NCBI RefSeq assembly: GCF_020614395.1
Contig: NZ_CP085324.1
Span: 1,741,564-1,805,563 of the forward strand
Reading direction: 5' to 3'
Length of the DNA stretch: 64,000 nucleotides
Origin: Salarchaeum japonicum
GTDB lineage: Archaea > Halobacteriota > Halobacteria > Halobacteriales > Halobacteriaceae
Shown here: positions 1 to 64,000 of the stretch, in pieces
Layout: each line of letters opens with the position of its first letter
Numbering within the stretch: the first letter of the stretch is position 1
Notes under the pieces: generated by a model
What the model was told of the DNA's origin: nothing
Database searches by the model: none
What the model saw: the letters and a program-made list of their open reading frames with translations, nothing else
Translations under genes and position numbers: made by a program

Positions 1-408
1 GACCTTCTCCGGGGTCGCGCGCTCTATCTGGGAGCGGATGAAGTCCGCGTTCGAGATGATGCCCACGAGGTGGCCGGCGTCGTCCACGACGGGGAGTTTC
101 TGGATGCCGGAGCGGAGGATGACGCGCGCCGCGTCCGTCACGTCCATGTCGGGGTGAGCGACGATGAGGTCGTCGCTCATCACGGCGAAGATGGCGGCGT
201 CCTCGTCCGCGCGCAGGAGGTCGCGCGCGCTCACGAACCCCTCGACGCGACGGCCGTCCGTGACGGGGAAGCCGTTGTGGCCGTCGCTCGTCGCGATGCG
301 TTCCGCGACCTCGGCGACGGTGTCGTCGGGCGAGACGGTCTGCACGTCCCGCGTCATGTACTCGCTGACCTTCGGTTTCCCGGGGCCGCCGTCGAACGCC
401 TCGTCCAT
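1..408 (-). CDS. CBS-domain protein, C-terminus beyond the window
   Basis: The visible 136 residues begin MDEAFDGGPG and contain two CBS motifs (about 18-70 and 77-130), which normally bind adenine nucleotides and act as regulatory modules. The second ends in a segment reading ISNADFIRSQIERATPEKV. From family memory, this stretch precedes a ParB-like domain in haloarchaeal CBS/ParB proteins, but that part lies outside the window, so the full function is inference. The start is an ATG preceded by GT, the usual start context here. The downstream DHH gene is on the same strand, 34 nt upstream in transcription order. Confidence 0.8.
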   Translation of the reverse strand, partial: MDEAFDGGPGKPKVSEYMTRDVQTVSPDDTVAEVAERIATSDGHNGFPVTDGRRVEGFVSARDLLRADEDAAIFAVMSDDLIVAHPDMDVTDAARVILRSGIQKLPVVDDAGHLVGIISNADFIRSQIERATPEKV

Positions 409-442
409 ACGAAATCTAGCGCGCCGGGGAGGAAAAGCCCTG

Positions 443-1846
443 CTACCGTACCGCGTCGAAGAAGCGGTTCGCGATGGCGTCTTCGAGGACGCCCTGGAGT
501 TCGTCCGCGGCGTCCCCTTCGAGCACGTCGAAGACGCCCATCGGTATCTGCGCGCCAGCCATGTCCGCGTGTCCGCCCGCGCTCCCGAGGTCGTCGAACG
601 CCTCGCGGAGCGCGCTCCCGAGGTCAACGTCCGCGCCGCGGGCGCGCGCGGACGCGTACACGGTGCCGTCCATGAACCCGTAGACGAACGTGACGGTGAC
701 GCCCTCCATCGCGAGCAGGCGGTCGGCGGCCTGCGCGAGCGTGTCCCGGTCGTTGATAGCGCCGACGCACGACGACAACACGGAGCCGTTCAGCTGGCGG
801 TTTCCGATGCCGCGCGCGATGACGTCGAACGTGTCCGCGCTCACGTTCGGGCTCTCCACGCGCTCCAGCACGTCCACGTCCGCGTACGCGAGGAGTTCCG
901 CGGCGGCCTCGAAGTCCGCGGTCGTTATCTCCCGGGAGAAGTCCTTCGTGTCCACGCGAATCCCGTAGAGGAGACCGGTCGCGACGGACGTGTCGAGGTC
1001 GACGCCGAGCTGGCTGAGGTACTCCACGAGAATCGTGCTCGTCGCGCCGACCTCGGGCCGCACGTCCACGAAGTCCGCGTCGATGTCGCCCTCGGAGGGG
1101 TGGTGGTCGATGACCACGTCCACGTCGGTGTCCGGAGGGAGTTGGTCGTTCACGCCCGGCCGCGAGTGGTCGACGAGCGCGACGCCCGCGTAGTCGTCCA
1201 GGCTGGCGTCCGGGTCGAGGTTCACCAGGTCGAGGTCGAGGAGGTTCACGAACGCCCGGTTCTCCTGGTGGCTGATTTCGCCGAAGTAACAGGCGTCCGC
1301 GGGCGTGCCGACGCCGTCCGCGATGCGGGTGAGCGCGACCGCGGCGGCGATGGCGTCCGGGTCGGGGTTGTCGTGCATGAACACCGCGAGCCGTCCCTCT
1401 ACGGCCTGCAGGGTGCCGCGGAGGTCGTGCACGCGCCCGGAGTCGCCGCGCGCGGCGGTCTCCGCCACGTCGTCGAGGACGGCGGCCCCGGCGTCCACCA
1501 CGCGGTCGGCGACCCCGGCGAGCGCGTCCCGCGTGGAGCGCGTCGCGCCGACGCCAGTGAACGCGACGACGTACGCGTCGGGGTGCGCGGCCGTCACCGC
1601 GCGGGTGGCGGCGAGGTTCGTCTCCGGGTCGTCCGCGCCGACGAACACCACGTCGGGCGCGCGCTCGCGGTCGATGCTCGCGGGGTCGGTGATGTCCGCG
1701 GTCTCCGCGGGCACCTTCTCGTTTCGGAGGGATTCGACGCGGCTCGCGTCGGCGTCCAGGACGAGCAGGTCGCCGGACTCGCCGCCGAGTTCGTCCACGA
1801 CGGCGTGGCCTGTCGTCCCGCACCCGAGGACGAGCCGAAATACCAT
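443..1846 (-). CDS. DHH family phosphoesterase with N-terminal TrkA-N-like Rossmann domain
   Basis: 467 residues. The N-terminal part (about 1-135) is a Rossmann fold with a GCGTTG turn at 9-14, like TrkA-N/RCK nucleotide-binding domains. It is followed by a DHH phosphoesterase core: HDNPDPDAIAAA at about 158-169, VDHSRP near 225 and the DHH triad at about 247-249, all metal ligands. A DHHA1-type end has GGHADMAGAQIP near 425. Such proteins hydrolyse small nucleotides or nucleic-acid ends; the substrate cannot be told here. I chose the ATG at 1846 over a GTG one codon upstream. It lies 50 nt after nuoN on the same strand and may be read through from the complex I operon. Confidence 0.85.
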   Translation of the reverse strand: MVFRLVLGCGTTGHAVVDELGGESGDLLVLDADASRVESLRNEKVPAETADITDPASIDRERAPDVVFVGADDPETNLAATRAVTAAHPDAYVVAFTGVGATRSTRDALAGVADRVVDAGAAVLDDVAETAARGDSGRVHDLRGTLQAVEGRLAVFMHDNPDPDAIAAAVALTRIADGVGTPADACYFGEISHQENRAFVNLLDLDLVNLDPDASLDDYAGVALVDHSRPGVNDQLPPDTDVDVVIDHHPSEGDIDADFVDVRPEVGATSTILVEYLSQLGVDLDTSVATGLLYGIRVDTKDFSREITTADFEAAAELLAYADVDVLERVESPNVSADTFDVIARGIGNRQLNGSVLSSCVGAINDRDTLAQAADRLLAMEGVTVTFVYGFMDGTVYASARARGADVDLGSALREAFDDLGSAGGHADMAGAQIPMGVFDVLEGDAADELQGVLEDAIANRFFDAVR

Positions 1847-1896
1847 CACGTCCGGCTATCCCGCCGCCGGCCTAAAACCTACCGTCTACCGGGCGA

Positions 1897-3363
1897 CTAC
1901 CCGAGAAGGGCGGTCGCGGCGGAGACGGCGGTGTCCGCGACGGGGTCGAACGCGACGAGGAGGAGGACGGTGACGACGCCCGCGGCGACGACGGCGGCGT
2001 AGAGGCCGGCGGGCCGACTGCGGATGTCGAAGTCGCGCTCGGACTCGCCCCAGAGCGAAGTCACGACGCGCGAGTAGAAGTAGAGGGAGAGCGCGCTGTT
2101 CACGAGCGCGATGGCGACGAGCCAGACGAACCCGGCGTCCACGGCGGACGCGAACAGGAAGTACTTCGAGAGGAAGCCCGCGCCGACGGGGAGGCCGGCG
2201 AGGCTGAACACGAACACGGTCATCGCCAGGGAGGCGACGGGTGCGCGGCGACCGAGGCCCTCGTAGTCCTCGAACGTCTCGCCGACGCCCCAGTGTTCGG
2301 CGAGCGCGACGAACAGGAACGCGCCCGTGTTCATGAAGCCGTACGCGAACAGGTGCATCATGCTCGCGCCGAGGACGAGGCCGTCGGCGTCACCGGCGAG
2401 CGCGGCGAGTCCGATGAGGACGTAGCCGGCGTGGCCGATGCTGGAGTAGGCGAGCATGCGCTTGACGGCTTCCTGGCGGGCGGCGGCGAAGTTCCCGAGC
2501 GTCATCGTCACCGCGGCGAGCACGGCGAGGACGAGCGCCCAGTTCACGGTGGACGCCACCGCGTCGAGCGGGAACGCGACCGTGAACACGCGGAACGCCG
2601 CGGCGAACCCGGCGGCCTTCGACGCGCTGGAGAGGAACGCGCTGATGGGCGCGGGCGCGCCCTCGTAGGCCTCAGGTGCCCAGAAGTGGAAGGGGACGCT
2701 CGCGGTCTTGAACAGGAATCCGCCGAGCACCATCAGCACGCCGACGCCGAACACGCCGCCGAGCGACTGCTCGGACGCGGCGGCCGCGACCTCGGGGAGC
2801 GCGAGCGACCCGGTCGCGCCGTAGACGAGACTGAGGCCGTACAGCATCACCGCGCTGGAGAGCGCGCCGACGAGGAAGTACTTCATGCTCGCCTCCACGC
2901 TGTCCTTGTTCGACTTCAGGAACCCCACGAGAACGTAGGAGGGGATGCTGACGAGTTCGAGCGCGACGAACACGGTCGCGAGGCTGTTCGCGGCGGCGAG
3001 CGCGCTCATCCCGGTCGTTGCGAGCAGGACGAGCGCGTAGTACTCGGCGGCGTGCGCGTGCTCGCGGACGTAGTCGTAGGACGCGACCACGACGAGCGCC
3101 GCGACCGATCCGACGAGCACCGTGAAGAACAGCGCGAGGTCGTCCACGACGAGCGCTCCCTCGAACGCGGTGAGGGCGTCGCTCCCGGTGCCGGCCCACG
3201 CGAACCAGACGGCGAGTCCGGTCGCCGTGAGCGTGCCCGCGGCCGCGATGGCGGCGAGCAGGCCGTCCTTGCGGTCGCCGGGCGAGAGCGTGTCCACGGC
3301 GAGCACGAGCAGGGCCGCGAGACCGAGGACGTACTGCGGGGAGAGCGGTGGGAGTTCGACCAT
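1897..3363 (-). CDS. nuoN: NADH-quinone oxidoreductase (complex I) subunit N
   Basis: 488 residues, almost entirely hydrophobic with about 13-14 predicted membrane helices, matching the antiporter-like NuoN/NuoM/NuoL family. The conserved core includes the stretch PSYVLVGFLKSNKDSVEAS and a central lysine-bearing helix (FLFKTASVPFHFWAPEAYEG), part of the proton channel. It is the last gene of the nuo operon and abuts nuoM with no spacer, so translation is probably coupled. It is the smallest of the three antiporter-like subunits in the window, as in other complexes. Assignment as N rather than M rests on length, gene order and the SVPFHFWAPEAYEGAP motif. Confidence 0.95.
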   Translation of the reverse strand: MVELPPLSPQYVLGLAALLVLAVDTLSPGDRKDGLLAAIAAAGTLTATGLAVWFAWAGTGSDALTAFEGALVVDDLALFFTVLVGSVAALVVVASYDYVREHAHAAEYYALVLLATTGMSALAAANSLATVFVALELVSIPSYVLVGFLKSNKDSVEASMKYFLVGALSSAVMLYGLSLVYGATGSLALPEVAAAASEQSLGGVFGVGVLMVLGGFLFKTASVPFHFWAPEAYEGAPAPISAFLSSASKAAGFAAAFRVFTVAFPLDAVASTVNWALVLAVLAAVTMTLGNFAAARQEAVKRMLAYSSIGHAGYVLIGLAALAGDADGLVLGASMMHLFAYGFMNTGAFLFVALAEHWGVGETFEDYEGLGRRAPVASLAMTVFVFSLAGLPVGAGFLSKYFLFASAVDAGFVWLVAIALVNSALSLYFYSRVVTSLWGESERDFDIRSRPAGLYAAVVAAGVVTVLLLVAFDPVADTAVSAATALLG

Positions 3364-4881
3364 CTATACACCACCTCCGAGAATCGCGTTGATGGAGTCC
3401 TGAATCATACCCATGAAGACGTCGGGGGCGACGCCGAGTCCGATGGCGAGGAGGACGAGCGCGACGCCGGGCGCGAGCGCGCTCCGCGCCGGGTCGGCGA
3501 CCGCGGCGTCCGTGTCGACCGCGTACGGGCCGAAGAGGACGCGCTGCATCGTCCACAGCAGGTAGCCGGCGATGACGACGATGCCGAACATCGCGACGGC
3601 CGTGATGAGCGCGGCGTTCGCGTACGCGGCCTGGAAGGAGCCGGTGAAGATGAAGAACTCCGCGGCGAACCCGCTCATCAGCGGGAGTCCCATGTAGCCG
3701 AACGCGCCCGCGACGAACAGGCTGGCGGTGACGGGCATCTCCGACGCGACGCCGGAGAGCTTATCGACCATCCGGGTGTCGGTGGAGCGCTCGATCGCGC
3801 CGACCGCGAGGAACAGCAGGCCGATGAGGACGCCGTGGCTCACCATCTGGAACGTCGCGCCCGAGAGGCCGTACGTCGTGTACGTGACGAGGCCGAGGAG
3901 CACGAAGCCCATCGAGGGAATCGACGTGTACGCGACGATGCGCTTGAGGTCTTGCTGGCTCACCGCGACGAACGACCCGTAGAGGACGGTGACGACGGCG
4001 AGCGCGCCGAGGAGCGGCGCGAACTCGCGCGTGGTCTCGGGGAACATCGTGACGTTGAACCGAAGCAGGGAGTACGTCCCCATCTTCGTCACGACGCCCG
4101 CGAGCACGAGCGTCACCGGCGTGGGGGCTTCCGTGTACGCGTCCGGGAGCCACGTGTGGAACGGGACGAGCGCCGTCTTCACGGCGAACCCGAAGAACAG
4201 CGCGAAGAACGCGATGGTCGTGACGGTGTCGGGCGCGAGCCCGTAGAACGTCGTGAGTTCGTCGCCGCGCACGGCGGCCGCGACGGCCGCGAGGTCGAAG
4301 GACTCGACGGGCGACGCGAACACGACGAGCATGAACCCGACGAACAAGACGAGGCTCGCGACGTTCGTGTACACGAAGAACTTGATTGCGGCGTACGACC
4401 GCCGGGGGCCGCCCCAGACCGCGACGAGGAGGTAGAGCGGGACGAGCACGAACTCCCAGAACACGAACCAGACGAAGAAGTCGAGCGCGGCGAACACGCC
4501 GAACAGGCTGGCTTCCGTGAACAGGAGGAGCGCGTAGAACTCGGAGCGCCGGTCGTCGATGTAGTTCCACGCGGTCACGACGGCGAGCGTCGTCATCACG
4601 GCCGTGAGCGCGACGAGCGGAAGGCTCACGCCGTCCAATCCGACGTGCCACTGGAGCGCGTACTCGCCGAAGGATATCCACTGCCGCGTGGTCTCGAAGG
4701 CGGGCGTGCCGCTCTGGAGGAGGGCGTTGCCCGCGCCGTCGTAGCGACTGTACAACAGGAGGCTGCCCGCGAGGGGCAGGAGGCTGAGCGCGGCCGCGAG
4801 CTTCGCCGCCCACTTCTCGGGCGCGGCGAGCACGGCGACGGCGCTCAGGAACGTGACTGCGAGTAAGGCTTCTATCAACAT
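3364..4881 (-). CDS. nuoM: NADH-quinone oxidoreductase (complex I) subunit M
   Basis: 505 residues, polytopic (about 14 helices). It carries the NuoM signature HVGLDGVSLPLVALTA near 75-90, the ETSLFG-like TEASLFGVFAALDFFVWFVFWE region with the functional glutamate, and the proton-channel helix KTALVPFHTWLPDAYTEAP. These are the residues of an antiporter-like proton-translocating subunit in the membrane arm. Its stop is immediately followed by the nuoN start, and its own start directly follows the nuoL stop, giving a tightly coupled L-M-N block. Confidence 0.97.
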   Translation of the reverse strand: MLIEALLAVTFLSAVAVLAAPEKWAAKLAAALSLLPLAGSLLLYSRYDGAGNALLQSGTPAFETTRQWISFGEYALQWHVGLDGVSLPLVALTAVMTTLAVVTAWNYIDDRRSEFYALLLFTEASLFGVFAALDFFVWFVFWEFVLVPLYLLVAVWGGPRRSYAAIKFFVYTNVASLVLFVGFMLVVFASPVESFDLAAVAAAVRGDELTTFYGLAPDTVTTIAFFALFFGFAVKTALVPFHTWLPDAYTEAPTPVTLVLAGVVTKMGTYSLLRFNVTMFPETTREFAPLLGALAVVTVLYGSFVAVSQQDLKRIVAYTSIPSMGFVLLGLVTYTTYGLSGATFQMVSHGVLIGLLFLAVGAIERSTDTRMVDKLSGVASEMPVTASLFVAGAFGYMGLPLMSGFAAEFFIFTGSFQAAYANAALITAVAMFGIVVIAGYLLWTMQRVLFGPYAVDTDAAVADPARSALAPGVALVLLAIGLGVAPDVFMGMIQDSINAILGGGV

Positions 4882-6891
4882 CTAGAACCACCCCCCGAGG
4901 AACCCGACCACGGCGAGGATGACGACGAGGCCGAGCGTGAGGAACGTGATGTAGTTCGACACCCGTCCGGTCTGCAGGCGACGGGTCTGCGCGCCGCTGA
5001 AGAGGGTGACGCTCGATGCGCCGTCGACGACGCCGTCCACGATGCCCTGGTCGAACTTGCTCGTGCCCCGGGAGACGGGGAGCGCGACGCCGGTCGCGAG
5101 CCAGTCCTGGAACTCGTCCTGGTAGTAGTTGTTGTAGAGCAGGGTCTTCACGGAACCGAGTGTCTCCGTGTGCTCGCTGGGTTCGGGGCCGCGGTAGAGC
5201 ACCCACGCGAGCAGGACGCCGGCGAGCGCGAGCGCGAGGGAGACGCCCGCGGTCAGCACGCTACTGACCTCGGTCGCGGTAAACGCGGCGTTCGCGACGA
5301 CGAGGTCGTGGTAGTGGTGCGCGGCGGTCGCCTCGATGGGGCCCTGGAGCCACGAGTCGAGGAACGTCACGCTCGCGCCGGTGAGTTCGTGAATCAGGCC
5401 GGGGTTGACGAACCCGACGACGGTCGCGCCGACGCCGAGCACGGCGACGGGGAGTTTCATGCTCCACCCCACGTCGTGCGCGGACTCGGCCTCGCTCGTC
5501 CGGGGTTCGCCGTGGAAGGTGAGAAGCACCATCCGAATCGTGTAGAACCCGGTGAAGAACACCGCAATAAGGCCGAGGACGGCGGCGACGAGCACGGCGG
5601 TGTTGCCGCCGAGGCCGAACACGAGCGCCTCGTGGAGGACGGCGTCCTTCGACCAGAAGCCCGCGAAGGGCACGATGCCGGCGAGCGCGAGCGACCCGGC
5701 GAGGAACGCCCAGTAGGTCACCGGGAGTTTGTCCTTCAGGCCGCCCATGTTCCACATGTCCTCGTCGTGGTGCATCGCCACGATGACGACGCCCGCGCCG
5801 AGGAAGAGGAGGGACTTGAAGACGGCGTGCGTGAGCAGGTGGAAGACGCCCGCGACGTACCCGCCCGCGCCGAGGCCGAGCATCATATACCCATATTGGC
5901 TGATGGTGGAGTACGCGAGCACCTGCTTGATTTCGCGCTTCACGAGCGCCATCGTCGCGGCGAACAGCGCGGTAAACCCGCCGACGAGCGCGATAATCGC
6001 GAGCACGGTCGGGAGTTGCGCGTACACGCCGTACATCCGCGCGACGAGGTAGACGCCGGCCGCGACCATCGTCGCGGCGTGGATGAGCGCCGACACGGGG
6101 GTCGGGCCTTCCATCGCGTCCGGGAGCCACGTGTGCAGGGGGAACTGCGCGGACTTCCCGATGACGCCGCCGAGGACGAGGAGTCCGAGGACGGCGAACC
6201 AGTTCTGCGCGCTCAGCCCGAAGTACGTCGTCGCGCCGCCCTCCAGTCCCGTGGCGACGAGTTCGGGGAGTTCGGTGAACGTCGCGGTGCCGAACGTCCC
6301 GAGGATGCCCACGAGACCGAGGAGGAGGAAGTAGTCCCCGAAGCGCGTGACGAGGAACGCCTTCTTCGCGGCGCTCGCGGGGCCGGGCCGACTGTACCAG
6401 TGGCCGATGAGCCACCACGAGCAGAAGCCGACGAGTTCGAAGAAGACGAAGCTCATCAGGAGGTTGTCGGCGAGCGTGAACGCGAGCATGCTCGCGGTGA
6501 ACAAGCCGAGGCCGGCGTAGTAGCGCGGCCGGCCGGGTTCGTTCTCGGCGTTCATGTAGCCGAGGCTGAACACGTGAACCGCGAGCGCGACGACCGACAC
6601 CAGGACGGCCATCATCGCCGACAGCGGGTCGACGAGCAGGCCGAAGTGGAGGCTGAAGGTGCCGTCGCCGGCGACCCACGTGTAGAGTTCTTCGTTCAGC
6701 GTTTCGCCGCCGCTGACCGTGAAGAAGACCCACACGGACAGCAGCAGCGACCCTGCGGTCGCGAGGATTCCGGGAATCGCGCCGTCCCTGGGGAGGACGC
6801 GCGGCGCGTAGTGGCCGACGAGAAGCGCGACGAGGAATCCGGCGAGCGGCAGGGCGGGAATCGCCGCAGCGTAGTCGAGTGCACCCGCCAT
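4882..6891 (-). CDS. nuoL: NADH-quinone oxidoreductase (complex I) subunit L
   Basis: 669 residues, the longest antiporter-like subunit. It shows the NuoL hallmarks HFGLLVDPLSAMMAVLVS, NLLMSFVFFELVGFCSWWLIGHW and the proton-channel stretch KSAQFPLHTWLPDAMEGPTPVSALIHAATMV (split here by function, not copied further). The C-terminal roughly 100 residues correspond to the lateral helix and final anchor. Bacterial NuoL is about 610 residues; the extra length is in the C-terminal half. One nucleotide separates it from nuoK. Confidence 0.97.
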   Translation of the reverse strand: MAGALDYAAAIPALPLAGFLVALLVGHYAPRVLPRDGAIPGILATAGSLLLSVWVFFTVSGGETLNEELYTWVAGDGTFSLHFGLLVDPLSAMMAVLVSVVALAVHVFSLGYMNAENEPGRPRYYAGLGLFTASMLAFTLADNLLMSFVFFELVGFCSWWLIGHWYSRPGPASAAKKAFLVTRFGDYFLLLGLVGILGTFGTATFTELPELVATGLEGGATTYFGLSAQNWFAVLGLLVLGGVIGKSAQFPLHTWLPDAMEGPTPVSALIHAATMVAAGVYLVARMYGVYAQLPTVLAIIALVGGFTALFAATMALVKREIKQVLAYSTISQYGYMMLGLGAGGYVAGVFHLLTHAVFKSLLFLGAGVVIVAMHHDEDMWNMGGLKDKLPVTYWAFLAGSLALAGIVPFAGFWSKDAVLHEALVFGLGGNTAVLVAAVLGLIAVFFTGFYTIRMVLLTFHGEPRTSEAESAHDVGWSMKLPVAVLGVGATVVGFVNPGLIHELTGASVTFLDSWLQGPIEATAAHHYHDLVVANAAFTATEVSSVLTAGVSLALALAGVLLAWVLYRGPEPSEHTETLGSVKTLLYNNYYQDEFQDWLATGVALPVSRGTSKFDQGIVDGVVDGASSVTLFSGAQTRRLQTGRVSNYITFLTLGLVVILAVVGFLGGWF

Positions 6892-6892
6892 C

Positions 6893-7195
6893 TTACCACC
6901 TCATTGACGTAGGAATCGTCACATCGACGCCTTTGAAGTTCCGGTACAGGGTGAGCACGATACCGATGCCCACGGCGACTTCCGCGGCCGCGAGCGCCAT
7001 CGCGAACAGGCTGAACGTCTGTCCGACGAGGTTGCCGTGCATGTGGCTGAACGCGATGAAGTTGAGGTTCGCGGCGTTCAGCATGAGTTCGACGCTCATC
7101 AGGAAGACCAATGCGTTCCGCCGGGTGAGCACGCCGAACACGCCGATGCAGAAGATGCCGGCGGACAGCAGGAGGAAGTACTCGGTGGGAATCAT
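6893..7195 (-). CDS. nuoK: NADH-quinone oxidoreductase (complex I) subunit K
   Basis: 100 residues with three predicted membrane helices. The conserved pattern LTRRNALVFLMSVELMLNAANLNFIAF includes the two membrane glutamate positions typical of NuoK (the one in SVELMLNA is clear). It is a small channel-forming subunit between the J and N subunits of the membrane arm. The start overlaps the stop of the upstream second NuoJ piece by 4 nt, which implies translational coupling. Confidence 0.96.
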   Translation of the reverse strand: MIPTEYFLLLSAGIFCIGVFGVLTRRNALVFLMSVELMLNAANLNFIAFSHMHGNLVGQTFSLFAMALAAAEVAVGIGIVLTLYRNFKGVDVTIPTSMRW

Positions 7196-7512
7196 TCGTC
7201 GTCACCCCACTGGAGCGGGTTCCCGATGCTGCCGTCCTCGCGCTTCGCGAGGAGCACCGCGCCGACGAGCGCCGCGACGAGCACGAGGTCGATGAGTTCG
7301 AACGCGGCGAGGAAGCCCTCGGTCGGGACGCCGCTCTCCCCCGTGAAGTCGAAGAGCGCGTACCCGATGTCGGTGATGAGGGCGGCGTCCGCGGGGTAGC
7401 CCGCGGGGTCGGGGAGGCTCGCGCCGAGGAACGCCGCGGCCATCACGGCGAACAGCGCGACGGCGACGAGGCCGGGGAGGAGGTCGAGGTCGGCGAAGCG
7501 CGAGCGCGCCAT
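7192..7512 (-). CDS. nuoJ2: Complex I subunit J, C-terminal half (NuoJ2)
   Basis: 106 residues starting MARSRFADLDLLPG, with two clear membrane helices. It corresponds to the second half of bacterial NuoJ, ending GAVLLAKREDGSIG. Longer upstream readings in this frame are arginine-rich shadow sequence and are rejected. In haloarchaea NuoJ is split into two consecutive genes, as here. The start shares one base with the stop of nuoJ1 (TGATG), and the end overlaps nuoK by 4 nt. Confidence 0.9.
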   Translation of the reverse strand: MARSRFADLDLLPGLVAVALFAVMAAAFLGASLPDPAGYPADAALITDIGYALFDFTGESGVPTEGFLAAFELIDLVLVAALVGAVLLAKREDGSIGNPLQWGDDE

Positions 7513-7784
7513 CAGCCGGCCACCTCCGGTTCTTCCTCTTCTTCTGCGCACGTGAGCATCACCGCGAACGCGATGAGCACGAGCACGCCCCCGACGTACA
7601 CGAGCACCTGCATCGCCGCCGGGAACTCCGCGTTCAGCCACACGAAGTGAACGGCGAGCGAGAGGAGCGCGCCGCCCAGCATCAATGCGGAGTGCCAGAC
7701 GTCACGCATCAGCACGACGCCGAGACTGAACGCGAGCGTGACGAGCGCGAGCACGGCGAACGCGCCGGTTTCGACGAGCGTCAC
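7512..7784 (-). CDS. nuoJ1: Complex I subunit J, N-terminal half (NuoJ1)
   Basis: 90 residues with three hydrophobic helices and the NuoJ motif FVWLNAEFPAAMQVLVYVGGVLVL, which contains the pi-bulge helix region. The start is a GTG embedded in the nuoI stop (GTGA, 4-nt overlap). The reading frame continues upstream into nuoI, but only as shadow sequence. The acidic tail (EEEEEPE) is a halophile trait. Together with nuoJ2 it makes one functional NuoJ. Confidence 0.9.
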   Translation of the reverse strand: MTLVETGAFAVLALVTLAFSLGVVLMRDVWHSALMLGGALLSLAVHFVWLNAEFPAAMQVLVYVGGVLVLIAFAVMLTCAEEEEEPEVAG

Positions 7785-8242
7785 TGGTAATCCACCTCGC
7801 CTTCGCCCTCGCCCACCCACGCCGACCGGTCGGGTTCGCGGGCCGCGAGCGGGTCTACGTCCTTGTACCACGGAACGTTCTTCAACTGCTCCTTGTTGTA
7901 CGCGAGGTCGTGTTTGGTGTCCCCGGTGAACTCGAAGTTCTGCGTCAGCAGAATGGCGTCCACGGGACACACCTCCTCGCAGAGCCGGCAGTAGATGCAC
8001 TGGCCGACGTGGAGGTTGTACTGTTCGCCCTGTCGCTTGTCGTCAGTGACGATGTGGATGGTGTCGTTCGGACACACCTTCTCGCACTGCCGACACCAGA
8101 TACAGCGCTCCTGACTGAACTTGTGAATCCCGCGGAAGCGCGGGCTCACTTCGGGCGCGGTATCCGGGTACTCGACGGTGAACGTCTTCCCGTCGAGCGC
8201 GTGCTTCATCGTCGTCGCCATGGATTTGAGTACGCCTATCAT
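7781..8242 (-). CDS. nuoI: Complex I subunit I, two 4Fe-4S clusters
   Basis: 153 residues. Two complete 4Fe-4S motifs are visible: Cys47, 50, 53, 57 (CIWCRQCEKVC) and Cys82, 85, 88, 92 (CIYCRLCEEVC), which ligate clusters N6a and N6b. In the family these carry electrons across the peripheral arm to NuoB. I chose the start MIGVLKSMATT because it overlaps the nuoH stop by 4 nt; the longer reading is a shadow. The final acidic segment GEGEGEVDYQ ends in the overlap with nuoJ1. Confidence 0.97.
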   Translation of the reverse strand: MIGVLKSMATTMKHALDGKTFTVEYPDTAPEVSPRFRGIHKFSQERCIWCRQCEKVCPNDTIHIVTDDKRQGEQYNLHVGQCIYCRLCEEVCPVDAILLTQNFEFTGDTKHDLAYNKEQLKNVPWYKDVDPLAAREPDRSAWVGEGEGEVDYQ

Positions 8243-9288
8243 GCGATCACCCCCACGATGACTGCGGTGAGAACGAGGTTCGCGAAGGAGAGCACGAGCA
8301 TGCCCTTCCAGCCGACCTCGATGAGCTGGTCGACCCGGATGCGGGGAACCGCGGACCGACACCACTGCGTGAAGAGGAACACCGCCCAGATTTTGGCGAT
8401 GAACCAGACGATACCGGGGAGCCACGGGCCGGCGGGGCCGCCGAGGAAGAGCGTGGCGATGATTGCGCCGCCGAGGAAGATGTGCAGGAACTCCCCGAGG
8501 TAGAAGAGAACGAAGTACACCGAGGAGTACTCGGTCTGGTAGCCGGCGACGAGTTCGCTCGGCGCGTCAGCGAGGTCGAACGGGTTGCGTCCGACTTCGG
8601 CGAGGTTCGCGAGGACGAACAACGCGAACGCGAAGGGGTTGACGAACCCGAACCACATCGGGATGTGAACGCCGGCGATGACGGCGAGCGTCTCGGACTG
8701 CGCGGCGACGATTTCGCTCACCTGGAGCGACCCCGCGAGGAGCACGACCGACGCGGCCGTGACGACGAGCGGAATCTCGTACGCGATGCTCTCGGCGACG
8801 GCGCGCATGCTCCCGAGGAACGAGTACTTGTTCGAGGACGCGTAGCCGCCGGCGACGATGCCGAGCACGGAGAGCGAGGAGACGGCGAAGACGAACGCGA
8901 TGCCGACCTCGGGGTCGGCGAGCTGGATGCCGTTCCCCATCGGAATCACCGCGAACCCGAGGAGCGCGCTGAACGGCAGAAGGAATGGTGCGAGGTCCCA
9001 CGCGGGGCGGTCGACGCCCTCGGGGACGATGCGTTCCTTCGAGAGGAGGCGGACGGCGTCCGCGACGATGATGAACAGGCCGAACGGCCCGACCTTGCTC
9101 ACGGCGATGCGGTCGGTGAACGCCGCCGTAATCTTCCGTTTCGCCCACGGGCCGGCGATGGCGCTCAGCGTCAGCAGGAGGGTCGCGACGAACGCCGCGC
9201 CGACCAGCGCGCTCAATACTTCCACCCAGAGCGGGGGGGTCGCGCCGTACCCGAGCAGTTCGCTGATCGTGACCGGGAGCGTGCTCAT
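8239..9288 (-). CDS. nuoH: NADH-quinone oxidoreductase (complex I) subunit H
   Basis: 349 residues with about eight membrane helices. It has NuoH signatures such as DRIAVSKVGPFGLFIIVADAVRLLSKE, NPFDLADAPSELVAGYQTEYSSV and the C-terminal RIRVDQLIEVGWK. NuoH forms the quinone-binding chamber with NuoB and NuoD and links the peripheral to the membrane arm; the conserved charged residues in the D(A/P)PSELVAGY loop are present. Overlaps of 4 nt at both ends place it firmly inside the operon. Confidence 0.97.
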   Translation of the reverse strand: MSTLPVTISELLGYGATPPLWVEVLSALVGAAFVATLLLTLSAIAGPWAKRKITAAFTDRIAVSKVGPFGLFIIVADAVRLLSKERIVPEGVDRPAWDLAPFLLPFSALLGFAVIPMGNGIQLADPEVGIAFVFAVSSLSVLGIVAGGYASSNKYSFLGSMRAVAESIAYEIPLVVTAASVVLLAGSLQVSEIVAAQSETLAVIAGVHIPMWFGFVNPFAFALFVLANLAEVGRNPFDLADAPSELVAGYQTEYSSVYFVLFYLGEFLHIFLGGAIIATLFLGGPAGPWLPGIVWFIAKIWAVFLFTQWCRSAVPRIRVDQLIEVGWKGMLVLSFANLVLTAVIVGVIA

Positions 9289-10964
9289 CTGTCCACCTCA
9301 CCCAGGATGATGTCGAGGCTGCCGAGGGTCGCGATGAGGTCGGGGATGTACTCGCCGTTACTCATCGCGGGGAGCGCCTGCAGGTTCGAGAAGCAGGGGC
9401 TCCGAATCTTGAAGCGCGCGGGCTGTCCGGTGCCGTCCGAGCGGATGTAGACGCCGAGTTCGCCCTTCGCGCCCTCGACGGCGCGGTACGTCTCGCGGTC
9501 CTCCTCGGGGTTGAGGGTGCGCGGGACGTTCGACTGAACCTCGCGGTCGTCCTCGGGCCAGTCTTCGAGGAGGTCGACGCACTGTTCGATGATGCGCGCG
9601 GACTGCTCGACCTCCCGCATCCGCACGAGGAGGCGGCTGTAGTTGTCGCCGCCGGACTCGGTGACGACGTCCCAGTCGAGGTGTTCGTAGTAGCCGTAGG
9701 GGTCGTCGCGGCGGAGGTCGTAGTCCACGCCGGACGCGCGGGCGACCGGGCCGGTGACGCCGAAGTCCTTCGCGGTGTCGGCGTCGAGGACGCCCGTGTC
9801 GATGCAGCGCAACTGGAAGAGTTCGTTGTCCGTGATGAGGTCGTGGTACTCCTCCAGGCGGTTCGGGAGGTCGTCGAGGAATTCACGGACGTTCTCGAAG
9901 AACGTCTCCCGGGGTTCGGGGATGTCCCAGACGACGCCGCCGAGGCGGAAGTAGTTGAACATCATCCGCTGGCCGGTGAGGTCTTCGAGGAGGTTCTGGA
10001 CGTTCTCCCGGTCGCGCATCGCGTACATGAAGATGGCCGTGAACTCGCCGTAGATGTCGAGACAGAACGTCCCGAGCGCGAGCATGTGACTGGCGATGCG
10101 GCAGAGTTCCGCGCCCATCGTCCGGATGACCTGCGCGTACTCCGGCACCTCGATGTCGTTCAAGTCCTCCGCGGTGCGGGCGTACGCCCACTCGTTCAGG
10201 AGGCCGGCCGAGGCGTAGTCCCACCGGTCGGGGTACGGCATGATCTGATAGCGGTAGTTCCCGTTCTGCGCCATCTGCTCCTCGCAGCGGTGGAGGTAGC
10301 CGATGTCGGGTTCGACGTCCACGACCTGCTCGCCGTCGAGGACGGTTTCGAGGTGGAGGACGCCGTGGGTCGCCGGGTGGTGCGGGCCGATGTTGAGGAA
10401 CATCGTGTCCGACTCCTCGTCCCGGAACTTCCCTTCGAGGGGGTTCTTGTTCTCCTCGAACGTCACTATCTGGGGTTTGTTCTGGTTGTAGTCCCGGCCG
10501 AGCGGGTGGCCCTGCCAGGTCTCGGGCAGGAGGATGCGGCGGAGGTCGGGGTGGTCGTCGTACTGGACGCCGACGAGGTCGTACGCCTCGCGTTCGTGCC
10601 ACTCCGCGGTCTTGAACACCGAGGACGCGGACTGACTCACGGGGTCGTCGCGGCTCGTCGGCACGACCACGGACACCTCCTCCGTCGGGTCGTTGTACTT
10701 CTTCAGGTGGTAGATGGACTCGAAGCGGTCTTCGTACTCCTGGCTCGTGACCGCGGAGAGGTGGTCGAAGCCGGCTTCCTCCTTCAGCGCGCTCAGCGAC
10801 TCCTCGACGCGGTCGGCGCGAACCACGAACCCGTCCGCGTTCAGGTGGCTCTCGCGGCCGACCACGGCGTCGCCGAGCAGGTCGGAGAGCGCGTCGTAGT
10901 CGACGCCCATCGGTTCCACCGACGGTTCGGGCTCTTCGTCGGGGGTGTCGTCTGCCTGACTCAT
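9285..10964 (-). CDS. nuoCD: Fused complex I subunit C/D
   Basis: 559 residues. About 1-180 is NuoC (motif ERE-AYDLVGVQYDDHPDLRRILLP with W/H residues around it). The rest is NuoD, starting near MFLNIGPHHPATHGVLH and ending DIILGEVDR, the canonical C-terminus. NuoD lines the quinone site, and the HHPATHG histidine is conserved. A C/D fusion is seen in haloarchaea and in some bacteria such as E. coli. It lies 13 nt after nuoB and overlaps nuoH by 4 nt. The N-terminal 30 residues are acidic and probably disordered. Confidence 0.97.
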   Translation of the reverse strand: MSQADDTPDEEPEPSVEPMGVDYDALSDLLGDAVVGRESHLNADGFVVRADRVEESLSALKEEAGFDHLSAVTSQEYEDRFESIYHLKKYNDPTEEVSVVVPTSRDDPVSQSASSVFKTAEWHEREAYDLVGVQYDDHPDLRRILLPETWQGHPLGRDYNQNKPQIVTFEENKNPLEGKFRDEESDTMFLNIGPHHPATHGVLHLETVLDGEQVVDVEPDIGYLHRCEEQMAQNGNYRYQIMPYPDRWDYASAGLLNEWAYARTAEDLNDIEVPEYAQVIRTMGAELCRIASHMLALGTFCLDIYGEFTAIFMYAMRDRENVQNLLEDLTGQRMMFNYFRLGGVVWDIPEPRETFFENVREFLDDLPNRLEEYHDLITDNELFQLRCIDTGVLDADTAKDFGVTGPVARASGVDYDLRRDDPYGYYEHLDWDVVTESGGDNYSRLLVRMREVEQSARIIEQCVDLLEDWPEDDREVQSNVPRTLNPEEDRETYRAVEGAKGELGVYIRSDGTGQPARFKIRSPCFSNLQALPAMSNGEYIPDLIATLGSLDIILGEVDR

Positions 10965-10977
10965 CTGTCTCCCTCCG

Positions 10978-11685
10978 TCATGGCGAGTCAGCCCAGTTGT
11001 ACCGCATGACGAGCGTGTCCTCGTCTATCTCGTCCGCGAGTTCCTGCACGAGTTCGTCCCGGTCGAGGTCGCCGAACTCCTCCAGTTCGTACGGCTTGAC
11101 CGTGACGGGCGCGCTCTCGCCGTTCATCACGCGCTCCTGCAGTTTCACGACGCCGTAGACGAGCGCCTCGGGGCGGGGCGGACACCCGGGGACGTGGATG
11201 TCCACGGGGATGACTTCCTCCGCGCCCTTGAGGACGTTGTAGCCCTCCTGGAACGGCCCGCCGGAGATCGTACAGGAGCCCATGCCGACGACGAACTTCG
11301 GCTCCGGCATCTGGTCGTAGACGCGCTTCATGCGCGGCGCGAACTTCGAGACGATGGTTCCGGGGACGATCATCACGTCGGCCTGCCGCGGACTGGCGCG
11401 CGGCACGCCCGACCCGAATCGGTCGAGGTCGTGCTTGACCGCGTACGTGTGCATCATCTCGATGCTGCAGCAGGCGATACCGAACTGCAGCATGAACATG
11501 GAGTTCCCGCGAACCCAGTCCATGAACTTATCGAACTTCGTGAGGATGAACGGGGACGTGCCGAGCGCTTCGCGCAGTTTCGAGTTGAAGCGGTCGTCGA
11601 CGCCCTCGCCCATGCGGGCCTCCCGTGTCTTGGTCTGTGGCGCTGTGCTCTCCCGTATCGCGTCCCGTGGCGTGTCACTACTCAT
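10978..11685 (-). CDS. nuoB: NADH-quinone oxidoreductase (complex I) subunit B
   Basis: 235 residues. It carries the four cysteines of cluster N2: the tandem pair Cys72-Cys73 (ACCSIE), Cys138 (MGSCTISGG) and Cys168 (VPGCPPRPEAL). N2 is the terminal donor to quinone. The first 25 residues are a hydrophilic extension. The start overlaps nuoA by 8 nt. The acidic C-terminal extension after the PPRPEAL region is longer than in bacterial NuoB. Confidence 0.97.
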   Translation of the reverse strand: MSSDTPRDAIRESTAPQTKTREARMGEGVDDRFNSKLREALGTSPFILTKFDKFMDWVRGNSMFMLQFGIACCSIEMMHTYAVKHDLDRFGSGVPRASPRQADVMIVPGTIVSKFAPRMKRVYDQMPEPKFVVGMGSCTISGGPFQEGYNVLKGAEEVIPVDIHVPGCPPRPEALVYGVVKLQERVMNGESAPVTVKPYELEEFGDLDRDELVQELADEIDEDTLVMRYNWADSP

Positions 11686-12076
11686 GCTTGTACTCGTACC
11701 GTGGGTTCCGCACCCAACTCACCGCGCCGTTCCGCCACGCCCACACGAGTCCGACGACCAGAACGCCGATGAAGACGAGCATAGGTGCGAGCGCGGCAAC
11801 GAGGCCCTGACTGTCGACCGCGGACCGATAGATGACGGTCCAGGGGAAGATGAGCACGGTCTCGATGTCGAAGACGACGAACAGCAACGCGACCATGTAG
11901 TACTGGATGTTGAACCGAAGACGCGTGCTCCCGGTCGGAACCTCGCCGCTCTCGAACGCGGCGCGTTTCCCTTGTTCGGGCACACTGGGACGTAGCAGGG
12001 TGGAGACGGCCACCATCGAGAGAGGGATGATGACGCCGACAGCCGCCAGCGCGCCGATGGCGATCCAAGTATTCAT
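11678..12076 (-). CDS. nuoA: NADH-quinone oxidoreductase (complex I) subunit A
   Basis: 132 residues with three membrane helices, first gene of the 11-gene operon. Diagnostic residues are the acidic FESGEVPTGSTRLRFNIQYYMVALLFVVFDIE segment (the E-S-G...R-F...D-E pattern of NuoA). A TATA-like TTTATAG on the minus strand at 12111-12117 lies about 38 nt before the start, giving a short leader of about 10 nt. The operon has no nuoE, F or G, so the NADH-oxidising module is missing from this locus. Confidence 0.96.
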   Translation of the reverse strand: MNTWIAIGALAAVGVIIPLSMVAVSTLLRPSVPEQGKRAAFESGEVPTGSTRLRFNIQYYMVALLFVVFDIETVLIFPWTVIYRSAVDSQGLVAALAPMLVFIGVLVVGLVWAWRNGAVSWVRNPRYEYKHE

Positions 12077-12110
12077 AACTCCGTATCGTCCGTCGATTCA
12101 TCCGCCACAC

Positions 12111-12117
12111 CTATAAA
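12111..12117 (-). promoter_or_regulatory. TATA-like box of the nuo operon
   Basis: Minus-strand TTTATAG about 38 nt upstream of the nuoA ATG. With the usual spacing of about 27 nt between box centre and transcription start, transcription would begin near 12087. Inferred from spacing only. Confidence 0.5.
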
Positions 12118-12191
12118 CGTTGATTCTTGTGTCGGCGGCCGAACGACAGGGTCTACGGGCGTTTCGGGGCGTCTCGAAGGAGCGGGTTCGG

Positions 12192-12797
12192 TCAGTCGTC
12201 GCGCCGGTCGCGGAAGCCTTCGACGCCGCGGTCGTGGAGGTCGCGGGAGACCTCGGCGACGCCGGCGCGGCGGTCGTCGTGCAGGCGTTCGAGACGTGCT
12301 TCGAGGTCGCTGTCGGAGCGCGCGAGCACTTGCGCGGCGGAGAGGCCGGCGTTGTAGGACTTCCCGGCGTCCACGGCCGTCAGCGGCGCGCCGGTCGGCA
12401 TCCCGATGACGGAGTCCACGGACTTCTCCTGGACGGGCACGCCGATGACGGGAACGGGGTAGGCGATGGACGCGGTCATGTTCGGGAGGTCGGCGGACTT
12501 CCCGCCCGCGCCGGCGATGACGACGTCGAGGCCGCGGTCGCCGGCGGTGTCGGCGTACGCGTACATGAGGTCGGGCGTCCGGTGCGCGGAGACGACCCAC
12601 GTCTCGAACGAGTAGCCAGCGGGCGGGTTCTCGGGGTCGGTCTCCTCCGTGAACCCGAGGTCGGTGAGGGCTTCGGCGGCCCCGGCCATCGTGTCGAGGT
12701 CGGAGTCCGACCCCATCACGATTCCCACGTCGGGCGTCTGGTCGCGGTTCGATTCGGCGTCTGCTTCGAAGAAGTCGATGAGGTCTTGGACGGTCAT
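12192..12797 (-). CDS. purE: N5-carboxyaminoimidazole ribonucleotide mutase
   Basis: 201 residues. It has the PurE motifs VGIVMGSDSDLDTM, WVVSAHRTPDLMYAYA (catalytic His) and VIAGAGGKSADLPNM. In purine synthesis it converts N5-CAIR, made by PurK, to CAIR. The gene follows purK with a 4-nt overlap. Typical PurE is about 165 residues. The extra C-terminal 30 residues here are charged and arginine/aspartate-rich (LHDRGVEGFRDRRDD), probably a halophile tail. Confidence 0.96.
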   Translation of the reverse strand: MTVQDLIDFFEADAESNRDQTPDVGIVMGSDSDLDTMAGAAEALTDLGFTEETDPENPPAGYSFETWVVSAHRTPDLMYAYADTAGDRGLDVVIAGAGGKSADLPNMTASIAYPVPVIGVPVQEKSVDSVIGMPTGAPLTAVDAGKSYNAGLSAAQVLARSDSDLEARLERLHDDRRAGVAEVSRDLHDRGVEGFRDRRDD

Positions 12798-13918
12798 TGG
12801 AAGTCGAGGGCGTCGCGGGCGGTTCGCGCGCGAGTGAGCGCGGTGTCGGTGTCGTCGCCGCTCGCGGTGACGTGCCCCATCTTCCGCAGGGGCCGCACCT
12901 GCGCCTTCCCGTACCAGTGGAGCGCCGCCGTCGCCACGGAGAGCGCGTCGTCCGCGCCGGCGAGACTGGCGGGGCGCTCCGCGCCCGAGCCGAGGAGGTT
13001 CGCCATCGCCGTCGGCCCCCGGAGTTCGGTCGAACCGAGCGGGAGGCCGAGCACGGCGCGCACGTGCTGTTCGAACTGCGAGGTGTGCGCGCCCTCGATG
13101 GTGTAGTGCCCCGAGTTGTGGGGGCGGGGCGCGATTTCGTTCACGAGCACGTCCCCATCCAGTTCAAACAGCTCGATGCCGAAGACGCCGCGGCCGTCGA
13201 GGGCGTCGAGCACGTCGAGCGCGACCTCGCGGGCGCGTTCGACCGTCTGGTCGTCGGTGCGGGCGGGCGCAATCGTCTCGCGGAGGATTTCGTCCTCGTG
13301 GACGTTCTCCACGACGGGGAAGGCGTCGCGCTCGTCGTCGCCGCGGACGCCGATGACGGAGAGTTCGCGCTCGAAGTCCACGAGTTCCTCGGCGACGAGG
13401 CCGGTGAGGTCGTCGAAGTAGCCGACGGCGTCGGAGACGGTGGCGGCGACGTGGTTCCCGCGGCCGTCGTAGCCGCCGCGGCGGGCTTTCAGCATGAGGG
13501 GGCTGCCGAGGTCGTCGAACGCGTCGCGGAGGTCGGTCTCGGCGTGAACCTCGCGGAAGGCGGGGACGGGGAGGCCGGCGTCGGCGAGCGCGCGCTTCTC
13601 CGCGAGTTTGTCGCCCGTCGTGCGCAGGGAGTCGGGTGCGGGGTGGACGGGCGCGTCGAGCGATTCGAGCGCGTCCGCGTCCGCCAACTCGATTTCGTAG
13701 GTCACCACGTCCGCGCGTTCGGCGAGCGAGGCGAGCGCGTCCGGGTCGTCGAAGTCCGCGACGAGCTGGTCGGCCGCGGGCGGGCAGGCGGGACAGTCTG
13801 GCGTGGGGTCGAGGACGACCACGTCGACGCCGAGCGGGCTCGCGGCCTCCGCGAGCATCCGGCCGAGTTGGCCGCCGCCGACGACGCCGAGCGTGCCACC
13901 GGGGACGAGCGAATCCAT
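12794..13918 (-). CDS. purK: N5-carboxyaminoimidazole ribonucleotide synthase
   Basis: 374 residues, ATP-grasp enzyme. It shows the N-terminal GVVGGGQLGRMLAEAA motif, the ATP-binding region LMLKARRGGYDGRGNHV, and the metal-ligand and substrate region FELDGDVLVNEIAPRPHNSGHYTIEGA. It carboxylates AIR with ATP and bicarbonate to N5-CAIR. I chose the ATG at 13918 over the preceding GTG because a TATA-like box centred near 13946 is 28 nt away, which implies a leaderless transcript. Confidence 0.96.
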   Translation of the reverse strand: MDSLVPGGTLGVVGGGQLGRMLAEAASPLGVDVVVLDPTPDCPACPPAADQLVADFDDPDALASLAERADVVTYEIELADADALESLDAPVHPAPDSLRTTGDKLAEKRALADAGLPVPAFREVHAETDLRDAFDDLGSPLMLKARRGGYDGRGNHVAATVSDAVGYFDDLTGLVAEELVDFERELSVIGVRGDDERDAFPVVENVHEDEILRETIAPARTDDQTVERAREVALDVLDALDGRGVFGIELFELDGDVLVNEIAPRPHNSGHYTIEGAHTSQFEQHVRAVLGLPLGSTELRGPTAMANLLGSGAERPASLAGADDALSVATAALHWYGKAQVRPLRKMGHVTASGDDTDTALTRARTARDALDFQ

Positions 13919-13941
13919 CACCCGATAAGTACCCTCACTCC

Positions 13942-13949
13942 TGCATAAG
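13942..13949 (-). promoter_or_regulatory. TATA-like box of purKE
   Basis: Minus-strand CTTATGCA, centred about 28 nt before the purK ATG. The predicted transcription start coincides with the start codon. Confidence 0.45.
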
Positions 13950-13971
13950 AGTTGTCGAACTCGTTCGAGAA

Positions 13972-15699
13972 TTAGGCAGGTTCGTGCGTATCGTTCCGTA
14001 TCCAGAACACCGTCGGGGTGTCCGTCGAGGTCATGCGGTACGTGTAGGCCGTGTAGTTCTCCAGCACGGGGTTCAGGTCGTCGTACTCGTCGGCGAGCGC
14101 GACGACCACGGGCGGCTGCTGGGACGCGACCGCGTTCGCGGAGAGCGTACTCTCCGAGTCAGCGCCGAAGCGTTCGAGGTACCAGGGGAGGGGGAGGCGG
14201 TACGTCCAGTGCTGTGGTTCGCGAGTCCCGTCCACGAGGTAGGGCGAGGGGTCGGTCGTGGTGTAGAAGTGCTCGCCGTAGAACAGGACGGTGTTCTCGC
14301 TCCCGCTCACTGCGGCGTCGAGGTCGGCGAGAAGGGCGTGGTCGAGGCCGGGCTGGCCGTACTGGACGAGCGGGTTGTCGGCGGACGCGGGGTTCTCGTA
14401 CGAGGTCTGATAGGCGGTCGCGCCCGCGTAGCCGGCGACGGCGAGGAGGACGACGACGGCGACGGTCGCGCCGACGCGGTCGTCGCGCCGCCAGAACGCG
14501 ACGCCCCTCTCGGCTATCCAGCCGACGCCGACGGCGGCGGGGACGGCGAGCGGCACCATCGCGTGGACGAGCGACCAGTGCGCGGCGATGTCGGTGACGA
14601 TGGGGTAGCCGACGACGCTGAACAGCCCCCAGTACGCGCAGAACTCCACGAAGTCGCGGCGGCCGAGCCAGTAGCGGTCGTAGACGAACCCGGCGATGGC
14701 GAGCGCGCTGAGCGGGAGCGCGACCGCGGCGTGCGCGCGGACGGCGAGTTCGAGGTACTCAACGTAGCTGTGTTCGTGGCCGCCGCCCCAGACGGAGAAC
14801 ATCTCCTCGAACGCGCCGAGGGTCGCGGCCTCGAAGCCGTCGATGCTCGTGAACGCGTGCAGGAGGCCGGGGCGAGGCGCGAAGAAGAACGCGGTGACCA
14901 GCGAGAACAGCAGGCCGAGGCCGACGGCGCGGGGGAGGTACTTGCCGAGCGCGCCGTCCGCGAGCGCGTCGAACCCCGCGACGAGGTGGTCGGGGAGAGA
15001 GCCGTCGCGCCGGTCGGGGTCGCGGAGGCCGTCGAGCCAGGCGACGGTGGCGTCCGCGGCGTTCCACAGCCAGGCGCGGACGTCGGCGACCCAGCCCTCG
15101 TCGCCGCCGAGGACGCGGTGGTCGGCGACGAGGAGGAGCGCGCCCGCCCAGCAGACGAGGTAGAGGAGGGCGTTCGCCTTCGTGGTGAACGCGAGGGCGA
15201 GCGCGACGGTGGCGGCGGGCCAGTACCAGCGGCGGCCGGTGGCGAGCGCGCGGACGACCAGGCCGAGCGCGAGCAGGCTGAACGCGGCGACGAGCACGTC
15301 GTTCCGCATGAAGCGGCTGTAGTAGACGAGGACGGGATTGATGGCGAGGAAGCCCGCGAACCCGAGGACTTCGGTGTCGGTGAGGTGGTCGCGGAACAGC
15401 CACGCGGCGAGCGGGAGGAGGCCGCCGACGAGCGCGACGACGGCGCGGGCCGTGGCGTCGCTCGCGCCGAACAGCCCGAAGACGTACTTGTTGACGTGGT
15501 AGAGGAAGGGGCCGTGGATGATGGGTTCGTAGTCGTAGTGTCCGGTCTCGACGTACCGGAGTATCCAGTAGCCGACGCGGCCCTCGTCCCAGTGGAAGAC
15601 TCTGAGGCCGAGCGCCCAGAACCGCACGAGGAGGGCGGCCGCGGTGAGGGCGAGGAGGCCGGCGACGACGCGTCGGCGGCCGAGGCGGGACGGAAGCAT
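13972..15699 (-). CDS. Polytopic membrane protein of the Agl23-like (TIGR03663) family
   Basis: 575 residues with about 10-12 membrane helices. An acidic DE pair (FHWDEGRVGYW, residues 38-39) follows the first helix, as in GT-C glycosyltransferases, and a soluble C-terminal domain ends in HEPA. The pattern fits the haloarchaeal TIGR03663 family, annotated in databases as flippase-activity-associated protein Agl23 and linked to N-glycan lipid handling. That role is family-based and was not tested here. The start is MLPSRLGRRR at a GTATG context; longer upstream reading is a shadow. It is divergent from ribH with a 77-nt shared promoter region. Confidence 0.8.
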   Translation of the reverse strand: MLPSRLGRRRVVAGLLALTAAALLVRFWALGLRVFHWDEGRVGYWILRYVETGHYDYEPIIHGPFLYHVNKYVFGLFGASDATARAVVALVGGLLPLAAWLFRDHLTDTEVLGFAGFLAINPVLVYYSRFMRNDVLVAAFSLLALGLVVRALATGRRWYWPAATVALALAFTTKANALLYLVCWAGALLLVADHRVLGGDEGWVADVRAWLWNAADATVAWLDGLRDPDRRDGSLPDHLVAGFDALADGALGKYLPRAVGLGLLFSLVTAFFFAPRPGLLHAFTSIDGFEAATLGAFEEMFSVWGGGHEHSYVEYLELAVRAHAAVALPLSALAIAGFVYDRYWLGRRDFVEFCAYWGLFSVVGYPIVTDIAAHWSLVHAMVPLAVPAAVGVGWIAERGVAFWRRDDRVGATVAVVVLLAVAGYAGATAYQTSYENPASADNPLVQYGQPGLDHALLADLDAAVSGSENTVLFYGEHFYTTTDPSPYLVDGTREPQHWTYRLPLPWYLERFGADSESTLSANAVASQQPPVVVALADEYDDLNPVLENYTAYTYRMTSTDTPTVFWIRNDTHEPA

Positions 15700-15776
15700 A
15701 CCGAAGGCACGTGTGGGGCGGGGCAAAGACTTTCCGAAGACGGTAGCACTAAGCCCCGTCCCGCGCTCTCTCCGGC

Positions 15777-16181
15777 ATGGTCTCTCTCGGCCTCGTGGTC
15801 GCACAGTTCAACAGCAGTGTCACCGACGGGATGGCGGAGGCGGCGCGGGACGCCGCCGCGGACGGCGGCGCGGACGTCGTCGAGACGGTTCCCGTGCCGG
15901 GGGCGTACGACGCGCCGCTGGCCGCCGACCGCCTCGCGCGCCGGGACGACGTGGACGCCGTCGCGGTCGTCGGCGCTATCGTCACCGGTGACACCGACCA
16001 CGACCAGGTCATCGCGCACGCGACCGCCCAGAAGCTCACGGACGTGAGCCTGGAGCGGGACACGCCGGTCGCGTTCGGCGTGAGCGGCCCGGGAATGAGC
16101 GGTGCGGAGGCCCGGGAGCGCGTGGAGAAGGGTCGGGAGGCCGTCGAGAGCGCGATTCACCTCGCTGAGGAACTACAATGA
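15777..16181 (+). CDS. ribH: 6,7-dimethyl-8-ribityllumazine synthase
   Basis: 134 residues, the short archaeal form. Lumazine synthase features are present: GLVVAQFNSSVTDGM (N-terminal substrate loop), VPVPGAYDAPLAADRL, VVGAIVTGDTDHDQVI with the catalytic His, and LERDTPVAFGVSGPGMSGAEA. It condenses 5-amino-6-ribitylamino-uracil with dihydroxybutanone phosphate in riboflavin synthesis. The stop overlaps the start of the following aminotransferase by 4 nt, so the two are probably cotranslated. Confidence 0.94.
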   Translation: MVSLGLVVAQFNSSVTDGMAEAARDAAADGGADVVETVPVPGAYDAPLAADRLARRDDVDAVAVVGAIVTGDTDHDQVIAHATAQKLTDVSLERDTPVAFGVSGPGMSGAEARERVEKGREAVESAIHLAEELQ

Positions 16182-17323
16182 CCGAGTACGCAGACCGCGT
16201 CGAACGAGTCGAACCGAGCGCCACCCTCGCGGTGTCGAACCTCGCAAGCGAACTGGAAGCACAGGGAGAGGACGTCGTCGACCTCTCCGTCGGCGAACCC
16301 GACTTCCCCACGCCCGAGAACGTCGTGGAGGCCGCGGAGGACGCCCTCGAAGCCGGCCACACGGGCTACGCGCCGTCGAACGGGATTCCGGAACTGAAGG
16401 AGGCTATCGCGTCGAAGCTGAACGACGACGGCCTGCCGTACGAGCCGAGCAACGTCATCGTCACGCCCGGCGCGAAGCAGGCGCTGTTCGAGACGTTCCA
16501 AGCGCTCGTGGACGACGGCGACGAGGTCGTCCTCCTCGACCCCGCGTGGGTGTCCTACGAGGCGATGGCGAAGATAGCGGGCGGCGACCTCACGCGCGTG
16601 AACCTCGCGCCGCACGACTTCCAGCTCGAACCCGCGCTGGACGAACTCGCCGACGCCGTCTCCGACGAGACGACGCTCCTCGTCGTGAACAGTCCGAGCA
16701 ATCCGAGCGGCGCGGTGTACTCCCGGACGGCGATGGAGGGCGTGCGCGACCTCGCGGTCGACCACGACATCACCGTCATCTCGGACGAGATCTACCAGCA
16801 CATCAACTACGGCGCGGAACACGTGTCGCTCGGCGCGCTCGACGGGATGTTCGAGCGCACGGTCACAGTCAACGGCTTCTCGAAGGCGTACTCGATGACG
16901 GGCTGGCGGCTCGGCTACCTCGCCGCGCCCGAGGGCACGGTGTCGCAGGCGGGGAAAGTGCACTCGCACTCCGTCTCCTCCGCGACGAACTTCGTCCAGC
17001 ACGCGGGCGTCGAAGCCCTCGAACACACCGAGGAGGCCGTGACCGAGATGGTCGAGGCGTTCGAGGAGCGCCGCGACCACCTCGTCGAACTGCTCGCGGA
17101 GCGCGGCGTGGACGTGTCCGTCCCTGCGGGCGCGTTCTACATGCTCCTCCTCGTGGACGAGGACGACCAGGCGTGGTGCACGAACGCCCTGGAGGACGCG
17201 CACGTCGCCACCGTCCCCGGGAGCGCGTTCGGCACGCCGGGGTACGCGCGCGTCTCCTACGCCGCGAGCAAAGACCGCATCGAGGAAGCCGTCGAGCGAC
17301 TCGCGTCCGAAGGCTACCTCTGA
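16178..17323 (+). CDS. Class I/II pyridoxal-phosphate aminotransferase
   Basis: 381 residues. The fold-type I features are an SVGEPDFPTPENV N-terminus, APSNGIPELKEAI, SPSNPSGAVYS, SDEIYQHINYG and the PLP lysine in NGFSKAYSMTGWRLGYLAAPEG. The sequence resembles archaeal aspartate aminotransferases; aromatic or broad specificity is equally possible. Coupling to ribH by a 4-nt overlap is conserved-looking but does not identify the substrate. Confidence 0.9.
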   Translation: MTEYADRVERVEPSATLAVSNLASELEAQGEDVVDLSVGEPDFPTPENVVEAAEDALEAGHTGYAPSNGIPELKEAIASKLNDDGLPYEPSNVIVTPGAKQALFETFQALVDDGDEVVLLDPAWVSYEAMAKIAGGDLTRVNLAPHDFQLEPALDELADAVSDETTLLVVNSPSNPSGAVYSRTAMEGVRDLAVDHDITVISDEIYQHINYGAEHVSLGALDGMFERTVTVNGFSKAYSMTGWRLGYLAAPEGTVSQAGKVHSHSVSSATNFVQHAGVEALEHTEEAVTEMVEAFEERRDHLVELLAERGVDVSVPAGAFYMLLLVDEDDQAWCTNALEDAHVATVPGSAFGTPGYARVSYAASKDRIEEAVERLASEGYL

Positions 17324-17401
17324 GGACGGTTCGCACGCGAAACCGCCACACTGCGGCCGGCTGAACGACGACTATTTCCTTCCCATCGACCTCGGACGAG
17401 T

Positions 17402-18304
17402 ATGTTCACCGTGTTCGCCGCCCTCCTCGCCGGAGTGGCGACTGGGCGACTGGGAGGCGCTCGCGCCGCGCGCCAGGCCGGCCGCCTCCTCTCGATTGGT
17501 CTCGTGGTTCTCCTCTTCCTGATGGGCGTCCGCCTCGGCGCGAGCGACGCCGTCCTCTCGAACCTCGGACGAATCGGCCTGTACGCGTTCGTACTCGCGC
17601 TCGGGAGCGTCGTCGGGAGCGTCGCCTGCGCGTACGCCATCCGAGGCTACCTCCCGTCGTTCGACGCGCCCGGCGACGTGGAGTCCGGTGACGGGGACTC
17701 CCGGACGCTCACCGCGCTCGTGCTCGGCGCGCTCGTTCTGGGCGCGGTCGCCGGCGCAACCGTTCTCCCCGCCGGGTCGCTCCCATTGGTCGAGCGCGCG
17801 ACGACGCTCGCGCTCGCCGGCCTGCTGTTCGCGGTCGGCGTCGGCCTCGGCGCGGACGGCGCGCTCCTCGCGCAGGTGAAGCGCCTCGGCGTCCCCATCC
17901 TCGCGCTCCCCGCGTCCATCGCCGTCGGGAGCGTCCTCGGCGCGCTCGCCGTCGGCGTCGCGCTCGGAATGAGCGGCACTGCGGCCGCCGCGGTCGGCGC
18001 GGGCTTCGGCTGGTACAGCCTCTCCGCCGTCCTCATCACTGACGCCGCCGGCGTCCACCTCGGTTCGCTGGCGTTCCTCGCGAACGTCTTCCGGGAGGCG
18101 CTCGCGCTCGCCAGCCTCCCGTTCGTCGTCCGGCACTTCGGCCGCGCGGCCGCCATCGCGCCCGGCGGCGCGACCACGATGGACGTGACCCTCCCCGCCG
18201 TCAAGGACTCTGCGGGGAACGGCGCGGTCGTTCCCGCGTTCGTCAACGGCGCGGTGCTCTCCTCGCTCGTCCCCCTCCTCGTCCCCGCCTTCCTCGGGTT
18301 CTAG
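17402..18304 (+). CDS. LysO-family (DUF340) amino-acid exporter
   Basis: 300 residues with about eight hydrophobic helices. It resembles LysO, the lysine exporter: a two-part arrangement around residues 5-80 and 110-300, with VVLLFLMGVRLGASDAV and GAGFGWYSLSAVLITDAAGVHLG motifs. The substrate in this organism is inferred from the family only. It ends at 18304, overlapping the convergent endonuclease III gene by 4 nt. Confidence 0.85.
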   Translation: MFTVFAALLAGVATGRLGGARAARQAGRLLSIGLVVLLFLMGVRLGASDAVLSNLGRIGLYAFVLALGSVVGSVACAYAIRGYLPSFDAPGDVESGDGDSRTLTALVLGALVLGAVAGATVLPAGSLPLVERATTLALAGLLFAVGVGLGADGALLAQVKRLGVPILALPASIAVGSVLGALAVGVALGMSGTAAAAVGAGFGWYSLSAVLITDAAGVHLGSLAFLANVFREALALASLPFVVRHFGRAAAIAPGGATTMDVTLPAVKDSAGNGAVVPAFVNGAVLSSLVPLLVPAFLGF

Positions 18305-19101
18305 GTCTCGCTCGGGTCGATAACGTCGCCGTCGTGCGGATACACGCCGACCTGGTCGCAGATGTCGCTCATCGGGCACGCCTCCGGGCCGTCGAGGCAC
18401 GCTGGCTTGCGCGCCGTGCAGAACTCGCGGCCGAACTGAATCATCGCCGTGTGCCCGAACCCGCACTTCGACGCGGGCACCTCGGCCTCCATCACCTCGC
18501 GCACCTGCTCGTGGTCGGCATCCGGGGGCGCGAACCCCATCCGGCGCGCGATGCGGTGGACGTGCGTGTCAACGGGGAAGACGCCGTCCCGGCCGCCCGC
18601 GAAGAGGAGGACGCAGTCCGCCGTCTTCGGGCCGACGCCCTTCATGTCGAGGAGCGCGTCGCGAACGTCGTCGGGCGACTCGGATTTCACGAACTCGTCG
18701 AAGGCGTCCGCGCCGCCGTACTCCTCGACGACGCGGGTCGCGAGGCGGATGATGGTCTCCGACTTCTGGTTGTAGAGGCCCGCGGACGCGATGGCGTCCG
18801 CGAGTTCGTCCTGCTCGGCGTCGGCGAGCGCGCGAGCGAGGTCGCCGTCCTCGGTCGCGTAGCGCGCCATCAGTTCGTCGTGGGCGGGCTGGCTCGCCTT
18901 ATCGGAGGTGTTCTGGCTGAGAACCGTGCGGACGAGGCACTCGAAGGCGTCCTGGCCGCCGTACGTCTTCTGCCAGTAGCGCTCGCCGAGGCGGTCGATG
19001 AACACCTCGACGCTGGAGGCGGCGTCGCCGGGGTCGAACGCGGCCGCGCGGCCGCCGCCCGCGGTGCCGCCGGAGATGTTCTCCGCTGGCTCGTCGCTCA
19101 T
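18301..19101 (-). CDS. nth: Endonuclease III (DNA N-glycosylase/AP lyase)
   Basis: 266 residues. Helix-hairpin-helix motif GVGPKTADCVLLFAGG carries the catalytic Lys, followed by the catalytic Asp in FPVDTHVHRIARRMG. Four cysteines at the C-terminus (CTARKPACLDGPEACPMSDIC) make the 4Fe-4S cluster. The spacing is X6-X6-X5 rather than the bacterial X6-X2-X5; I believe this is a normal archaeal variant. It removes oxidised pyrimidines. The ATG at 19101 lies in a GTATG context; an alternative start two codons upstream is less likely. Confidence 0.92.
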   Translation of the reverse strand: MSDEPAENISGGTAGGGRAAAFDPGDAASSVEVFIDRLGERYWQKTYGGQDAFECLVRTVLSQNTSDKASQPAHDELMARYATEDGDLARALADAEQDELADAIASAGLYNQKSETIIRLATRVVEEYGGADAFDEFVKSESPDDVRDALLDMKGVGPKTADCVLLFAGGRDGVFPVDTHVHRIARRMGFAPPDADHEQVREVMEAEVPASKCGFGHTAMIQFGREFCTARKPACLDGPEACPMSDICDQVGVYPHDGDVIDPSET

Positions 19102-19427
19102 ACCCACGTCTTCGTGGGCGGCGAGGAAAGTGATTCGGGAGTGTCGTCGAAATCCGAGTGGCTCGACAATTCCCCCGCTGAAACAGCTGTCGGGTAGGTG
19201 CGCGAACCGACCGCCAGTTTAGTGTTATCGAACTATAGTGAGGTACCGAGCCGCGGTTGATTGACGCAGTACAGCTCGAAGAAAAAGACCACTGAGTATA
19301 GCGATACCACTCCCAGCCGATCGGACGAGAGTCGCTACTGGCGATCCTGTCAGTGTACACTCGGAAAGAAACGAACCCATGCGAAAAGTGCAACCAATAT
19401 TGAGACATCCCGCGCGCTCAGGAGTTG
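19102..19427. other. Lower-GC intergenic stretch
   Basis: About 326 nt without a supportable gene, visibly poorer in GC than its surroundings (near 50 percent by eye at 19250-19420). A short reading encodes YHSQPIGRESLLAILSVYTR around 19300 but is bounded by stops, so it could be a decayed coding remnant. No terminal repeats were recognised. Confidence 0.5.
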
Positions 19428-20210
19428 CTACAACTCAGCTGTCGAGATTTCGTCCGCCTCCGCTCTATACTGCGCGTAGTGGTCTTCGGCCCACTGTACG
19501 GCCGCATCTGTCTCGTTGATGAGTACGCCAGCGACACCGCCCCCGTCGTAGGCGGTGATACCGGCGTAGCTCGATTCCGGCGTGTCCATTATCCACAGTG
19601 CGTAGGGGAGTTCCTGATCGCTCTCGTAGACCTCTAATCCGTCCGCTTCGGAGAGGGATGGCGTCCCGAATTCCGGAAGCGATGGAAGGGCTTCGAGCAC
19701 GTCCGGCTCGGCGATGATCTCAACTGTCAAATCGCCTTCGCCGAGTCGCTCCGCGATGAGACTCGGGTAGAAGCTGAGCACGACCGGTGCAAGCCCCCGC
19801 ATCCGTGTCGCGCGCTCAAACAGTTCGTTGCTGGGTTTGAGCGCCTGATCCGGTGCGTGGGCCGCGCTCATCGTGACGGACGCACCCTCCAACAGACTCG
19901 TGGAGACGGGTGCGTCACGCGGAAGGTGATTGACGAACGCAGTCGTCGACGAAACCGCATCCGTCGCCCGCTCGTACGCCCGGTACTCCCGAAGTGCGAG
20001 CCGACCGGCGGTCGTCACCGCGTACTCCGAGCCGTCTTTTTCGACGAGGCCGGCCTCGGTGAGTTCGGCGATTGCGCGGTCAACTGTCGAACGCGAACTC
20101 TCGAGTTCGGCGACGAGCTCCGGTTTGCGAGCGGGAGATGCCTGTAAGGCGGCGAGTACGGGAGAGCGCCGTTCGAGAAGGCGTCGCATCTCTGCATCAC
20201 TCTCTGGCAT
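19428..20210 (-). CDS. Winged-helix transcriptional regulator, FilR1-like
   Basis: 260 residues. Residues 1-80 form a winged-helix DNA-binding domain (SPVLAALQASPARKPELVAELESSRSTVDRAIAEL). The rest resembles the FilR1 middle domain (Pfam PF08350, DUF1724) found in archaeal regulators and thought to sense small molecules. It stands alone, with no obvious operon partner, in a lower-GC patch. Divergent from the small membrane protein at 20388. The regulon is unknown. Confidence 0.8.
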   Translation of the reverse strand: MPESDAEMRRLLERRSPVLAALQASPARKPELVAELESSRSTVDRAIAELTEAGLVEKDGSEYAVTTAGRLALREYRAYERATDAVSSTTAFVNHLPRDAPVSTSLLEGASVTMSAAHAPDQALKPSNELFERATRMRGLAPVVLSFYPSLIAERLGEGDLTVEIIAEPDVLEALPSLPEFGTPSLSEADGLEVYESDQELPYALWIMDTPESSYAGITAYDGGGVAGVLINETDAAVQWAEDHYAQYRAEADEISTAEL

Positions 20211-20387
20211 ATTCCGGTCGTATTCGCGGGGTACGTATAATCAGTACTACATTCATCGCAACGAAGTCCGTACTCACGCTCCGGGAGAGTCACCGCGCTG
20301 TGAACGTACTAACAAGGAGTGAGGGTATACGAACGGGAACACAAGTTGGAGATGTCCCCGCTGACGCATCGAGGGACGCTTGCTAAT

Positions 20388-20642
20388 ATGAGTTCCAAGA
20401 TGCTCCTGAACGAAGACCACTGGATCACGCTCGTCGCTGCGATTGTGACGGTGGGCGGGCTCGGACTCCTGTCCGACCTTCCGTGGTTCTGGCTGTTAGT
20501 CGCGGGAATGGTCGTCTCAGGGATGGTTGAATTCGTGATTCGAGAGATACCCCCTGATAGGGATGACTACGACCCGGAAGCGTACCGACTGTGGGACGCT
20601 GGATACGGTCGAGACTCCGAAAGCAGCAGTGATACCGAGTGA
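20388..20642 (+). CDS. Small two-helix membrane protein, function unknown
   Basis: 84 residues from MSSKMLLNEDHW. Two membrane helices (about 12-28 and 32-50) are followed by an acidic tail ending ESSSDTE. The start was chosen at the ATG beside the first helix; a longer reading begins 69 nt upstream. It is divergent from the FilR1-like regulator, a common place for a regulated target, but that is only inference. Confidence 0.6.
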   Translation: MSSKMLLNEDHWITLVAAIVTVGGLGLLSDLPWFWLLVAGMVVSGMVEFVIREIPPDRDDYDPEAYRLWDAGYGRDSESSSDTE

Positions 20643-20793
20643 AATGGCGCTGTTGAAATCCGTTAGGAGTCCGTAAATCACGCCCCCGGTATACTCCGTA
20701 TGCGCTGGTCGTCACCGGTTTCGTAGCCGTGTGGTAACGGCTGTTTCACCGATACAAATGGGGGCGATAAGAGGTCGATAGAGCCGTTCGGGG

Positions 20794-21207
20794 TTACTCG
20801 ACGCGGAGCGTCATCGTGAGCGGCGCGCCGTCTGCGAGTGAGGTGACGTAGTCGCGGGGGAGGTCGGCGGCCGCGGCGTCGGCGTCCACCATGATGGTGC
20901 GGTCGTCGACGTACGTGCTGGTGCGGCCGACGTGCCCGCGCTGGTTCTCGAACGCGAGGTCGGGGTGGCCGCTCCCCGTGATTGTGACGCGTTCGTCGGG
21001 GGTTTCGAGGATGGCGGTGATGGTGGCGCTCTCGTCCCGGCAGGCATCGACGAACTCGCGCGAGAAGTCGCTGGGGGCGCGGTCGGCGTCGATGGCGAGG
21101 ATGCAGTCGCCGGCGGGCGTGAGGTAGTCGTCGGTCGTGACCTCGAACGTGCTCGCGTGTTCGGCGGAGACGTTCTCGTGGCCGCGGGCGTGCACGACTT
21201 CTTCCAT
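20794..21207 (-). CDS. DUF371 family protein
   Basis: 137 residues starting MEEVVHARGHENVSAEHASTFE, the conserved opening of the archaeal DUF371 family, including RGHENV and LTPAGDCILAI. The family has no established function to my knowledge. The start sits in a GGGTATG context; upstream reading is a shadow. A TATA-like CATAAAGA on the minus strand near 21241-21248 is about 37 nt away. Confidence 0.85.
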   Translation of the reverse strand: MEEVVHARGHENVSAEHASTFEVTTDDYLTPAGDCILAIDADRAPSDFSREFVDACRDESATITAILETPDERVTITGSGHPDLAFENQRGHVGRTSTYVDDRTIMVDADAAAADLPRDYVTSLADGAPLTMTLRVE

Positions 21208-21327
21208 ACCCGCGTTCGGCCCCTCTCGCACTTGAAGGTCTTTATGTGTGCGCGGATTCGCCGAAATCGTGCTAGAGTCCCGCAACCGGCTGCGTGGTAG
21301 CTGTTTGCACACCCCGGCCGAGGGCAA

Positions 21328-21337
21328 ATTTTAAATG
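21328..21337 (+). promoter_or_regulatory. Strong TATA box upstream of the coiled-coil gene
   Basis: AATTTTAAAT in an otherwise GC-rich context, the clearest archaeal TATA box in the window. The predicted start near 21356-21360 leaves about 130 nt before the ATG at 21490, an unusually long leader. Confidence 0.6.
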
Positions 21338-21353
21338 TCTATGGGAGGTACTA

Positions 21354-21489
21354 GGTGATACCTGAACGCCCCAGCGTTCACCAGCACCGCTCGAGAATGA
21401 CAGGCCGTTCTCACTTACGACGATCCGAAGGGACTGGCGAGCGACGCCTGTGTGGCGCACAGCGGCGGAATGGAACCGAGGTTTGAACA
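21354..21489 (+). ncRNA. Structured leader RNA or independent small RNA (candidate)
   Basis: About 136 nt between a strong TATA box and the coiled-coil gene start. Three hairpins can be drawn. The first, 21354-21388, has a 7-bp perfect stem TGAACGC/GCGTTCA with a CCCA loop plus an outer GGTG/CACC closure. The second, 21393-21412, pairs GAGAATG with CGTTCTC around ACAGGC. The third, 21445-21467, pairs CGCC-TGTG with CACA-GC-GGCG. No open reading frame of note lies in it. It could be a 5' leader, an H/ACA or other guide RNA, or a separate transcript; I cannot tell which. Confidence 0.5.
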
Positions 21490-22389
21490 ATGGTAGAACA
21501 AGAAACTATCGACGTGTCGTCCGCGGACGAGCTGATTACTGACGAAGAACTCGAGAGCAAATCCAAGGGCCAGCTTATCAAGAAAGCCGGCCAGTTCCGT
21601 GACCGACGGAACGAGCTCAACCAACTCGCGTCCTCGCGCGCCTCCAAGCGCGACGAGCTGAACGCGAAGACGCGCGAGAAGGTCGACGCGGCGCAGGAAC
21701 ACCGCGAGGACCGCGACGAACTGAACGAGCGCGTGCAGGAGCACAAGGAGATTCGAAACGAGCTCAACGCCGAAGCGAACGAGCTCTTCGAAGAGGTCGA
21801 AGACCGCAAGTCCGACCTCGAACTCGACGAGGGCAAAGACCTCGAAGAGCTGAAAGAGGAGATCGAACAGCTCGAGTTCAAGCAGCAGACCGAAGTCCTC
21901 TCCACGGAGGACGAGCGCGAGCTCATCGAGAAGATCGAGCAGAAGCGCGAGGAGTACCAGACGCGCAAGGAGAAGCTCGACCAGACCGAGGGGCTCGACG
22001 AGCTCGTCGAGGAAGCAGAAGAGGTTCGCGCCGAGGCGTCGAAGCACCACGAGAAGGTGACGGAGCTCGCAGACCGCGCGCAGAAGCACCACAACGAGAT
22101 GATCGAGGCCTACCGGGAGGCCGACGACATCCGTGACGAGGCCGACGAGAAGCACGAGGCGTTCGTCGAGGCCCAGGAGGCCGCCGACGCGCACCACGAG
22201 GCCTTCGTTCGCGTGCAGAAGCGTCTGCGCGAGCTCGATAAGGAAGAAGAAGAGGAGAAGCAGTCCCAGCGCGAAGCGAAGCGCCAGGAAGCGAAGGAAG
22301 AGGCCGAGGACATCTACGAGCGGTTCCAGGAGGGCGAGACCCTCGACACCGAGGACCTCCGGAAGCTCCAGAAGTCCGGTCTCCTATAG
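21490..22389 (+). CDS. Long acidic coiled-coil protein, function unknown
   Basis: 299 residues, almost entirely charged heptad repeats (Glu, Lys, Arg, Asp with Leu at core positions) from about 25 to 275, with no hydrophobic helix or enzyme motif. Archaea-wide coiled-coil proteins of this type exist, some annotated by weak resemblance to Rad50 or phosphoserine phosphatase; neither label is supported. It is strongly expressed-looking: a good TATA box and a long leader. The start ATG follows TTTGAACA, without the GTATG context of leaderless genes. Confidence 0.85.
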   Translation: MVEQETIDVSSADELITDEELESKSKGQLIKKAGQFRDRRNELNQLASSRASKRDELNAKTREKVDAAQEHREDRDELNERVQEHKEIRNELNAEANELFEEVEDRKSDLELDEGKDLEELKEEIEQLEFKQQTEVLSTEDERELIEKIEQKREEYQTRKEKLDQTEGLDELVEEAEEVRAEASKHHEKVTELADRAQKHHNEMIEAYREADDIRDEADEKHEAFVEAQEAADAHHEAFVRVQKRLRELDKEEEEEKQSQREAKRQEAKEEAEDIYERFQEGETLDTEDLRKLQKSGLL

Positions 22390-22458
22390 TCGGCGTTCTC
22401 TCTCCGGTATTTCTCCGTTTTCGAGTCCGCGTAGCCCCTGGCTCGCCGGGACTGGCGA

Positions 22459-22467
22459 GTTTTTAAC
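22459..22467 (+). promoter_or_regulatory. TATA-like box of sppA
   Basis: GTTTTTAAC centred near 22463, 28 nt before the ATG at 22491. This fits a leaderless transcript and decides the start in favour of the ATG over the GTG at 22485. Confidence 0.5.
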
Positions 22468-22490
22468 ACGTCCGGGCGTGTCGTGTGCGT

Positions 22491-23489
22491 ATGGATACTG
22501 CAGTGAAGCGGTTCGGGCGGCTGTTCGTGTTCGTGCTCGCGCTCGCGGTGGGCGCGGCCGCGGGCTGGCTGGTGTTCGTCGGAGCCGCGGACGGGAGTCT
22601 CGCGCGCCTGCTGGGTATCGTGCTCGCTATCGGCGTCGCCGTCGCGGTGGGCCGGCTGGGCGCGAACGTGGCGGGGTCGGTGTTCGCGCCGTACAACGTC
22701 GCCGAAGTGGGCGTCGAGGGCCCGATATCGCGGGACGGCGGGAGTTCGGTGCCGATGCAGCCGGGTTCGACGCCCGCGGACGCCATCGTGGAGCAGATGG
22801 AGCGCGCGGACGCGGACGGGAACGTGGACGCGCTCGTCGTCCGCCTCAATACGCCGGGTGGCGAGGTCGTGCCGAGCGACGACATCCGGAACGCCGCCGA
22901 GAAATTCGAGGGGCCGACGGTGGCGTACGCGACGGACACGTGTGCGAGCGGCGGGTACTGGATCGCGTCGGGCTGTGACCGCATCTTCGCGCGCGACGGC
23001 AGCATCGTCGGCTCCATCGGCGTGGTGGGGTCGCGGCCGAACGCGTCCGGGTTGATGGAGAAGCTCGGGTTGTCCTACGAGCAGTTCACGGCGGGCGAGT
23101 ACAAGGACGCCGGCGTCCCGCTGAAGGAGATGGAGGAGAAAGACCGGGAGTACCTCCAGGGCATCGTGGACGGCTACTACGACGAGTTCGTGGAACGCGT
23201 GACGGACGGCCGCGACCTGGACGAGGACGAAGTGCGGGACACGGAAGCCCGCGTCTACCTCGGGGAGGACGCGAAAGACCTCGGCTTGGTGGACGAACTC
23301 GGGACGCGGGACGCCGTGGACGACTACCTCGAATCGGAGCTCGGCACCGGCGTGGAGACCCGGGAGTTCGAGCCGCAACGCGGGCTCGCGTCCCGGGTGC
23401 GGTTCGGCGCGCAGTCGCTCGCGTTCGCGTTCGGCGCGGGGCTCGCGAACGCGGTCGGCGCGGACGATATCGGCTTCGAGTTCACGTAG
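22491..23489 (+). CDS. sppA: Signal peptide peptidase SppA, S49 family
   Basis: 332 residues. Two N-terminal hydrophobic segments (about 8-55) anchor it. The S49 protease domain follows, with the catalytic Ser in CASGGYW and the general-base Lys in AGEYKDAGV, plus DGSIVGSIGVVG. It cleaves signal peptides and other membrane-released peptides on the outer side of the membrane. The start is the ATG at 22491. Nothing links it to the coiled-coil gene upstream except direction. Confidence 0.9.
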   Translation: MDTAVKRFGRLFVFVLALAVGAAAGWLVFVGAADGSLARLLGIVLAIGVAVAVGRLGANVAGSVFAPYNVAEVGVEGPISRDGGSSVPMQPGSTPADAIVEQMERADADGNVDALVVRLNTPGGEVVPSDDIRNAAEKFEGPTVAYATDTCASGGYWIASGCDRIFARDGSIVGSIGVVGSRPNASGLMEKLGLSYEQFTAGEYKDAGVPLKEMEEKDREYLQGIVDGYYDEFVERVTDGRDLDEDEVRDTEARVYLGEDAKDLGLVDELGTRDAVDDYLESELGTGVETREFEPQRGLASRVRFGAQSLAFAFGAGLANAVGADDIGFEFT

Positions 23490-23497
23490 ACGGGAGA

Positions 23498-23507
23498 GTT
23501 TTTACTG
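23498..23507 (+). promoter_or_regulatory. TATA-like box of the DUF373 gene
   Basis: GTTTTTACTG, 32 nt upstream of the ATG at 23535 and just after the sppA stop. Confidence 0.4.
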
Positions 23508-23534
23508 CGGGGTGTGCATCCTCTACGTACCCGA

Positions 23535-24653
23535 ATGCACACGCTGGTTCTCTGTCTCGACCGGTCGGGCGCGGTGCCGCGCGCGACCGGCGTCACACCC
23601 CCGGTCGCCGGCTGGGAGGCCGTGCAGTCCCTCGTGGTGGAGTACGGCGTCACCGACCCCGAGGACTCGGCGGTGAACTGCCTGCTCGAAGGCCTGCGGG
23701 TGAGCCGCGACCTCCGGGACGACGGCGAGGAATCCACGGTCGCGGTGGTGTCCGGGAACGCGGACTCCATCGTCGGCGCAGACCGCACCATCGCCGAGCA
23801 AGTGGACGCCCTCCTGGAGCGCTTCGACCCGGACGCCGCCATCCTCGTCGTGGACAGCGCGGACGACGAGCGCGTCGTCCCCATCGTGGAGAGCCGCCTC
23901 CCCGTCGATTCGGTCGATCGGGTCGTCGTGCGGCAGGCCCGCGACATCGAGTCCACGTACTACCTCCTGAAGCAGTTCCTCGCCGACGAGGAACTCCGCG
24001 GCACCGTGCTCGTCCCGCTCGGCGTCGTCCTGCTCGTCTTCCCGATACTCCTCACGCTCACGAACAGCCTCGCCGTCGCCATCGCCGCAATCACCGCCGT
24101 CATCGGCGTGTTCCTCCTCTACAAGGGCCTGAACATCGACGAGTCCGTGAGCGGCCTCCCGAGTCAGGCCCGGGACGCCCTCTACTCGGGCCGCGTGAGC
24201 ATCGTCACGTACGTCGTCGCCGCCGGTCTCGCGCTCATCGGGGTGTTCGCGGGCGCGCTCGGCGTCTCCGACATGGCGTCGATGGACGGCGAGTTCGTCG
24301 CCGCGATGGCGTTCGCGTTCTACAGCGTCCCCTGGCTCGCGCTCGGCGCGCTCGCCGCGAGCACCGGCCGCCTCATCGACGAATCCATCAGGGAGGACGA
24401 GGTCGGCGCGAACTACGTGAACCTCCCGTTCGGCGTCGTCGCCGTCGGCCTCGTCGTCCGCGGGTTCGCCGGCTACTTCCTCGAACGCGCGAGCGTCCTC
24501 GACCCCGTCACCGTCGGCGGCGTGGACTTGGGCGCGCTCTCTCTCGCACCCGTCGTTCTCTCCGCGGAGGAACGCCTCGCCGTCTTCGTCGTCGCGGGCG
24601 TGCTCGTCAGCCTCGTCGGCATCCGCGTCGGCGGAATTCTCGGCGACGAGTAG
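23535..24653 (+). CDS. DUF373 family membrane protein
   Basis: 372 residues. A soluble N-terminal domain (1-150) with HTLVLCLDRSG at its start is followed by about six to seven membrane helices between about 155 and 370. This is the archaeal DUF373 architecture; the function is unknown. The N-terminal domain has a Rossmann-like alternation with a conserved Asp in CLDRSG. The start was moved seven codons in to the ATG that has both the TATA spacing and the conserved opening. Confidence 0.85.
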   Translation: MHTLVLCLDRSGAVPRATGVTPPVAGWEAVQSLVVEYGVTDPEDSAVNCLLEGLRVSRDLRDDGEESTVAVVSGNADSIVGADRTIAEQVDALLERFDPDAAILVVDSADDERVVPIVESRLPVDSVDRVVVRQARDIESTYYLLKQFLADEELRGTVLVPLGVVLLVFPILLTLTNSLAVAIAAITAVIGVFLLYKGLNIDESVSGLPSQARDALYSGRVSIVTYVVAAGLALIGVFAGALGVSDMASMDGEFVAAMAFAFYSVPWLALGALAASTGRLIDESIREDEVGANYVNLPFGVVAVGLVVRGFAGYFLERASVLDPVTVGGVDLGALSLAPVVLSAEERLAVFVVAGVLVSLVGIRVGGILGDE

Positions 24654-24667
24654 CGTGAGTCCGCGAC

Positions 24668-24675
24668 CCCTATAG
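24668..24675 (+). promoter_or_regulatory. TATA-like box of the Dph6-like gene
   Basis: CCCTATAG, about 26 nt upstream of the ATG at 24698, again implying a leaderless transcript starting at the GGGTATG motif. Confidence 0.4.
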
Positions 24676-24697
24676 CCCCCGAGCGCGAACCCCGGGT

Positions 24698-25417
24698 ATG
24701 ACCGACGGCCAGTGGGTGGGGTTGTTCTCCGGCGGCAAGGACTCGAACTGGGCGCTCTACCGCGCGCTCGAAGACGGACTCGACGTCGGCCGCCTCCTCA
24801 CCGTCCACCCCGAGGAGGACTCCTACATGTACCACGTGCCCGCGACCAGCCTCACCGAACTCGCCGCCGAGAGCATCGGCATCCCGCTCGTGAACGTCGA
24901 CCCCGGCGACCTCGACGCGCTCGACGCCGAGGACTCCGGCGCGCAGGGCGACCGCGAACTCGAACCCCTGGAGGCCGCGCTCCGCGACCTCGCACCCAGC
25001 CTCGACGGCGGCCTCGCCGGCGTCACCGCCGGCGCGATCGAGAGCGAGTACCAGACCAGCCGCATCCAGGCGATGGCCGACCGCCTCGGCTGTGAGGTGT
25101 TCGCGCCGCTCTGGCAGGAAGACCCCGAAGCACTCGGCGAGGCGATGCTCGACGCCGGCTTCGAAATCACCATCCTCCAAGTCGCCGCGTACGGCCTCGA
25201 CGAATCCTGGCTCGGCCGCACCCTCGACCACCAGGCGCTCAGCGACCTCCGAGAACTCAACGACGAGTACGGCGTCCACCTCCTCGGCGAAGGCGGCGAG
25301 TTCGAGACGTTTGTCACGGACGGCCCTCACTTCGACCGCGCCATCGAACTGGAGTACGACACCGTCTGGGAGGGAAATCGCGGGCACGTCGAAATCACGG
25401 ACGCGCGGCTGGAATAA
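24698..25417 (+). CDS. Diphthine-ammonia ligase-like PP-loop ATPase (Dph6 family)
   Basis: 239 residues. PP-loop pyrophosphatase motif FSGGKDSNWALYRA at 9-22, and the family end motif GEGGEFETFVTDGPHF. This fits COG2102/TIGR00289, whose members amidate diphthine on elongation factor 2 or, as MJ0570-type proteins, are unassigned. The SGGKDS nucleotide site and GGEFET are intact. It is convergent with the sugar nucleotidyltransferase, 14 nt apart. Confidence 0.85.
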   Translation: MTDGQWVGLFSGGKDSNWALYRALEDGLDVGRLLTVHPEEDSYMYHVPATSLTELAAESIGIPLVNVDPGDLDALDAEDSGAQGDRELEPLEAALRDLAPSLDGGLAGVTAGAIESEYQTSRIQAMADRLGCEVFAPLWQEDPEALGEAMLDAGFEITILQVAAYGLDESWLGRTLDHQALSDLRELNDEYGVHLLGEGGEFETFVTDGPHFDRAIELEYDTVWEGNRGHVEITDARLE

Positions 25418-25431
25418 CCGCGGTAGAACTG

Positions 25432-26400
25432 TTAGTTCCCGTTCGATATCGTGGTGTGTGCGCCGATGAGCGCGCCGGCGAAGTCGATGTTCTCGACGTG
25501 GGTCTGCTCGTCGATGATGGAGTCGCGGACGTCGCAGTCGCGGACGGTGGCGTCCGGGAAGACGACGGAGTTGTCGAGGCTGGAGTTGACGACTTCCGCG
25601 CCGTCCATCACGTGAACGTTGTCGCCGAGCGTGGTGTTCTCGACGGTGGCGGAGTCCGCGACGAGGGCGTCGCCGTCGAGCGTCCACGCGACCGCGTCCA
25701 GGTAGGACTCGGGCGTGCCGATGTCGAACCACGCGCCCTCGAACGTGAACGCGTGCACGGACTGGCGCTGCTGGAGCCACTGAATGAACCACCCGGGCTC
25801 GTCGGGGTTCTCGCCCGCGTCGAGGTACTCGCCGAACGACGGGATGGTGTCCGCGGGGAACGCGTAGCACGCGATGGAGACGAGCGTGCTCTTCGGATTC
25901 GCGGGCTTCTCCTGGAAATCCACGACCTCGTCCCCGTCGAGACTCACCAGCCCGTACGACTTCGCGCGCTCCTTACTCCCCACGTCGTACGCCGCCAGCG
26001 ACGGCGCGTCCTTCGCCTCGAAGAAATCCAGGAACTCGGAGACCTCGAAGCTGATGAGGTTGTCGCCCGCGATGACGAGCGTGTCCTCCGCCACGCCCTC
26101 CCGCTCGAACAACTGATTCAACGCCCCCACCACGCCGAACTTCTCGTCCTCCTCGGTGGTGTCCTCGATGGAGAGCGTCGTCTTCTCGTACCCCTGCTCG
26201 TCCAGGTGTTCCGCGAAATCGTCCGCGAACCGCTCGTTCGTCGACACGAACACCTCACTGATGCGGTCGTCCGCCTCCAACTCCGAGAAAATCCGGTCGA
26301 TAACAGTAGACTCACCGACAGGCAGGAACATCTTCGGCCGATGCTTCGTAATCGGCCACATCCGCGTCGCGTACCCGCCAGCCAGCACGACAGCTTTCAT
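25432..26400 (-). CDS. Sugar nucleotidyltransferase with C-terminal left-handed beta helix
   Basis: 322 residues. N-terminal nucleotidyltransferase fold with VVLAGGYATRMWPIT and KHRPKMFLPVG, the signature of GlmU/RmlA-like enzymes that make NDP-sugars. From about 240, hexapeptide-like repeats (ADSATVENTTLGDNVHV, GAEVVNSSLDNSVVF) form a short beta-helix. The precise sugar cannot be read from the sequence; a role in surface-glycan precursor supply is inference. The ATG at 26400 has a GGGGTATG context. Confidence 0.88.
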   Translation of the reverse strand: MKAVVLAGGYATRMWPITKHRPKMFLPVGESTVIDRIFSELEADDRISEVFVSTNERFADDFAEHLDEQGYEKTTLSIEDTTEEDEKFGVVGALNQLFEREGVAEDTLVIAGDNLISFEVSEFLDFFEAKDAPSLAAYDVGSKERAKSYGLVSLDGDEVVDFQEKPANPKSTLVSIACYAFPADTIPSFGEYLDAGENPDEPGWFIQWLQQRQSVHAFTFEGAWFDIGTPESYLDAVAWTLDGDALVADSATVENTTLGDNVHVMDGAEVVNSSLDNSVVFPDATVRDCDVRDSIIDEQTHVENIDFAGALIGAHTTISNGN

Positions 26401-26504
26401 ACCCCACCGATACCCCGGCCGCGGTAAGGTCTTTTTCCTTCCACTTCCACCGTTTTCCGGCTCGGGTGCGCCGGCGGCGCACCACTCGCCGCAAAACCCT
26501 GGAG

Positions 26505-26536
26505 GGAAAAAGCCCGAACGCGCTCCGCGCGTTCGG
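26505..26536 (-). terminator. Hairpin plus T-run, probable terminator
   Basis: A perfect 10-bp stem with a 3-nt loop lies at 26514-26536, followed on the minus strand by TTTTT at 26507-26511. It lies about 70 nt after the stop of the minus-strand HTH/zinc-ribbon gene, so it would end that transcript. Archaea often terminate at T-runs alone; the hairpin strengthens the case. Confidence 0.5.
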
Positions 26537-26606
26537 TCGAATACGAGGGACATCTACAGCGCCGCCACCCGCGGTCGCACCGCCGCACCGCGACAGCACC
26601 ACCCCG

Positions 26607-26891
26607 CTACGCTATCTTGAACGCGGGTTCCTCGATGCCCTCGTGCTTGCATTCGGGGCAGCGCGAGGGGAGGTTGAGCGGGTCGTCGAAGTCGTTGAAC
26701 CCGCACTCCTCGCACTCGGGCGGGCGGACGAGGAGTTCGTCGTCCGTGCCGTCGAGGGATTTCGCGACGTGTTCGACGTGCCGGAGCGCGGCGTGCGCGG
26801 TGATGGCGAACTCTGTCGCGAGCGAACTCGGGGTGGCGGGTTCCTCGCGGAGGGCGTCGGCGATGCGTTCGCGGGTCGTCCGCTCTGGCAT
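26607..26891 (-). CDS. HTH regulator with C-terminal zinc ribbon
   Basis: 94 residues. A winged-helix segment (1-50: TRERIADALREEPATPSSLATEF) is followed by a four-cysteine zinc ribbon, CEECGFNDFDDPLNLPSRCPEC. This architecture is common in archaeal transcription regulators. The target is unknown. It is divergent from the Rieske gene with about 70 nt between starts, which could share a control region. The start has the GGGTATG context. Confidence 0.82.
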   Translation of the reverse strand: MPERTTRERIADALREEPATPSSLATEFAITAHAALRHVEHVAKSLDGTDDELLVRPPECEECGFNDFDDPLNLPSRCPECKHEGIEEPAFKIA

Positions 26892-26961
26892 ACCCGGGCT
26901 TGGACGGGCGACGCTTAGTGTCCATCGGTGGACGTTAGTTCGCGCGACGGCGAGCAGTCGT

Positions 26962-27375
26962 ATGAGCGACGGCGAACGAATTACGGGAACGGAAAACGTG
27001 CCCGCGGATTCGACGTTCCTGTTCACGGTCGAAACCGACGACGGCGAGGACGAGGCGGTGCTCACGCGCGCCGAAGACGGCGTCGAGGGGTACGTGAACC
27101 GCTGTATGCACTTCACGCACATCCGCATCGACAAGGGGAGCGGCGCGCCCGTCCGGAACGGCGAACTCGTCTGCGCGAACCACGGCGCGATGTTCGAGCA
27201 GGACACGGGCGTCTGCACGTTCGGGCCCTGTGAGGGCGCGCAGCTCGACCGCATCGACATCGACGTTCGCGACGGCGGCGTCTACCTCGTGGACGACGAC
27301 TACGCGTTCGTGCGGACGGGCGGTATCGAGTCCGACCCGGCCGACCTGGGGTCTACGTCGAACGTCGAGTTCTAG
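26962..27375 (+). CDS. Rieske 2Fe-2S domain protein
   Basis: 137 residues. The Rieske ligands are Cys48-x-His50 and Cys71-x2-His74, 20 residues apart, with GPC (Cys90) after them. This small stand-alone form resembles soluble Rieske ferredoxins and the small subunit of nitrite reductases; its electron partner is unknown. Start at the ATG at 26962 (GTATG). Its last 23 nt overlap the convergent pabC gene. Confidence 0.85.
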   Translation: MSDGERITGTENVPADSTFLFTVETDDGEDEAVLTRAEDGVEGYVNRCMHFTHIRIDKGSGAPVRNGELVCANHGAMFEQDTGVCTFGPCEGAQLDRIDIDVRDGGVYLVDDDYAFVRTGGIESDPADLGSTSNVEF

Positions 27376-28186
27376 CCCGGTAGGCGTCGTGCAGGCGCTC
27401 CGTCACGGGGAACTCCTCGTACGTGGTGTCGTCGTATCGGCGGACGGGGCGGAGTTCCCACGTGGAGTTCGTGAGGAACACCTCGTCCGCCCGGCGGAGC
27501 GCCGCGGGGTCGTAGCGACCGGTCTCGACCGGAATATCGCGTTCGCGAGCGATGTCCAGAACGACCTCGCGGGTGATGCCGGGGAGTATCGGGCCGTCGA
27601 GGCTCGGCGTGCGGAGGACGCCATCGCGGACGAAGAAGACGTTGCTCGTCGCGCCCTCGGCGAGCGACCCGCTGGCGTCGAGGAGGAGGGCTTCGTCGGC
27701 GTCCACGCTCCGGCGCGCGAGGACGCCGTTGAGGTAGTTGTGGGTCTTCGCGGCGGCGGGAATCGCCTCGCTCGGGACGCGCTGGACGGACGAGGTTTCG
27801 AGCGTGGCGGGCGCGTCCCACGCGGGGCCGCGGTCGAGTTCGCGCACCTGCACGACGACGGTCGGGTCGGTCGCCGGGCCGGGGTCGAGTTTGCCGGGCT
27901 GGACGCCCCGTGAGACGCTGAGTTTGACGTACGCCTCCGCGAGGTCGTTCGCGTCGAGCGTCTCCCGGACGCGCTCGCGGAGGGTCTCGGCGGAGAGTTC
28001 GTGGTCGATTCCGAGGAGCGAGCAGGAGTTCGCGAGCCGATCGAGGTGGGCGTCGAACCGGAAGACGCGGCCGTCGTAGGCGCGCATCGTCTCGAAGACG
28101 GCGTCGCCGTACTGGAACCCGCGGTCGCGGACGCTCACGGTGGCGTCGTCGGCGGGGACGAGGTCGCCGTCTACGCTGTATAACAT
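27353..28186 (-). CDS. pabC: Aminodeoxychorismate lyase-like class IV aminotransferase
   Basis: 277 residues, PLP fold type IV. The PLP lysine is in AAAKTHNYLNGVLA, with GFQYGDAVFETMRAYDGRVF at the start and the catalytic region EGATSNVFFV. Such enzymes act as branched-chain aminotransferases or as PabC. Placement directly after pabA and pabB, overlapping by 16 nt, argues for the pAB step. It would convert aminodeoxychorismate to p-aminobenzoate. Confidence 0.85.
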   Translation of the reverse strand: MLYSVDGDLVPADDATVSVRDRGFQYGDAVFETMRAYDGRVFRFDAHLDRLANSCSLLGIDHELSAETLRERVRETLDANDLAEAYVKLSVSRGVQPGKLDPGPATDPTVVVQVRELDRGPAWDAPATLETSSVQRVPSEAIPAAAKTHNYLNGVLARRSVDADEALLLDASGSLAEGATSNVFFVRDGVLRTPSLDGPILPGITREVVLDIARERDIPVETGRYDPAALRRADEVFLTNSTWELRPVRRYDDTTYEEFPVTERLHDAYRARTRRST

Positions 28187-28764
28187 GTCTGGAGGAAGGT
28201 TCGAATCAGCTGTTTTCCGCCGTCGGTGAGGATGCTCTCGGGGTGGAACTGGACGCCGACGTGCGGTTTCTCGCGGTGGCGGACGGCCATCACGAGGTCG
28301 CGGTCGTCAGTGGTGTGCGCGGTCGCCTCCAACGCCCGGGGGAGGTCGCCGGTCGCGGCGAGGGAGTGGTAGCGGCCGACGGAGAGCATGTCGGGGAGGC
28401 CGGCGAAGACGCCGCGGCCGTCGTGCGCGATGGTGGAGGGTTTGCCGTGGACGACGCTGGGGGCGTGGCCGACCCGCCCGCCGTTCGCGGCGACGAGCGC
28501 CTGGTGGCCGAGGCAGACGCCGAGCGTCGGGTAGTCGAGCGAGAACACGGCCGTGGAGACGCCGGCGTCCGCGGGCGTTCCCGGCCCCGGGGAGACGACG
28601 ATGCCGTCCGGGTCGATGTCCCGCACGTCGGCGAGAGTGAGGGCGTCGTTGCGCTCGACGCGGAGTTCCTCGCGGGGGTCGCGGCCCGCGTCCGCGAGCG
28701 CGTCGCCGACGTACTGGACGAGGTTGTAGACGAACGAGTCGTAGTTGTCCACGACGAGAATCAC
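28171..28764 (-). CDS. pabA: Aminodeoxychorismate synthase glutamine amidotransferase subunit
   Basis: 197 residues, class I glutamine amidotransferase. It has the nucleophile [10 protein letters not shown] (Cys) and the dyad [13 protein letters not shown], with [17 protein letters not shown] at the start. It provides ammonia to PabB. TrpG is a near-identical alternative; the neighbouring pabC favours PabA. The start is a GTG in a 4-nt overlap with the pabB stop; the longer reading is shadow. Confidence 0.88.
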
Positions 28765-30167
28765 GACTCCACCCCCAGCGACGCCTCCAGAGCGTCGTCC
28801 AATGCGGTGACGAGCGCGCGAGCCTTCGCGAGCGTCTCGTCGTACTCGGCGTCGGGGTCGGAGTCGTGGACGACGCCCGCGCCGACCCGGAGGTGGTACT
28901 CCTCGCGGTGGCGGACGAGCGTGCGGATGACGATGTTCAAGACCGCGCGGCCGTCGAACCCGACGAGGCCCATGCTTCCGGTGTAGGGGCCGCGGCGGGT
29001 GGCTTCGACCGCGTCGATTAGCTCCATCGTTCGCGGTTTCGGCGCGCCCGTGATGGTGCCGCCGGGGAAGACGGCGGCGACGGCGTCCGCGAGCGACTGG
29101 TCGTCGCGGAGCGTGCCGGTCACGTCGCTCACGAGGTGCATCACCTCGGAGTACCGGTCGACGCGGCGGTACTCGGCGACCGCGACGCTCCCGTACTCGC
29201 TGACTTTCCCGAGGTCGTTGCGTTCGAGGTCCACGAGCATCGCGTGTTCGGCGCGCTCCTTCTCGTCGCCCCGGAGTTCCGCTTCGAGCGCGTCGTCCGC
29301 GGCGGGCGTGTCGCCCCGCGGGCGGGTGCCGGCAATGGGTTCCGTCCGCAGGCGGTCGCCGTCGCGTTCGAGCAGGAGTTCGGGGCTGGCGGAGACGAGG
29401 TCGACGCCCGGGAACTCCACGAGTCCGGAGTAGGGCGCGGGGTTCACGTCGCGCAGCGCGGCGTAGACGGTGACGGGGTGGACGCTCGCGGGCGCGGCGA
29501 GGCGCTGGCTGACGTTCGCCTGGAAGGTGTCGCCGTCGCGGACGGCGGCCTTCACGTCGCGCACGCGCTCCGCGAACGCCTCGCGGCCGCACTCCGAGAC
29601 GAACGGCCCCGGGGACACGGCCGGGTCTGTCACGCCGGGGTCGCCCGTTCGGATGCGTTCGACCAGTTCCTCTGCGCGAGCGACGGCCTCGTCGAAGGTG
29701 GCGTCCCGGGGGGCAGCGACGACCCGGAAGTCGCCGTCGAATGGTTCCGGCCACGCCGCGAGCGCGTCGTACCGGCCGAACTGGAGGCGGGGGAGACCGC
29801 GGTCGTCCGCGGCCGAGTCGGGGAGGGCTTCGAGTTCGCGCGCGACGTCGTAGGACAGCCAGCCCGCGTACCCGCCGGGGAACGGCACGTCACAGCCCGC
29901 GCGGGCGAGCGCGTCCGTCTCGAACTCGCGGAGGGTTTCGAGCGCGCCGTCGTCCGTTTCGAGGAACGCGTCCGGCTGGACGCCGAAGTACCCCCAGCCG
30001 TCGCTCCCGCCCGTGGTCTCGTAGAAAAATCCGGGGTCGTCGCCGCGGGCGCGCCGGTACGCGTCGAACGGTTTCACGCCCTCGACGCGGAGTTCGACGG
30101 GGACGCGAACGCCGTCGCCGGCGGCGCGCTCGAAGCGCTCGCGGTCGGTGACGACGGCGGAATCCAT
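28761..30167 (-). CDS. pabB: Aminodeoxychorismate synthase component I
   Basis: 468 residues, chorismate-binding family. The C-terminal half holds the family motifs [37 protein letters not shown] and a final [15 protein letters not shown]. It aminates chorismate with ammonia from PabA. TrpE is an alternative. The order pabB-pabA-pabC with overlaps suggests one transcript for p-aminobenzoate production. It follows the HhH gene by 23 nt in the opposite reading order but the same strand. Confidence 0.88.
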
Positions 30168-30191
30168 ACGGGAGAATCGGGGGCCGCGAAC

Positions 30192-30869
30192 TTAGGGTAG
30201 TCGCTCCTGCGCGCGGTCAACCCAGCGCTGGACGCGCGAGGGCGACACGTCGATTTCGTCGCCGAGGACGTCCGCGTCCGCGTCCGCGAGGTCGGCGACC
30301 GTCTCGATACCGGCGTCGTGGAGGCGCTCAGCGTACGCGGGGCCGATTCCCTTCAGGAGTTCCACGTCCTCCGCGCCCTCCTCGTCGGGTTCGGACTCGC
30401 TCTCCGCGTCCGGTTCGACCGCGTCGATGTCCGTCGTCTCGTCCTCGGCTTCCGGCTGACCGGCACCCGCCTCGGCCGGTTCGGCGCGCTCTGACTCCGC
30501 GACCTTCTCGCCCTCCTCCACGTGGTCTTCCACGAGCGACTCCGTGGAGGCTGAGGCGTCCGTCGCCTCCGCAATCGGTTCCTCCTCGCTCTCGTCGAGG
30601 TCGGGTTCGACCGCGTCGAGGCTCTCGTCCTCGGCTTCCGGCTGGCCCGCGCCGGCTTCCGCGGGTTCGGCGCGCTCGGACTCCGCGACCTTCTCGCCCT
30701 CCTCCACGTGGTCTTCCACGAGTGATTCGGTGGACGCCGACGCGTCCGTCTCTTCGGCCACGGGTTCGTCCTCGCGTTCGCGTTCGACGGTCACGTCGAC
30801 GCTCCCGTTGCGCCCGGACTCGTCGGAACCGAGGCCGAGCATCGACTTGAGTGCGGATAGCAGTCCCAT
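30192..30869 (-). CDS. Acidic repeat protein with C-terminal helix-hairpin-helix domain
   Basis: 225 residues. It begins MGLLSALKSMLGLG, possibly amphipathic. Residues about 35-165 hold two near-identical acidic units of roughly 42 residues, 62 residues apart (period 186 nt), rich in Glu, Ala and Ser. The C-terminal 55 residues form a helix-hairpin-helix domain (LLKGIGPAYAERLHDAGIETVADLA). Similar HhH domains bind DNA non-specifically. The same domain type caps TopA in this window. A DNA-associated role is inference. Confidence 0.8.
   Translation of the reverse strand: MGLLSALKSMLGLGSDESGRNGSVDVTVEREREDEPVAEETDASASTESLVEDHVEEGEKVAESERAEPAEAGAGQPEAEDESLDAVEPDLDESEEEPIAEATDASASTESLVEDHVEEGEKVAESERAEPAEAGAGQPEAEDETTDIDAVEPDAESESEPDEEGAEDVELLKGIGPAYAERLHDAGIETVADLADADADVLGDEIDVSPSRVQRWVDRAQERLP
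30438..30563. repeat. Internal tandem repeat, copy 1, in the HhH gene
   Basis: 126 nt that match copy 2 (30624-30749) closely; differences are mostly at third codon positions. Offset 186 nt. Confidence 0.85.
30624..30749. repeat. Internal tandem repeat, copy 2, in the HhH gene
   Basis: The second 126-nt unit. The encoded block starts near ATDASASTESLVEDHVEEG in both copies, so the duplication is in frame. Confidence 0.85.
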
Positions 30870-30895
30870 GAATCGGGCGTAAGCCCGGCTCTCAC

Positions 30896-31699
30896 TTAAA
30901 GCCGTGCCCGCAGTGCGGCGTTCATCGCGTCCACGGGGGCGTCCCGGCCCGTCCAGCGCTCGAACGCCTCGACGCCCTGGTAGAGGAGCATCCACGCGCC
31001 GTCCACGGTGTCCGCGCCCGCGCGGAGCGCGTCCCGGAGGAGGCGGGTGTCGAGCGGGCTGTACACGGCGTCCATCACCGTCAGGTCGGCGTGGAGGGCG
31101 TCGGCGGGGACGGGCGAGGCGTCCTCGTCCATCCCGACGCTCGTCGCGTTCACGAGCACGTCCGCGCCGGCGATCAGTTCGGGGAGGGCGTCGAGTCCGT
31201 GCGCGCTCGCGGCGTCGCCCACGTCGCCGGCGAGCGACTCGGCGGTCTCGACGGTGCGGTTCGCGACGGCGACCGACGCGCCGGCGTCGGCGAGCGCGAA
31301 CGCGACGGCGCGACCCGCGCCGCCAGCGCCGACGAGCACGGCGTCCGCGTCCGCGAGTTCGACGCCGTGGCTGGTGAGCGCGCGCCGCGCGCCCCCGGCG
31401 TCCGTGTTGTGGCCCGTCGGGGCGTCCCCGGAGAAGTCGATGGTGTTGACCGCGCCGATGCGCGCGGCGAGCGGGTCGGGGTCGACGAGACCGAGCACGT
31501 CCTGCTTGAACGGGATGGTGACGTTCAGGCCCGCGATGTCGAGCGCGTCAGCGCCCGCGACGGCGTCCGCGATGTCGGCTTCCGCGGGTTCGAACGTGAC
31601 GTACCGGGCGTCGATGCCGAGTTCGTCGTACGCCGCCTCGTGCATCGGCGGGGAGAGCGAGTGGCCGACCGGATTCCCGAGGAGTCCGTAGACGTCCAT
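30896..31699 (-). CDS. aroE: Shikimate dehydrogenase
   Basis: 267 residues. Substrate-binding [17 protein letters not shown], the catalytic Lys in [10 protein letters not shown], the NTDAGG loop and the Rossmann motif [16 protein letters not shown] for NADPH are all present. It reduces 3-dehydroshikimate to shikimate. It is adjacent to the exchanger gene at its start and to the HhH gene at its end; together with pabBAC it places chorismate-related steps in one neighbourhood. Confidence 0.95.
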
Positions 31700-32853
31700 C
31701 AGTGGCCTCCGGTGGTGATGCCGAGGAACACGACGAAGTAGACGAGCAGTGCGATGAACGCCGCGTAGAACACGCCGCCGACGAGGAACGGCTTGTAGTT
31801 CATCGGGTCTTCGTGGGCGCTCCGGGCGCGAGCGTACAGGATGCCGCCGGAGATGACGGCGAGGATGACGGAAAAGGCGTTCAGGAAGCCCGTGGTTCCC
31901 CAGGCGAGCGTGAGGTCCCAGTCCGTGTAGACGATGCCGAGCGTGACGGGGAGCGTCCCCTGGAACGCCATCGCGCCCGTGATGTTCCCGAGGGCGAGCG
32001 TGTCCTTATCGCGGCTTATCCAGAGCACGCTGTTGAACTTCTCGGGGAGTTCGGTGGCGAGCGGCGCGATGAGCAGCGCGACGATGGCGACGGGGATGTC
32101 GATGACTTCCTTCGACACCCACTCGATTTCGGTGACGAAGAGGTGCGCGCCGCCGATGATGATGCCGAGCGCGAACAGCGTCTGGAACGCGACGAAGAAG
32201 AAGTGCGGGTTCTCGCCGTGCTCGCGGGGATTGTAGCCGAGGCGGGCGGCGAACCGCTCGACGATGAGACCGAAGTGGAGGGCGTCGAGGTCTTCGGACT
32301 CCACGAGTTCGCCGGCCTGCAGGGAGCGGTAGAGGTAGAACACGTAGAGGAGGACGAGCGCGGCCCCGAAGACGTACTGGACGGTCTCCTGGCCGAGGCC
32401 GAACCCGCCGTCGGGGACGAACGCGGCGCTGAACGCGATGACGTACCCGACGAGGAAGAAGGAGAGGTCGCGGCGGGTCGTCGCCTCGTTGAAGTGGAGT
32501 TGGGGGCCGTGAACGCGGCGTTCGCGGAAGTAGTAGACGCTCACGCCGACGAGGAACATCGCGATGGTCGCGAGCATGAAGGGCGCGCCGAGAATCGCGC
32601 CGACGCCGACGTGGGACGCGGACTCGCCGCCCTGGATGATGGCGATGACGGGAATGAGGGTCTCGGGGAGTGCGGTGCCGACCGCGGCGAGAATGCTCCC
32701 CGTGGCGGACTCGGAGACGCCGAGTCGGTGGCCGAGCCACTCGACGCTGTTCGTGAAGACTTCCGCGCCGAGCAGGAGGAACGCGAACGAGAGGACGAGG
32801 AGGATGCCGCGTTCGACCCCCGCAGGGAAGGGAAGGAGGGGAATAGCGCTCAT
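31699..32853 (-). CDS. Sodium/calcium exchanger-family membrane protein
   Basis: 384 residues with about ten membrane helices. The two alpha repeats of the CaCA superfamily are visible: [18 protein letters not shown] (about 52-70) and [17 protein letters not shown]...[10 protein letters not shown] near 250-290, both with the conserved acidic/amide residues for cation binding. It exchanges Na+ or H+ for Ca2+ in the family; the ion is not settled here. A single base (31699) is shared with the downstream aroE start, so they may be cotranscribed. Confidence 0.88.
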
Positions 32854-32934
32854 GCGCTCGACTTACCGGAGGGCGCTGTTAAGCCCTTCCAAACTTCGAC
32901 GCGCTCAAATCCGCGACGCCCGAGGGATAGCACG

Positions 32935-34218
32935 ATGATAGGCGTGGTCGTCAGTCGCGCGGACGAGGCGTCCGTCGCTATCGGCGAACAGCTCAGGGCG
33001 CTCGCGGACTGGACGGACGACGGTGACGCGCTCCGACGAGACGGGTTCGAGTTGCGGGAGTTCGAGGACTGGCACGTCGAACTCGACGGGGTCGCCGAGG
33101 CGTTCTCCGACCCCGACCTCGTGGTGTTCGCGTCCCGGCACTCGGGCGACACCGGCCCGCTCCTGACGGCGCACCACACGGGGAACTTCGGGCCGGGCGA
33201 GTTCGGCGGCGAGGACTACGCGCTCGCCGAGACCGCGCCCGAGGCGCACCGCCGACTCCTCGACGGCTTCCGCGAGCACGCGCCCGACGGCTACGAGGTC
33301 GGGATGGAGTGCACGCACCACGGGCCGACCGAGGTGGGCGCGCCGTCGCTGTTCGCGGAACTCGGGAGCGGCGAGGACGAGTGGCGGGACGACGCGGCGG
33401 CGCGAGCGGTCGCGAAGGCAATCCTCGGCCTGGAGGGCGTCGCCCCTCGGGGCGGGCGGTCGCTCGTCGGGTTCGGCGGCGGGCACTACGTTCCGCGCCC
33501 CACCAGAATCGTCGCGGACACCGAGTGGGGGTTCGGGCACGTCGCGGCCGAGTGGTGTCTCGACGACATGGGCGCGCCCGCCGACCACACCGAGACCATC
33601 GACCGGGCGTTCGCGGCGACCGACACCGCGTACGCCGTGGTGGACGGCGAGAAACCCGACCTCGAAGCCGTCATCGACGACCTCGGATACCGGGTCGTGA
33701 GCGAGACGTGGGTGCGGGAGACCGACGGCGTGCCGCTCGACATCGTGCAGTCGCTCGAAGACGAACTCGCGAGCGTCGATAACGGCCTTCGGTTCGGCGA
33801 GAACGCCAGCCGAGAGTACGTCGTCGTGGAGTTGCCGGACGACCTGTGGGCGGACGCGCACAGCGTCAGCGCCGAGCGCGCCCGCCGAATCGCGCGGGAG
33901 ACGACGGTCGGGTACGAGACGACGGAGAACGGGAACCGCGTCGAGGGACGGGGCGCGTTCCCCGACCGCGACGCCTACGACGAGTACGTGCGGCGGCTCG
34001 CCGGACTCCTCCGCGAGAAGTACGACGCCGTGGAAGTCGAGGAGGGCGCAGTGGTCGTCACCGACACCGCGTTCGACCCCGACCTCGCGCAGGCGGCGGG
34101 CGTCCCCGAAGGCCCGAAGTTCGGGCGGCTCGCCGGCGGCCAGTCAGTGGAGGTCGATGGGGAGACCGTCACCCCCGCAGAGGTGGCCCGCGAGCAGACC
34201 GTCCGCTACGGCGTCTGA
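32935..34218 (+). CDS. dtdA: Archaeal D-aminoacyl-tRNA deacylase (DtdA)
   Basis: 427 residues. It has the DtdA/GEK1 family motifs: [48 protein letters not shown] and [12 protein letters not shown]. It removes D-amino acids wrongly attached to tRNA. The start is the ATG at 32935; upstream reading into 31702 is a shadow. The gene is divergent from the exchanger gene, with starts 82 nt apart. A C-terminal segment of about 130 residues follows the core and is typical of haloarchaeal members. Confidence 0.92.
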
Positions 34219-34244
34219 CGGCCGTCGGACGCGAGGGGGAAAGG

Positions 34245-34254
34245 TAATTAAACC
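34245..34254 (+). promoter_or_regulatory. TATA-like box of ftsZ1
   Basis: TAATTAAACC, AT-rich against the background, centred about 31 nt before the ftsZ1 ATG. Leader of a few nucleotides at most. Confidence 0.55.
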
Positions 34255-34279
34255 TCGTTCGTTTACCCAACACCCAACT

Positions 34280-35431
34280 ATGGACTCTATCGTAGAGGAC
34301 GCGATCGACGAGGCCGAGGAGGAACAAGAGGCCTCGAACGCGGCAGCTGAGTCCGCCGCGAACGCGTCCGGTCGGATGAGCGACGAGGAACTGATGGACG
34401 TCCTCGAAGAGCTACAGACGAACATCACCGTCGTCGGCTGCGGCGGCGCGGGGTCGAACACCGTGAACCGCATGGCCGAGGAGGGGATTCACGGCGCGAA
34501 GCTCGTCGCCGCGAACACCGACGTTCAGCACCTCGTGGACACCGACGCCGACGTGAAAATCCTCATGGGCCAGGAGAAGACGAAGGGCCGCGGCGCGGGC
34601 TCACTCCCCCAGGTCGGCGAGGAAGCCGCCATCGAAAGCCAGGACGAAATCAGCGAAGCGCTCGACGGCAGTGACATGGTGTTCGTCACCGCCGGCCTCG
34701 GCGGCGGAACGGGAACGGGAAGCGCGCCCGTCGTCGCGAAAGCCGCCCGCGAAATCGGCGCGCTCACCATCAGCATCGTCACCACGCCGTTCACCGCCGA
34801 AGGCGAAGTCCGCCGCACCAACGCCGAAGCCGGCCTCGAACGCCTCCGCGACGTGTCCGACACCGTCATCGTCGTGCCGAACGACCGCCTCCTCGATTCG
34901 GTGGGGAAACTCCCCGTCCGGCAGGCGTTCAAGATTTCTGACGAAGTCCTCATGCGCTCCGTGAAGGGAATCACGGAACTCATCACGAAACCCGGCCTCG
35001 TCAACCTCGACTTCGCCGACGTCCGCACCGTCATGGAGAAGGGCGGCGTCGCGATGATCGGCCTCGGAGAAGCCGACTCGGACGCGAAAGCCGTCGATTC
35101 CGTGAAATCCGCGCTCCGCTCGCCCCTCCTCGACGTGGACATCTCCAGCGCGAACAGCGCGCTCGTCAACGTCACCGGCGGCCCCGACATGAGCATCGAG
35201 GAGGCCGAAGGCGTCGTCGAGGAGATCTACGACCGCATCGACCCCGACGCCCGCATCATCTGGGGAACCAGCATCGACGAGGAACTCGACGGCACCATGC
35301 GAACGATGGTCGTCGTCACCGGCGTCGAAAGCCCCCAGATTTACGGCCGGAACGGCGGCGACGCCGGCGAACCCGCGGAACCCGAAGGCAACGCGGACGG
35401 CGGCATCGAGGACATCGACTACGTCGAATAG
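34280..35431 (+). CDS. ftsZ1: Cell-division tubulin FtsZ1
   Basis: 383 residues. Tubulin signature [10 protein letters not shown] and the N-terminal [15 protein letters not shown] nucleotide-binding loop are present, with NTDVQHL and the T7-like loop [15 protein letters not shown]. An acidic N-terminal extension of about 45 residues precedes the GTPase core. It polymerises to a mid-cell ring. Its place before secE and spt5 is the marker of haloarchaeal FtsZ1 rather than FtsZ2. The start ATG is supported by the TATA box at 34245-34254. Confidence 0.96.
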
Positions 35432-35495
35432 TCCCGTTTTCACTCCTCGGAGCGCGCATCAATAGATAGAAAAGAGATGACGCCGAATCGGGGGT

Positions 35496-35666
35496 ATGGA
35501 CGTTCCCTTAGAGCCTTCCGCGTACACGCGGGTGCTCAAACTCGCGAGCACGCCGTCGTGGAACGAGTTCTCCCAGATCGCGCTCATCGCCGGCGCAGGC
35601 ATCCTCCTCGTCGGCCTGATGGGATTCATCATCGGCGTCACGATGGGTATCATTCCGGGTGTCTGA
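35496..35666 (+). CDS. secE: Protein translocase subunit SecE (Sec61-gamma)
   Basis: 56 residues, [20 protein letters not shown] onward, with one C-terminal membrane helix (about 28-50). This is the size and layout of archaeal SecE, which clamps SecY in the translocation channel. The start carries the GGGTATG context, and the stop is followed after one base by the spt5 ATG. The canonical secE-spt5 pair confirms the call, since the sequence itself is short. Confidence 0.9.
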
Positions 35667-35667
35667 G

Positions 35668-36105
35668 ATGGGCGTGTACGCAGTCAAAACCACGGCCAGC
35701 CAGGAGCAGACGGTCGCGAGCATGATCGCGAACCGCGAGGAACCCGAAATCCACGCCGTCCTCTCCCCGGAATCCCTCACGAGCTACGTGATGGTCGAAG
35801 CCGACGGCTCCGCCGTCCTCAACCGCGTCATGGAGGAAATCCCGCACGCCCGCAGCCTCGTCCCCGGCGAATCCTCCATCAGCGAAGTCGAACACTTCCT
35901 CAGCCCCAAACCCGACGTCGAAGGCATCGCCGAGGGCGACATCGTCGAACTCATCGCCGGCCCGTTCAAGGGCGAGAAAGCCCAGGTTCAGCGCATCGAC
36001 GAAGGCAAAGACCAGGTCACCGTCGAACTCTACGAAGCCACCGTCCCGATTCCGGTCACCGTCCGCGGCGACCAGATTCGCGTCCTCGACTCCGAGGAAC
36101 GCTGA
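35668..36105 (+). CDS. spt5: Transcription elongation factor Spt5
   Basis: 145 residues. The NGN domain (about 1-85, [20 protein letters not shown]) is followed by a KOW domain ([25 protein letters not shown]) at about 90-120. It binds the RNA polymerase clamp with Spt4 and links transcription to translation. The 3' end of this gene is duplicated downstream (see the repeats). Confidence 0.95.
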
Positions 36106-36156
36106 CGCGTTCTTCTAATCCGCCACTCGCGTCGCTCGCGGCGACTCTGAGGAACG
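36068..36156. repeat. Direct repeat, copy 1: spt5 3' end plus downstream
   Basis: 89 nt spanning the last 12 codons of spt5, its stop and about 50 nt of spacer. Closely matched at 36215-36306. Confidence 0.85.
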
Positions 36157-36214
36157 GTAGCGCGGTTTTTCCTCCAGGTTTTCCGGGCGAGCACCGCGAG
36201 CGCGGAAAAAGTGG

Positions 36215-36306
36215 GCGACAGCAGATTCGCGTTCTCGACTCCGAGGAACGCTGACGCGTCCCTCTGATCCGCCGCTCGCGTTTGCTCGCGGCGACTCCGA
36301 AGAACG
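36215..36306. repeat. Direct repeat, copy 2 of the spt5 3' end
   Basis: 92 nt with a 2-nt insertion near its start and scattered substitutions. The reading frame is not open outside spt5. A third, short decayed match begins near 36337. In between lies a T-rich segment (36170-36180) and a complementary A-run (36205-36210). Confidence 0.85.
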
Positions 36307-36382
36307 ATAAATCGGCCTCCTACTCCGCCACGTTCACTTCGACTCCGACGAGCGCTAGAAGTCTCGTGGTTCGTTTTCGCGG

Positions 36383-36640
36383 TTAGTCGATGTAGCCGGG
36401 GGCCTCGTCGCCGAACTCGGTCTTGACGTAGTCGCGGCCGTGGTCGGTGATGCGGTAGTGGGTGTCGTCGATGGGTCGGACGTAGTTCTCGGCTTCGAGC
36501 GCGTCGAGGGCGTCCGCGACCGCCGCGTCGTCGATGTCCCTATCGGAGAGTTCGCGGAGGTTCGCGGCGATACCGCCCGGGGAGACGGCGATTCCGGCCT
36601 GTGAGAGCACGCGCAACACGGCCTCTGAAGGCTCACGCAT
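36383..36640 (-). CDS. Small winged-helix protein
   Basis: 85 residues starting MREPSEAVLRVLSQ, a compact winged helix through the whole length (LSQAGIAVSPGGIAANLRE, ENYVRPIDDTHYRITDHGRDYV). It is the size and pattern of haloarchaeal small HTH regulators. No effector domain is present. The start has a GGGTATG context. Convergent with spt5 across the duplicated spacer. Confidence 0.75.
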   Translation of the reverse strand: MREPSEAVLRVLSQAGIAVSPGGIAANLRELSDRDIDDAAVADALDALEAENYVRPIDDTHYRITDHGRDYVKTEFGDEAPGYID

Positions 36641-36683
36641 ACCCGGAATCGAGAGCGCGCGACCGGAAAAACGGCGTGGCCGC

Positions 36684-36974
36684 CTACAGGTCGAGGCGCT
36701 CCCGGAGCGCACCGACCTCCACCTCCTCCTCGATACGGTTCTTCACGTCCTCGCGCTCGCGGATGTCGTCCGAGTCCGCGTCGTACGCCCGCACGAACTC
36801 GGCGCGCGTGTGCTCGTCGAACACGTGCCGAATCGCGAAGAAGCCGTCCGGCACGACCGTCCCGCAGACGGCGCACTCGTGACGCTCGTGCTCGGTCGCC
36901 TGATGCGCGAGCAGCGACTCCACGTCGCCGAACACCGCGTCACAGCCACCGATACCGCACGCCCAGCCAGTCAT
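36684..36974 (-). CDS. Zinc-finger protein with Cys/His ligands
   Basis: 96 residues. Ligand pairs are visible at the N-terminus: CGIGGCDAVFGDVESLLAHQATEH and CAVCGTVVPDGFFAIRHVFDEH, each Cys-x(n)-Cys followed by His residues, so two C2H2-like fingers. The rest is acidic helical. The start MTGWACGIGGC was preferred over an upstream reading of low-complexity shadow. Function unknown; nucleic-acid binding is possible. Confidence 0.75.
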   Translation of the reverse strand: MTGWACGIGGCDAVFGDVESLLAHQATEHERHECAVCGTVVPDGFFAIRHVFDEHTRAEFVRAYDADSDDIREREDVKNRIEEEVEVGALRERLDL

Positions 36975-37135
36975 CACCCGAGAATAACCGAAACTCCGGG
37001 ATAAGCCTTGCCGTCCCCCCGAACCGCAGAATCCGAGATTCGCTGGAAAGCGCCTCGCGCTACTCGCCGCGTTCCTCTCGTTCGCTCCGCTCACGAGACT
37101 TGCGCTGAGCGAAGCTCAGCTGAGTCCGGGTCGTT

Positions 37136-38287
37136 TCACTCCCCGGACTGCCGATACACGAGGTTGCGCTGAATCTCGTTCGCGCCCTCGTAGACGACGG
37201 GGATGCGGACGTCCCGGTAGACGCGGGCGATGCGGCGGTCGGTGAGGATGCTGCGGCCGCCGTGGAACTGCATGCCCTGCTGGGCGTTGTCCCGCGCGAC
37301 TTCGGTGGATTTGGTTTTCGCCATCGCGGCCCAGAGGCCGGGGTTGTCGTAGTCCCGGACTTTCTCGGCGGCGCGGTAGTTCAGGGCGCGCGCGGCCTCG
37401 AATTCGAGGCGCATGTCCGCGAGTCCGTGCTGGACGGCCTGGAAGTCGCTGACGTGGCGGCCGAACTCCTCGCGTTCGTGCACGAACTCCCAGGCCTCCT
37501 CGAACGCGGCGGCGGCCAGTCCGAGGCCGTGCCCGCCGACGACGATGCGGCCGTGGTTGAAGAAGTCGGCGAGCATCATGAACCCGCCGCCCTCGGTGCC
37601 GATGAGGTTCTCCTCGGGGATTCGGCAGTCGTCGAAGACGATGTGGGCCTGTTTGGACGCGCGCATCCCCATCTTCTCCGGGATGTGTTCGGCGTCGTAC
37701 CCCACGGCGTCGGTGGGCACGATGAACAGCGAGTAGTTCATGTAGCGGTCGTCGGTGTCCGCCGTCTTGGCGTACACCGTGATCCAGTCGGCTTCCACGC
37801 CGTTGCCGATCCAGTACTTCTCGCCGTTCAGCACGTACTCGTCGCCGTCCTTCTCCGCGGTGGTGTGCATGCCGGCGAGGTCGCTCCCCACGTCGGGTTC
37901 GGACACCGCGAGCCCCGAAATCTCCTCGCCCTCAGCGAGCGGCCGCAGGTACTCCTCCTTCTGCTCGTCCGTGCCGTACTGTTCGAGCATCTCCGCGCCG
38001 AACGACGCGAGCTGGAGCGTGAGCGCGATGCCGGCGTCCGCGCGGTAGAACTCCTCCGCCATCGCGAGCATCTGCACCACGTCGAGGCCGCGGCCGCCGT
38101 ACTCCTCGCCGATGTCCTGCGCGACCAGTCCGGCGTCCTGGCCGGCCTCCAGAATCTCCCAGGGGTAGTCGCCGGCTCGGTAGTACTCCTCGGCGTTCGG
38201 CGCGATGTGCTCCTGCGCGAACTCCCGGGCTTCGTGTTTCACGTCGCGGGCGTACTCGGGGACGATGTCCTCGGAGAGCAACTCCAT
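37136..38287 (-). CDS. Acyl-CoA dehydrogenase
   Basis: 383 residues, complete family fold. FAD-binding motifs include GLAVSEPDVGSDLAGM and YVLNGEKYWIGNG, and the C-terminal YEGANEIQRNLVYR segment carries the Glu that matches the catalytic base of medium-chain enzymes. It oxidises an acyl-CoA to the enoyl-CoA. No other beta-oxidation gene is nearby, so substrate length is open. Confidence 0.93.
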   Translation of the reverse strand: MELLSEDIVPEYARDVKHEAREFAQEHIAPNAEEYYRAGDYPWEILEAGQDAGLVAQDIGEEYGGRGLDVVQMLAMAEEFYRADAGIALTLQLASFGAEMLEQYGTDEQKEEYLRPLAEGEEISGLAVSEPDVGSDLAGMHTTAEKDGDEYVLNGEKYWIGNGVEADWITVYAKTADTDDRYMNYSLFIVPTDAVGYDAEHIPEKMGMRASKQAHIVFDDCRIPEENLIGTEGGGFMMLADFFNHGRIVVGGHGLGLAAAAFEEAWEFVHEREEFGRHVSDFQAVQHGLADMRLEFEAARALNYRAAEKVRDYDNPGLWAAMAKTKSTEVARDNAQQGMQFHGGRSILTDRRIARVYRDVRIPVVYEGANEIQRNLVYRQSGE

Positions 38288-38317
38288 ACCGGACGTACGG
38301 ACGCCTCCCGCATAAAG

Positions 38318-40186
<1,869 letters not shown>

Positions 40187-40280
40187 GCGCTAGCGGAACC
40201 CGGGGACGGACTAAAAACGGCGGGAAGCGGAAAACCGCGGAACCGCAAACCGCTAAACCCTCCGCCGAGAACACGGAGTC

Positions 40281-41036
40281 GTGACAGCCTGCCGGGTCGA
40301 TCTGCACGTGAAAGTCCTCGACGAGGACGTGGTGGCGCGCGCGAAGTCGCGGGGACTGGACGCGCTCGTGTACGCGCCGCACTTCGAGCGCGTACCCGAT
40401 ATTCGGGAGCGCGCGGCGGCGTTCAGCGACGACGACCTCGCGGTGATTCCAGGGCGCGAGGTGTTCACGGGCGACTGGCGCGACCGCCGCCACCTCCTCG
40501 CGGTCGGCCTCGACGACCCCGTTCCGGACTTCATCACGCTGGAGGGCGCGCTGGACGAGTTCGAGCGCCAGGATGCGGCCGTGCTCGCGCCGCATCCGGC
40601 GTTCCTGACCGTGTCGCTGTCGTCCGCGGACGTGGAGCGCTACCGCGACCGCATCGACGCCGTCGAGACGTACAACCCGAAGTTCCTCGCGCACCACCGC
40701 CGCCGGGCGAAACGCCTCGCGCGCGCCCAAGACCTCCCGGCGTTCGGGTCGTCGTACGCCCACCTCCCCGGGACGGTCGGGGAGGCGTGGACGACGTTCA
40801 GCGAGGACGTGACGAGCGAGGACGCGCTCGTCGAGGCGCTCCGGTCGGGCGCGCGCCGCGTCGTCGACCACCGGTCGGGTCTCGCGCACGAGGCGCGGTG
40901 TTACGCGGAGTTCGCGCACCTCGGCTGGGAGAACACGTACGAGAAAATCGACCGCATCCTCCTCTCGGGGATGGAGCCGACGCATCCGCGCCACATCGCG
41001 TACGACGGCCGGTTCGACGACGTGCGCGTCTACTAG
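40281..41036 (+). CDS. PHP-domain metal-dependent phosphoesterase
   Basis: 251 residues. It begins with a metal motif like the PHP start (VDLHVKVLDEDVV); the second conserved block is VIPGREVFTGDWRDRRHLLAVG and a later HPAFLTVS with a C-terminal SSYAHLPGTVG. PHP proteins act on nucleotides or phosphoesters. The first HxH position reads HVK rather than HxH, so the metal site may differ from classical PHP enzymes. GTG start. Confidence 0.75.
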   Translation: MTACRVDLHVKVLDEDVVARAKSRGLDALVYAPHFERVPDIRERAAAFSDDDLAVIPGREVFTGDWRDRRHLLAVGLDDPVPDFITLEGALDEFERQDAAVLAPHPAFLTVSLSSADVERYRDRIDAVETYNPKFLAHHRRRAKRLARAQDLPAFGSSYAHLPGTVGEAWTTFSEDVTSEDALVEALRSGARRVVDHRSGLAHEARCYAEFAHLGWENTYEKIDRILLSGMEPTHPRHIAYDGRFDDVRVY

Positions 41037-41521
41037 AGGGCGTTCACGGCCACGTCGAACCCGCTCGGGAGGTACTGGGGTGCGTACGTGATGGCCGCCC
41101 AGACGACGGCGAGTTCGAGCGCGGTGATGACGATGGTGACGACTGTCGCGTAGTTACTCACGGTGGTGACGCCGATGGGGAGGCCGTACTCCTTCTCGGA
41201 GAGCGGGTGGAAGAGCGCGATGCCGCGCTTGCTCCCGACCACGTCGAGCACGTAGTGGGTGAGCACGCCGACCCACACCCAGTGGAGGTTGTCGAACACG
41301 TAGGGGTACGCGACGAAAACCGCCAGAACTGGGAGGCTGTGCAGGGTCTTTCGGTGGCGGCCGAAGTCGGTGTCGACGTCGGGGAAGAGCGCGCCGAGCA
41401 CGACCGGGATGGTGGCGGCGGCGACGGTGCGGAGCGTCTCCACGTCGCCGGCGGGGTGGAGGACGTAGCCCAGGCCGATGCCGAGGAGGAGGCCGTTGAG
41501 GACGTGGTCTTTCTTGTTCAT
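41033..41521 (-). CDS. Membrane-bound metal-dependent hydrolase (YdjM-like)
   Basis: 162 residues with three to four membrane segments. Conserved HVLNGLLLGIG near the start, ALFPDVDTDFGRHR and RHRKTLHSLPVLA match the YdjM/LexA-binding family of membrane hydrolases. Its start overlaps the following CinA-like gene stop by 4 nt. Function is not established. Confidence 0.8.
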   Translation of the reverse strand: MNKKDHVLNGLLLGIGLGYVLHPAGDVETLRTVAAATIPVVLGALFPDVDTDFGRHRKTLHSLPVLAVFVAYPYVFDNLHWVWVGVLTHYVLDVVGSKRGIALFHPLSEKEYGLPIGVTTVSNYATVVTIVITALELAVVWAAITYAPQYLPSGFDVAVNAL

Positions 41522-42024
41522 TCGAGTTCGTTCTCGACGGTTCGGAGGGCGCGCCGGGCTATCTTCTCTTTGATGTCGCGGCGGTCGCCGTCGAACTCGT
41601 GGCGCGCGACGGTGGTGTACGTCTCGTCGCTCCCCCAGTCGCCGGCGTGCGCGACGCCGATGTAGACCGTGCCGACGGGCTTCTCGGGCGTGCCGCCGGA
41701 CGGGCCGGCGATACCGGTGGTGGAGACGCCCCACGTCGTCCCCGCGGAATCCCGGACGGCTTGCGCCATCTGGCGCGCGACGGGTTCGCTGACCGCGCCG
41801 TGCTCGTCGAGCGCCTCGCGAGTGACGCCGGTGTCGAGTTTCGCGTCGTACGTGTACGTGCAGTACGTCCGGTCGAAGTAGTCCGACGACCCCGGAATAT
41901 CAGTGAGGAGGGAGCCGACGAGGCCGCCCGTGCAGGACTCGGTGGTGGCGATGGTGTCGCCGCGCTCGCGGAGCGCGTCCCCGAGCGTCTCCTCGACCGG
42001 CGGGTCGCGGGCGTGATTTCGCAT
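41518..42024 (-). CDS. CinA C-terminal-like nicotinamide-nucleotide amidohydrolase
   Basis: 168 residues, only the amidase domain of CinA. The Ser-bearing motif ATTESCTGGLVGSLLTDIPG and the later TTGIAGPSGGTPEKPVGTVYIG identify it. Such PncC enzymes convert nicotinamide mononucleotide to nicotinate mononucleotide in pyridine salvage. It lacks the N-terminal MoaB-like half of CinA. It ends within the membrane hydrolase start. Confidence 0.9.
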   Translation of the reverse strand: MRNHARDPPVEETLGDALRERGDTIATTESCTGGLVGSLLTDIPGSSDYFDRTYCTYTYDAKLDTGVTREALDEHGAVSEPVARQMAQAVRDSAGTTWGVSTTGIAGPSGGTPEKPVGTVYIGVAHAGDWGSDETYTTVARHEFDGDRRDIKEKIARRALRTVENELE

Positions 42025-42118
42025 ACCTCGGGTTTCCGCGCCCGGCCGAAAATAGGTGCCGGCGGCGGTGGCGGTGGTGCGCCGAAAGAGCGAGGGGGGT
42101 CGAGTCCCCAGTCGGGGT

Positions 42119-43219
42119 ATGGAGTACGAGGAGCCGCTGTTCTTCGAGGTGATGTCGTACGCCCAGGAGGCCGACCGGGACGTGGTGGACATGGTGTCCG
42201 GGAACCCCGACTGGGGGTCGCCGGACGGCATCAGCGAGGGCTTACACGAGTACGCCGACCTCGGCGGCGACGACTTCCAGTACGCGCCGAGCGCCGGTCT
42301 CCGCGAGCTCCGAGAGGAAATCGCGGCGCGCAGGGGCGTCGATGCGGAGCGCGTCATCGTCGCGAACGGCGGCGGCGCGGCGAACTACCTCGCGATGGGG
42401 CGCGCGCTCGAACGCGGGAGCGGGAGCGAGGTCGTCCTCACCGACCCCGTCTACCCCTACTATCCGGGGAAGACGACGATGCTCGGCGGCGAGCAGTCGT
42501 TCGTGCCCGTGGCCGACGACGGCACGCTCGACCCGGCGGACGTGCGCGCGACCGCGAGCGACGACACCGCGGCCATCGTCGTGAACACGCCGAACAACCC
42601 CACGGGCGCGGTGTACGGCGAGGAGACGATGCGGGAGCTCGTCGCCGTCGCGGAGGAGTGCGACGCCATCCTCGTGAGCGACGAGGTGTACGACCACTTC
42701 GTGCTCGACGGCGCGTTCACGAGCGCCCTGTCGTTCGACTCGGAGCACGTCATCGTCACGAACTCCTACTCGAAGACCCACGCCATCACCGGATTCCGGG
42801 TCGGATACACGATTCTCCCGCGCGAGCACGTGCCCGCAGTTCGGGCGCGAAACATGCTGACGAACGTCTCTACGACCCGGCCCGGCCAGTACGCCGTCCT
42901 GCACGCGCTCCGGGAGACGAGTCCGGACTACCACGCCGAGAACAGAGACCGCCTCCGCGAGCGCGTCCAGACGTTCACCACCGCCTTGGACGCCGCGGGC
43001 GCGGAGTACACCGAACCGGACGGCGCGTTCTACGTGCTCGCGAAGTTCCCCGACTACCCCGGGACGCTCGAACACACGAGAGAACTCATCGACGAGGCCG
43101 GGGTCGCGGGGATGCCGGGGTCGGCGTTCGGGGAGTCGCGGAGCGAGTGGTTCCGGTTCGCGCTCGTCACGCCCCGCGTGGAGACGGCCGCCGAACGCCT
43201 CGCGGACTACTTCGGTTAG
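42119..43219 (+). CDS. PLP-dependent aminotransferase, class I/II
   Basis: 366 residues. The family core includes MVSGNPDWGSPDGISEGLHEYA, NTPNNPTGAVYGEETM, SDEVYDHFVLDGA and the PLP-lysine motif NSYSKTHAITGFRVGY. It is a second aminotransferase paralog beside that at 16178, about 40 percent similar by eye at motif level. Substrate unassigned. The start has the GGGGTATG context. Convergent with the flavin monooxygenase, which overlaps its last 4 nt. Confidence 0.88.
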   Translation: MEYEEPLFFEVMSYAQEADRDVVDMVSGNPDWGSPDGISEGLHEYADLGGDDFQYAPSAGLRELREEIAARRGVDAERVIVANGGGAANYLAMGRALERGSGSEVVLTDPVYPYYPGKTTMLGGEQSFVPVADDGTLDPADVRATASDDTAAIVVNTPNNPTGAVYGEETMRELVAVAEECDAILVSDEVYDHFVLDGAFTSALSFDSEHVIVTNSYSKTHAITGFRVGYTILPREHVPAVRARNMLTNVSTTRPGQYAVLHALRETSPDYHAENRDRLRERVQTFTTALDAAGAEYTEPDGAFYVLAKFPDYPGTLEHTRELIDEAGVAGMPGSAFGESRSEWFRFALVTPRVETAAERLADYFG

Positions 43220-44313
43220 TCGTCGGCCAGCACGGGGTCGGCGTCGTCGAGCGGTTCCGCCTCTTCGACCGCGGGAATGACGGTCTCTCCGAACTGTTCG
43301 AGTTCCCAGTCGTAGTTCAGGAAGCCGGTGAGCACGATGTCGATGCCGATGGCGTCCAGTTCGCGGATGCGCTCCACGATCTGCTCCTCCGTGCCGATGA
43401 GACCGGTCTTGAAGCCGTCGTTGTACTGGACGAGGTCTTCGAACTCGGAGTCCGCCCACATGCCGTCGCCCTCCTCCGTGGACTGCCCGGCCTGCTTCAC
43501 CTGCTCCTTGAACGCCTCGACGGCCTCGTCAGTCGCGTTCTCGATGATGTTCTCCAACTCCGCCTTGGCTTCCTGCTCGCTGTCCCGCTGGATGACGAAC
43601 GCGTTCGCCGCGAACTTCGGCGGCTCCGTGTCGAACTCCGCGGCGTACTCGCGAACGTCGGCCATAATCTCCGCGAGTTCGTCCGGACTCCCGCCGTTCA
43701 TGAACAGCACGTCCGCGTTCCGCGCCGCCATCTTCCGCGCGCGCTGAGAGTTCCCGCCCTGGAAAATCGTCGGATGTGGGTCGGCGGTCGGCTTCGGCTG
43801 AAGGGGCGCGTCGTTCAGCTGGTAGAACCGGCCGTCGTAACTGAACTCGTCTTCCGTCCAGAGACCTTTCAGCACCTCGATGAACTCCTCGCTGCGCTCG
43901 TAGCGCTCGTCGTGTTCGAGCCACGGCTCGCCGAATCCCGTGAACTCGCGCTTGAACCAGCCCGAGACGACGTTCAGGTGGAACCGGCCGTTGCTGATGT
44001 GGTCGCCGGTCGCCATGAAGTTCGCGACGGGGCCGGGATGCCAGAGTCCGGGGTGGACGGCCGCGATGAGTTCGAGTTCCTCCGTGTTCGCGACGAGCGC
44101 GTTCGAGATGCTGAGGGCTTCCAGTTGCTTGTCCGCGTTGTAGCTCCCGAAGAACCGGGCTTGCGCGAGCGCGTACCGGAACCCCACGTCTTCTGCCGTC
44201 TGTGCGAGGTCTTCGTTGTAGTCGTACTGCCAGTCGGTGTCCGCGGGCCAGTCGGTGATGACGAGGCCGCCGCTGACGTTCGGCACCCAGTACGCGAAGT
44301 CTACGTCTACCAT
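43216..44313 (-). CDS. LLM-class flavin monooxygenase resembling dimethylsulfone monooxygenase SfnG
   Basis: 365 residues. The N-terminus FAYWVPNVSGGLVI and the stretches GRFHLNVVSGWFKREFTGFGEPWLEHDERYERSEEFI (in two segments) match bacterial luciferase-like enzymes of the SsuD/SfnG group. SfnG oxidises dimethyl sulfone to methanesulfinate using reduced FMN. The opening is the SfnG hallmark as I remember it; SsuD-like activity on alkanesulfonates is the alternative. An FMN reductase gene lies 84 nt upstream. Confidence 0.75.
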   Translation of the reverse strand: MVDVDFAYWVPNVSGGLVITDWPADTDWQYDYNEDLAQTAEDVGFRYALAQARFFGSYNADKQLEALSISNALVANTEELELIAAVHPGLWHPGPVANFMATGDHISNGRFHLNVVSGWFKREFTGFGEPWLEHDERYERSEEFIEVLKGLWTEDEFSYDGRFYQLNDAPLQPKPTADPHPTIFQGGNSQRARKMAARNADVLFMNGGSPDELAEIMADVREYAAEFDTEPPKFAANAFVIQRDSEQEAKAELENIIENATDEAVEAFKEQVKQAGQSTEEGDGMWADSEFEDLVQYNDGFKTGLIGTEEQIVERIRELDAIGIDIVLTGFLNYDWELEQFGETVIPAVEEAEPLDDADPVLADD

Positions 44314-44397
44314 ACCCGAGTACACAGACCCCGATAAGAAGCCGTCTGGGGCCTCGCTAAGGCTTGGCGCGGCTTCCCGGTACCGGAAAGGCTTGCG

Positions 44398-44982
44398 CTA
44401 GAACTGGGGGCCGAGCGCGGCGAGCGCGTCCGACGCACCGATGGCCGCGTCGAGTTCGACGGTCGCCGCGCCGAGCGTCTCCAGGCGGGCTCCGATGTCG
44501 TCGTCCGCGAGGTCGTAGTCGTCGAAGTCGTCGTCGCTCGCGTACACCGCGCCGCCGACCGTGTGCGCGCCGAAGAACCCGAACAGCGGCCGGAGTTCCT
44601 GGTCGATGGCGAGGTAGTGGTGGTCGGTCGCGCCCGTCGCCACCAGCCCGACCGCAGCGTCCTCGAAGGGAGCCACGTCCGCCGCCCAGATGCCGCGCGG
44701 CACCATGTCGAGGAAGTTCTTCAGGAGACCCGAACACGACCCGCGGTAGACGGGCGTGCCGACGACGTACGCGTCCGCGTCCACGACCCGCTGGAGGGCG
44801 TCCGCCGTGTCTCCCGTGTAGTTTTCGAGGCCGCGGCCGTCCGCCGTGTCGAGGTCGTACTCCGCGAGGTGGAGCAGACTCGTCTCCGCGTCCGCGGGCG
44901 CGCCGCCGAGCGCGCGTTCGACCGCCGCCTTCGTCTTCGACTCCTCCGAGACGCTCCCGACGATACCGAGCACGTGCGTCAT
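44398..44982 (-). CDS. NAD(P)H-dependent FMN reductase
   Basis: 194 residues, flavodoxin-like. It begins MTHVLGIVGSVSEESKTKAAVE with the FMN phosphate loop, and has GTPVYRGSCSGLLKNFLDM and VGLVATGATDHHYLAID. It is the SsuE/MsuE type that supplies FMNH2 to a partner monooxygenase. The position just upstream of the SfnG-like gene and on the same strand supports a two-component system; no sequence feature proves pairing. Confidence 0.85.
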   Translation of the reverse strand: MTHVLGIVGSVSEESKTKAAVERALGGAPADAETSLLHLAEYDLDTADGRGLENYTGDTADALQRVVDADAYVVGTPVYRGSCSGLLKNFLDMVPRGIWAADVAPFEDAAVGLVATGATDHHYLAIDQELRPLFGFFGAHTVGGAVYASDDDFDDYDLADDDIGARLETLGAATVELDAAIGASDALAALGPQF

Positions 44983-45049
44983 ACCCCGGGATTCGCGGCC
45001 CGGGGAGTACCGCGTTCGGGTTCTCGCAAAACGTGCGCACACCTCGGAG

Positions 45050-45976
45050 TCAGTCGTCGTCGCCCGAGATGTACGAATCGTCGCTCCGGCCGAACAGCCA
45101 GTCGCGCGTCGAGAGCTGTCGATCCGCGGTGCGGCCGCGAGCGAGTTCGCGGCGTTCGGCGGTCGTCTGGAAGTAGTTCACCACGGTGACGAGGAGGACG
45201 CCGCCGACCGTGTTCCCGAGGAGAACGGGGAGGACGAATCCGACGAGCGAGTCGAAGAGCGCGGCCTGTCCGGCGGTGACGAGGTAGACGACTTCGGTGA
45301 AGGAAACGACGACGTGGAAGAGGTTTCCGAACGGAATGGCGAGAAAGGCGACGTACACGACGACGAACCGGGAGATGGTCTCGCGGGCGGCGTAGTCGAG
45401 CCAGACGACGCCGGCGACGATGAGCCCGGCGAAGCACGCCTTGAAGAACAGCGCGCCGAACGAGGTCTCGATACCCTTCCGGGCGATATCCGTCGCGGCG
45501 ACCGCGGCGTCCGGTGAGAGGACGCCCGTGGTCGCGAGCACGACGCCCCCGATAGTTCCCCCGGCGAAGTTTCCGAGGAGGACGATACCCCAGATGCGGA
45601 GGAGTCTGGGAACGCTCGCCAGCCGCTCCAGGACGAGCACGACCGGCGGGAGCGTGTTCTCCGTGTAGAGCTGGTAGCCGCCGAGCACGATGTAGACGAA
45701 CCCGAGCGGGTAGAGCAGCGCGCTCAGCACGGGGTCGCCGCCGGTGGACGCGGTGAGCGACGCGTAGAGCAGGAACGTCACGGTGATGGCGAACCCGGCC
45801 GCCAGCCCGCTGAAGAACAGTTCGCGGTCGCTCGTCGTCGCCTCCTCGTCCGCGGCGACGATGATTCGCTGGAAGACCTCGTGCGTCTCGAACCGGTCGC
45901 GGATTGTCGACCCGACCGCCGGCGCGCCGTGCGACGACCGCCGGTCCGCGGGGTCCGTCTCGTCGTCACCAGTCAT
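45050..45976 (-). CDS. Formate/nitrite transporter family protein
   Basis: 308 residues with six membrane helices (about 60-265). It has features of the FNT family: FFSGLAAGFAITVTFLLYA, a central GGTIGGVVLATTG and AIPFGNLFHVVVSFTEVVYL. A hydrophilic 50-residue N-terminus and a charged C-terminus are extra. It probably passes small monovalent anions; whether formate, nitrite or hydrosulfide is not visible. ATG at 45976 chosen because the longer reading is low-complexity shadow. Confidence 0.88.
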   Translation of the reverse strand: MTGDDETDPADRRSSHGAPAVGSTIRDRFETHEVFQRIIVAADEEATTSDRELFFSGLAAGFAITVTFLLYASLTASTGGDPVLSALLYPLGFVYIVLGGYQLYTENTLPPVVLVLERLASVPRLLRIWGIVLLGNFAGGTIGGVVLATTGVLSPDAAVAATDIARKGIETSFGALFFKACFAGLIVAGVVWLDYAARETISRFVVVYVAFLAIPFGNLFHVVVSFTEVVYLVTAGQAALFDSLVGFVLPVLLGNTVGGVLLVTVVNYFQTTAERRELARGRTADRQLSTRDWLFGRSDDSYISGDDD

Positions 45977-46023
45977 TCGTCCCGGGTCTGCGGCCCGCCG
46001 GAAGAAGAAAGTTCTCGCCTCGG

Positions 46024-46206
46024 TCACGGGGTGTGTGCGGTTCGCGTCATGAACGACCCGACCGTCGCGACGACGCCGAGCGCGATGAGGGCGAGCGCGA
46101 CCCAGTCGAGGCCGACGTGGAGTGCGGCGAGACCGAGCACGCTGAGTTGCGTGCCGAGCACCATCCGCTGCGTCATCGTCAGTTCCCGGTCTGTCTCGGA
46201 GGGCAT
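46024..46206 (-). CDS. Small membrane protein, two helices
   Basis: 60 residues, MPSETDREL then two hydrophobic helices (about 14-31 and 33-52) ending TRTAHTP. The start has a GTATG context. No family recognised. It lies 47 nt before the FNT gene start on the same strand. Confidence 0.6.
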   Translation of the reverse strand: MPSETDRELTMTQRMVLGTQLSVLGLAALHVGLDWVALALIALGVVATVGSFMTRTAHTP

Positions 46207-46291
46207 ACGGACGGCATTCGCCGGGAGCGACTTCAACGCTGGGTCGCGGGGAACCGACGGATTGACCGGAGCGTGGCGCGACGCCCCGGGT

Positions 46292-47311
46292 ATGAGCGAA
46301 ATCGAAGTCGAGGCGGTGGATTCGGCCGACCTCACCGTCGACGCCGGGACGGCCGAGTACGTGCTGTACGGCGGGAAGGGCGGCGTCGGGAAGACGACGA
46401 TGGCCGCCGCGACCGGGCTCGCGTCCGCGAGCGACGGCACGGACACGCTCGTGGTGTCCACGGATCCCGCGCACAGCCTCAGCGACACCTACGAGACGGA
46501 GATTCCGACGCGCCCCCAGCGGATTCGGGACGACGTGCCGCTGTACGCGGTGGAGATCGACCCCGAGGACGCATTGGAGCGCGCGGGCGTGTTCGGCGGC
46601 GGGGGCGAGAACCCGCTCGGCGGGATGGACGCGATGCTCCCCGGCGGCGACGGGGACGACGGACTGGAGGGGATGATGCCGGGCGCGGACGAGGCGGCGG
46701 CGATGCAGTTGCTCCTCCGGTACATGGACGACGACCGGTTCGAGCGCGTGGTCGTGGACACCGCGCCGACCGGGCACACGCTCCGCCTGCTCGAACTCCC
46801 GGACGTGCTCGACTCGATGATGGGGCGCGTGATGAAGCTCCGCCAGCAGTTCTCGGGGATGATGGAGAACCTGAAGGGCATGATGGGCGGCGACGCGGAG
46901 GACGTGGGCGCGAACCTGGACGAACTCGCGGCGCGCGTCGAGCGCCTCCGGCGGGTGCTCCGCGACCCGGCGCGCACGGACTTCCGTATCGTGATGGTGC
47001 CCGAGGAGATGAGCGTGTTCGAGTCGAAACGCCTCCGCAGTCAGCTCGAATCCCAGGAGATTCCGGTCGGAACCGTGGTGGTGAACCGCGTGATGGAGCC
47101 GCTCGCGGAGGTGACGGACGCGCCCGAGGACGCGTTCGTCACGCCCGACCTCGACTCGTGTGAGTTCTGTCAGCGCCGGTGGAGCGTCCAGCAGGACGCG
47201 CTCGCGGAGGCCCAAGACCTCTTCCGGGGGACGGACGTGAAGCGCGTGCCGCTGTTCGCGGAGGAAGTGCGGGGAGAGCGGATGCTGCGGGTCGTCGCGT
47301 CCTGCCTCTAG
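46292..47311 (+). CDS. ArsA/Get3-family ATPase
   Basis: 339 residues. The deviant P-loop GGKGGVGKTTMAA is at 28-40, the switch DTAPTGHTLRLLELP near 156-170 and the zinc-type CEFC pair at Cys290/Cys293. A methionine-rich stretch lies between about 112 and 200 (MDAML, MMPG, MMGRVMKL, MMENLKGMMGG), the kind of hydrophobic groove with which Get3 holds tail-anchored proteins. No arsenic genes are near, so the Get3-like role is favoured over arsenite export. Confidence 0.85.
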   Translation: MSEIEVEAVDSADLTVDAGTAEYVLYGGKGGVGKTTMAAATGLASASDGTDTLVVSTDPAHSLSDTYETEIPTRPQRIRDDVPLYAVEIDPEDALERAGVFGGGGENPLGGMDAMLPGGDGDDGLEGMMPGADEAAAMQLLLRYMDDDRFERVVVDTAPTGHTLRLLELPDVLDSMMGRVMKLRQQFSGMMENLKGMMGGDAEDVGANLDELAARVERLRRVLRDPARTDFRIVMVPEEMSVFESKRLRSQLESQEIPVGTVVVNRVMEPLAEVTDAPEDAFVTPDLDSCEFCQRRWSVQQDALAEAQDLFRGTDVKRVPLFAEEVRGERMLRVVASCL

Positions 47312-48126
47312 GCGAACTTGGCGGCGAGTCCGAACAGTTTGTCGCGGACGCGGTCGGGGACGAAGCGCGCGAGGACGCCGAGGCGGCCGGCGCGCCCGAC
47401 GGGGTAGCGCGCGGGCGGGTCGGGGCTGACGGCGGCGTCCACGATGCAGTCCGCGACCTCGCTCGGGTCGCTCGCGCCCGCGCCGCTCACCAGCACGTAG
47501 TCCTCGTAGAGCGAGTACACGTGGTCGTAGACGCCCGTCGCGTCGATGTCGTCGAGTTCCGCGGTCGCGCGCTCGCCGAACCCGGTGTCCACGGGCCCGG
47601 GTTCCACGACGCAGACGTCGATGTCGAACGCCTCGACCTCCCCGCGGAGCGCGTCGCTCATCGCTTCGAGCGCGAACTTCGAGCCGGAGTACGCGCCCAT
47701 CCCGGGCGTGCTGACGCGGCCGGAGACGGAGGAGACGTTCACGACGGTGCCGTCCTCGCGCTCGCGCATGTGCGGGAGCGCCGCCCGAATCAGCCGGTGG
47801 GGGCCGTAGACGTTCACGTCGAACTGCCGGTGGAGCTTGCGCGTCGGGAGGTCTTCGAGCGCTCCTATCTGTCCGAACCCCGCGTTGTTCACGAGGCAGT
47901 CGAGGCGGCCCTCGGTTTCGACCACGTCGTCCACGACGGTCTTGCACTGCGCGGGCTTCGTCACGTCCAACTCCTGGGCGTGACAGCCGTCATGTTCCGC
48001 GAGGTCGGCCACGTCGTCGGTGTCGCGCGCCGTCGCGTACACCGTCCACTCCTCGTCGAGGAACAACTCGGCGGTCGCGCGGCCGATGCCCGAGGACGCG
48101 CCCGTGATGAGAACGACCTTCGTCAT
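47308..48126 (-). CDS. Short-chain dehydrogenase/reductase
   Basis: 272 residues. NAD(P)-binding TGASSGIGRATAELF at 8-22, NNAGFGQIGALEDL, SSVSGRVSTPGM and the catalytic YSGSK (Tyr-x3-Lys) are intact. Substrate unknown. The 3' end overlaps the convergent Get3-like gene by 4 nt, and the start has a GGGTATG context. Confidence 0.92.
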   Translation of the reverse strand: MTKVVLITGASSGIGRATAELFLDEEWTVYATARDTDDVADLAEHDGCHAQELDVTKPAQCKTVVDDVVETEGRLDCLVNNAGFGQIGALEDLPTRKLHRQFDVNVYGPHRLIRAALPHMREREDGTVVNVSSVSGRVSTPGMGAYSGSKFALEAMSDALRGEVEAFDIDVCVVEPGPVDTGFGERATAELDDIDATGVYDHVYSLYEDYVLVSGAGASDPSEVADCIVDAAVSPDPPARYPVGRAGRLGVLARFVPDRVRDKLFGLAAKFA

Positions 48127-48156
48127 ACCCGACTCCTGGGACGGCTCCGAGTTAAG

Positions 48157-48933
48157 TCATTTCACCCGGTCGGCAGCCGCGTCCGCGAGCCGCGTCGGCT
48201 CCGGGAGCTTGTAGCCCGCGCAGAGCGCCTCCACGAAGTCCACGGTCGTCTCCGCGCTCACGCGATGGCCGGGACTGACGATGAGGGGGTTGACGTGCCG
48301 CTTTTCGGGGTTCGGGTACTGGCGGGACTGGAAGGCGTGCCCGATGACGGTTCCGATGGGCGCGCTCACGCGGTCGGTCGCCTCGATGGGGATGCGCGTG
48401 CCTTCCCGGTAGTAGTCGTCGAGGGAGCGACGAGGGGTGCCGCAGAGGAGGTTCTTCGCGACGCCGAGCGCGGGCGCGTCGAAGACGACGCCGACGTGCG
48501 TCGCGATGCCGGCCTGCCGGAAGTGGATGCGGCCGCTCCCGTCCAGCACGAGCAAATCCGCGGGCACGGAGAGCGAGTCGAGCGCGGTCACGATGGAGCG
48601 GCCCTCGCGGAACGCGAGCAACCCCGGAACGTAGGGGATTTCGAGGGGCGCGCGCCCCGTCTCGCGCGCCACCACGCGGCCGTCCTGGATGGCGACGACG
48701 GCGCTCACGGACTCGTCGTCGGTGAACGCCTGGTCTACGCCCACGACGACCGGCCCGCCGTCCGGGTCGTAGTCGCCCTCGTCCTCGACGGTGTCGGTGA
48801 GTCGGAGCGCGTCGGGGTCGATGCCGTGGTCGTCCGCGAACGCCGCGTCCGCCGCGATATCGTCCTGCAGGGCCTCCATCTCCTCGCGCGAGAACGACGG
48901 GTCGGGGACGTACTCCGGACGCGCGACCTCCAT
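48157..48933 (-). CDS. nfi: Endonuclease V
   Basis: 258 residues. Active-site signatures are VVVGVDQAFTDD (Asp), YVPGLLAFREG (Glu), LVLDGSGRIHFRQAGIATHVGV (Asp) and GVAKNLLCG (Lys). It cuts near hypoxanthine after adenine deamination. The N-terminal 40 residues are an acidic addition. It lies 31 nt before the SDR gene, on the same strand. Confidence 0.93.
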   Translation of the reverse strand: MEVARPEYVPDPSFSREEMEALQDDIAADAAFADDHGIDPDALRLTDTVEDEGDYDPDGGPVVVGVDQAFTDDESVSAVVAIQDGRVVARETGRAPLEIPYVPGLLAFREGRSIVTALDSLSVPADLLVLDGSGRIHFRQAGIATHVGVVFDAPALGVAKNLLCGTPRRSLDDYYREGTRIPIEATDRVSAPIGTVIGHAFQSRQYPNPEKRHVNPLIVSPGHRVSAETTVDFVEALCAGYKLPEPTRLADAAADRVK

Positions 48934-48934
48934 G

Positions 48935-49906
48935 TTATCGCCGCCGCCGGCCGCCCATGCCGCCCATGCCGCCGCCCCCGCCGCCGAACCGGAGTTCCTG
49001 CGGCGCGCGCTCGCCCTCCCGCTTGAGCTTCACGCCGTACAGCAGTCCGAGCGCGAGCCCGGCGAGGTGCGCGAGCTGCGCGACGCCGCCCGCGCCGATA
49101 CCGCCCACGCTACTCATCAACACCGAGTATCCAGCGAACAGCAGGGTCGCGACCCAGAGCGGCATCGGAATCACGAAGTACAGCAGGATGCGCAGGTTCG
49201 GATTCAGCACCGTGAGCACGCCCATCAAGGCCGCGATAGCGCCGCTCGCGCCGAGCACGGCAGTGGCGTTCGTCAGCCGATAGGTCGTGCCGTCCTGCAC
49301 GAACAGCATCTCCCGGCCGTACACCTCGGGGTGCTGGAGGAGCGTCGAGCCGACCTGCGCGAACCCCGCGAGCGCGCCCGCCGCGAGGAACAGCGCGACG
49401 AGCTTCCGCGAGCCGATGCGGCGTTCCACCACCGGCCCGAAGAAGTACAGCACGATGCTGTTGAACACGATGTGGGTCAAGCCGCCGTGCGCGAACACCG
49501 ACGTCACCCACGTCCAGACGTACAACGGATGACTCGTGTTCAGCGTGAACAAGTCCAGCCACGCCTGCGTCCCCTGCTCGATACCGAACACGTACGGCGC
49601 GACCACGTACTGCACGAGGAACATCAGCCACATCACGCCGAGCAGGATGTACGTCGCGTTCCCCCGGAAGTACGCGAGCACGCCGCCCGGCCCCGTATCC
49701 AGACCGAGGACGGACGACGACGCCGACGACCCGCTCACGCTGTCGTCGAACCCCGAATCGAACACGCCGTTCGGGTCGTTCCAACTCTCCAACCCAGCGC
49801 AGTCGTGGTTCTCCGGAAGCCGGTGCTCAGAACAGAACGTCCCCCCACACAGCCGACACTGGTAGGGCATCCCCTCTTCCGCTCCGCACCGGTCACACCG
49901 AGCCAT
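48935..49906 (-). CDS. Rhomboid protease with N-terminal AN1 zinc finger
   Basis: 323 residues. An AN1-type zinc finger (CDRCGAEEGMPYQCRLCGGTFCSEHRLPENHDC) occupies 1-40, before six membrane helices. Rhomboid active-site residues are GASGAIAAL (Ser) and LAHLAGLALG (His). A glycine/arginine-rich tail ends it. It cleaves membrane proteins inside the bilayer; the finger could bind substrate or regulator. A TATA-like CTTAACGG around 49935 is about 29 nt away from the ATG. Confidence 0.92.
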   Translation of the reverse strand: MARCDRCGAEEGMPYQCRLCGGTFCSEHRLPENHDCAGLESWNDPNGVFDSGFDDSVSGSSASSSVLGLDTGPGGVLAYFRGNATYILLGVMWLMFLVQYVVAPYVFGIEQGTQAWLDLFTLNTSHPLYVWTWVTSVFAHGGLTHIVFNSIVLYFFGPVVERRIGSRKLVALFLAAGALAGFAQVGSTLLQHPEVYGREMLFVQDGTTYRLTNATAVLGASGAIAALMGVLTVLNPNLRILLYFVIPMPLWVATLLFAGYSVLMSSVGGIGAGGVAQLAHLAGLALGLLYGVKLKREGERAPQELRFGGGGGGMGGMGGRRRR

Positions 49907-50066
49907 TACCCGGGATTCGAGCGGCGGGCCGTTAAGCGTTCCGCGGCTAGCACGAGCTGTCTGCGAATACGAGCGGTCGAACCGCGGCGACGAGACCCGA
50001 ACGCCCGCGGCGGTCTCGGCTCTCGCGGGCCGAAGCGCTTTCCGGAGCGCGTTCGTACGCGGGGGT

Positions 50067-50492
50067 ATGAAGCCGTACGAGCGCAAGCAACTCCTCGAAC
50101 GCGTGGAGCGTGAGGGGGCGACAGTCGGGGCGTCCATTCCCGAGGAAATCGAGGTGCAGGGCGAGCCGTTCGCGTTGCGGTCGTTCGTGTTCGAGGTGAA
50201 GGAGGCGGAGACGGGCGAGCGCGAGCGCGTGCAGGAGGCGAAGAAGCTCCTGCGCCGGGAGCGCCTCGAACGCCTGGAACGCCTGGAGGAGGGCGACATC
50301 TCCGTGGCGGAGGGCGAGGCGTTGGTGAACGCCATCGTGGGACTGGACAGGGCGTTGAACGCGCTGGAGTCGCTCGGGTCGAAGAGCGTCGAACAGGAGA
50401 TGGAGGTGCAGGAGCGCATGGACACGAAGCGCTGGTACTCCTTCCTCTCGGAGGCGCTGGGCTGGGACGACGACCGGGGGATTCGTCGATGA
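50067..50492 (+). CDS. DUF5788 family protein
   Basis: 141 residues, highly charged and helical (EAKKLLRRERLERLERLEEGDI). It fits haloarchaeal DUF5788, of unknown function, starting MKPYERKQLLERVEREG. Its last 4 nt overlap polX. The start is in a GGGTATG context. In haloarchaea it commonly neighbours polX, as far as I recall, suggesting but not proving a repair link. Confidence 0.8.
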   Translation: MKPYERKQLLERVEREGATVGASIPEEIEVQGEPFALRSFVFEVKEAETGERERVQEAKKLLRRERLERLERLEEGDISVAEGEALVNAIVGLDRALNALESLGSKSVEQEMEVQERMDTKRWYSFLSEALGWDDDRGIRR

Positions 50493-52240
50493 GTCGGAAC
50501 GCCGAGGTCGCCGAGCGACTGGAGGAGTACGCCGACCTCCTGGAGGCCCAGGACGTGGGGTACAAGCCGACGACGTACCGGCGCGCCGCCTCGAACGTCC
50601 GCGACCACCCGGACGCCATCGAAGACCTCGTCGCGGACGGCCAGGACGCCGTCGAGGAGATAGACGGCGTCGGGGAGGCCATCGCGTCGAAAATCGTGGA
50701 GTACGTCGAGACCGGGAGCATCGCGGAACTCGAAGACGAACGCGAGAAACTGCCCGTGGACATGGCGGCGCTCACGCGCGTCGAGGGCGTCGGCCCGAAG
50801 ACCGTCGGGAAGCTCTACGACGCGCTCGGCGTCCAGGACTTGGACGACCTCCAGGAGGCGGCGGAGAACGGCGAGATTCGGGAGGTCGAGGGGTTCGGCG
50901 CGAAGACGGAGGAGAACATCCGCGACCACATCGCGTTCGCGCGGCAGGCGGGCGAACGCGACCTCCTCGGGGACGGCAGACCCGTCGCGGACGACATCGT
51001 CGCGTTCCTCGAAGGCCTCTCGGACGTGGAGCGCGCGGAGGCCGCGGGGTCGACGCGGCGGTGGCGCGAGACCATCGGGGACATCGACGTGCTCGCGGCG
51101 AGCGACGCCGGCGAGGACGTGGGGGAAGCGCTCACCGAGTGGGCGCGCGCGGACGAGACCATCGAGGTCGGGCCGACGAAGACCAGCGTGCGAAGCGACG
51201 GCCTGCGCGTCGACCTCCGAGTGGTGACGCCGAGCGAGTTCGGCGCGGCGCTCCAGTACTTCACGGGGTCGAAAGACCACAACATCACGCTCCGCAACCA
51301 CGCCATCGGCCAGGGGAAGAAGGTGAACGAGTACGGCGTGTTCGACATCTCCGACATCGACGACCCGGATTCCGGCCAGCGCGTCGGCGACCTGCTCGCG
51401 AGCGAGACCGAGGAGGGCGTGTACGACGCGCTCGGCTGCGCGTGGATTCCGCCCGAACTGCGCGAAGACCGCGGCGAGGTCGCGGCGGCGGCGAACGACG
51501 ACCTCCCCGACCTCGTCACGGAGAGCGGCGTTCGCGGCGACCTGCACACGCACACGGACTGGTCGGACGGCGCGAACACCATCGAGGAGATGCTGGCGGC
51601 GGCCGAGGAGCGCGGCTACGACTACTACGCGATAACCGACCACGGCGAGGGCCCGGGCGTGTTCGGGGACTCCGGGCTCTCCGGGAGCGACCTCCGCGAG
51701 CAGATGGACGAAATCGACGGCGTGCGCGACGACTACGACCTCACCGTCCTGCACGGCGTGGAGGCGAACGTGGACGCGGACGGGAACGTCGTGGACGTCC
51801 CGGACGACGTGCTCGCGGAACTGGACATCGTCGTCGCGAGCCCGCACTCCGGACTCGGGGACGACGGCGGCGACCGGACCGACCGCCTCGTCGCGGCCGT
51901 CGCGCACGAGCACGTGGACGTGCTCGGCCACCCGTCGGGCCGCCTCATCAACGACCGGCCCGCCATGGAGTATGACGCTGAGCGCCTCGGGGAGGCCGCC
52001 GCGGCCGCCGGCACCGCGCTGGAGGTGAACGCGAACTACCACCGCCTCGACCTCCCCGGAAGCGCCGTCAAAACCGCCATCGACGCGGGCGCGACCGTCG
52101 TGGTGAACACGGACGCGCACAGCCCGAGCGAACTCGACCAACTGGCGTACGGCGTCCACACCGCCCGCCGCGGCTGGGCCGAACCCGCTGACGTGCTGAA
52201 CACGTGGACGACGGAGGACGTGCTGGAGTTCCTGGAATGA
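50489..52240 (+). CDS. polX: DNA polymerase X with PHP exonuclease domain
   Basis: 583 residues. HhH motifs at about 50-110 (GVGEAIASKIVEYVE, GVGPKTVGKLYDALG) precede the polymerase nucleotidyl-transfer site TIGDIDVLAAS (Asp pair). The PHP domain after about 340 starts GDLHTHTDWSDGANTIEEM, with HTHTD metal ligands, and later HPSGRLIND. It fills gaps and trims 3' ends in repair. Overlaps of 4 nt on both sides with DUF5788 and the Mut7-C gene make a single unit. Confidence 0.95.
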   Translation: MSRNAEVAERLEEYADLLEAQDVGYKPTTYRRAASNVRDHPDAIEDLVADGQDAVEEIDGVGEAIASKIVEYVETGSIAELEDEREKLPVDMAALTRVEGVGPKTVGKLYDALGVQDLDDLQEAAENGEIREVEGFGAKTEENIRDHIAFARQAGERDLLGDGRPVADDIVAFLEGLSDVERAEAAGSTRRWRETIGDIDVLAASDAGEDVGEALTEWARADETIEVGPTKTSVRSDGLRVDLRVVTPSEFGAALQYFTGSKDHNITLRNHAIGQGKKVNEYGVFDISDIDDPDSGQRVGDLLASETEEGVYDALGCAWIPPELREDRGEVAAAANDDLPDLVTESGVRGDLHTHTDWSDGANTIEEMLAAAEERGYDYYAITDHGEGPGVFGDSGLSGSDLREQMDEIDGVRDDYDLTVLHGVEANVDADGNVVDVPDDVLAELDIVVASPHSGLGDDGGDRTDRLVAAVAHEHVDVLGHPSGRLINDRPAMEYDAERLGEAAAAAGTALEVNANYHRLDLPGSAVKTAIDAGATVVVNTDAHSPSELDQLAYGVHTARRGWAEPADVLNTWTTEDVLEFLE

Positions 52241-52671
52241 CGCCCGACGACACCCGCCTGATGCTGGACGTGATGTGCGGCGACCTCGCGCGACTCCTCC
52301 GGGTGTGCGGGTACGACGCCGCGTACGCGCCCGACCGCGGCCTCCTCGAAGACCCAGAAATCGCGGACGCGGCGCGCCGCGAGAACCGCGTGCTCGTCAC
52401 GCGGGACGTGGACTTCGCCGACTCGTACGGGGAGAGCGTGCTCCTCGACAGCGTGGACACCGACGAGCAACTGGACGAACTCCGCGACGCCGGCCTCGAA
52501 CTCGAACTCACCGAGGGCGCGCGGTGCTCACGGTGCAACGGCGAACTCGCGGAAACCGCGGAACGCCCCGAGCACGCGCCCGACGGCGTGGACACGGTCT
52601 GGGAGTGCGCGGACTGCGAGCAGTACTACTGGCAGGGCAGTCACTGGCGGCACGTCGAGGAGCGCCTCTAG
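52237..52671 (+). CDS. Mut7-C RNase-domain protein with zinc ribbon
   Basis: 144 residues. It has the Mut7-C core DVMCGDLARLLRVCGYDAAYAP...VLVTRDVDFAD (PIN-like, acidic residues) and a C-terminal zinc ribbon (CSRCNGEL then CADCEQYYW). Mut7-C domains act as RNases in some members. Its start overlaps polX and its stop the convergent membrane gene by 4 nt. Confidence 0.85.
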   Translation: MTPDDTRLMLDVMCGDLARLLRVCGYDAAYAPDRGLLEDPEIADAARRENRVLVTRDVDFADSYGESVLLDSVDTDEQLDELRDAGLELELTEGARCSRCNGELAETAERPEHAPDGVDTVWECADCEQYYWQGSHWRHVEERL

Positions 52672-53516
52672 TTGTTCGGCGTCCACTCCGCGCAGGCCTC
52701 CATGTCGTCCATGACCTCGTCGTGGAGGCCGCAGTAGGGCTTGAGGCCGTCGTCCGTGCGGACGTAATCGAAGTGCTCGCAACTCCCGCAGTACTTGTCC
52801 TGGGGGTCGTCGAGCGGCGACGTGAGGTCGGCGGTCGCGCCGCCGTCGCTCGCCGACCCGGACGGCGACGCGTCCGTGGTCTGCGTCGGGTGGTCGTCCG
52901 TCGGCGTCTCCATGTCGCCGAACACGCCGACGCCGCCGAACGACCCGCCGCCGGAGAGCGCTTCGCGCGCGGAGTCGAGTTGGTCTTCGGGCACCTCGAC
53001 CGTCCGCGTCTCGCCGTCCCGCGTGATGGTCATCGTCACCGTGCCGCCGGGGTCGTTCCGCGTCTTGAACGTCGCGACGGCCGTGAACAGACACCAGAGC
53101 GTCGTCATCACGCCCGCCGAGTAGACGACCACGAGCAGGAAGACCGACGTGCTCGGGACGCCCGGACTCGAATACCAGTTCTCGGGGTACGTCGAGGCGA
53201 ACAGGAACACGCCGACGGCGGCGAGCACCGCGCCGCCGACCGCCGCCGCGCGCTGGAACCGATTCGCCGGCAGGACGGTGACGATGCCCGTGAACACCGC
53301 CGGCAGGCCGAGGCCGACGAAGATACCGGCGAGTTCGCGCGTGCCGAGCACGTCCGCCGCCGAGGGGTTCTCGCCGAGGAGGAGCGGCGTGGTTCCGGCG
53401 ATAACGCCGAAGACGACCATGAGCGCGCCGACCGCGAACACGGCCGTTCCCGCGTACACGCGACGGCGGCTCACGTCACCCGCTCGCCGCTCGTACGCGT
53501 CCGCGAGACTCGTCAT
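52668..53516 (-). CDS. Membrane protein with C-terminal cysteine-rich domain
   Basis: 282 residues. Four membrane helices (about 20-150) are followed by a soluble acidic region and a cysteine-rich end, CGSCEHFDYVRTDDGLKPYCGLHDEVMDDMEACAEW, with four Cys that could bind metal. I do not recognise a functional family. The ATG at 53516 was taken instead of an upstream reading. Confidence 0.75.
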   Translation of the reverse strand: MTSLADAYERRAGDVSRRRVYAGTAVFAVGALMVVFGVIAGTTPLLLGENPSAADVLGTRELAGIFVGLGLPAVFTGIVTVLPANRFQRAAAVGGAVLAAVGVFLFASTYPENWYSSPGVPSTSVFLLVVVYSAGVMTTLWCLFTAVATFKTRNDPGGTVTMTITRDGETRTVEVPEDQLDSAREALSGGGSFGGVGVFGDMETPTDDHPTQTTDASPSGSASDGGATADLTSPLDDPQDKYCGSCEHFDYVRTDDGLKPYCGLHDEVMDDMEACAEWTPNN

Positions 53517-53652
53517 GCGCGAGGTATGGACGAGGAACACCAAAAGCACTGCGCCACCCCGTCACGCGCCGCGTCCCCGACCCAGCGTCGGGAGCGGGCG
53601 TCCGAGCGGGTCTATCGAAAGAACTACCCACGCGTCCGCCGCAGGGACGCGT

Positions 53653-53940
53653 ATGGCTGACGACGAGGAAGACGAGGGACCCGCCGTCGAACTCGGCGAG
53701 GGCGAACCCGTCGAGGGCGCGCCGCTCGCCCGCGTGTCCGCGCGACTCACGTGGGGCGTCGAGAAGAGCGAAATCGTCCGCCGCGAGGGCGACACCACGA
53801 TTCGGACGCCGGACGGCCCGCGCGAACTCGCGAGCGTCCTGGACGAGGTCGATTCGACGTACTTCTCCTCGCGCAACGACTTCGAGACCGCGGTTCGCGG
53901 CGTCACCGGGACGGGCGTCGTGCCGACCGCCGAAGAGTAG
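53653..53940 (+). CDS. DUF5789 family protein
   Basis: 95 residues beginning MADDEEDEGP, an acidic small protein of the haloarchaeal DUF5789 group with the block ARVSARLTWGVEKSEIVRREG. Function unknown. Its start has the GTATG context, and it runs with the DUF302 gene 33 nt later. Confidence 0.75.
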   Translation: MADDEEDEGPAVELGEGEPVEGAPLARVSARLTWGVEKSEIVRREGDTTIRTPDGPRELASVLDEVDSTYFSSRNDFETAVRGVTGTGVVPTAEE

Positions 53941-53941
53941 A

Positions 53942-53950
53942 CGTTTTTCC
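53942..53950 (+). promoter_or_regulatory. TATA-like T-run upstream of the DUF302 gene
   Basis: CGTTTTTCC about 28 nt before the ATG at 53974. It also follows the DUF5789 stop directly, so it may instead be a T-rich terminator. Confidence 0.35.
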
Positions 53951-53973
53951 CGCTCCCGCCCGAACCACGGGGT

Positions 53974-54429
53974 ATGTCGCTTCCCATCGACCCGTCGCGC
54001 ATCGACCCCGAGGACATCGGCGAGGAGACCGCGACCCTCCACATGGAACACGCGGAGGCCGTCGAACACGTCCGCGAGGCGTTCAGCGACGCCGGGTTCG
54101 GGTTCCCCGCGGAGTTCTCGCCGTCCGACCTGTTGAACGAGAAGGTCGAGGCCGACCGCGACCCCTACTACGTGCTCGGCGCGTGCAACCCCGCGATGGC
54201 CGACCGCGCGCTCGACGCGAGCGAGAAGCAAATCGGGGGGTTGTTCCCGTGTAACGTCGTCGTCTGGCAGGAGGAACCGGGCGTCCAGCGAGTGTACCAC
54301 GTCTCCATCATGCGCATCGCGCGACTCGTCGGTCTCGCGCCGGACGACGACGAGTGGGCGGACATCGTCGCCGACACGGGCGAGTACGTCGCGGACGCGA
54401 TGGCGAACCTGGAGGCCGTAGACGCCTAG
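53974..54429 (+). CDS. DUF302 domain protein
   Basis: 151 residues with the DUF302 region (about 35-130): HMEHAEAVEHVREAFSDAGFG and GLFPCNVVVWQEEPGVQRVYHVS. The fold is a small alpha-beta domain of unknown function, sometimes adjacent to stress genes. Start in a GGGTATG context; 4-nt overlap with the convergent CPBP gene. Confidence 0.85.
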   Translation: MSLPIDPSRIDPEDIGEETATLHMEHAEAVEHVREAFSDAGFGFPAEFSPSDLLNEKVEADRDPYYVLGACNPAMADRALDASEKQIGGLFPCNVVVWQEEPGVQRVYHVSIMRIARLVGLAPDDDEWADIVADTGEYVADAMANLEAVDA

Positions 54430-55208
54430 AGACCGAGGAGGCCCGTCGACTCCGGCGCGTACTTCACAGCGAGGTACATGATGCCGAACAGCGTTGCGTT
54501 GTAGAGGCCGTGTGCGAGCGCGGGAACGACGAGGTTGTCGGTCTTCTCGTAGGCGTACCCGAACGCGAGACTCGGGATGAACAGGACGGCGATGGTGACG
54601 AGGCCGGCCTGGAGGTCGCCGATGAGCGCGGTGATGTGGAGCGGGGCGAACGCGCCGCTCGCGAGGAGGATGGCGGCGGGCGCGGAGAAGTGTTTTCGGA
54701 GCGTGCCCTGGATGACGCCGCGGAACAGCAGTTCCTCGCCGGGCCCGATGAGGAGGAAGGACGCGAGAATCAGGAAGGGGACGATTTCGGGGTTCGCGCT
54801 CGCGGTCTCGCCGGCGGTGTTCGACGCGGCTTCGAGGCCGAGCGTCTGGATGACGAGGCCGGCGACGATGATGAGCGCGATGGTGCCGATGAACGTCAGG
54901 AGCGTCTGCCCGAGTTCGCGCAGGGACGGTAGCTCGTACTGCAGGAAGTCGAGGCCGAGGCCGCGCCGGTGGAGGTAGGTCAGCGAGACGAGCGGGAACG
55001 CGAGCCCCTGGAGCGCGATGAGGCTCATGCCGAGCGACGCGACGGCGGATATCTGGTCGGAGCCGGTGGCCGAGAGGTACACGACCGCGATGGCGGTGAG
55101 GAAGACGACGCCGACGCCGAACGCGAGCACGGCGAGGGCGTACGTGAGGACGACCGCGCGAGCGCGCGGACTCAACCCCCACTTCGTTTCGGGTTCGATG
55201 GTGCTCAT
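54426..55208 (-). CDS. CPBP-family intramembrane glutamic protease
   Basis: 260 residues, eight membrane helices. The active-site motif GPGEELLFRGVIQG (Glu-Glu) and the second helix FAPLHITALIGD carry the conserved Glu/His. These enzymes cut membrane substrates such as prenylated proteins or bacteriocin-related peptides. Start at the ATG at 55208 rather than the GTG one codon earlier. Confidence 0.9.
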   Translation of the reverse strand: MSTIEPETKWGLSPRARAVVLTYALAVLAFGVGVVFLTAIAVVYLSATGSDQISAVASLGMSLIALQGLAFPLVSLTYLHRRGLGLDFLQYELPSLRELGQTLLTFIGTIALIIVAGLVIQTLGLEAASNTAGETASANPEIVPFLILASFLLIGPGEELLFRGVIQGTLRKHFSAPAAILLASGAFAPLHITALIGDLQAGLVTIAVLFIPSLAFGYAYEKTDNLVVPALAHGLYNATLFGIMYLAVKYAPESTGLLGL

Positions 55209-55252
55209 CACGGGAACGTTCGGCGAGCAGTCGCTTGAGTTCTGCGACCGCG

Positions 55253-56545
55253 CTACGAGAACGAGGAGAGGTCGGCCTGGATGCCCGAAATCATCGTGGA
55301 CTTCCGGCGGAGCGCGTTCAGGCTGACGGGGAGGTGGGGCGTGATTTCGCGGACGGCGTCGTGGAAGGTCTCGGCCTCGCCGTGGTCGTCGGGCTGGTCG
55401 AGGTAGGCGGCGTCGGGGTCGAAGGCGTTGCGCACGCTCTCGCGAACCTGCCAGACGCCGACGGGCGCCCAGTAGTCGTCGCTGACCTCGCGGAGGACGA
55501 GGGCTTTCGCCTGCCGGCCCCTGTCTCGGAGGTGTTCGAGGACGCCGAGGCGGGCGGCGTAGTACGCGCCCGCGGTCTCCTCGACGTAGCCCGTGCGGCC
55601 CTCGTATCCCTCACTCGCGCTCGCCATCCAGAGGTCGCCCTGGGGGTCGGGGTTCCAGATGCTCCCCGGAGATTTCATCTCGACGAGTTCGAACTCCCAG
55701 GTGCCGGGCGCGAGCACGACCCAGTACCGGTTCCCCATGTACTCGTTGACGTGGACTTCGACGGTGTCGATGCTGCGTTCGTCCCGAATCTGGCCGCGGA
55801 GGAACTGGCCGACGGTGTCGTCCACGGCCGTAATCGACCAGCGCGTGGGGACGAGCCGGCGGTTTTCGCCCTGCCCCAATCCGCCGACGGAGAGCACGCG
55901 GTTGATGTCGTACACGTCGAGGCCGCGGCGGTAGAGGTAGGTCATCGCGCCCTGCGCCTGCCAGTCGTCGTCTTCGAGCGTTTTCTCGACGGCGCGGGGG
56001 ACGTGGGGGTTCTCGGCGAGGTCGGCGGATTCGGCGGTGGCGTTCGGGCCGGTGGGGGCGTTCGCGGCGGGGTTGGCGAACGCGTCCGGGTCGAACTGGG
56101 GGGTGTCGGAGAGGCCGAGTTCGACGTTCACGGGCCGGTCGGCGAGCGCGACCTCGCGCTGCACGCCGACGAACCCGTCCCAGACGTCGTTGACGTTCAC
56201 GTCCGCCGACCGACGGGAGTTCAGTAATCCGGTTCGGTACTGGAGGACGTTCTCGACGCCGAGGCCGCGGTCGTACCAGTTCCCGCTCGTCGCGAAGTTC
56301 TCGGCGTCCTCCTCGTCGCCGACGGGGGAGAGGATGCCCGCGGAGACGTTCGGGTACGAGGAGCGTCCGACGAACACGGAGGGGGCGGTCGCGCCGTACA
56401 GCGAGTCCCCGGACTTCACGGACTCGAAGCGCTCCTTCGCGCCCTCGACGTAGTCCAGGATTTCGTAGGATTTCTCGCCCGCGAGCTGGCGCTTCCGGGC
56501 CTCCTCGTCGGGCGAGAGGTCGTCGATGTACTCGTCGAGACGCAT
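55253..56545 (-). CDS. nreA: DNA-repair protein NreA
   Basis: 430 residues matching the NreA/NreB family (DUF650 and DUF651). Motifs such as GRSSYPNVSAGILSP, YRTGLLNSRRSADVNV and VHVNEYMGNRYWVVL are present. It is linked to DNA-damage repair and often binds the sliding clamp by a C-terminal PIP box. The end here reads QADLSSFS: the expected final aromatic pair is F-S rather than F-F. Confidence 0.88.
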   Translation of the reverse strand: MRLDEYIDDLSPDEEARKRQLAGEKSYEILDYVEGAKERFESVKSGDSLYGATAPSVFVGRSSYPNVSAGILSPVGDEEDAENFATSGNWYDRGLGVENVLQYRTGLLNSRRSADVNVNDVWDGFVGVQREVALADRPVNVELGLSDTPQFDPDAFANPAANAPTGPNATAESADLAENPHVPRAVEKTLEDDDWQAQGAMTYLYRRGLDVYDINRVLSVGGLGQGENRRLVPTRWSITAVDDTVGQFLRGQIRDERSIDTVEVHVNEYMGNRYWVVLAPGTWEFELVEMKSPGSIWNPDPQGDLWMASASEGYEGRTGYVEETAGAYYAARLGVLEHLRDRGRQAKALVLREVSDDYWAPVGVWQVRESVRNAFDPDAAYLDQPDDHGEAETFHDAVREITPHLPVSLNALRRKSTMISGIQADLSSFS

Positions 56546-56745
56546 CTATCGGTTCTTGGGCGCGCGCGTCCTTGAACGCTTCTCCCGACCACAGCCCCCG
56601 TATTCGAGAACGCCAACCTATGTAGCGAAAACACCCATATTTGGACGTATTTAGGACGGTATGCATCGGTACTAGCACGTATATTAGGTGTTTGGTTGTG
56701 TTCTGCCAAAGAGTTAAGTTCGTTCGTGGTATGTGTTAGCATGCA
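56546..56745. other. AT-rich intergenic stretch with likely promoters
   Basis: About 200 nt, notably AT-rich from 56620 to 56745 (CATATTTGG, GTATATTAGG, GAGTTAAGTT). It probably holds promoters for nreA (minus) and the zinc-ribbon gene (plus). GAGTTAAGTT at 56711-56720 is about 30 nt from the ATG at 56746. Confidence 0.5.
56711..56720 (+). promoter_or_regulatory. TATA-like box of the first zinc-ribbon microprotein
   Basis: GAGTTAAGTT, centred about 30 nt before the ATG at 56746. Confidence 0.4.
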
Positions 56746-56889
56746 ATGGGAGTGACGCAACGTCTCGTCGACCGTGTCGCCGCAGCCAGTTCGCAGAACA
56801 CTCACGAATGTCCCGTCTGCGGCGCACGCTATCAGCGAGAACCGTTGAACTGCGCCGCGTGCGGGAACACGCAGTTCGACAGGACGTGA
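56746..56889 (+). CDS. Zinc-ribbon microprotein 1
   Basis: 47 residues starting MGVTQRLVDRVAAASSQ. Two CxxC knuckles, CPVCGARY and CAACGNTQF, give a four-cysteine zinc ribbon. The N-terminal 20 residues are a short helix. It is too small to name; similar rubredoxin-like or rubrerythrin-like ribbons are common in haloarchaea. The call rests on the intact frame, the ribbon and a plausible promoter. Confidence 0.75.
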   Translation: MGVTQRLVDRVAAASSQNTHECPVCGARYQREPLNCAACGNTQFDRT

Positions 56890-57120
56890 CGCCCGGCGTA
56901 ACGAGCGACCGCGTTCGTAGCCGGGCGTCCGGGACGTGAGCGACCCCCGCGAACCGCCGCGGTTCGGCCCGTTCTTTTCCGCCGCCTCAGCGCGCTGACC
57001 CACGGCTTTCGCCGCCGGTCTCCCCCTCGCGACCGCGTTCCGAGCGATACGTAGCCCACAATAGCAGTCCGTGCTAGTTGGCAACAAGGTTCTTTGTTCG
57101 GGGCGTCGTGGAACTACTCG

Positions 57121-57270
57121 ATGGCCCTCCGTGACACACTCGAACGACTGACCGGACGCACGACCGAACACGACCAGCCATACGAGTGCGAGGTGTGCGG
57201 GCTGACGTTCAAGCGCCGGCGCGTCAACTGTCCCGCATGCGGGAGCACGGGCGTGAAGAAGCGAGCGTGA
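57121..57270 (+). CDS. Zinc-ribbon microprotein 2
   Basis: 49 residues starting MALRDTLERLTGRT, with YECEVCGLTFKRRR and CPACGSTGVKKR. It is a paralog of the protein at 56746 in layout: an N-terminal helix, then a 2xCxxC ribbon. It lies 231 nt downstream, on the same strand, and converges on topA (7 nt between ends). Confidence 0.75.
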   Translation: MALRDTLERLTGRTTEHDQPYECEVCGLTFKRRRVNCPACGSTGVKKRA

Positions 57271-57277
57271 AGAAGCG

Positions 57278-59764
57278 CTAGTCGGCCTTCGCCTGCCACT
57301 CGCGCACGCGGTCGGCGGACACGCCGTCCACCTCGTCCGCGAGCGCCTCCGGCTCCACGTCCGCCAGGTCGCCCACGGAGGAGACGCCGGCGGCTTCCAG
57401 TTTCTCCGCGGTCTTCGCGCCCACGCCGTCGAGCGCCTCCAGCCCGCGGTTCTGTTGGCGTTCCTGGTACTCCGCGAAGTTACAGATGGGACACCCGAGC
57501 TCCCAGGGATCGTCGCCCTCGTCGTGCACGACGAGCTTCGGGAGGCCGTGCTCGTCGCAGGACTCGTCCGTGATTTCGATGTCGCCGTGCCGGGGGAGTG
57601 GGAGCGAGTACTCGCAGTCCGGATACCGCGAACATCCGACGAGACGGTTCCCGTTCCGGAGCGTCTTGATGCGGAGTTCGCCGTCGTGCTCGTGTCCGCA
57701 CTCGGGACACGGGCCGAGCACGGGCTCGTCGGCGTCGTCGGCCTCCTCGGCGCGGCAGAGCGGACAGCCGTGGACGAACGTGTTCCGGCCGGCGAGCATC
57801 TTCACCTCGTGCAGGCCGTGGTCGTCGCACTCCGAATCGAGAACGACGGGTTCGCCCGTGTCCGGGAGGGGGAGCGTGAACTCGCAGTCCGGGTAGCCGT
57901 CGCACCCGACGAAGAAGGAGCCCTGACGGCTCTTCCGAATCAGGAGCGTCTCCCCGCAGTCGGGACACGGCCCGAGCGTCTTGTCCGCTTTCAGCGACTC
58001 CTGGAGGTGGGTGCCGACCTCCTCGCGGGACTCGCCGAGCGAGTCGAAGATGCGGTCGAGGAGGTCGCGTGACTCCTGGGTGACCTCGTCGTACGTCTTC
58101 TCGCCGGACGCGATGGCGGCCATGTCGGCTTCGAGTTCGGCCGTCATCTCCTCGGAGACGAGCATGTCCGCGTACTCCTCGGCGGCCTCGACGACCGCCA
58201 TCGCGAGCCGCGTGGGTTTCGGCGGGTCGTCCTCGATGTACCCGCGGTCGTAGAGCTTCTCGATGGTGTTGTGCCGGGTCGCCTTCGTCCCGATGCCCAT
58301 GTCCTCCATCGTCTCGATGAGCCGGCTCTGCCCGTACCGGCGGGGCGGCTGGGTCTGCTTCGCCTCGATGCGGGCGTCGCTCACGTCCAACACGTCGCCC
58401 TCCTCGACGGCGGGCACGTGGTTCTCGTCCGTCCCGAAGTAGGGATAGACGGCGTGGTAGCCCTCGTCGAGGAGACGGCGGCCGTTCGCCTTCAATTGGA
58501 GGCCCTCGCAGTCGGCGACGACGCGCAGGTGCGCCCACTCGGCGGGGTCGGCGAGCGTCGCGAAGAAGCGCCGCACGACGAGTTCGTACACCTCCCACTC
58601 GTCCTCCGAGAGGTCGCCCCTATCGGGCATATCCGCGGTCGGGTGGATGGGCGGGTGGTCGGTCGTCTCCTCGTCGCCCTCCGTCGGCGTGAGGTCGTCC
58701 GCGTCGAGGAGCGTCTCCGCGTCGTCCCCGAAGTGGGGGTTCGCGGAGAGCGTGTCCAGCAGTTCCGCGGGGTCGAGGTCGTCCGGGTAGACGGTGTTAT
58801 CAGTCCGAGGGTACGTGATGTAGCCCGCGGTGTAGAGGTCTTCCGCGATGCTCATCGCGCGCCCCGCGGCGTACCCGAGACTGCTCGCCGCGCGGATGTA
58901 CTGGGTGGTGTTGAACGGCGCGGGCGGGTCGTCCGTCCGCGTGCGGCGGCGAACAGACTCCACGACGGCGTCCGCGGCGTCCCGGAGCACGTCGAACGCC
59001 GCCTCGGCGTCCGCCTCGTTCCAGACGCGCTCGGCCTCGTTGCCCTCGTCGTCGAGGTAGAAGTACTGGGCTTCGAACTCCGCGTCATCCTTCGCGAGGT
59101 CGGCGAACAGCTCCCAGTAGTCGTCGGGCTCGAACGCCTCGATTTCGCGTTCCTTGTCCACGATGAGCTTCAGCGTCGGCGTCTGCACCCGACCGACGGA
59201 GATGAAGTCGCCGCCGGTCTGGCGGGCGGAGAGCGAGAGGAAGCGCGTGAGCGCCGCGCCCCAGACAAGGTCGATAGTCTGGCGTGCCTCGCCGGCGGCG
59301 GCGAGGTCGAAGTCGAGGTCGTCGGGGTCGGCGAACGCCGTCTTCACCTCGTTCTCGGTGATGGAGGAAAAGCGCACGCGCTTGATGGGCGCGTCCTCGT
59401 TGACCTCGCGGACGAGCTCGTAGGCTTCCTTTCCGATGAGTTCGCCCTCGCGGTCGTAGTCCGTCGCGATGACCACGTCGTCCGCGCGCTCGGCGAGCCG
59501 CTGGAGGACGTTCACGATGTCCTCCTTCGTCGCGGTCTTCGTCACGTCAGCGTGCACGAGCTCGGCGGGTTCCACGTCCCGCCAGTCCGAGTACTCGGCG
59601 GGGAAGTCCACGCCGACGACGTGCCCCGAGAGGCCGACGCAGCGCTTTCCGCCCCACTCGTAGACGTTCACGCCGGCGTCGCGCTCCGTCGACGCGCCGC
59701 CGTCGCTCAGGATGTCGGCGATGCGGCGGGCCGCGTTGTTCTTCTCGGTGATGATGAGTTCCAC
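57278..59764 (-). CDS. topA: DNA topoisomerase I
   Basis: 828 residues. TOPRIM motifs IITEKNNAARRIADIL and ATDYDREGELIG are N-terminal. The active-site Tyr lies in YITYPRTDNTVYPDDL near 315. Three to four zinc ribbons (CPDCGETLL, CPLCRAEE, CPECGHEHDG, CPICNFAEY) form the C-terminal DNA-binding part. A helix-hairpin-helix domain (LEALDGVGAKTAEKLEAAGV) caps it at the end. It relaxes negative supercoils. Confidence 0.97.
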   Translation of the reverse strand: MELIITEKNNAARRIADILSDGGASTERDAGVNVYEWGGKRCVGLSGHVVGVDFPAEYSDWRDVEPAELVHADVTKTATKEDIVNVLQRLAERADDVVIATDYDREGELIGKEAYELVREVNEDAPIKRVRFSSITENEVKTAFADPDDLDFDLAAAGEARQTIDLVWGAALTRFLSLSARQTGGDFISVGRVQTPTLKLIVDKEREIEAFEPDDYWELFADLAKDDAEFEAQYFYLDDEGNEAERVWNEADAEAAFDVLRDAADAVVESVRRRTRTDDPPAPFNTTQYIRAASSLGYAAGRAMSIAEDLYTAGYITYPRTDNTVYPDDLDPAELLDTLSANPHFGDDAETLLDADDLTPTEGDEETTDHPPIHPTADMPDRGDLSEDEWEVYELVVRRFFATLADPAEWAHLRVVADCEGLQLKANGRRLLDEGYHAVYPYFGTDENHVPAVEEGDVLDVSDARIEAKQTQPPRRYGQSRLIETMEDMGIGTKATRHNTIEKLYDRGYIEDDPPKPTRLAMAVVEAAEEYADMLVSEEMTAELEADMAAIASGEKTYDEVTQESRDLLDRIFDSLGESREEVGTHLQESLKADKTLGPCPDCGETLLIRKSRQGSFFVGCDGYPDCEFTLPLPDTGEPVVLDSECDDHGLHEVKMLAGRNTFVHGCPLCRAEEADDADEPVLGPCPECGHEHDGELRIKTLRNGNRLVGCSRYPDCEYSLPLPRHGDIEITDESCDEHGLPKLVVHDEGDDPWELGCPICNFAEYQERQQNRGLEALDGVGAKTAEKLEAAGVSSVGDLADVEPEALADEVDGVSADRVREWQAKAD

Positions 59765-59842
59765 TACTGTCGTCGGCTAGGCTGGAATCCCGCCTAAAGG
59801 TTTCGTCGCAAAACCTAACCCGGAGAGCGACGATTCACGCGT

Positions 59843-60214
59843 ATGCACGTGTCTTCTCGATGGTTCTCGCTCCTCGGCGGATTCATCCTCGCGGGGGGCG
59901 TTCTCGGCCTGCTCTCGGAGACCGGACTGGCGCGCGTCCAGTACGCCTTCCTCGCCGCCGGCGGCCTCCTGTTCATCGTCGGCGGCACCGAAAACCCGAT
60001 TCGCGAACGCGTCCCCTGGTACCAGCTCGTCGGGCTCGGCGACGTCGCGGTCGGCCTCGGCCTGGTGACGAGCGCGTTCGGCGACCCCTCCGGAACGGTC
60101 ACGCTCACCCTCCAAACCACGCTCCTCGCCGCCGCCGGCATCGCGCTCGCCGTCCTCGGCGCGGACTACTTCCTCGGCGGCGCGTACCTCGAAGTCCCCG
60201 AGGAAGCGCCGTAG
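59843..60214 (+). CDS. Four-helix membrane protein, paralog A
   Basis: 123 residues with four membrane helices. Core: RWFSLLGGFILAGGVLGLL, NPIRERVPWYQLVGLGDVAVGLGL and ADYFLGGAYLEVP. No known family. The next gene is a clear paralog, so the pair arose by duplication. Start in a GTATG context. Confidence 0.75.
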   Translation: MHVSSRWFSLLGGFILAGGVLGLLSETGLARVQYAFLAAGGLLFIVGGTENPIRERVPWYQLVGLGDVAVGLGLVTSAFGDPSGTVTLTLQTTLLAAAGIALAVLGADYFLGGAYLEVPEEAP

Positions 60215-60253
60215 GCCGGAACCGTTATCCTCGCGCCGCCGGGAGTTCCGCGC

Positions 60254-60622
60254 ATGCAGTGGCCCGCTCGGTGGTTCGCCGTCGTGGGCGGCGTTCTCGC
60301 CGTCGCCGGCGTCGGCCTGCTCGTCGCGTTCACGCCGTCCGGCATCGCTGCCCTCCAGCCACTCGCGCTCGCGCTCGCCGGCGTTCTCATGGTGCTCGTG
60401 GGCGTGCCGAATCCCGTCCGCGACGCCGTCGGCTGGCACCGACTCGTCGGCCTGGCGGACATCGCACTCGGCGCGACGCTCGTTCTCGGCTCCCTCCTGA
60501 GTGACCCCGTGAACCTGTGGTACGTCGCCATCTCCGCCATTGGGGGCGGGTCGCTCGCGCTCATCGGGTTCGACTACATCCGCGGCGGCCACTGGTTCGA
60601 CATCTCGACGGACGCCCCGTGA
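60254..60622 (+). CDS. Four-helix membrane protein, paralog B
   Basis: 122 residues. Alignable along its full length with the preceding gene: RWFAVVGGVLAVAGVGLLV, NPVRDAVGWHRLVGLADIALG and FDYIRGGHWFDIS. Charged loop positions between helices 2 and 3 are the best conserved. Function unknown; the spacing of 39 nt suggests cotranscription. Confidence 0.75.
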   Translation: MQWPARWFAVVGGVLAVAGVGLLVAFTPSGIAALQPLALALAGVLMVLVGVPNPVRDAVGWHRLVGLADIALGATLVLGSLLSDPVNLWYVAISAIGGGSLALIGFDYIRGGHWFDISTDAP

Positions 60623-60681
60623 GTCAGCTGACGCCGCCGCGTTCGAAGCCTGTATAGCCGCCCGCGCGCTATCGACAGTCA

Positions 60682-61290
60682 ATGCAGGAAGTGGAATCCG
60701 AGCGGTCGCTCCGCGAGGAGGTCGCGGCGAACCGCACGCCGACGCGCGACGTGGATCCGTTGTTCGTGAACCGCTGGTCCGGGTACGCGATGACCGGCGA
60801 GCCAGTACCCGAACGGGACTACCTGCCGGTGTTCGAGGCGGCGCGCTGGGCGCCGTCGTCGCGGAACACGCAGCCGTGGCGGTTCGCGTACGCCGACCGG
60901 CGGGACGACGAGTGGGAGACGTTCGTCTCGCTCCCGAACGACTGGAACCGTCAGTGGGCGGAGAACGCGGCCGTGCTCGTCGTATTGTTCTCGGAGACGA
61001 CGGACGAGGAGGGCCGCGAGCGGTCCGCGCACTCGTTCGACGCGGGGGCGGCGTGGGAGAACCTCGCGCTCGAAGCGACCCGACGCGGCCTCGTCGCGCA
61101 CCCGATGGGCGGGTTCGACCACGACGCCGCGAAGGAAGAACTCGGCGCGCCCGACGACTACGACGCGGAGGCGATGATAGCAATCGGCGACCCCGCCCCC
61201 ACCGACACGCTCCCCGAAGACCTCCGGGGCGGCGACGAACCGAACGGCCGGAAACCCCTCGACGAAATCGTCTCCCGCGGCGGGTTCTAA
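60682..61290 (+). CDS. Nitroreductase-family protein
   Basis: 202 residues. FMN-binding features are RWAPSSRNTQPWRFAYA at about 55-72 and, in the C-terminal half, HPMGGFDHDAAKEEL and AMIAIGDPAPTDTLP. The family reduces nitro groups or flavins with NAD(P)H; the natural substrate is unclear. Convergent with the GNAT gene (1 nt between ends). Confidence 0.88.
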   Translation: MQEVESERSLREEVAANRTPTRDVDPLFVNRWSGYAMTGEPVPERDYLPVFEAARWAPSSRNTQPWRFAYADRRDDEWETFVSLPNDWNRQWAENAAVLVVLFSETTDEEGRERSAHSFDAGAAWENLALEATRRGLVAHPMGGFDHDAAKEELGAPDDYDAEAMIAIGDPAPTDTLPEDLRGGDEPNGRKPLDEIVSRGGF

Positions 61291-61291
61291 G

Positions 61292-61696
61292 TCACGGCCG
61301 ATACATTCCCTTCGTCTCGGGCGCGGTGCGCTCGAATCCCCACTGTTCGTAGAAGCCGTCCACGTCCGCGAGGAGGTTCACGTACGCCGTCTCCGACGCG
61401 TGCTCGTCGAGGTAGTCGGCGACGGCGTCCATCAGCCGCGACCCGAGGCCGCGGCGCTGGTGGTCGGGGTGGACGGCCATGTCGCAGACGTGGAACACCG
61501 TCGCTCCATCACCCACGACGCGCGCCATCCCGACCGTCTCACCGCTGGGTTCGTGCACCATCGTAACGCCGTACAGGCTGTTCGATAGGCCTCGGCGGGC
61601 GTCCACGACGGTTCGCGGAGCCATCCCGGCGACCTCGCGGAGTTCGCAGAAGCGCTCCGGCGTCGGCAGTTCCTCCCGGAGACTGTAGTCGCTCAT
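61292..61696 (-). CDS. GNAT-family N-acetyltransferase
   Basis: 134 residues. The acetyl-CoA loop VHPDHQRRGLGSRLMDAV (Q/RxxGxG/A) is intact at about 75-92, followed by NLLADVDGFYEQWGFER. Acceptor unknown. Start with a GGGTATG context. Confidence 0.9.
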   Translation of the reverse strand: MSDYSLREELPTPERFCELREVAGMAPRTVVDARRGLSNSLYGVTMVHEPSGETVGMARVVGDGATVFHVCDMAVHPDHQRRGLGSRLMDAVADYLDEHASETAYVNLLADVDGFYEQWGFERTAPETKGMYRP

Positions 61697-61734
61697 ACCC
61701 GGGAGAACGAGCGCGAGGACGAAGGCGTGTCGCT

Positions 61735-63213
61735 CTAGAGGCGCTCGCGGAGGAGTTCGTTCACCTGGCCGGGGTCGGCGCTCCCGCCGGTCTTCTGCAT
61801 CACCTGGCCGACGAGGAAGTTGAGCGCGCCCTCGTCGCCGGACTCGTAGTCCTCGACCGCGTCCGGGTTCTCCTCGATGGCCTCCTCGACCGCGGCCTCG
61901 ACCTCGCTCCCCGAGGTCTTCCCGAGGTCGTGTTCCTCGACGACGGTGTCGGGGTCGTGCGCCTCGTCCAGCATCTCGCGCAACACGACCTCGCGCGCGT
62001 TCTTCTCCGTAATCTCGTCCTCGGCGACGAGTTCGACGAGGCGCGTGAACTCGTCGAACCGGCCCTCGATTTCCGTGATGGCCATGTCGCGGTAGTTGAG
62101 TTCGCCGAGGAGGTTGTCCGCGACCCAGGTCGCGGCGAGCGCGGGGTCGTACTCGGTCGCCACGTCCTCGAAGAAGTCCGCGACCTGCTTCGTGGACGTG
62201 AGCTTCGACGCCGCCTCTTCCGACAGTCCGTATTCCTCGCGGAAGCGCTCGCGCCGCGCGTCCGGCAACTCAGGGATGTCGAGTTCCTCCTTCCAGTCCG
62301 AGACCTCCAGGGGAGGGATGTCGGCCTCGCGGAAGTACCGGTAGTCCTTCTCTTCTTCCTTCGAGCGCATCGACACCGTCGACCCCGAGCCTTCGTTCCA
62401 CGCCCGGGTCTCCTGTTCGACCGCGCGTCCGCGCTTCAGGAGGTTGCGCTGGCGGGCGATTTCGTAGGACAGCGCGGACTCCGCGCCCCGGTGGCTGGAG
62501 ATGTTCTTCACCTCGGTGCGGTTCGCGGCCGCGAGCGCCTCCTCGCTCGGCCGGCCGTCGGCGTCGAACTCGGCGGACTCCATCATCGAGATGTTCGCGT
62601 CCACGCGGAGGCTGCCGTCCCGGCCGGAGTCGTAGATGCCGAGGTACTCCAGGACTTCTTCGAGTTTCGCGAGGAACGCCCGCGCCTCGCCGGGTTCCCG
62701 GAAGTCCGGTTTGGTGACGATTTCCATCAGGGGCGTGCCGGCGCGGTTGTAGTCTACCTTCGTGTAGTCCGCGGTCTCGATGCTCCCACCGACGTGCTGG
62801 AGGCTCCCCGGGTCTTCTTCGAGGTGCGCGCGTTCGAGTTCGATGGTGCGCCGACTGCCCTCGTGGTTGATTTCGAGTTCGCCGCCGTCGCAGATGGGGG
62901 CGTCGTACTGCGTTATCTGGAAGCCCTTCGGGAGGTCGGGGTAGAAGTAGTTCTTCCGGTGGAACCGGGTGCGTTCGGGGATGTCCGAGTGGAGGGCTTT
63001 TCCGAGTCGGACGGCGGACTCGACGGCCGCCTCGTTGAGGACGGGGAGCGCGCCCGGGAGTCCGAGGCAGACGGGACACGTGTGGGTGTTCGGCTCCGCG
63101 TCCGCGGTGTCCGTCGAACACGAACAGAAGATCTTGGTGTCCGTTTCGAGTTGGACGTGGACTTCCAGCCCGATGACGGACTGGAGGTCCGTTTCGGCGG
63201 CCTGCGTACTCAT
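61735..63213 (-). CDS. gatB: Aspartyl/glutamyl-tRNA amidotransferase subunit B
   Basis: 492 residues. It opens with VIGLEVHVQLETDTKIFCSCST and CPVCLGLPGALPVLNEAAVE (metal and substrate site), then YFYPDLPKGFQITQYD and a C-terminal GatB/YqeY tail ending LLRERL. With GatA and GatC it amidates misacylated Glu-tRNA(Gln) or Asp-tRNA(Asn). It stands alone here. Divergent from the smc operon. Confidence 0.97.
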   Translation of the reverse strand: MSTQAAETDLQSVIGLEVHVQLETDTKIFCSCSTDTADAEPNTHTCPVCLGLPGALPVLNEAAVESAVRLGKALHSDIPERTRFHRKNYFYPDLPKGFQITQYDAPICDGGELEINHEGSRRTIELERAHLEEDPGSLQHVGGSIETADYTKVDYNRAGTPLMEIVTKPDFREPGEARAFLAKLEEVLEYLGIYDSGRDGSLRVDANISMMESAEFDADGRPSEEALAAANRTEVKNISSHRGAESALSYEIARQRNLLKRGRAVEQETRAWNEGSGSTVSMRSKEEEKDYRYFREADIPPLEVSDWKEELDIPELPDARRERFREEYGLSEEAASKLTSTKQVADFFEDVATEYDPALAATWVADNLLGELNYRDMAITEIEGRFDEFTRLVELVAEDEITEKNAREVVLREMLDEAHDPDTVVEEHDLGKTSGSEVEAAVEEAIEENPDAVEDYESGDEGALNFLVGQVMQKTGGSADPGQVNELLRERL

Positions 63214-63290
63214 TACGCCACGTTTCTGGGTCGCGCGGCTTAGAACTGACGAACGGAGACGTAGCTAGTACTTGATAATTGTCTGACGCC

Positions 63291-63300
63291 GGTTTTATAC
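63291..63300 (+). promoter_or_regulatory. TATA-like box of the smc operon
   Basis: GGTTTTATAC centred about 28 nt before the ATG at 63324, giving a leaderless start. Confidence 0.55.
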
Positions 63301-63323
63301 AGTCACATGCGGTTCATTGGGGT

Positions 63324-63602
63324 ATGAGTGACGAACGCGTCGAAGAACTCGAAGGCCGCGTGAAGGAACTGGAAGCGACGGTTCGCGGCCTGACGGAGGA
63401 ACTCGTGGACACGACAGAGCGAGTGCGGGAACTCGAAGAGGAACTCGGCCTGAACGAACCCGCGGAGCGCGCCCGCGACGAGCGCCGGGACGCGGAAGCC
63501 GCGGCGGCCGCGGAAGAAGCCGACGCGGAGGCGGAGGCAGACGCCGACACCGAGGACGACCAAGACGAGTCCGGCTTGGGCGACGACATCATCGTCGCAT
63601 AG
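63324..63602 (+). CDS. Small acidic coiled-coil protein upstream of smc
   Basis: 92 residues. A heptad-rich helix (MSDERVEELEGRVKELEATVRGLTEELVDTTERVRELEEEL, about 1-40) is followed by an acidic disordered tail of Ala/Asp/Glu. It precedes smc by 6 nt and is probably cotranscribed. A chromosome-condensation partner is possible but unproven. The ATG with GGGGTATG was preferred to the TTG at 63279. Confidence 0.75.
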   Translation: MSDERVEELEGRVKELEATVRGLTEELVDTTERVRELEEELGLNEPAERARDERRDAEAAAAAEEADAEAEADADTEDDQDESGLGDDIIVA

Positions 63603-63608
63603 GCCACG

Positions 63609-64000
63609 ATGTACATCGACGAAATCGTCCTGGAGAACTTCAAGAGCTTCGGACGCACCACCCGAATCCCGTTCTACGAGGACTTCACCACCATCAGCGG
63701 GCCGAACGGCAGTGGGAAGTCGAACATCATCGACGCCGTGCTGTTCGCGCTCGGTCTCGCCCGGACGCGCGGGATGCGCGCGGAGAAGCTCACCGACCTC
63801 ATCTACAACCCGAGCCACGACGGCGACGAGGACGCCGGCGGGCCGCGGGAGGCGAGCGTCGAAGTCGTGCTGAACAACGAGGAGCGCACGCTCTCGCGCT
63901 CGCAGGTCGTGAACGCCGCCGGGAGCGACGACGTGGGCGACGTGGACACGGTGTCCATCCGGCGGCGCGTGAAGCGCACCGAGGACAACTACTACTCGTA
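63609..64000 (+). CDS. smc: Chromosome segregation protein SMC, truncated by the window
   Basis: The visible 130 residues begin [22 protein letters not shown], with Walker A in [19 protein letters not shown] at about 31-49. This is the N-terminal ATPase half of an SMC protein; the coiled coil, hinge and C-terminal half are outside the window. It should pair with kleisin partners downstream. Start 6 nt after the acidic protein. Confidence 0.93.

Follow-up and report, generated by a model that had tools for sequence, protein, structure and literature searches.

A conserved leader with an upstream open reading frame before the haloarchaeal DUF7121 gene

The DUF7121 gene of the window (the whole 64-kb stretch of DNA analysed here) lies behind a leader that, judged by comparison with relatives, is real and conserved across the haloarchaeal order, but not as the three local hairpins proposed in a preliminary description of this DNA. 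The leader carries a 5'-terminal hairpin (P1), a long helix (P2), a pseudoknot and an unannotated upstream open reading frame (uORF), the last three of which were absent from that description. It is probable that this leader, acting in cis on its own gene, couples the translation of DUF7121 to that of the uORF through the pseudoknot. The features concerned are, in window coordinates:

21295–21312, plus strand: upstream promoter element TGGTAGCTGTTTGCACAC, consensus TGCTAACGGTTTTCA, by pattern match in relatives
21328–21337, plus strand: TATA box ATTTTAAATG, at fixed spacing to the leader start
21358–21360, plus strand: predicted transcription start, where the leader begins ACCTGAACG, from the fixed TATA spacing
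21364–21379, plus strand: P1 hairpin, stem GAACGC/GCGTTC, loop CCCA, by comparative pairing
21367–21371, plus strand: pseudoknot 5' strand CGCCC, by sequence alignment; weak in the window's genus
21380–21393, plus strand: P2 helix 5' strand, core CGCTCG at 21388–21393, by comparison of strands, also in held-out leaders
21397–21486, plus strand: unannotated uORF of 29 codons plus TGA, product MTGRSHLRRSEGTGERRLCGAQRRNGTEV, a conserved open frame
21438–21454, plus strand: P2 helix 3' strand, core CGAGCG at 21438–21443, by own versus swapped partners
21462–21467, plus strand: pseudoknot 3' strand GCGGCG, immediately upstream of the conserved GGAATGGAACCGAGG box; weak in the window's genus
21478–21482, plus strand: Shine–Dalgarno (SD)-like GAGGT, overlapping the last uORF codons, from the sequence and conserved in relatives
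21490–22389, plus strand: DUF7121 gene, encoding a 299-aa coiled-coil protein (Pfam PF23435, E = 1.5e-129)

Leaders were collected from 147 loci of the order and reduced to 120 unique and then to 87 less-similar sequences. A held-out set of 49 leaders from three families was fetched afterwards and analysed in the same windows. The leader precedes DUF7121 in almost every sampled family of the order, and its conservation continues into the DUF7121 start codon in relatives. A covariance model of the 5' half of the leader gave one strong match per genome, always before DUF7121; extra matches were few and weak (E 0.03–0.09), and none of the strong matches lay apart from DUF7121 or in several genomic contexts. 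Rfam covariance models, including those of C/D and H/ACA guides and of ribosomal leaders, gave no match to the leader at gathering score or at E <= 5. No published description of this element was found in the open-access literature.

A TATA box pattern was found in 112 of the 120 unique leaders; of these, 97 have TTTAA 29 nt before the leader start, measured to a conserved ACC, and another 12 have it 30 nt before. Because this spacing is fixed at 29–30 nt, the RNA very probably starts at the P1 hairpin, and the predicted 5' end of the DUF7121 transcript falls at the ACCAGAACG position. Two claims of the preliminary description were borne out here, namely that this TATA box is the strongest of the window (TTTTAAA occurs only once in its 64 kb, at 21329, with a window GC content of 68%) and that about 130 nt of leader precede the ATG (130 nt from the predicted start near 21360 to 21490). 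Further upstream, a TGCTAACGGTTTTCA-like pattern was matched in 57 of 119 leaders, and in nearly all of these it lies at precisely -65 relative to the leader start; this position suggests a conserved transcription-factor site. On the other side of the promoter region lies a divergent DUF371 gene (20794–21207, minus strand), so that neither flanking gene has a known function.

Taken alone, the window leader folds no better than chance (z = 0.01, with 97 of 200 shuffles as good), and single-sequence folding was rejected as evidence for its structure. The case for the fold therefore rests on comparison. The pairing energy of each leader's own strands was set against that of strands swapped between leaders, which preserves composition and position. 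P1, whose true stem (21364–21369 with 21374–21379) is conserved, was paired in 90.6% of cells (own versus swapped z = -3.7). P2 pairs the segment after P1 with the segment after the uORF start, and scored -19.4 with its own and -15.6 with swapped partners (z = -10, 0/20000 permutations, which correct only partly for shared ancestry); in the 49 held-out leaders z was -3.0 (47/20,000). The pseudoknot, in which the P1 loop pairs with a block 20–31 nt upstream of the DUF7121 start codon, gave -15.4 versus -12.5 kcal/mol under the same permutations (z = -8.5, 0/20000) and z = -3.9 (3/20,000) in the held-out leaders. Two control window pairs were null in the discovery leaders, as was the control in the held-out leaders.

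Compensatory changes occur at 7 of 7 pseudoknot pairs in a sequence-based alignment, with covariation of 0.462 versus 0.190 when shuffled and at most 0.145 when slid. The covarying forms include CACCGG/CCGGTG, CTCCGG/CCGGAG, CTCCAG/CTGGAG and CACTGG/CCAGTG, and further GTGCGG/CCGCAC, TCACGA/TCGTGA and GGTTCC/GGAACC. The three consecutive hairpins described earlier fared unevenly against these data. Hairpin 1 is conserved, while the hairpins as a set did not hold, given the z of the window leader. Compensatory changes, present in P1, P2 and the pseudoknot, are absent from hairpin 2 (21393–21412), which showed neither covariation nor any gain over swapped partners (z = +1.8) and was rejected as a conserved helix. 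The position of hairpin 3 (21445–21467) is taken up in relatives by two 3' strands, that of the outer P2 and that of the pseudoknot.

The two genomes of the window's genus lack one base of the P1 loop found in relatives, and their pseudoknot is weak, comprising about 5 bp with a bulge and running into the P1 stem; the strict 5-bp loop register was not found there. The Halobacterium pseudoknot (CGCTG/CAGCG) varies little within that genus. For both reasons, we infer the pseudoknot of the window's family from relatives, and it would there compete, rather than coexist, with P1. In another family (f17; L204, L208 and relatives), the P1 3' strand and the next bases (GCGTTCGGCA) are complementary to TGCCGAACGC further downstream, a hint that the leader may fold differently there.

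The uORF of the window starts at a conserved ATGACAGG (21397), near the tip of P2, and its TGA (21484–21486) is separated from the DUF7121 ATG by 3 nt. In the 87 less-similar leaders its frame holds a single stop in 1,955 codons, while one of the other frames holds 31, omitting TGA inside ATGA, and the second holds 35; the single stop of the uORF frame occurs in L009, where the uORF ATG has become ACG. Thirty-seven of 38 divergent leaders keep the frame open, compared with 27.2 +/- 2.7 in shuffles (0/1000). The extra stretch of 30 long leaders is unalignable (median ungapped identity 33%), and in these expansions the uORF frame contains 0 stops in 825 codons versus 17 and 15 in the other two. 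Corresponding figures for the held-out leaders are 0 stops in 1,060 codons versus 14 and 14. The uORF stop lies -16 to +24 nt from the DUF7121 ATG in 85/85 discovery leaders with an ATG, and -10 to +6 nt from it in 47/49 held-out leaders, so that the uORF and DUF7121 are arranged like a termination-reinitiation pair, with the upstream stop at or near the downstream start. The placement of this stop beside both the SD-like GAGGT and the ATG fits reinitiation.

Although the first residues of the uORF product are alike across families (MTG[N/D/R]), synonymous and nonsynonymous counts over the first 8 codons were similar in all frames, and the uORF was rejected as a conserved peptide for want of a clear excess of synonymous change. 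Its length ranges from 25 to 75 codons, and lineages differ in the frame in which its C-terminal end reads the 3' box. A conserved C-terminus, 'YGTEV', was dropped because all three frames of that box are used in one lineage or another. An apparent frame rescue in L048/L103, with a 1-nt deletion and a new upstream ATG, was likewise dropped because L145 has the same new ATG without the deletion. With the frame conserved while the peptide shows no detectable conservation, selection seems to act on translating the uORF and not on its product. The uORF is not indispensable everywhere, as shown by one genus (g2) with an ACG start in two of three cases and an earlier stop in the third, by loss of the start in L116 (no ATG) and its alteration in L121 (ACG), and by L225/L229, in which the uORF overlaps DUF7121 by >60 nt.

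The downstream gene is nearly universal, with a PF23435 (DUF7121) match in 389 of 392 genomes of the haloarchaeal order and DUF7121 present in 118 of 120 genomes of a phylum sample. A structure model of the protein is a long antiparallel coiled coil (pLDDT 88). A fold search with this model against the PDB returned generic coiled coils only, none at E <= 0.001, and the assignment of a function on this basis was dropped; a sequence search against the PDB found no convincing relative, and a literature search on DUF7121 or COG1340 found no functional study. Genomes of family f19 (G393, G402, G445, G465 and others) also carry a second, diverged DUF7121 relative (22–28% identity).

In outgroups within the phylum, DUF7121 usually follows an ORF for a SerB-like HAD phosphatase, an identity assigned by eye from motifs, and the two are closely spaced in several. 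In family f10 the SerB-like ORF overlaps DUF7121 as ATGA, and in some outgroup families DUF7121 lies within an open frame of ~515 aa resembling a SerB–DUF7121 fusion (loci in which DUF7121 follows, overlaps or joins the SerB-like ORF: L148–L152, L159, L162, L131 and L132). From these arrangements, coupling of DUF7121 to a preceding ORF may be the ancestral state, with the uORF as its haloarchaeal replacement. Between the SerB-like ORF and the start of DUF7121, genomes of family f19 (L153–L157) share another conserved stretch rich in hairpins (GTGCATTAGAAATGCATGAAATGCCAGC...GCTGG...GGGAGG), which may be a leader element of its own.

The proposed coupling would operate as follows. The transcript would begin at the P1 hairpin, and P2 and the pseudoknot, on the comparative evidence, would fold the leader into one unit beside the DUF7121 start. 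The uORF, whose open frame points to its translation, runs through the 3' strands of P2 and the pseudoknot to the DUF7121 ATG. A ribosome on the uORF would most likely open the fold, stop by the SD-like GAGGT and reinitiate at the DUF7121 ATG. As that ribosome would have to open the fold before reinitiating, the fold would set the frequency of reinitiation; and as the fold crosses the ribosome's path, the leader should not be able to stay folded while the uORF is being translated, nor the reverse. One candidate for shifting this balance is the DUF7121 protein, binding its own leader. The earlier suggestion that translation depends on a regulatory 5' leader is thus supported by the covarying helices and by the presence of the same gene behind the leader in almost all relatives. 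A broader and tentative proposal, to which we give less than even chances, is an order-wide switch, kept throughout the haloarchaea, in which the state of the fold is read out by translating a uORF whose peptide is free to evolve, in place of an ancestral coupling to an upstream SerB-like gene; the fold state in such a switch would possibly be set by the DUF7121 protein itself.

Other readings of the leader have to be weighed against this coupling. Regulation could reside in the pseudoknotted RNA itself, as an aptamer that binds a metabolite, an ion or a protein, with the open frame secondary or incidental. In favour of this are the strong covariation seen in all three elements (P1, P2 and the pseudoknot), a conserved ATGACAGGGAA block that evolves unlike coding sequence, and the lack of the uORF start in some lineages. 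The stop-free state of the unalignable expansions nevertheless speaks for a translated frame, as does the fact that in nearly all leaders this frame closes where the gene begins, chance being excluded by the shuffles; a variable insert of 0–150 nt would also be unusual within a compact aptamer. An aptamer acting on its own is therefore considered unlikely.

It is more doubtful still that the uORF product acts through its sequence, as an arrest peptide or a trans-acting small protein, with the RNA fold secondary. The conserved start and open frame and the shared first residues would agree with a functional peptide, but the synonymous fraction of the coding frame is hardly above that of the other two, and both the length of the product and the frame of its C-terminus depend on lineage. 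Least probable of all is an independent small RNA, or a leader processed into one, the guide RNA of the preliminary description being one form of this idea. Its appeal lies in a strong promoter and a compact fold; yet the element is single-copy and always directly upstream of DUF7121, its conserved sequence reaches into the start codon, the TATA box is the gene's own promoter, and the C/D and H/ACA models were among those without a match even at E <= 5. Coupling of DUF7121 to its uORF through the leader fold remains the preferred reading.

In Haloferax, 72% of transcripts are leaderless, in line with what the preliminary description says of most promoters in the window, and structured leaders were deemed untypical of haloarchaea in a start-site study (PMC4983044). 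The DUF7121 leader combines strong covariation with a uORF and is nearly order-wide in a group thought poor in such structures. It offers a defined handle on how archaeal ribosomes meet structured leaders and reinitiate, and a clue that the dose of the DUF7121 protein is tightly controlled.

Several known systems bear comparison. Sixteen uORFs are listed for Haloferax UTRs of 150–250 nt, and leaders of ~130 nt fall outside the range searched in that survey (PMC4983044). Those of Haloferax volcanii are likewise short ORFs (15–31 aa) in haloarchaeal 5'-UTRs, but their proteins have a low isoelectric point whereas the DUF7121 uORF product is arginine-rich; the table concerned names no DUF7121 gene and reports neither conservation nor an RNA fold for them (PMC4983044, Table 2). 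The archaeal S15, eL15 and L4 leaders (PMC7247131) are also cis-regulatory structured leaders, one of them in Halobacteria, but belong to other genes, and the DUF7121 leader matches no Rfam model at E <= 5. SD motifs of Haloferax seem not to drive initiation in 5'-UTRs, and a role in reinitiation has been proposed for them (PMC3986360). Haloferax carries out termination-reinitiation efficiently, as shown for ordinary gene pairs in the relevant sections of PMC6728339. The H. volcanii pairs presented there resemble the uORF and DUF7121 in having the first stop at or near the second start and an SD-like motif ahead of that start, but unlike the DUF7121 leader they are ordinary genes for which those sections describe no conserved RNA fold. 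An upstream loop-to-start-region pseudoknot with covariation, of the L20 type, was found in relatives and is weak in the window's genus. As cited in PMC6728339, the E. coli IF3–L35–L20 operon (Chiaruttini et al., 1996) shares with the DUF7121 leader a long-range pseudoknot beside a start site, and couples upstream-ORF translation to a downstream gene, as is proposed here. In that operon normal genes take the upstream position and a ribosomal protein serves as ligand, whereas the present case would involve a short uORF in an archaeon.
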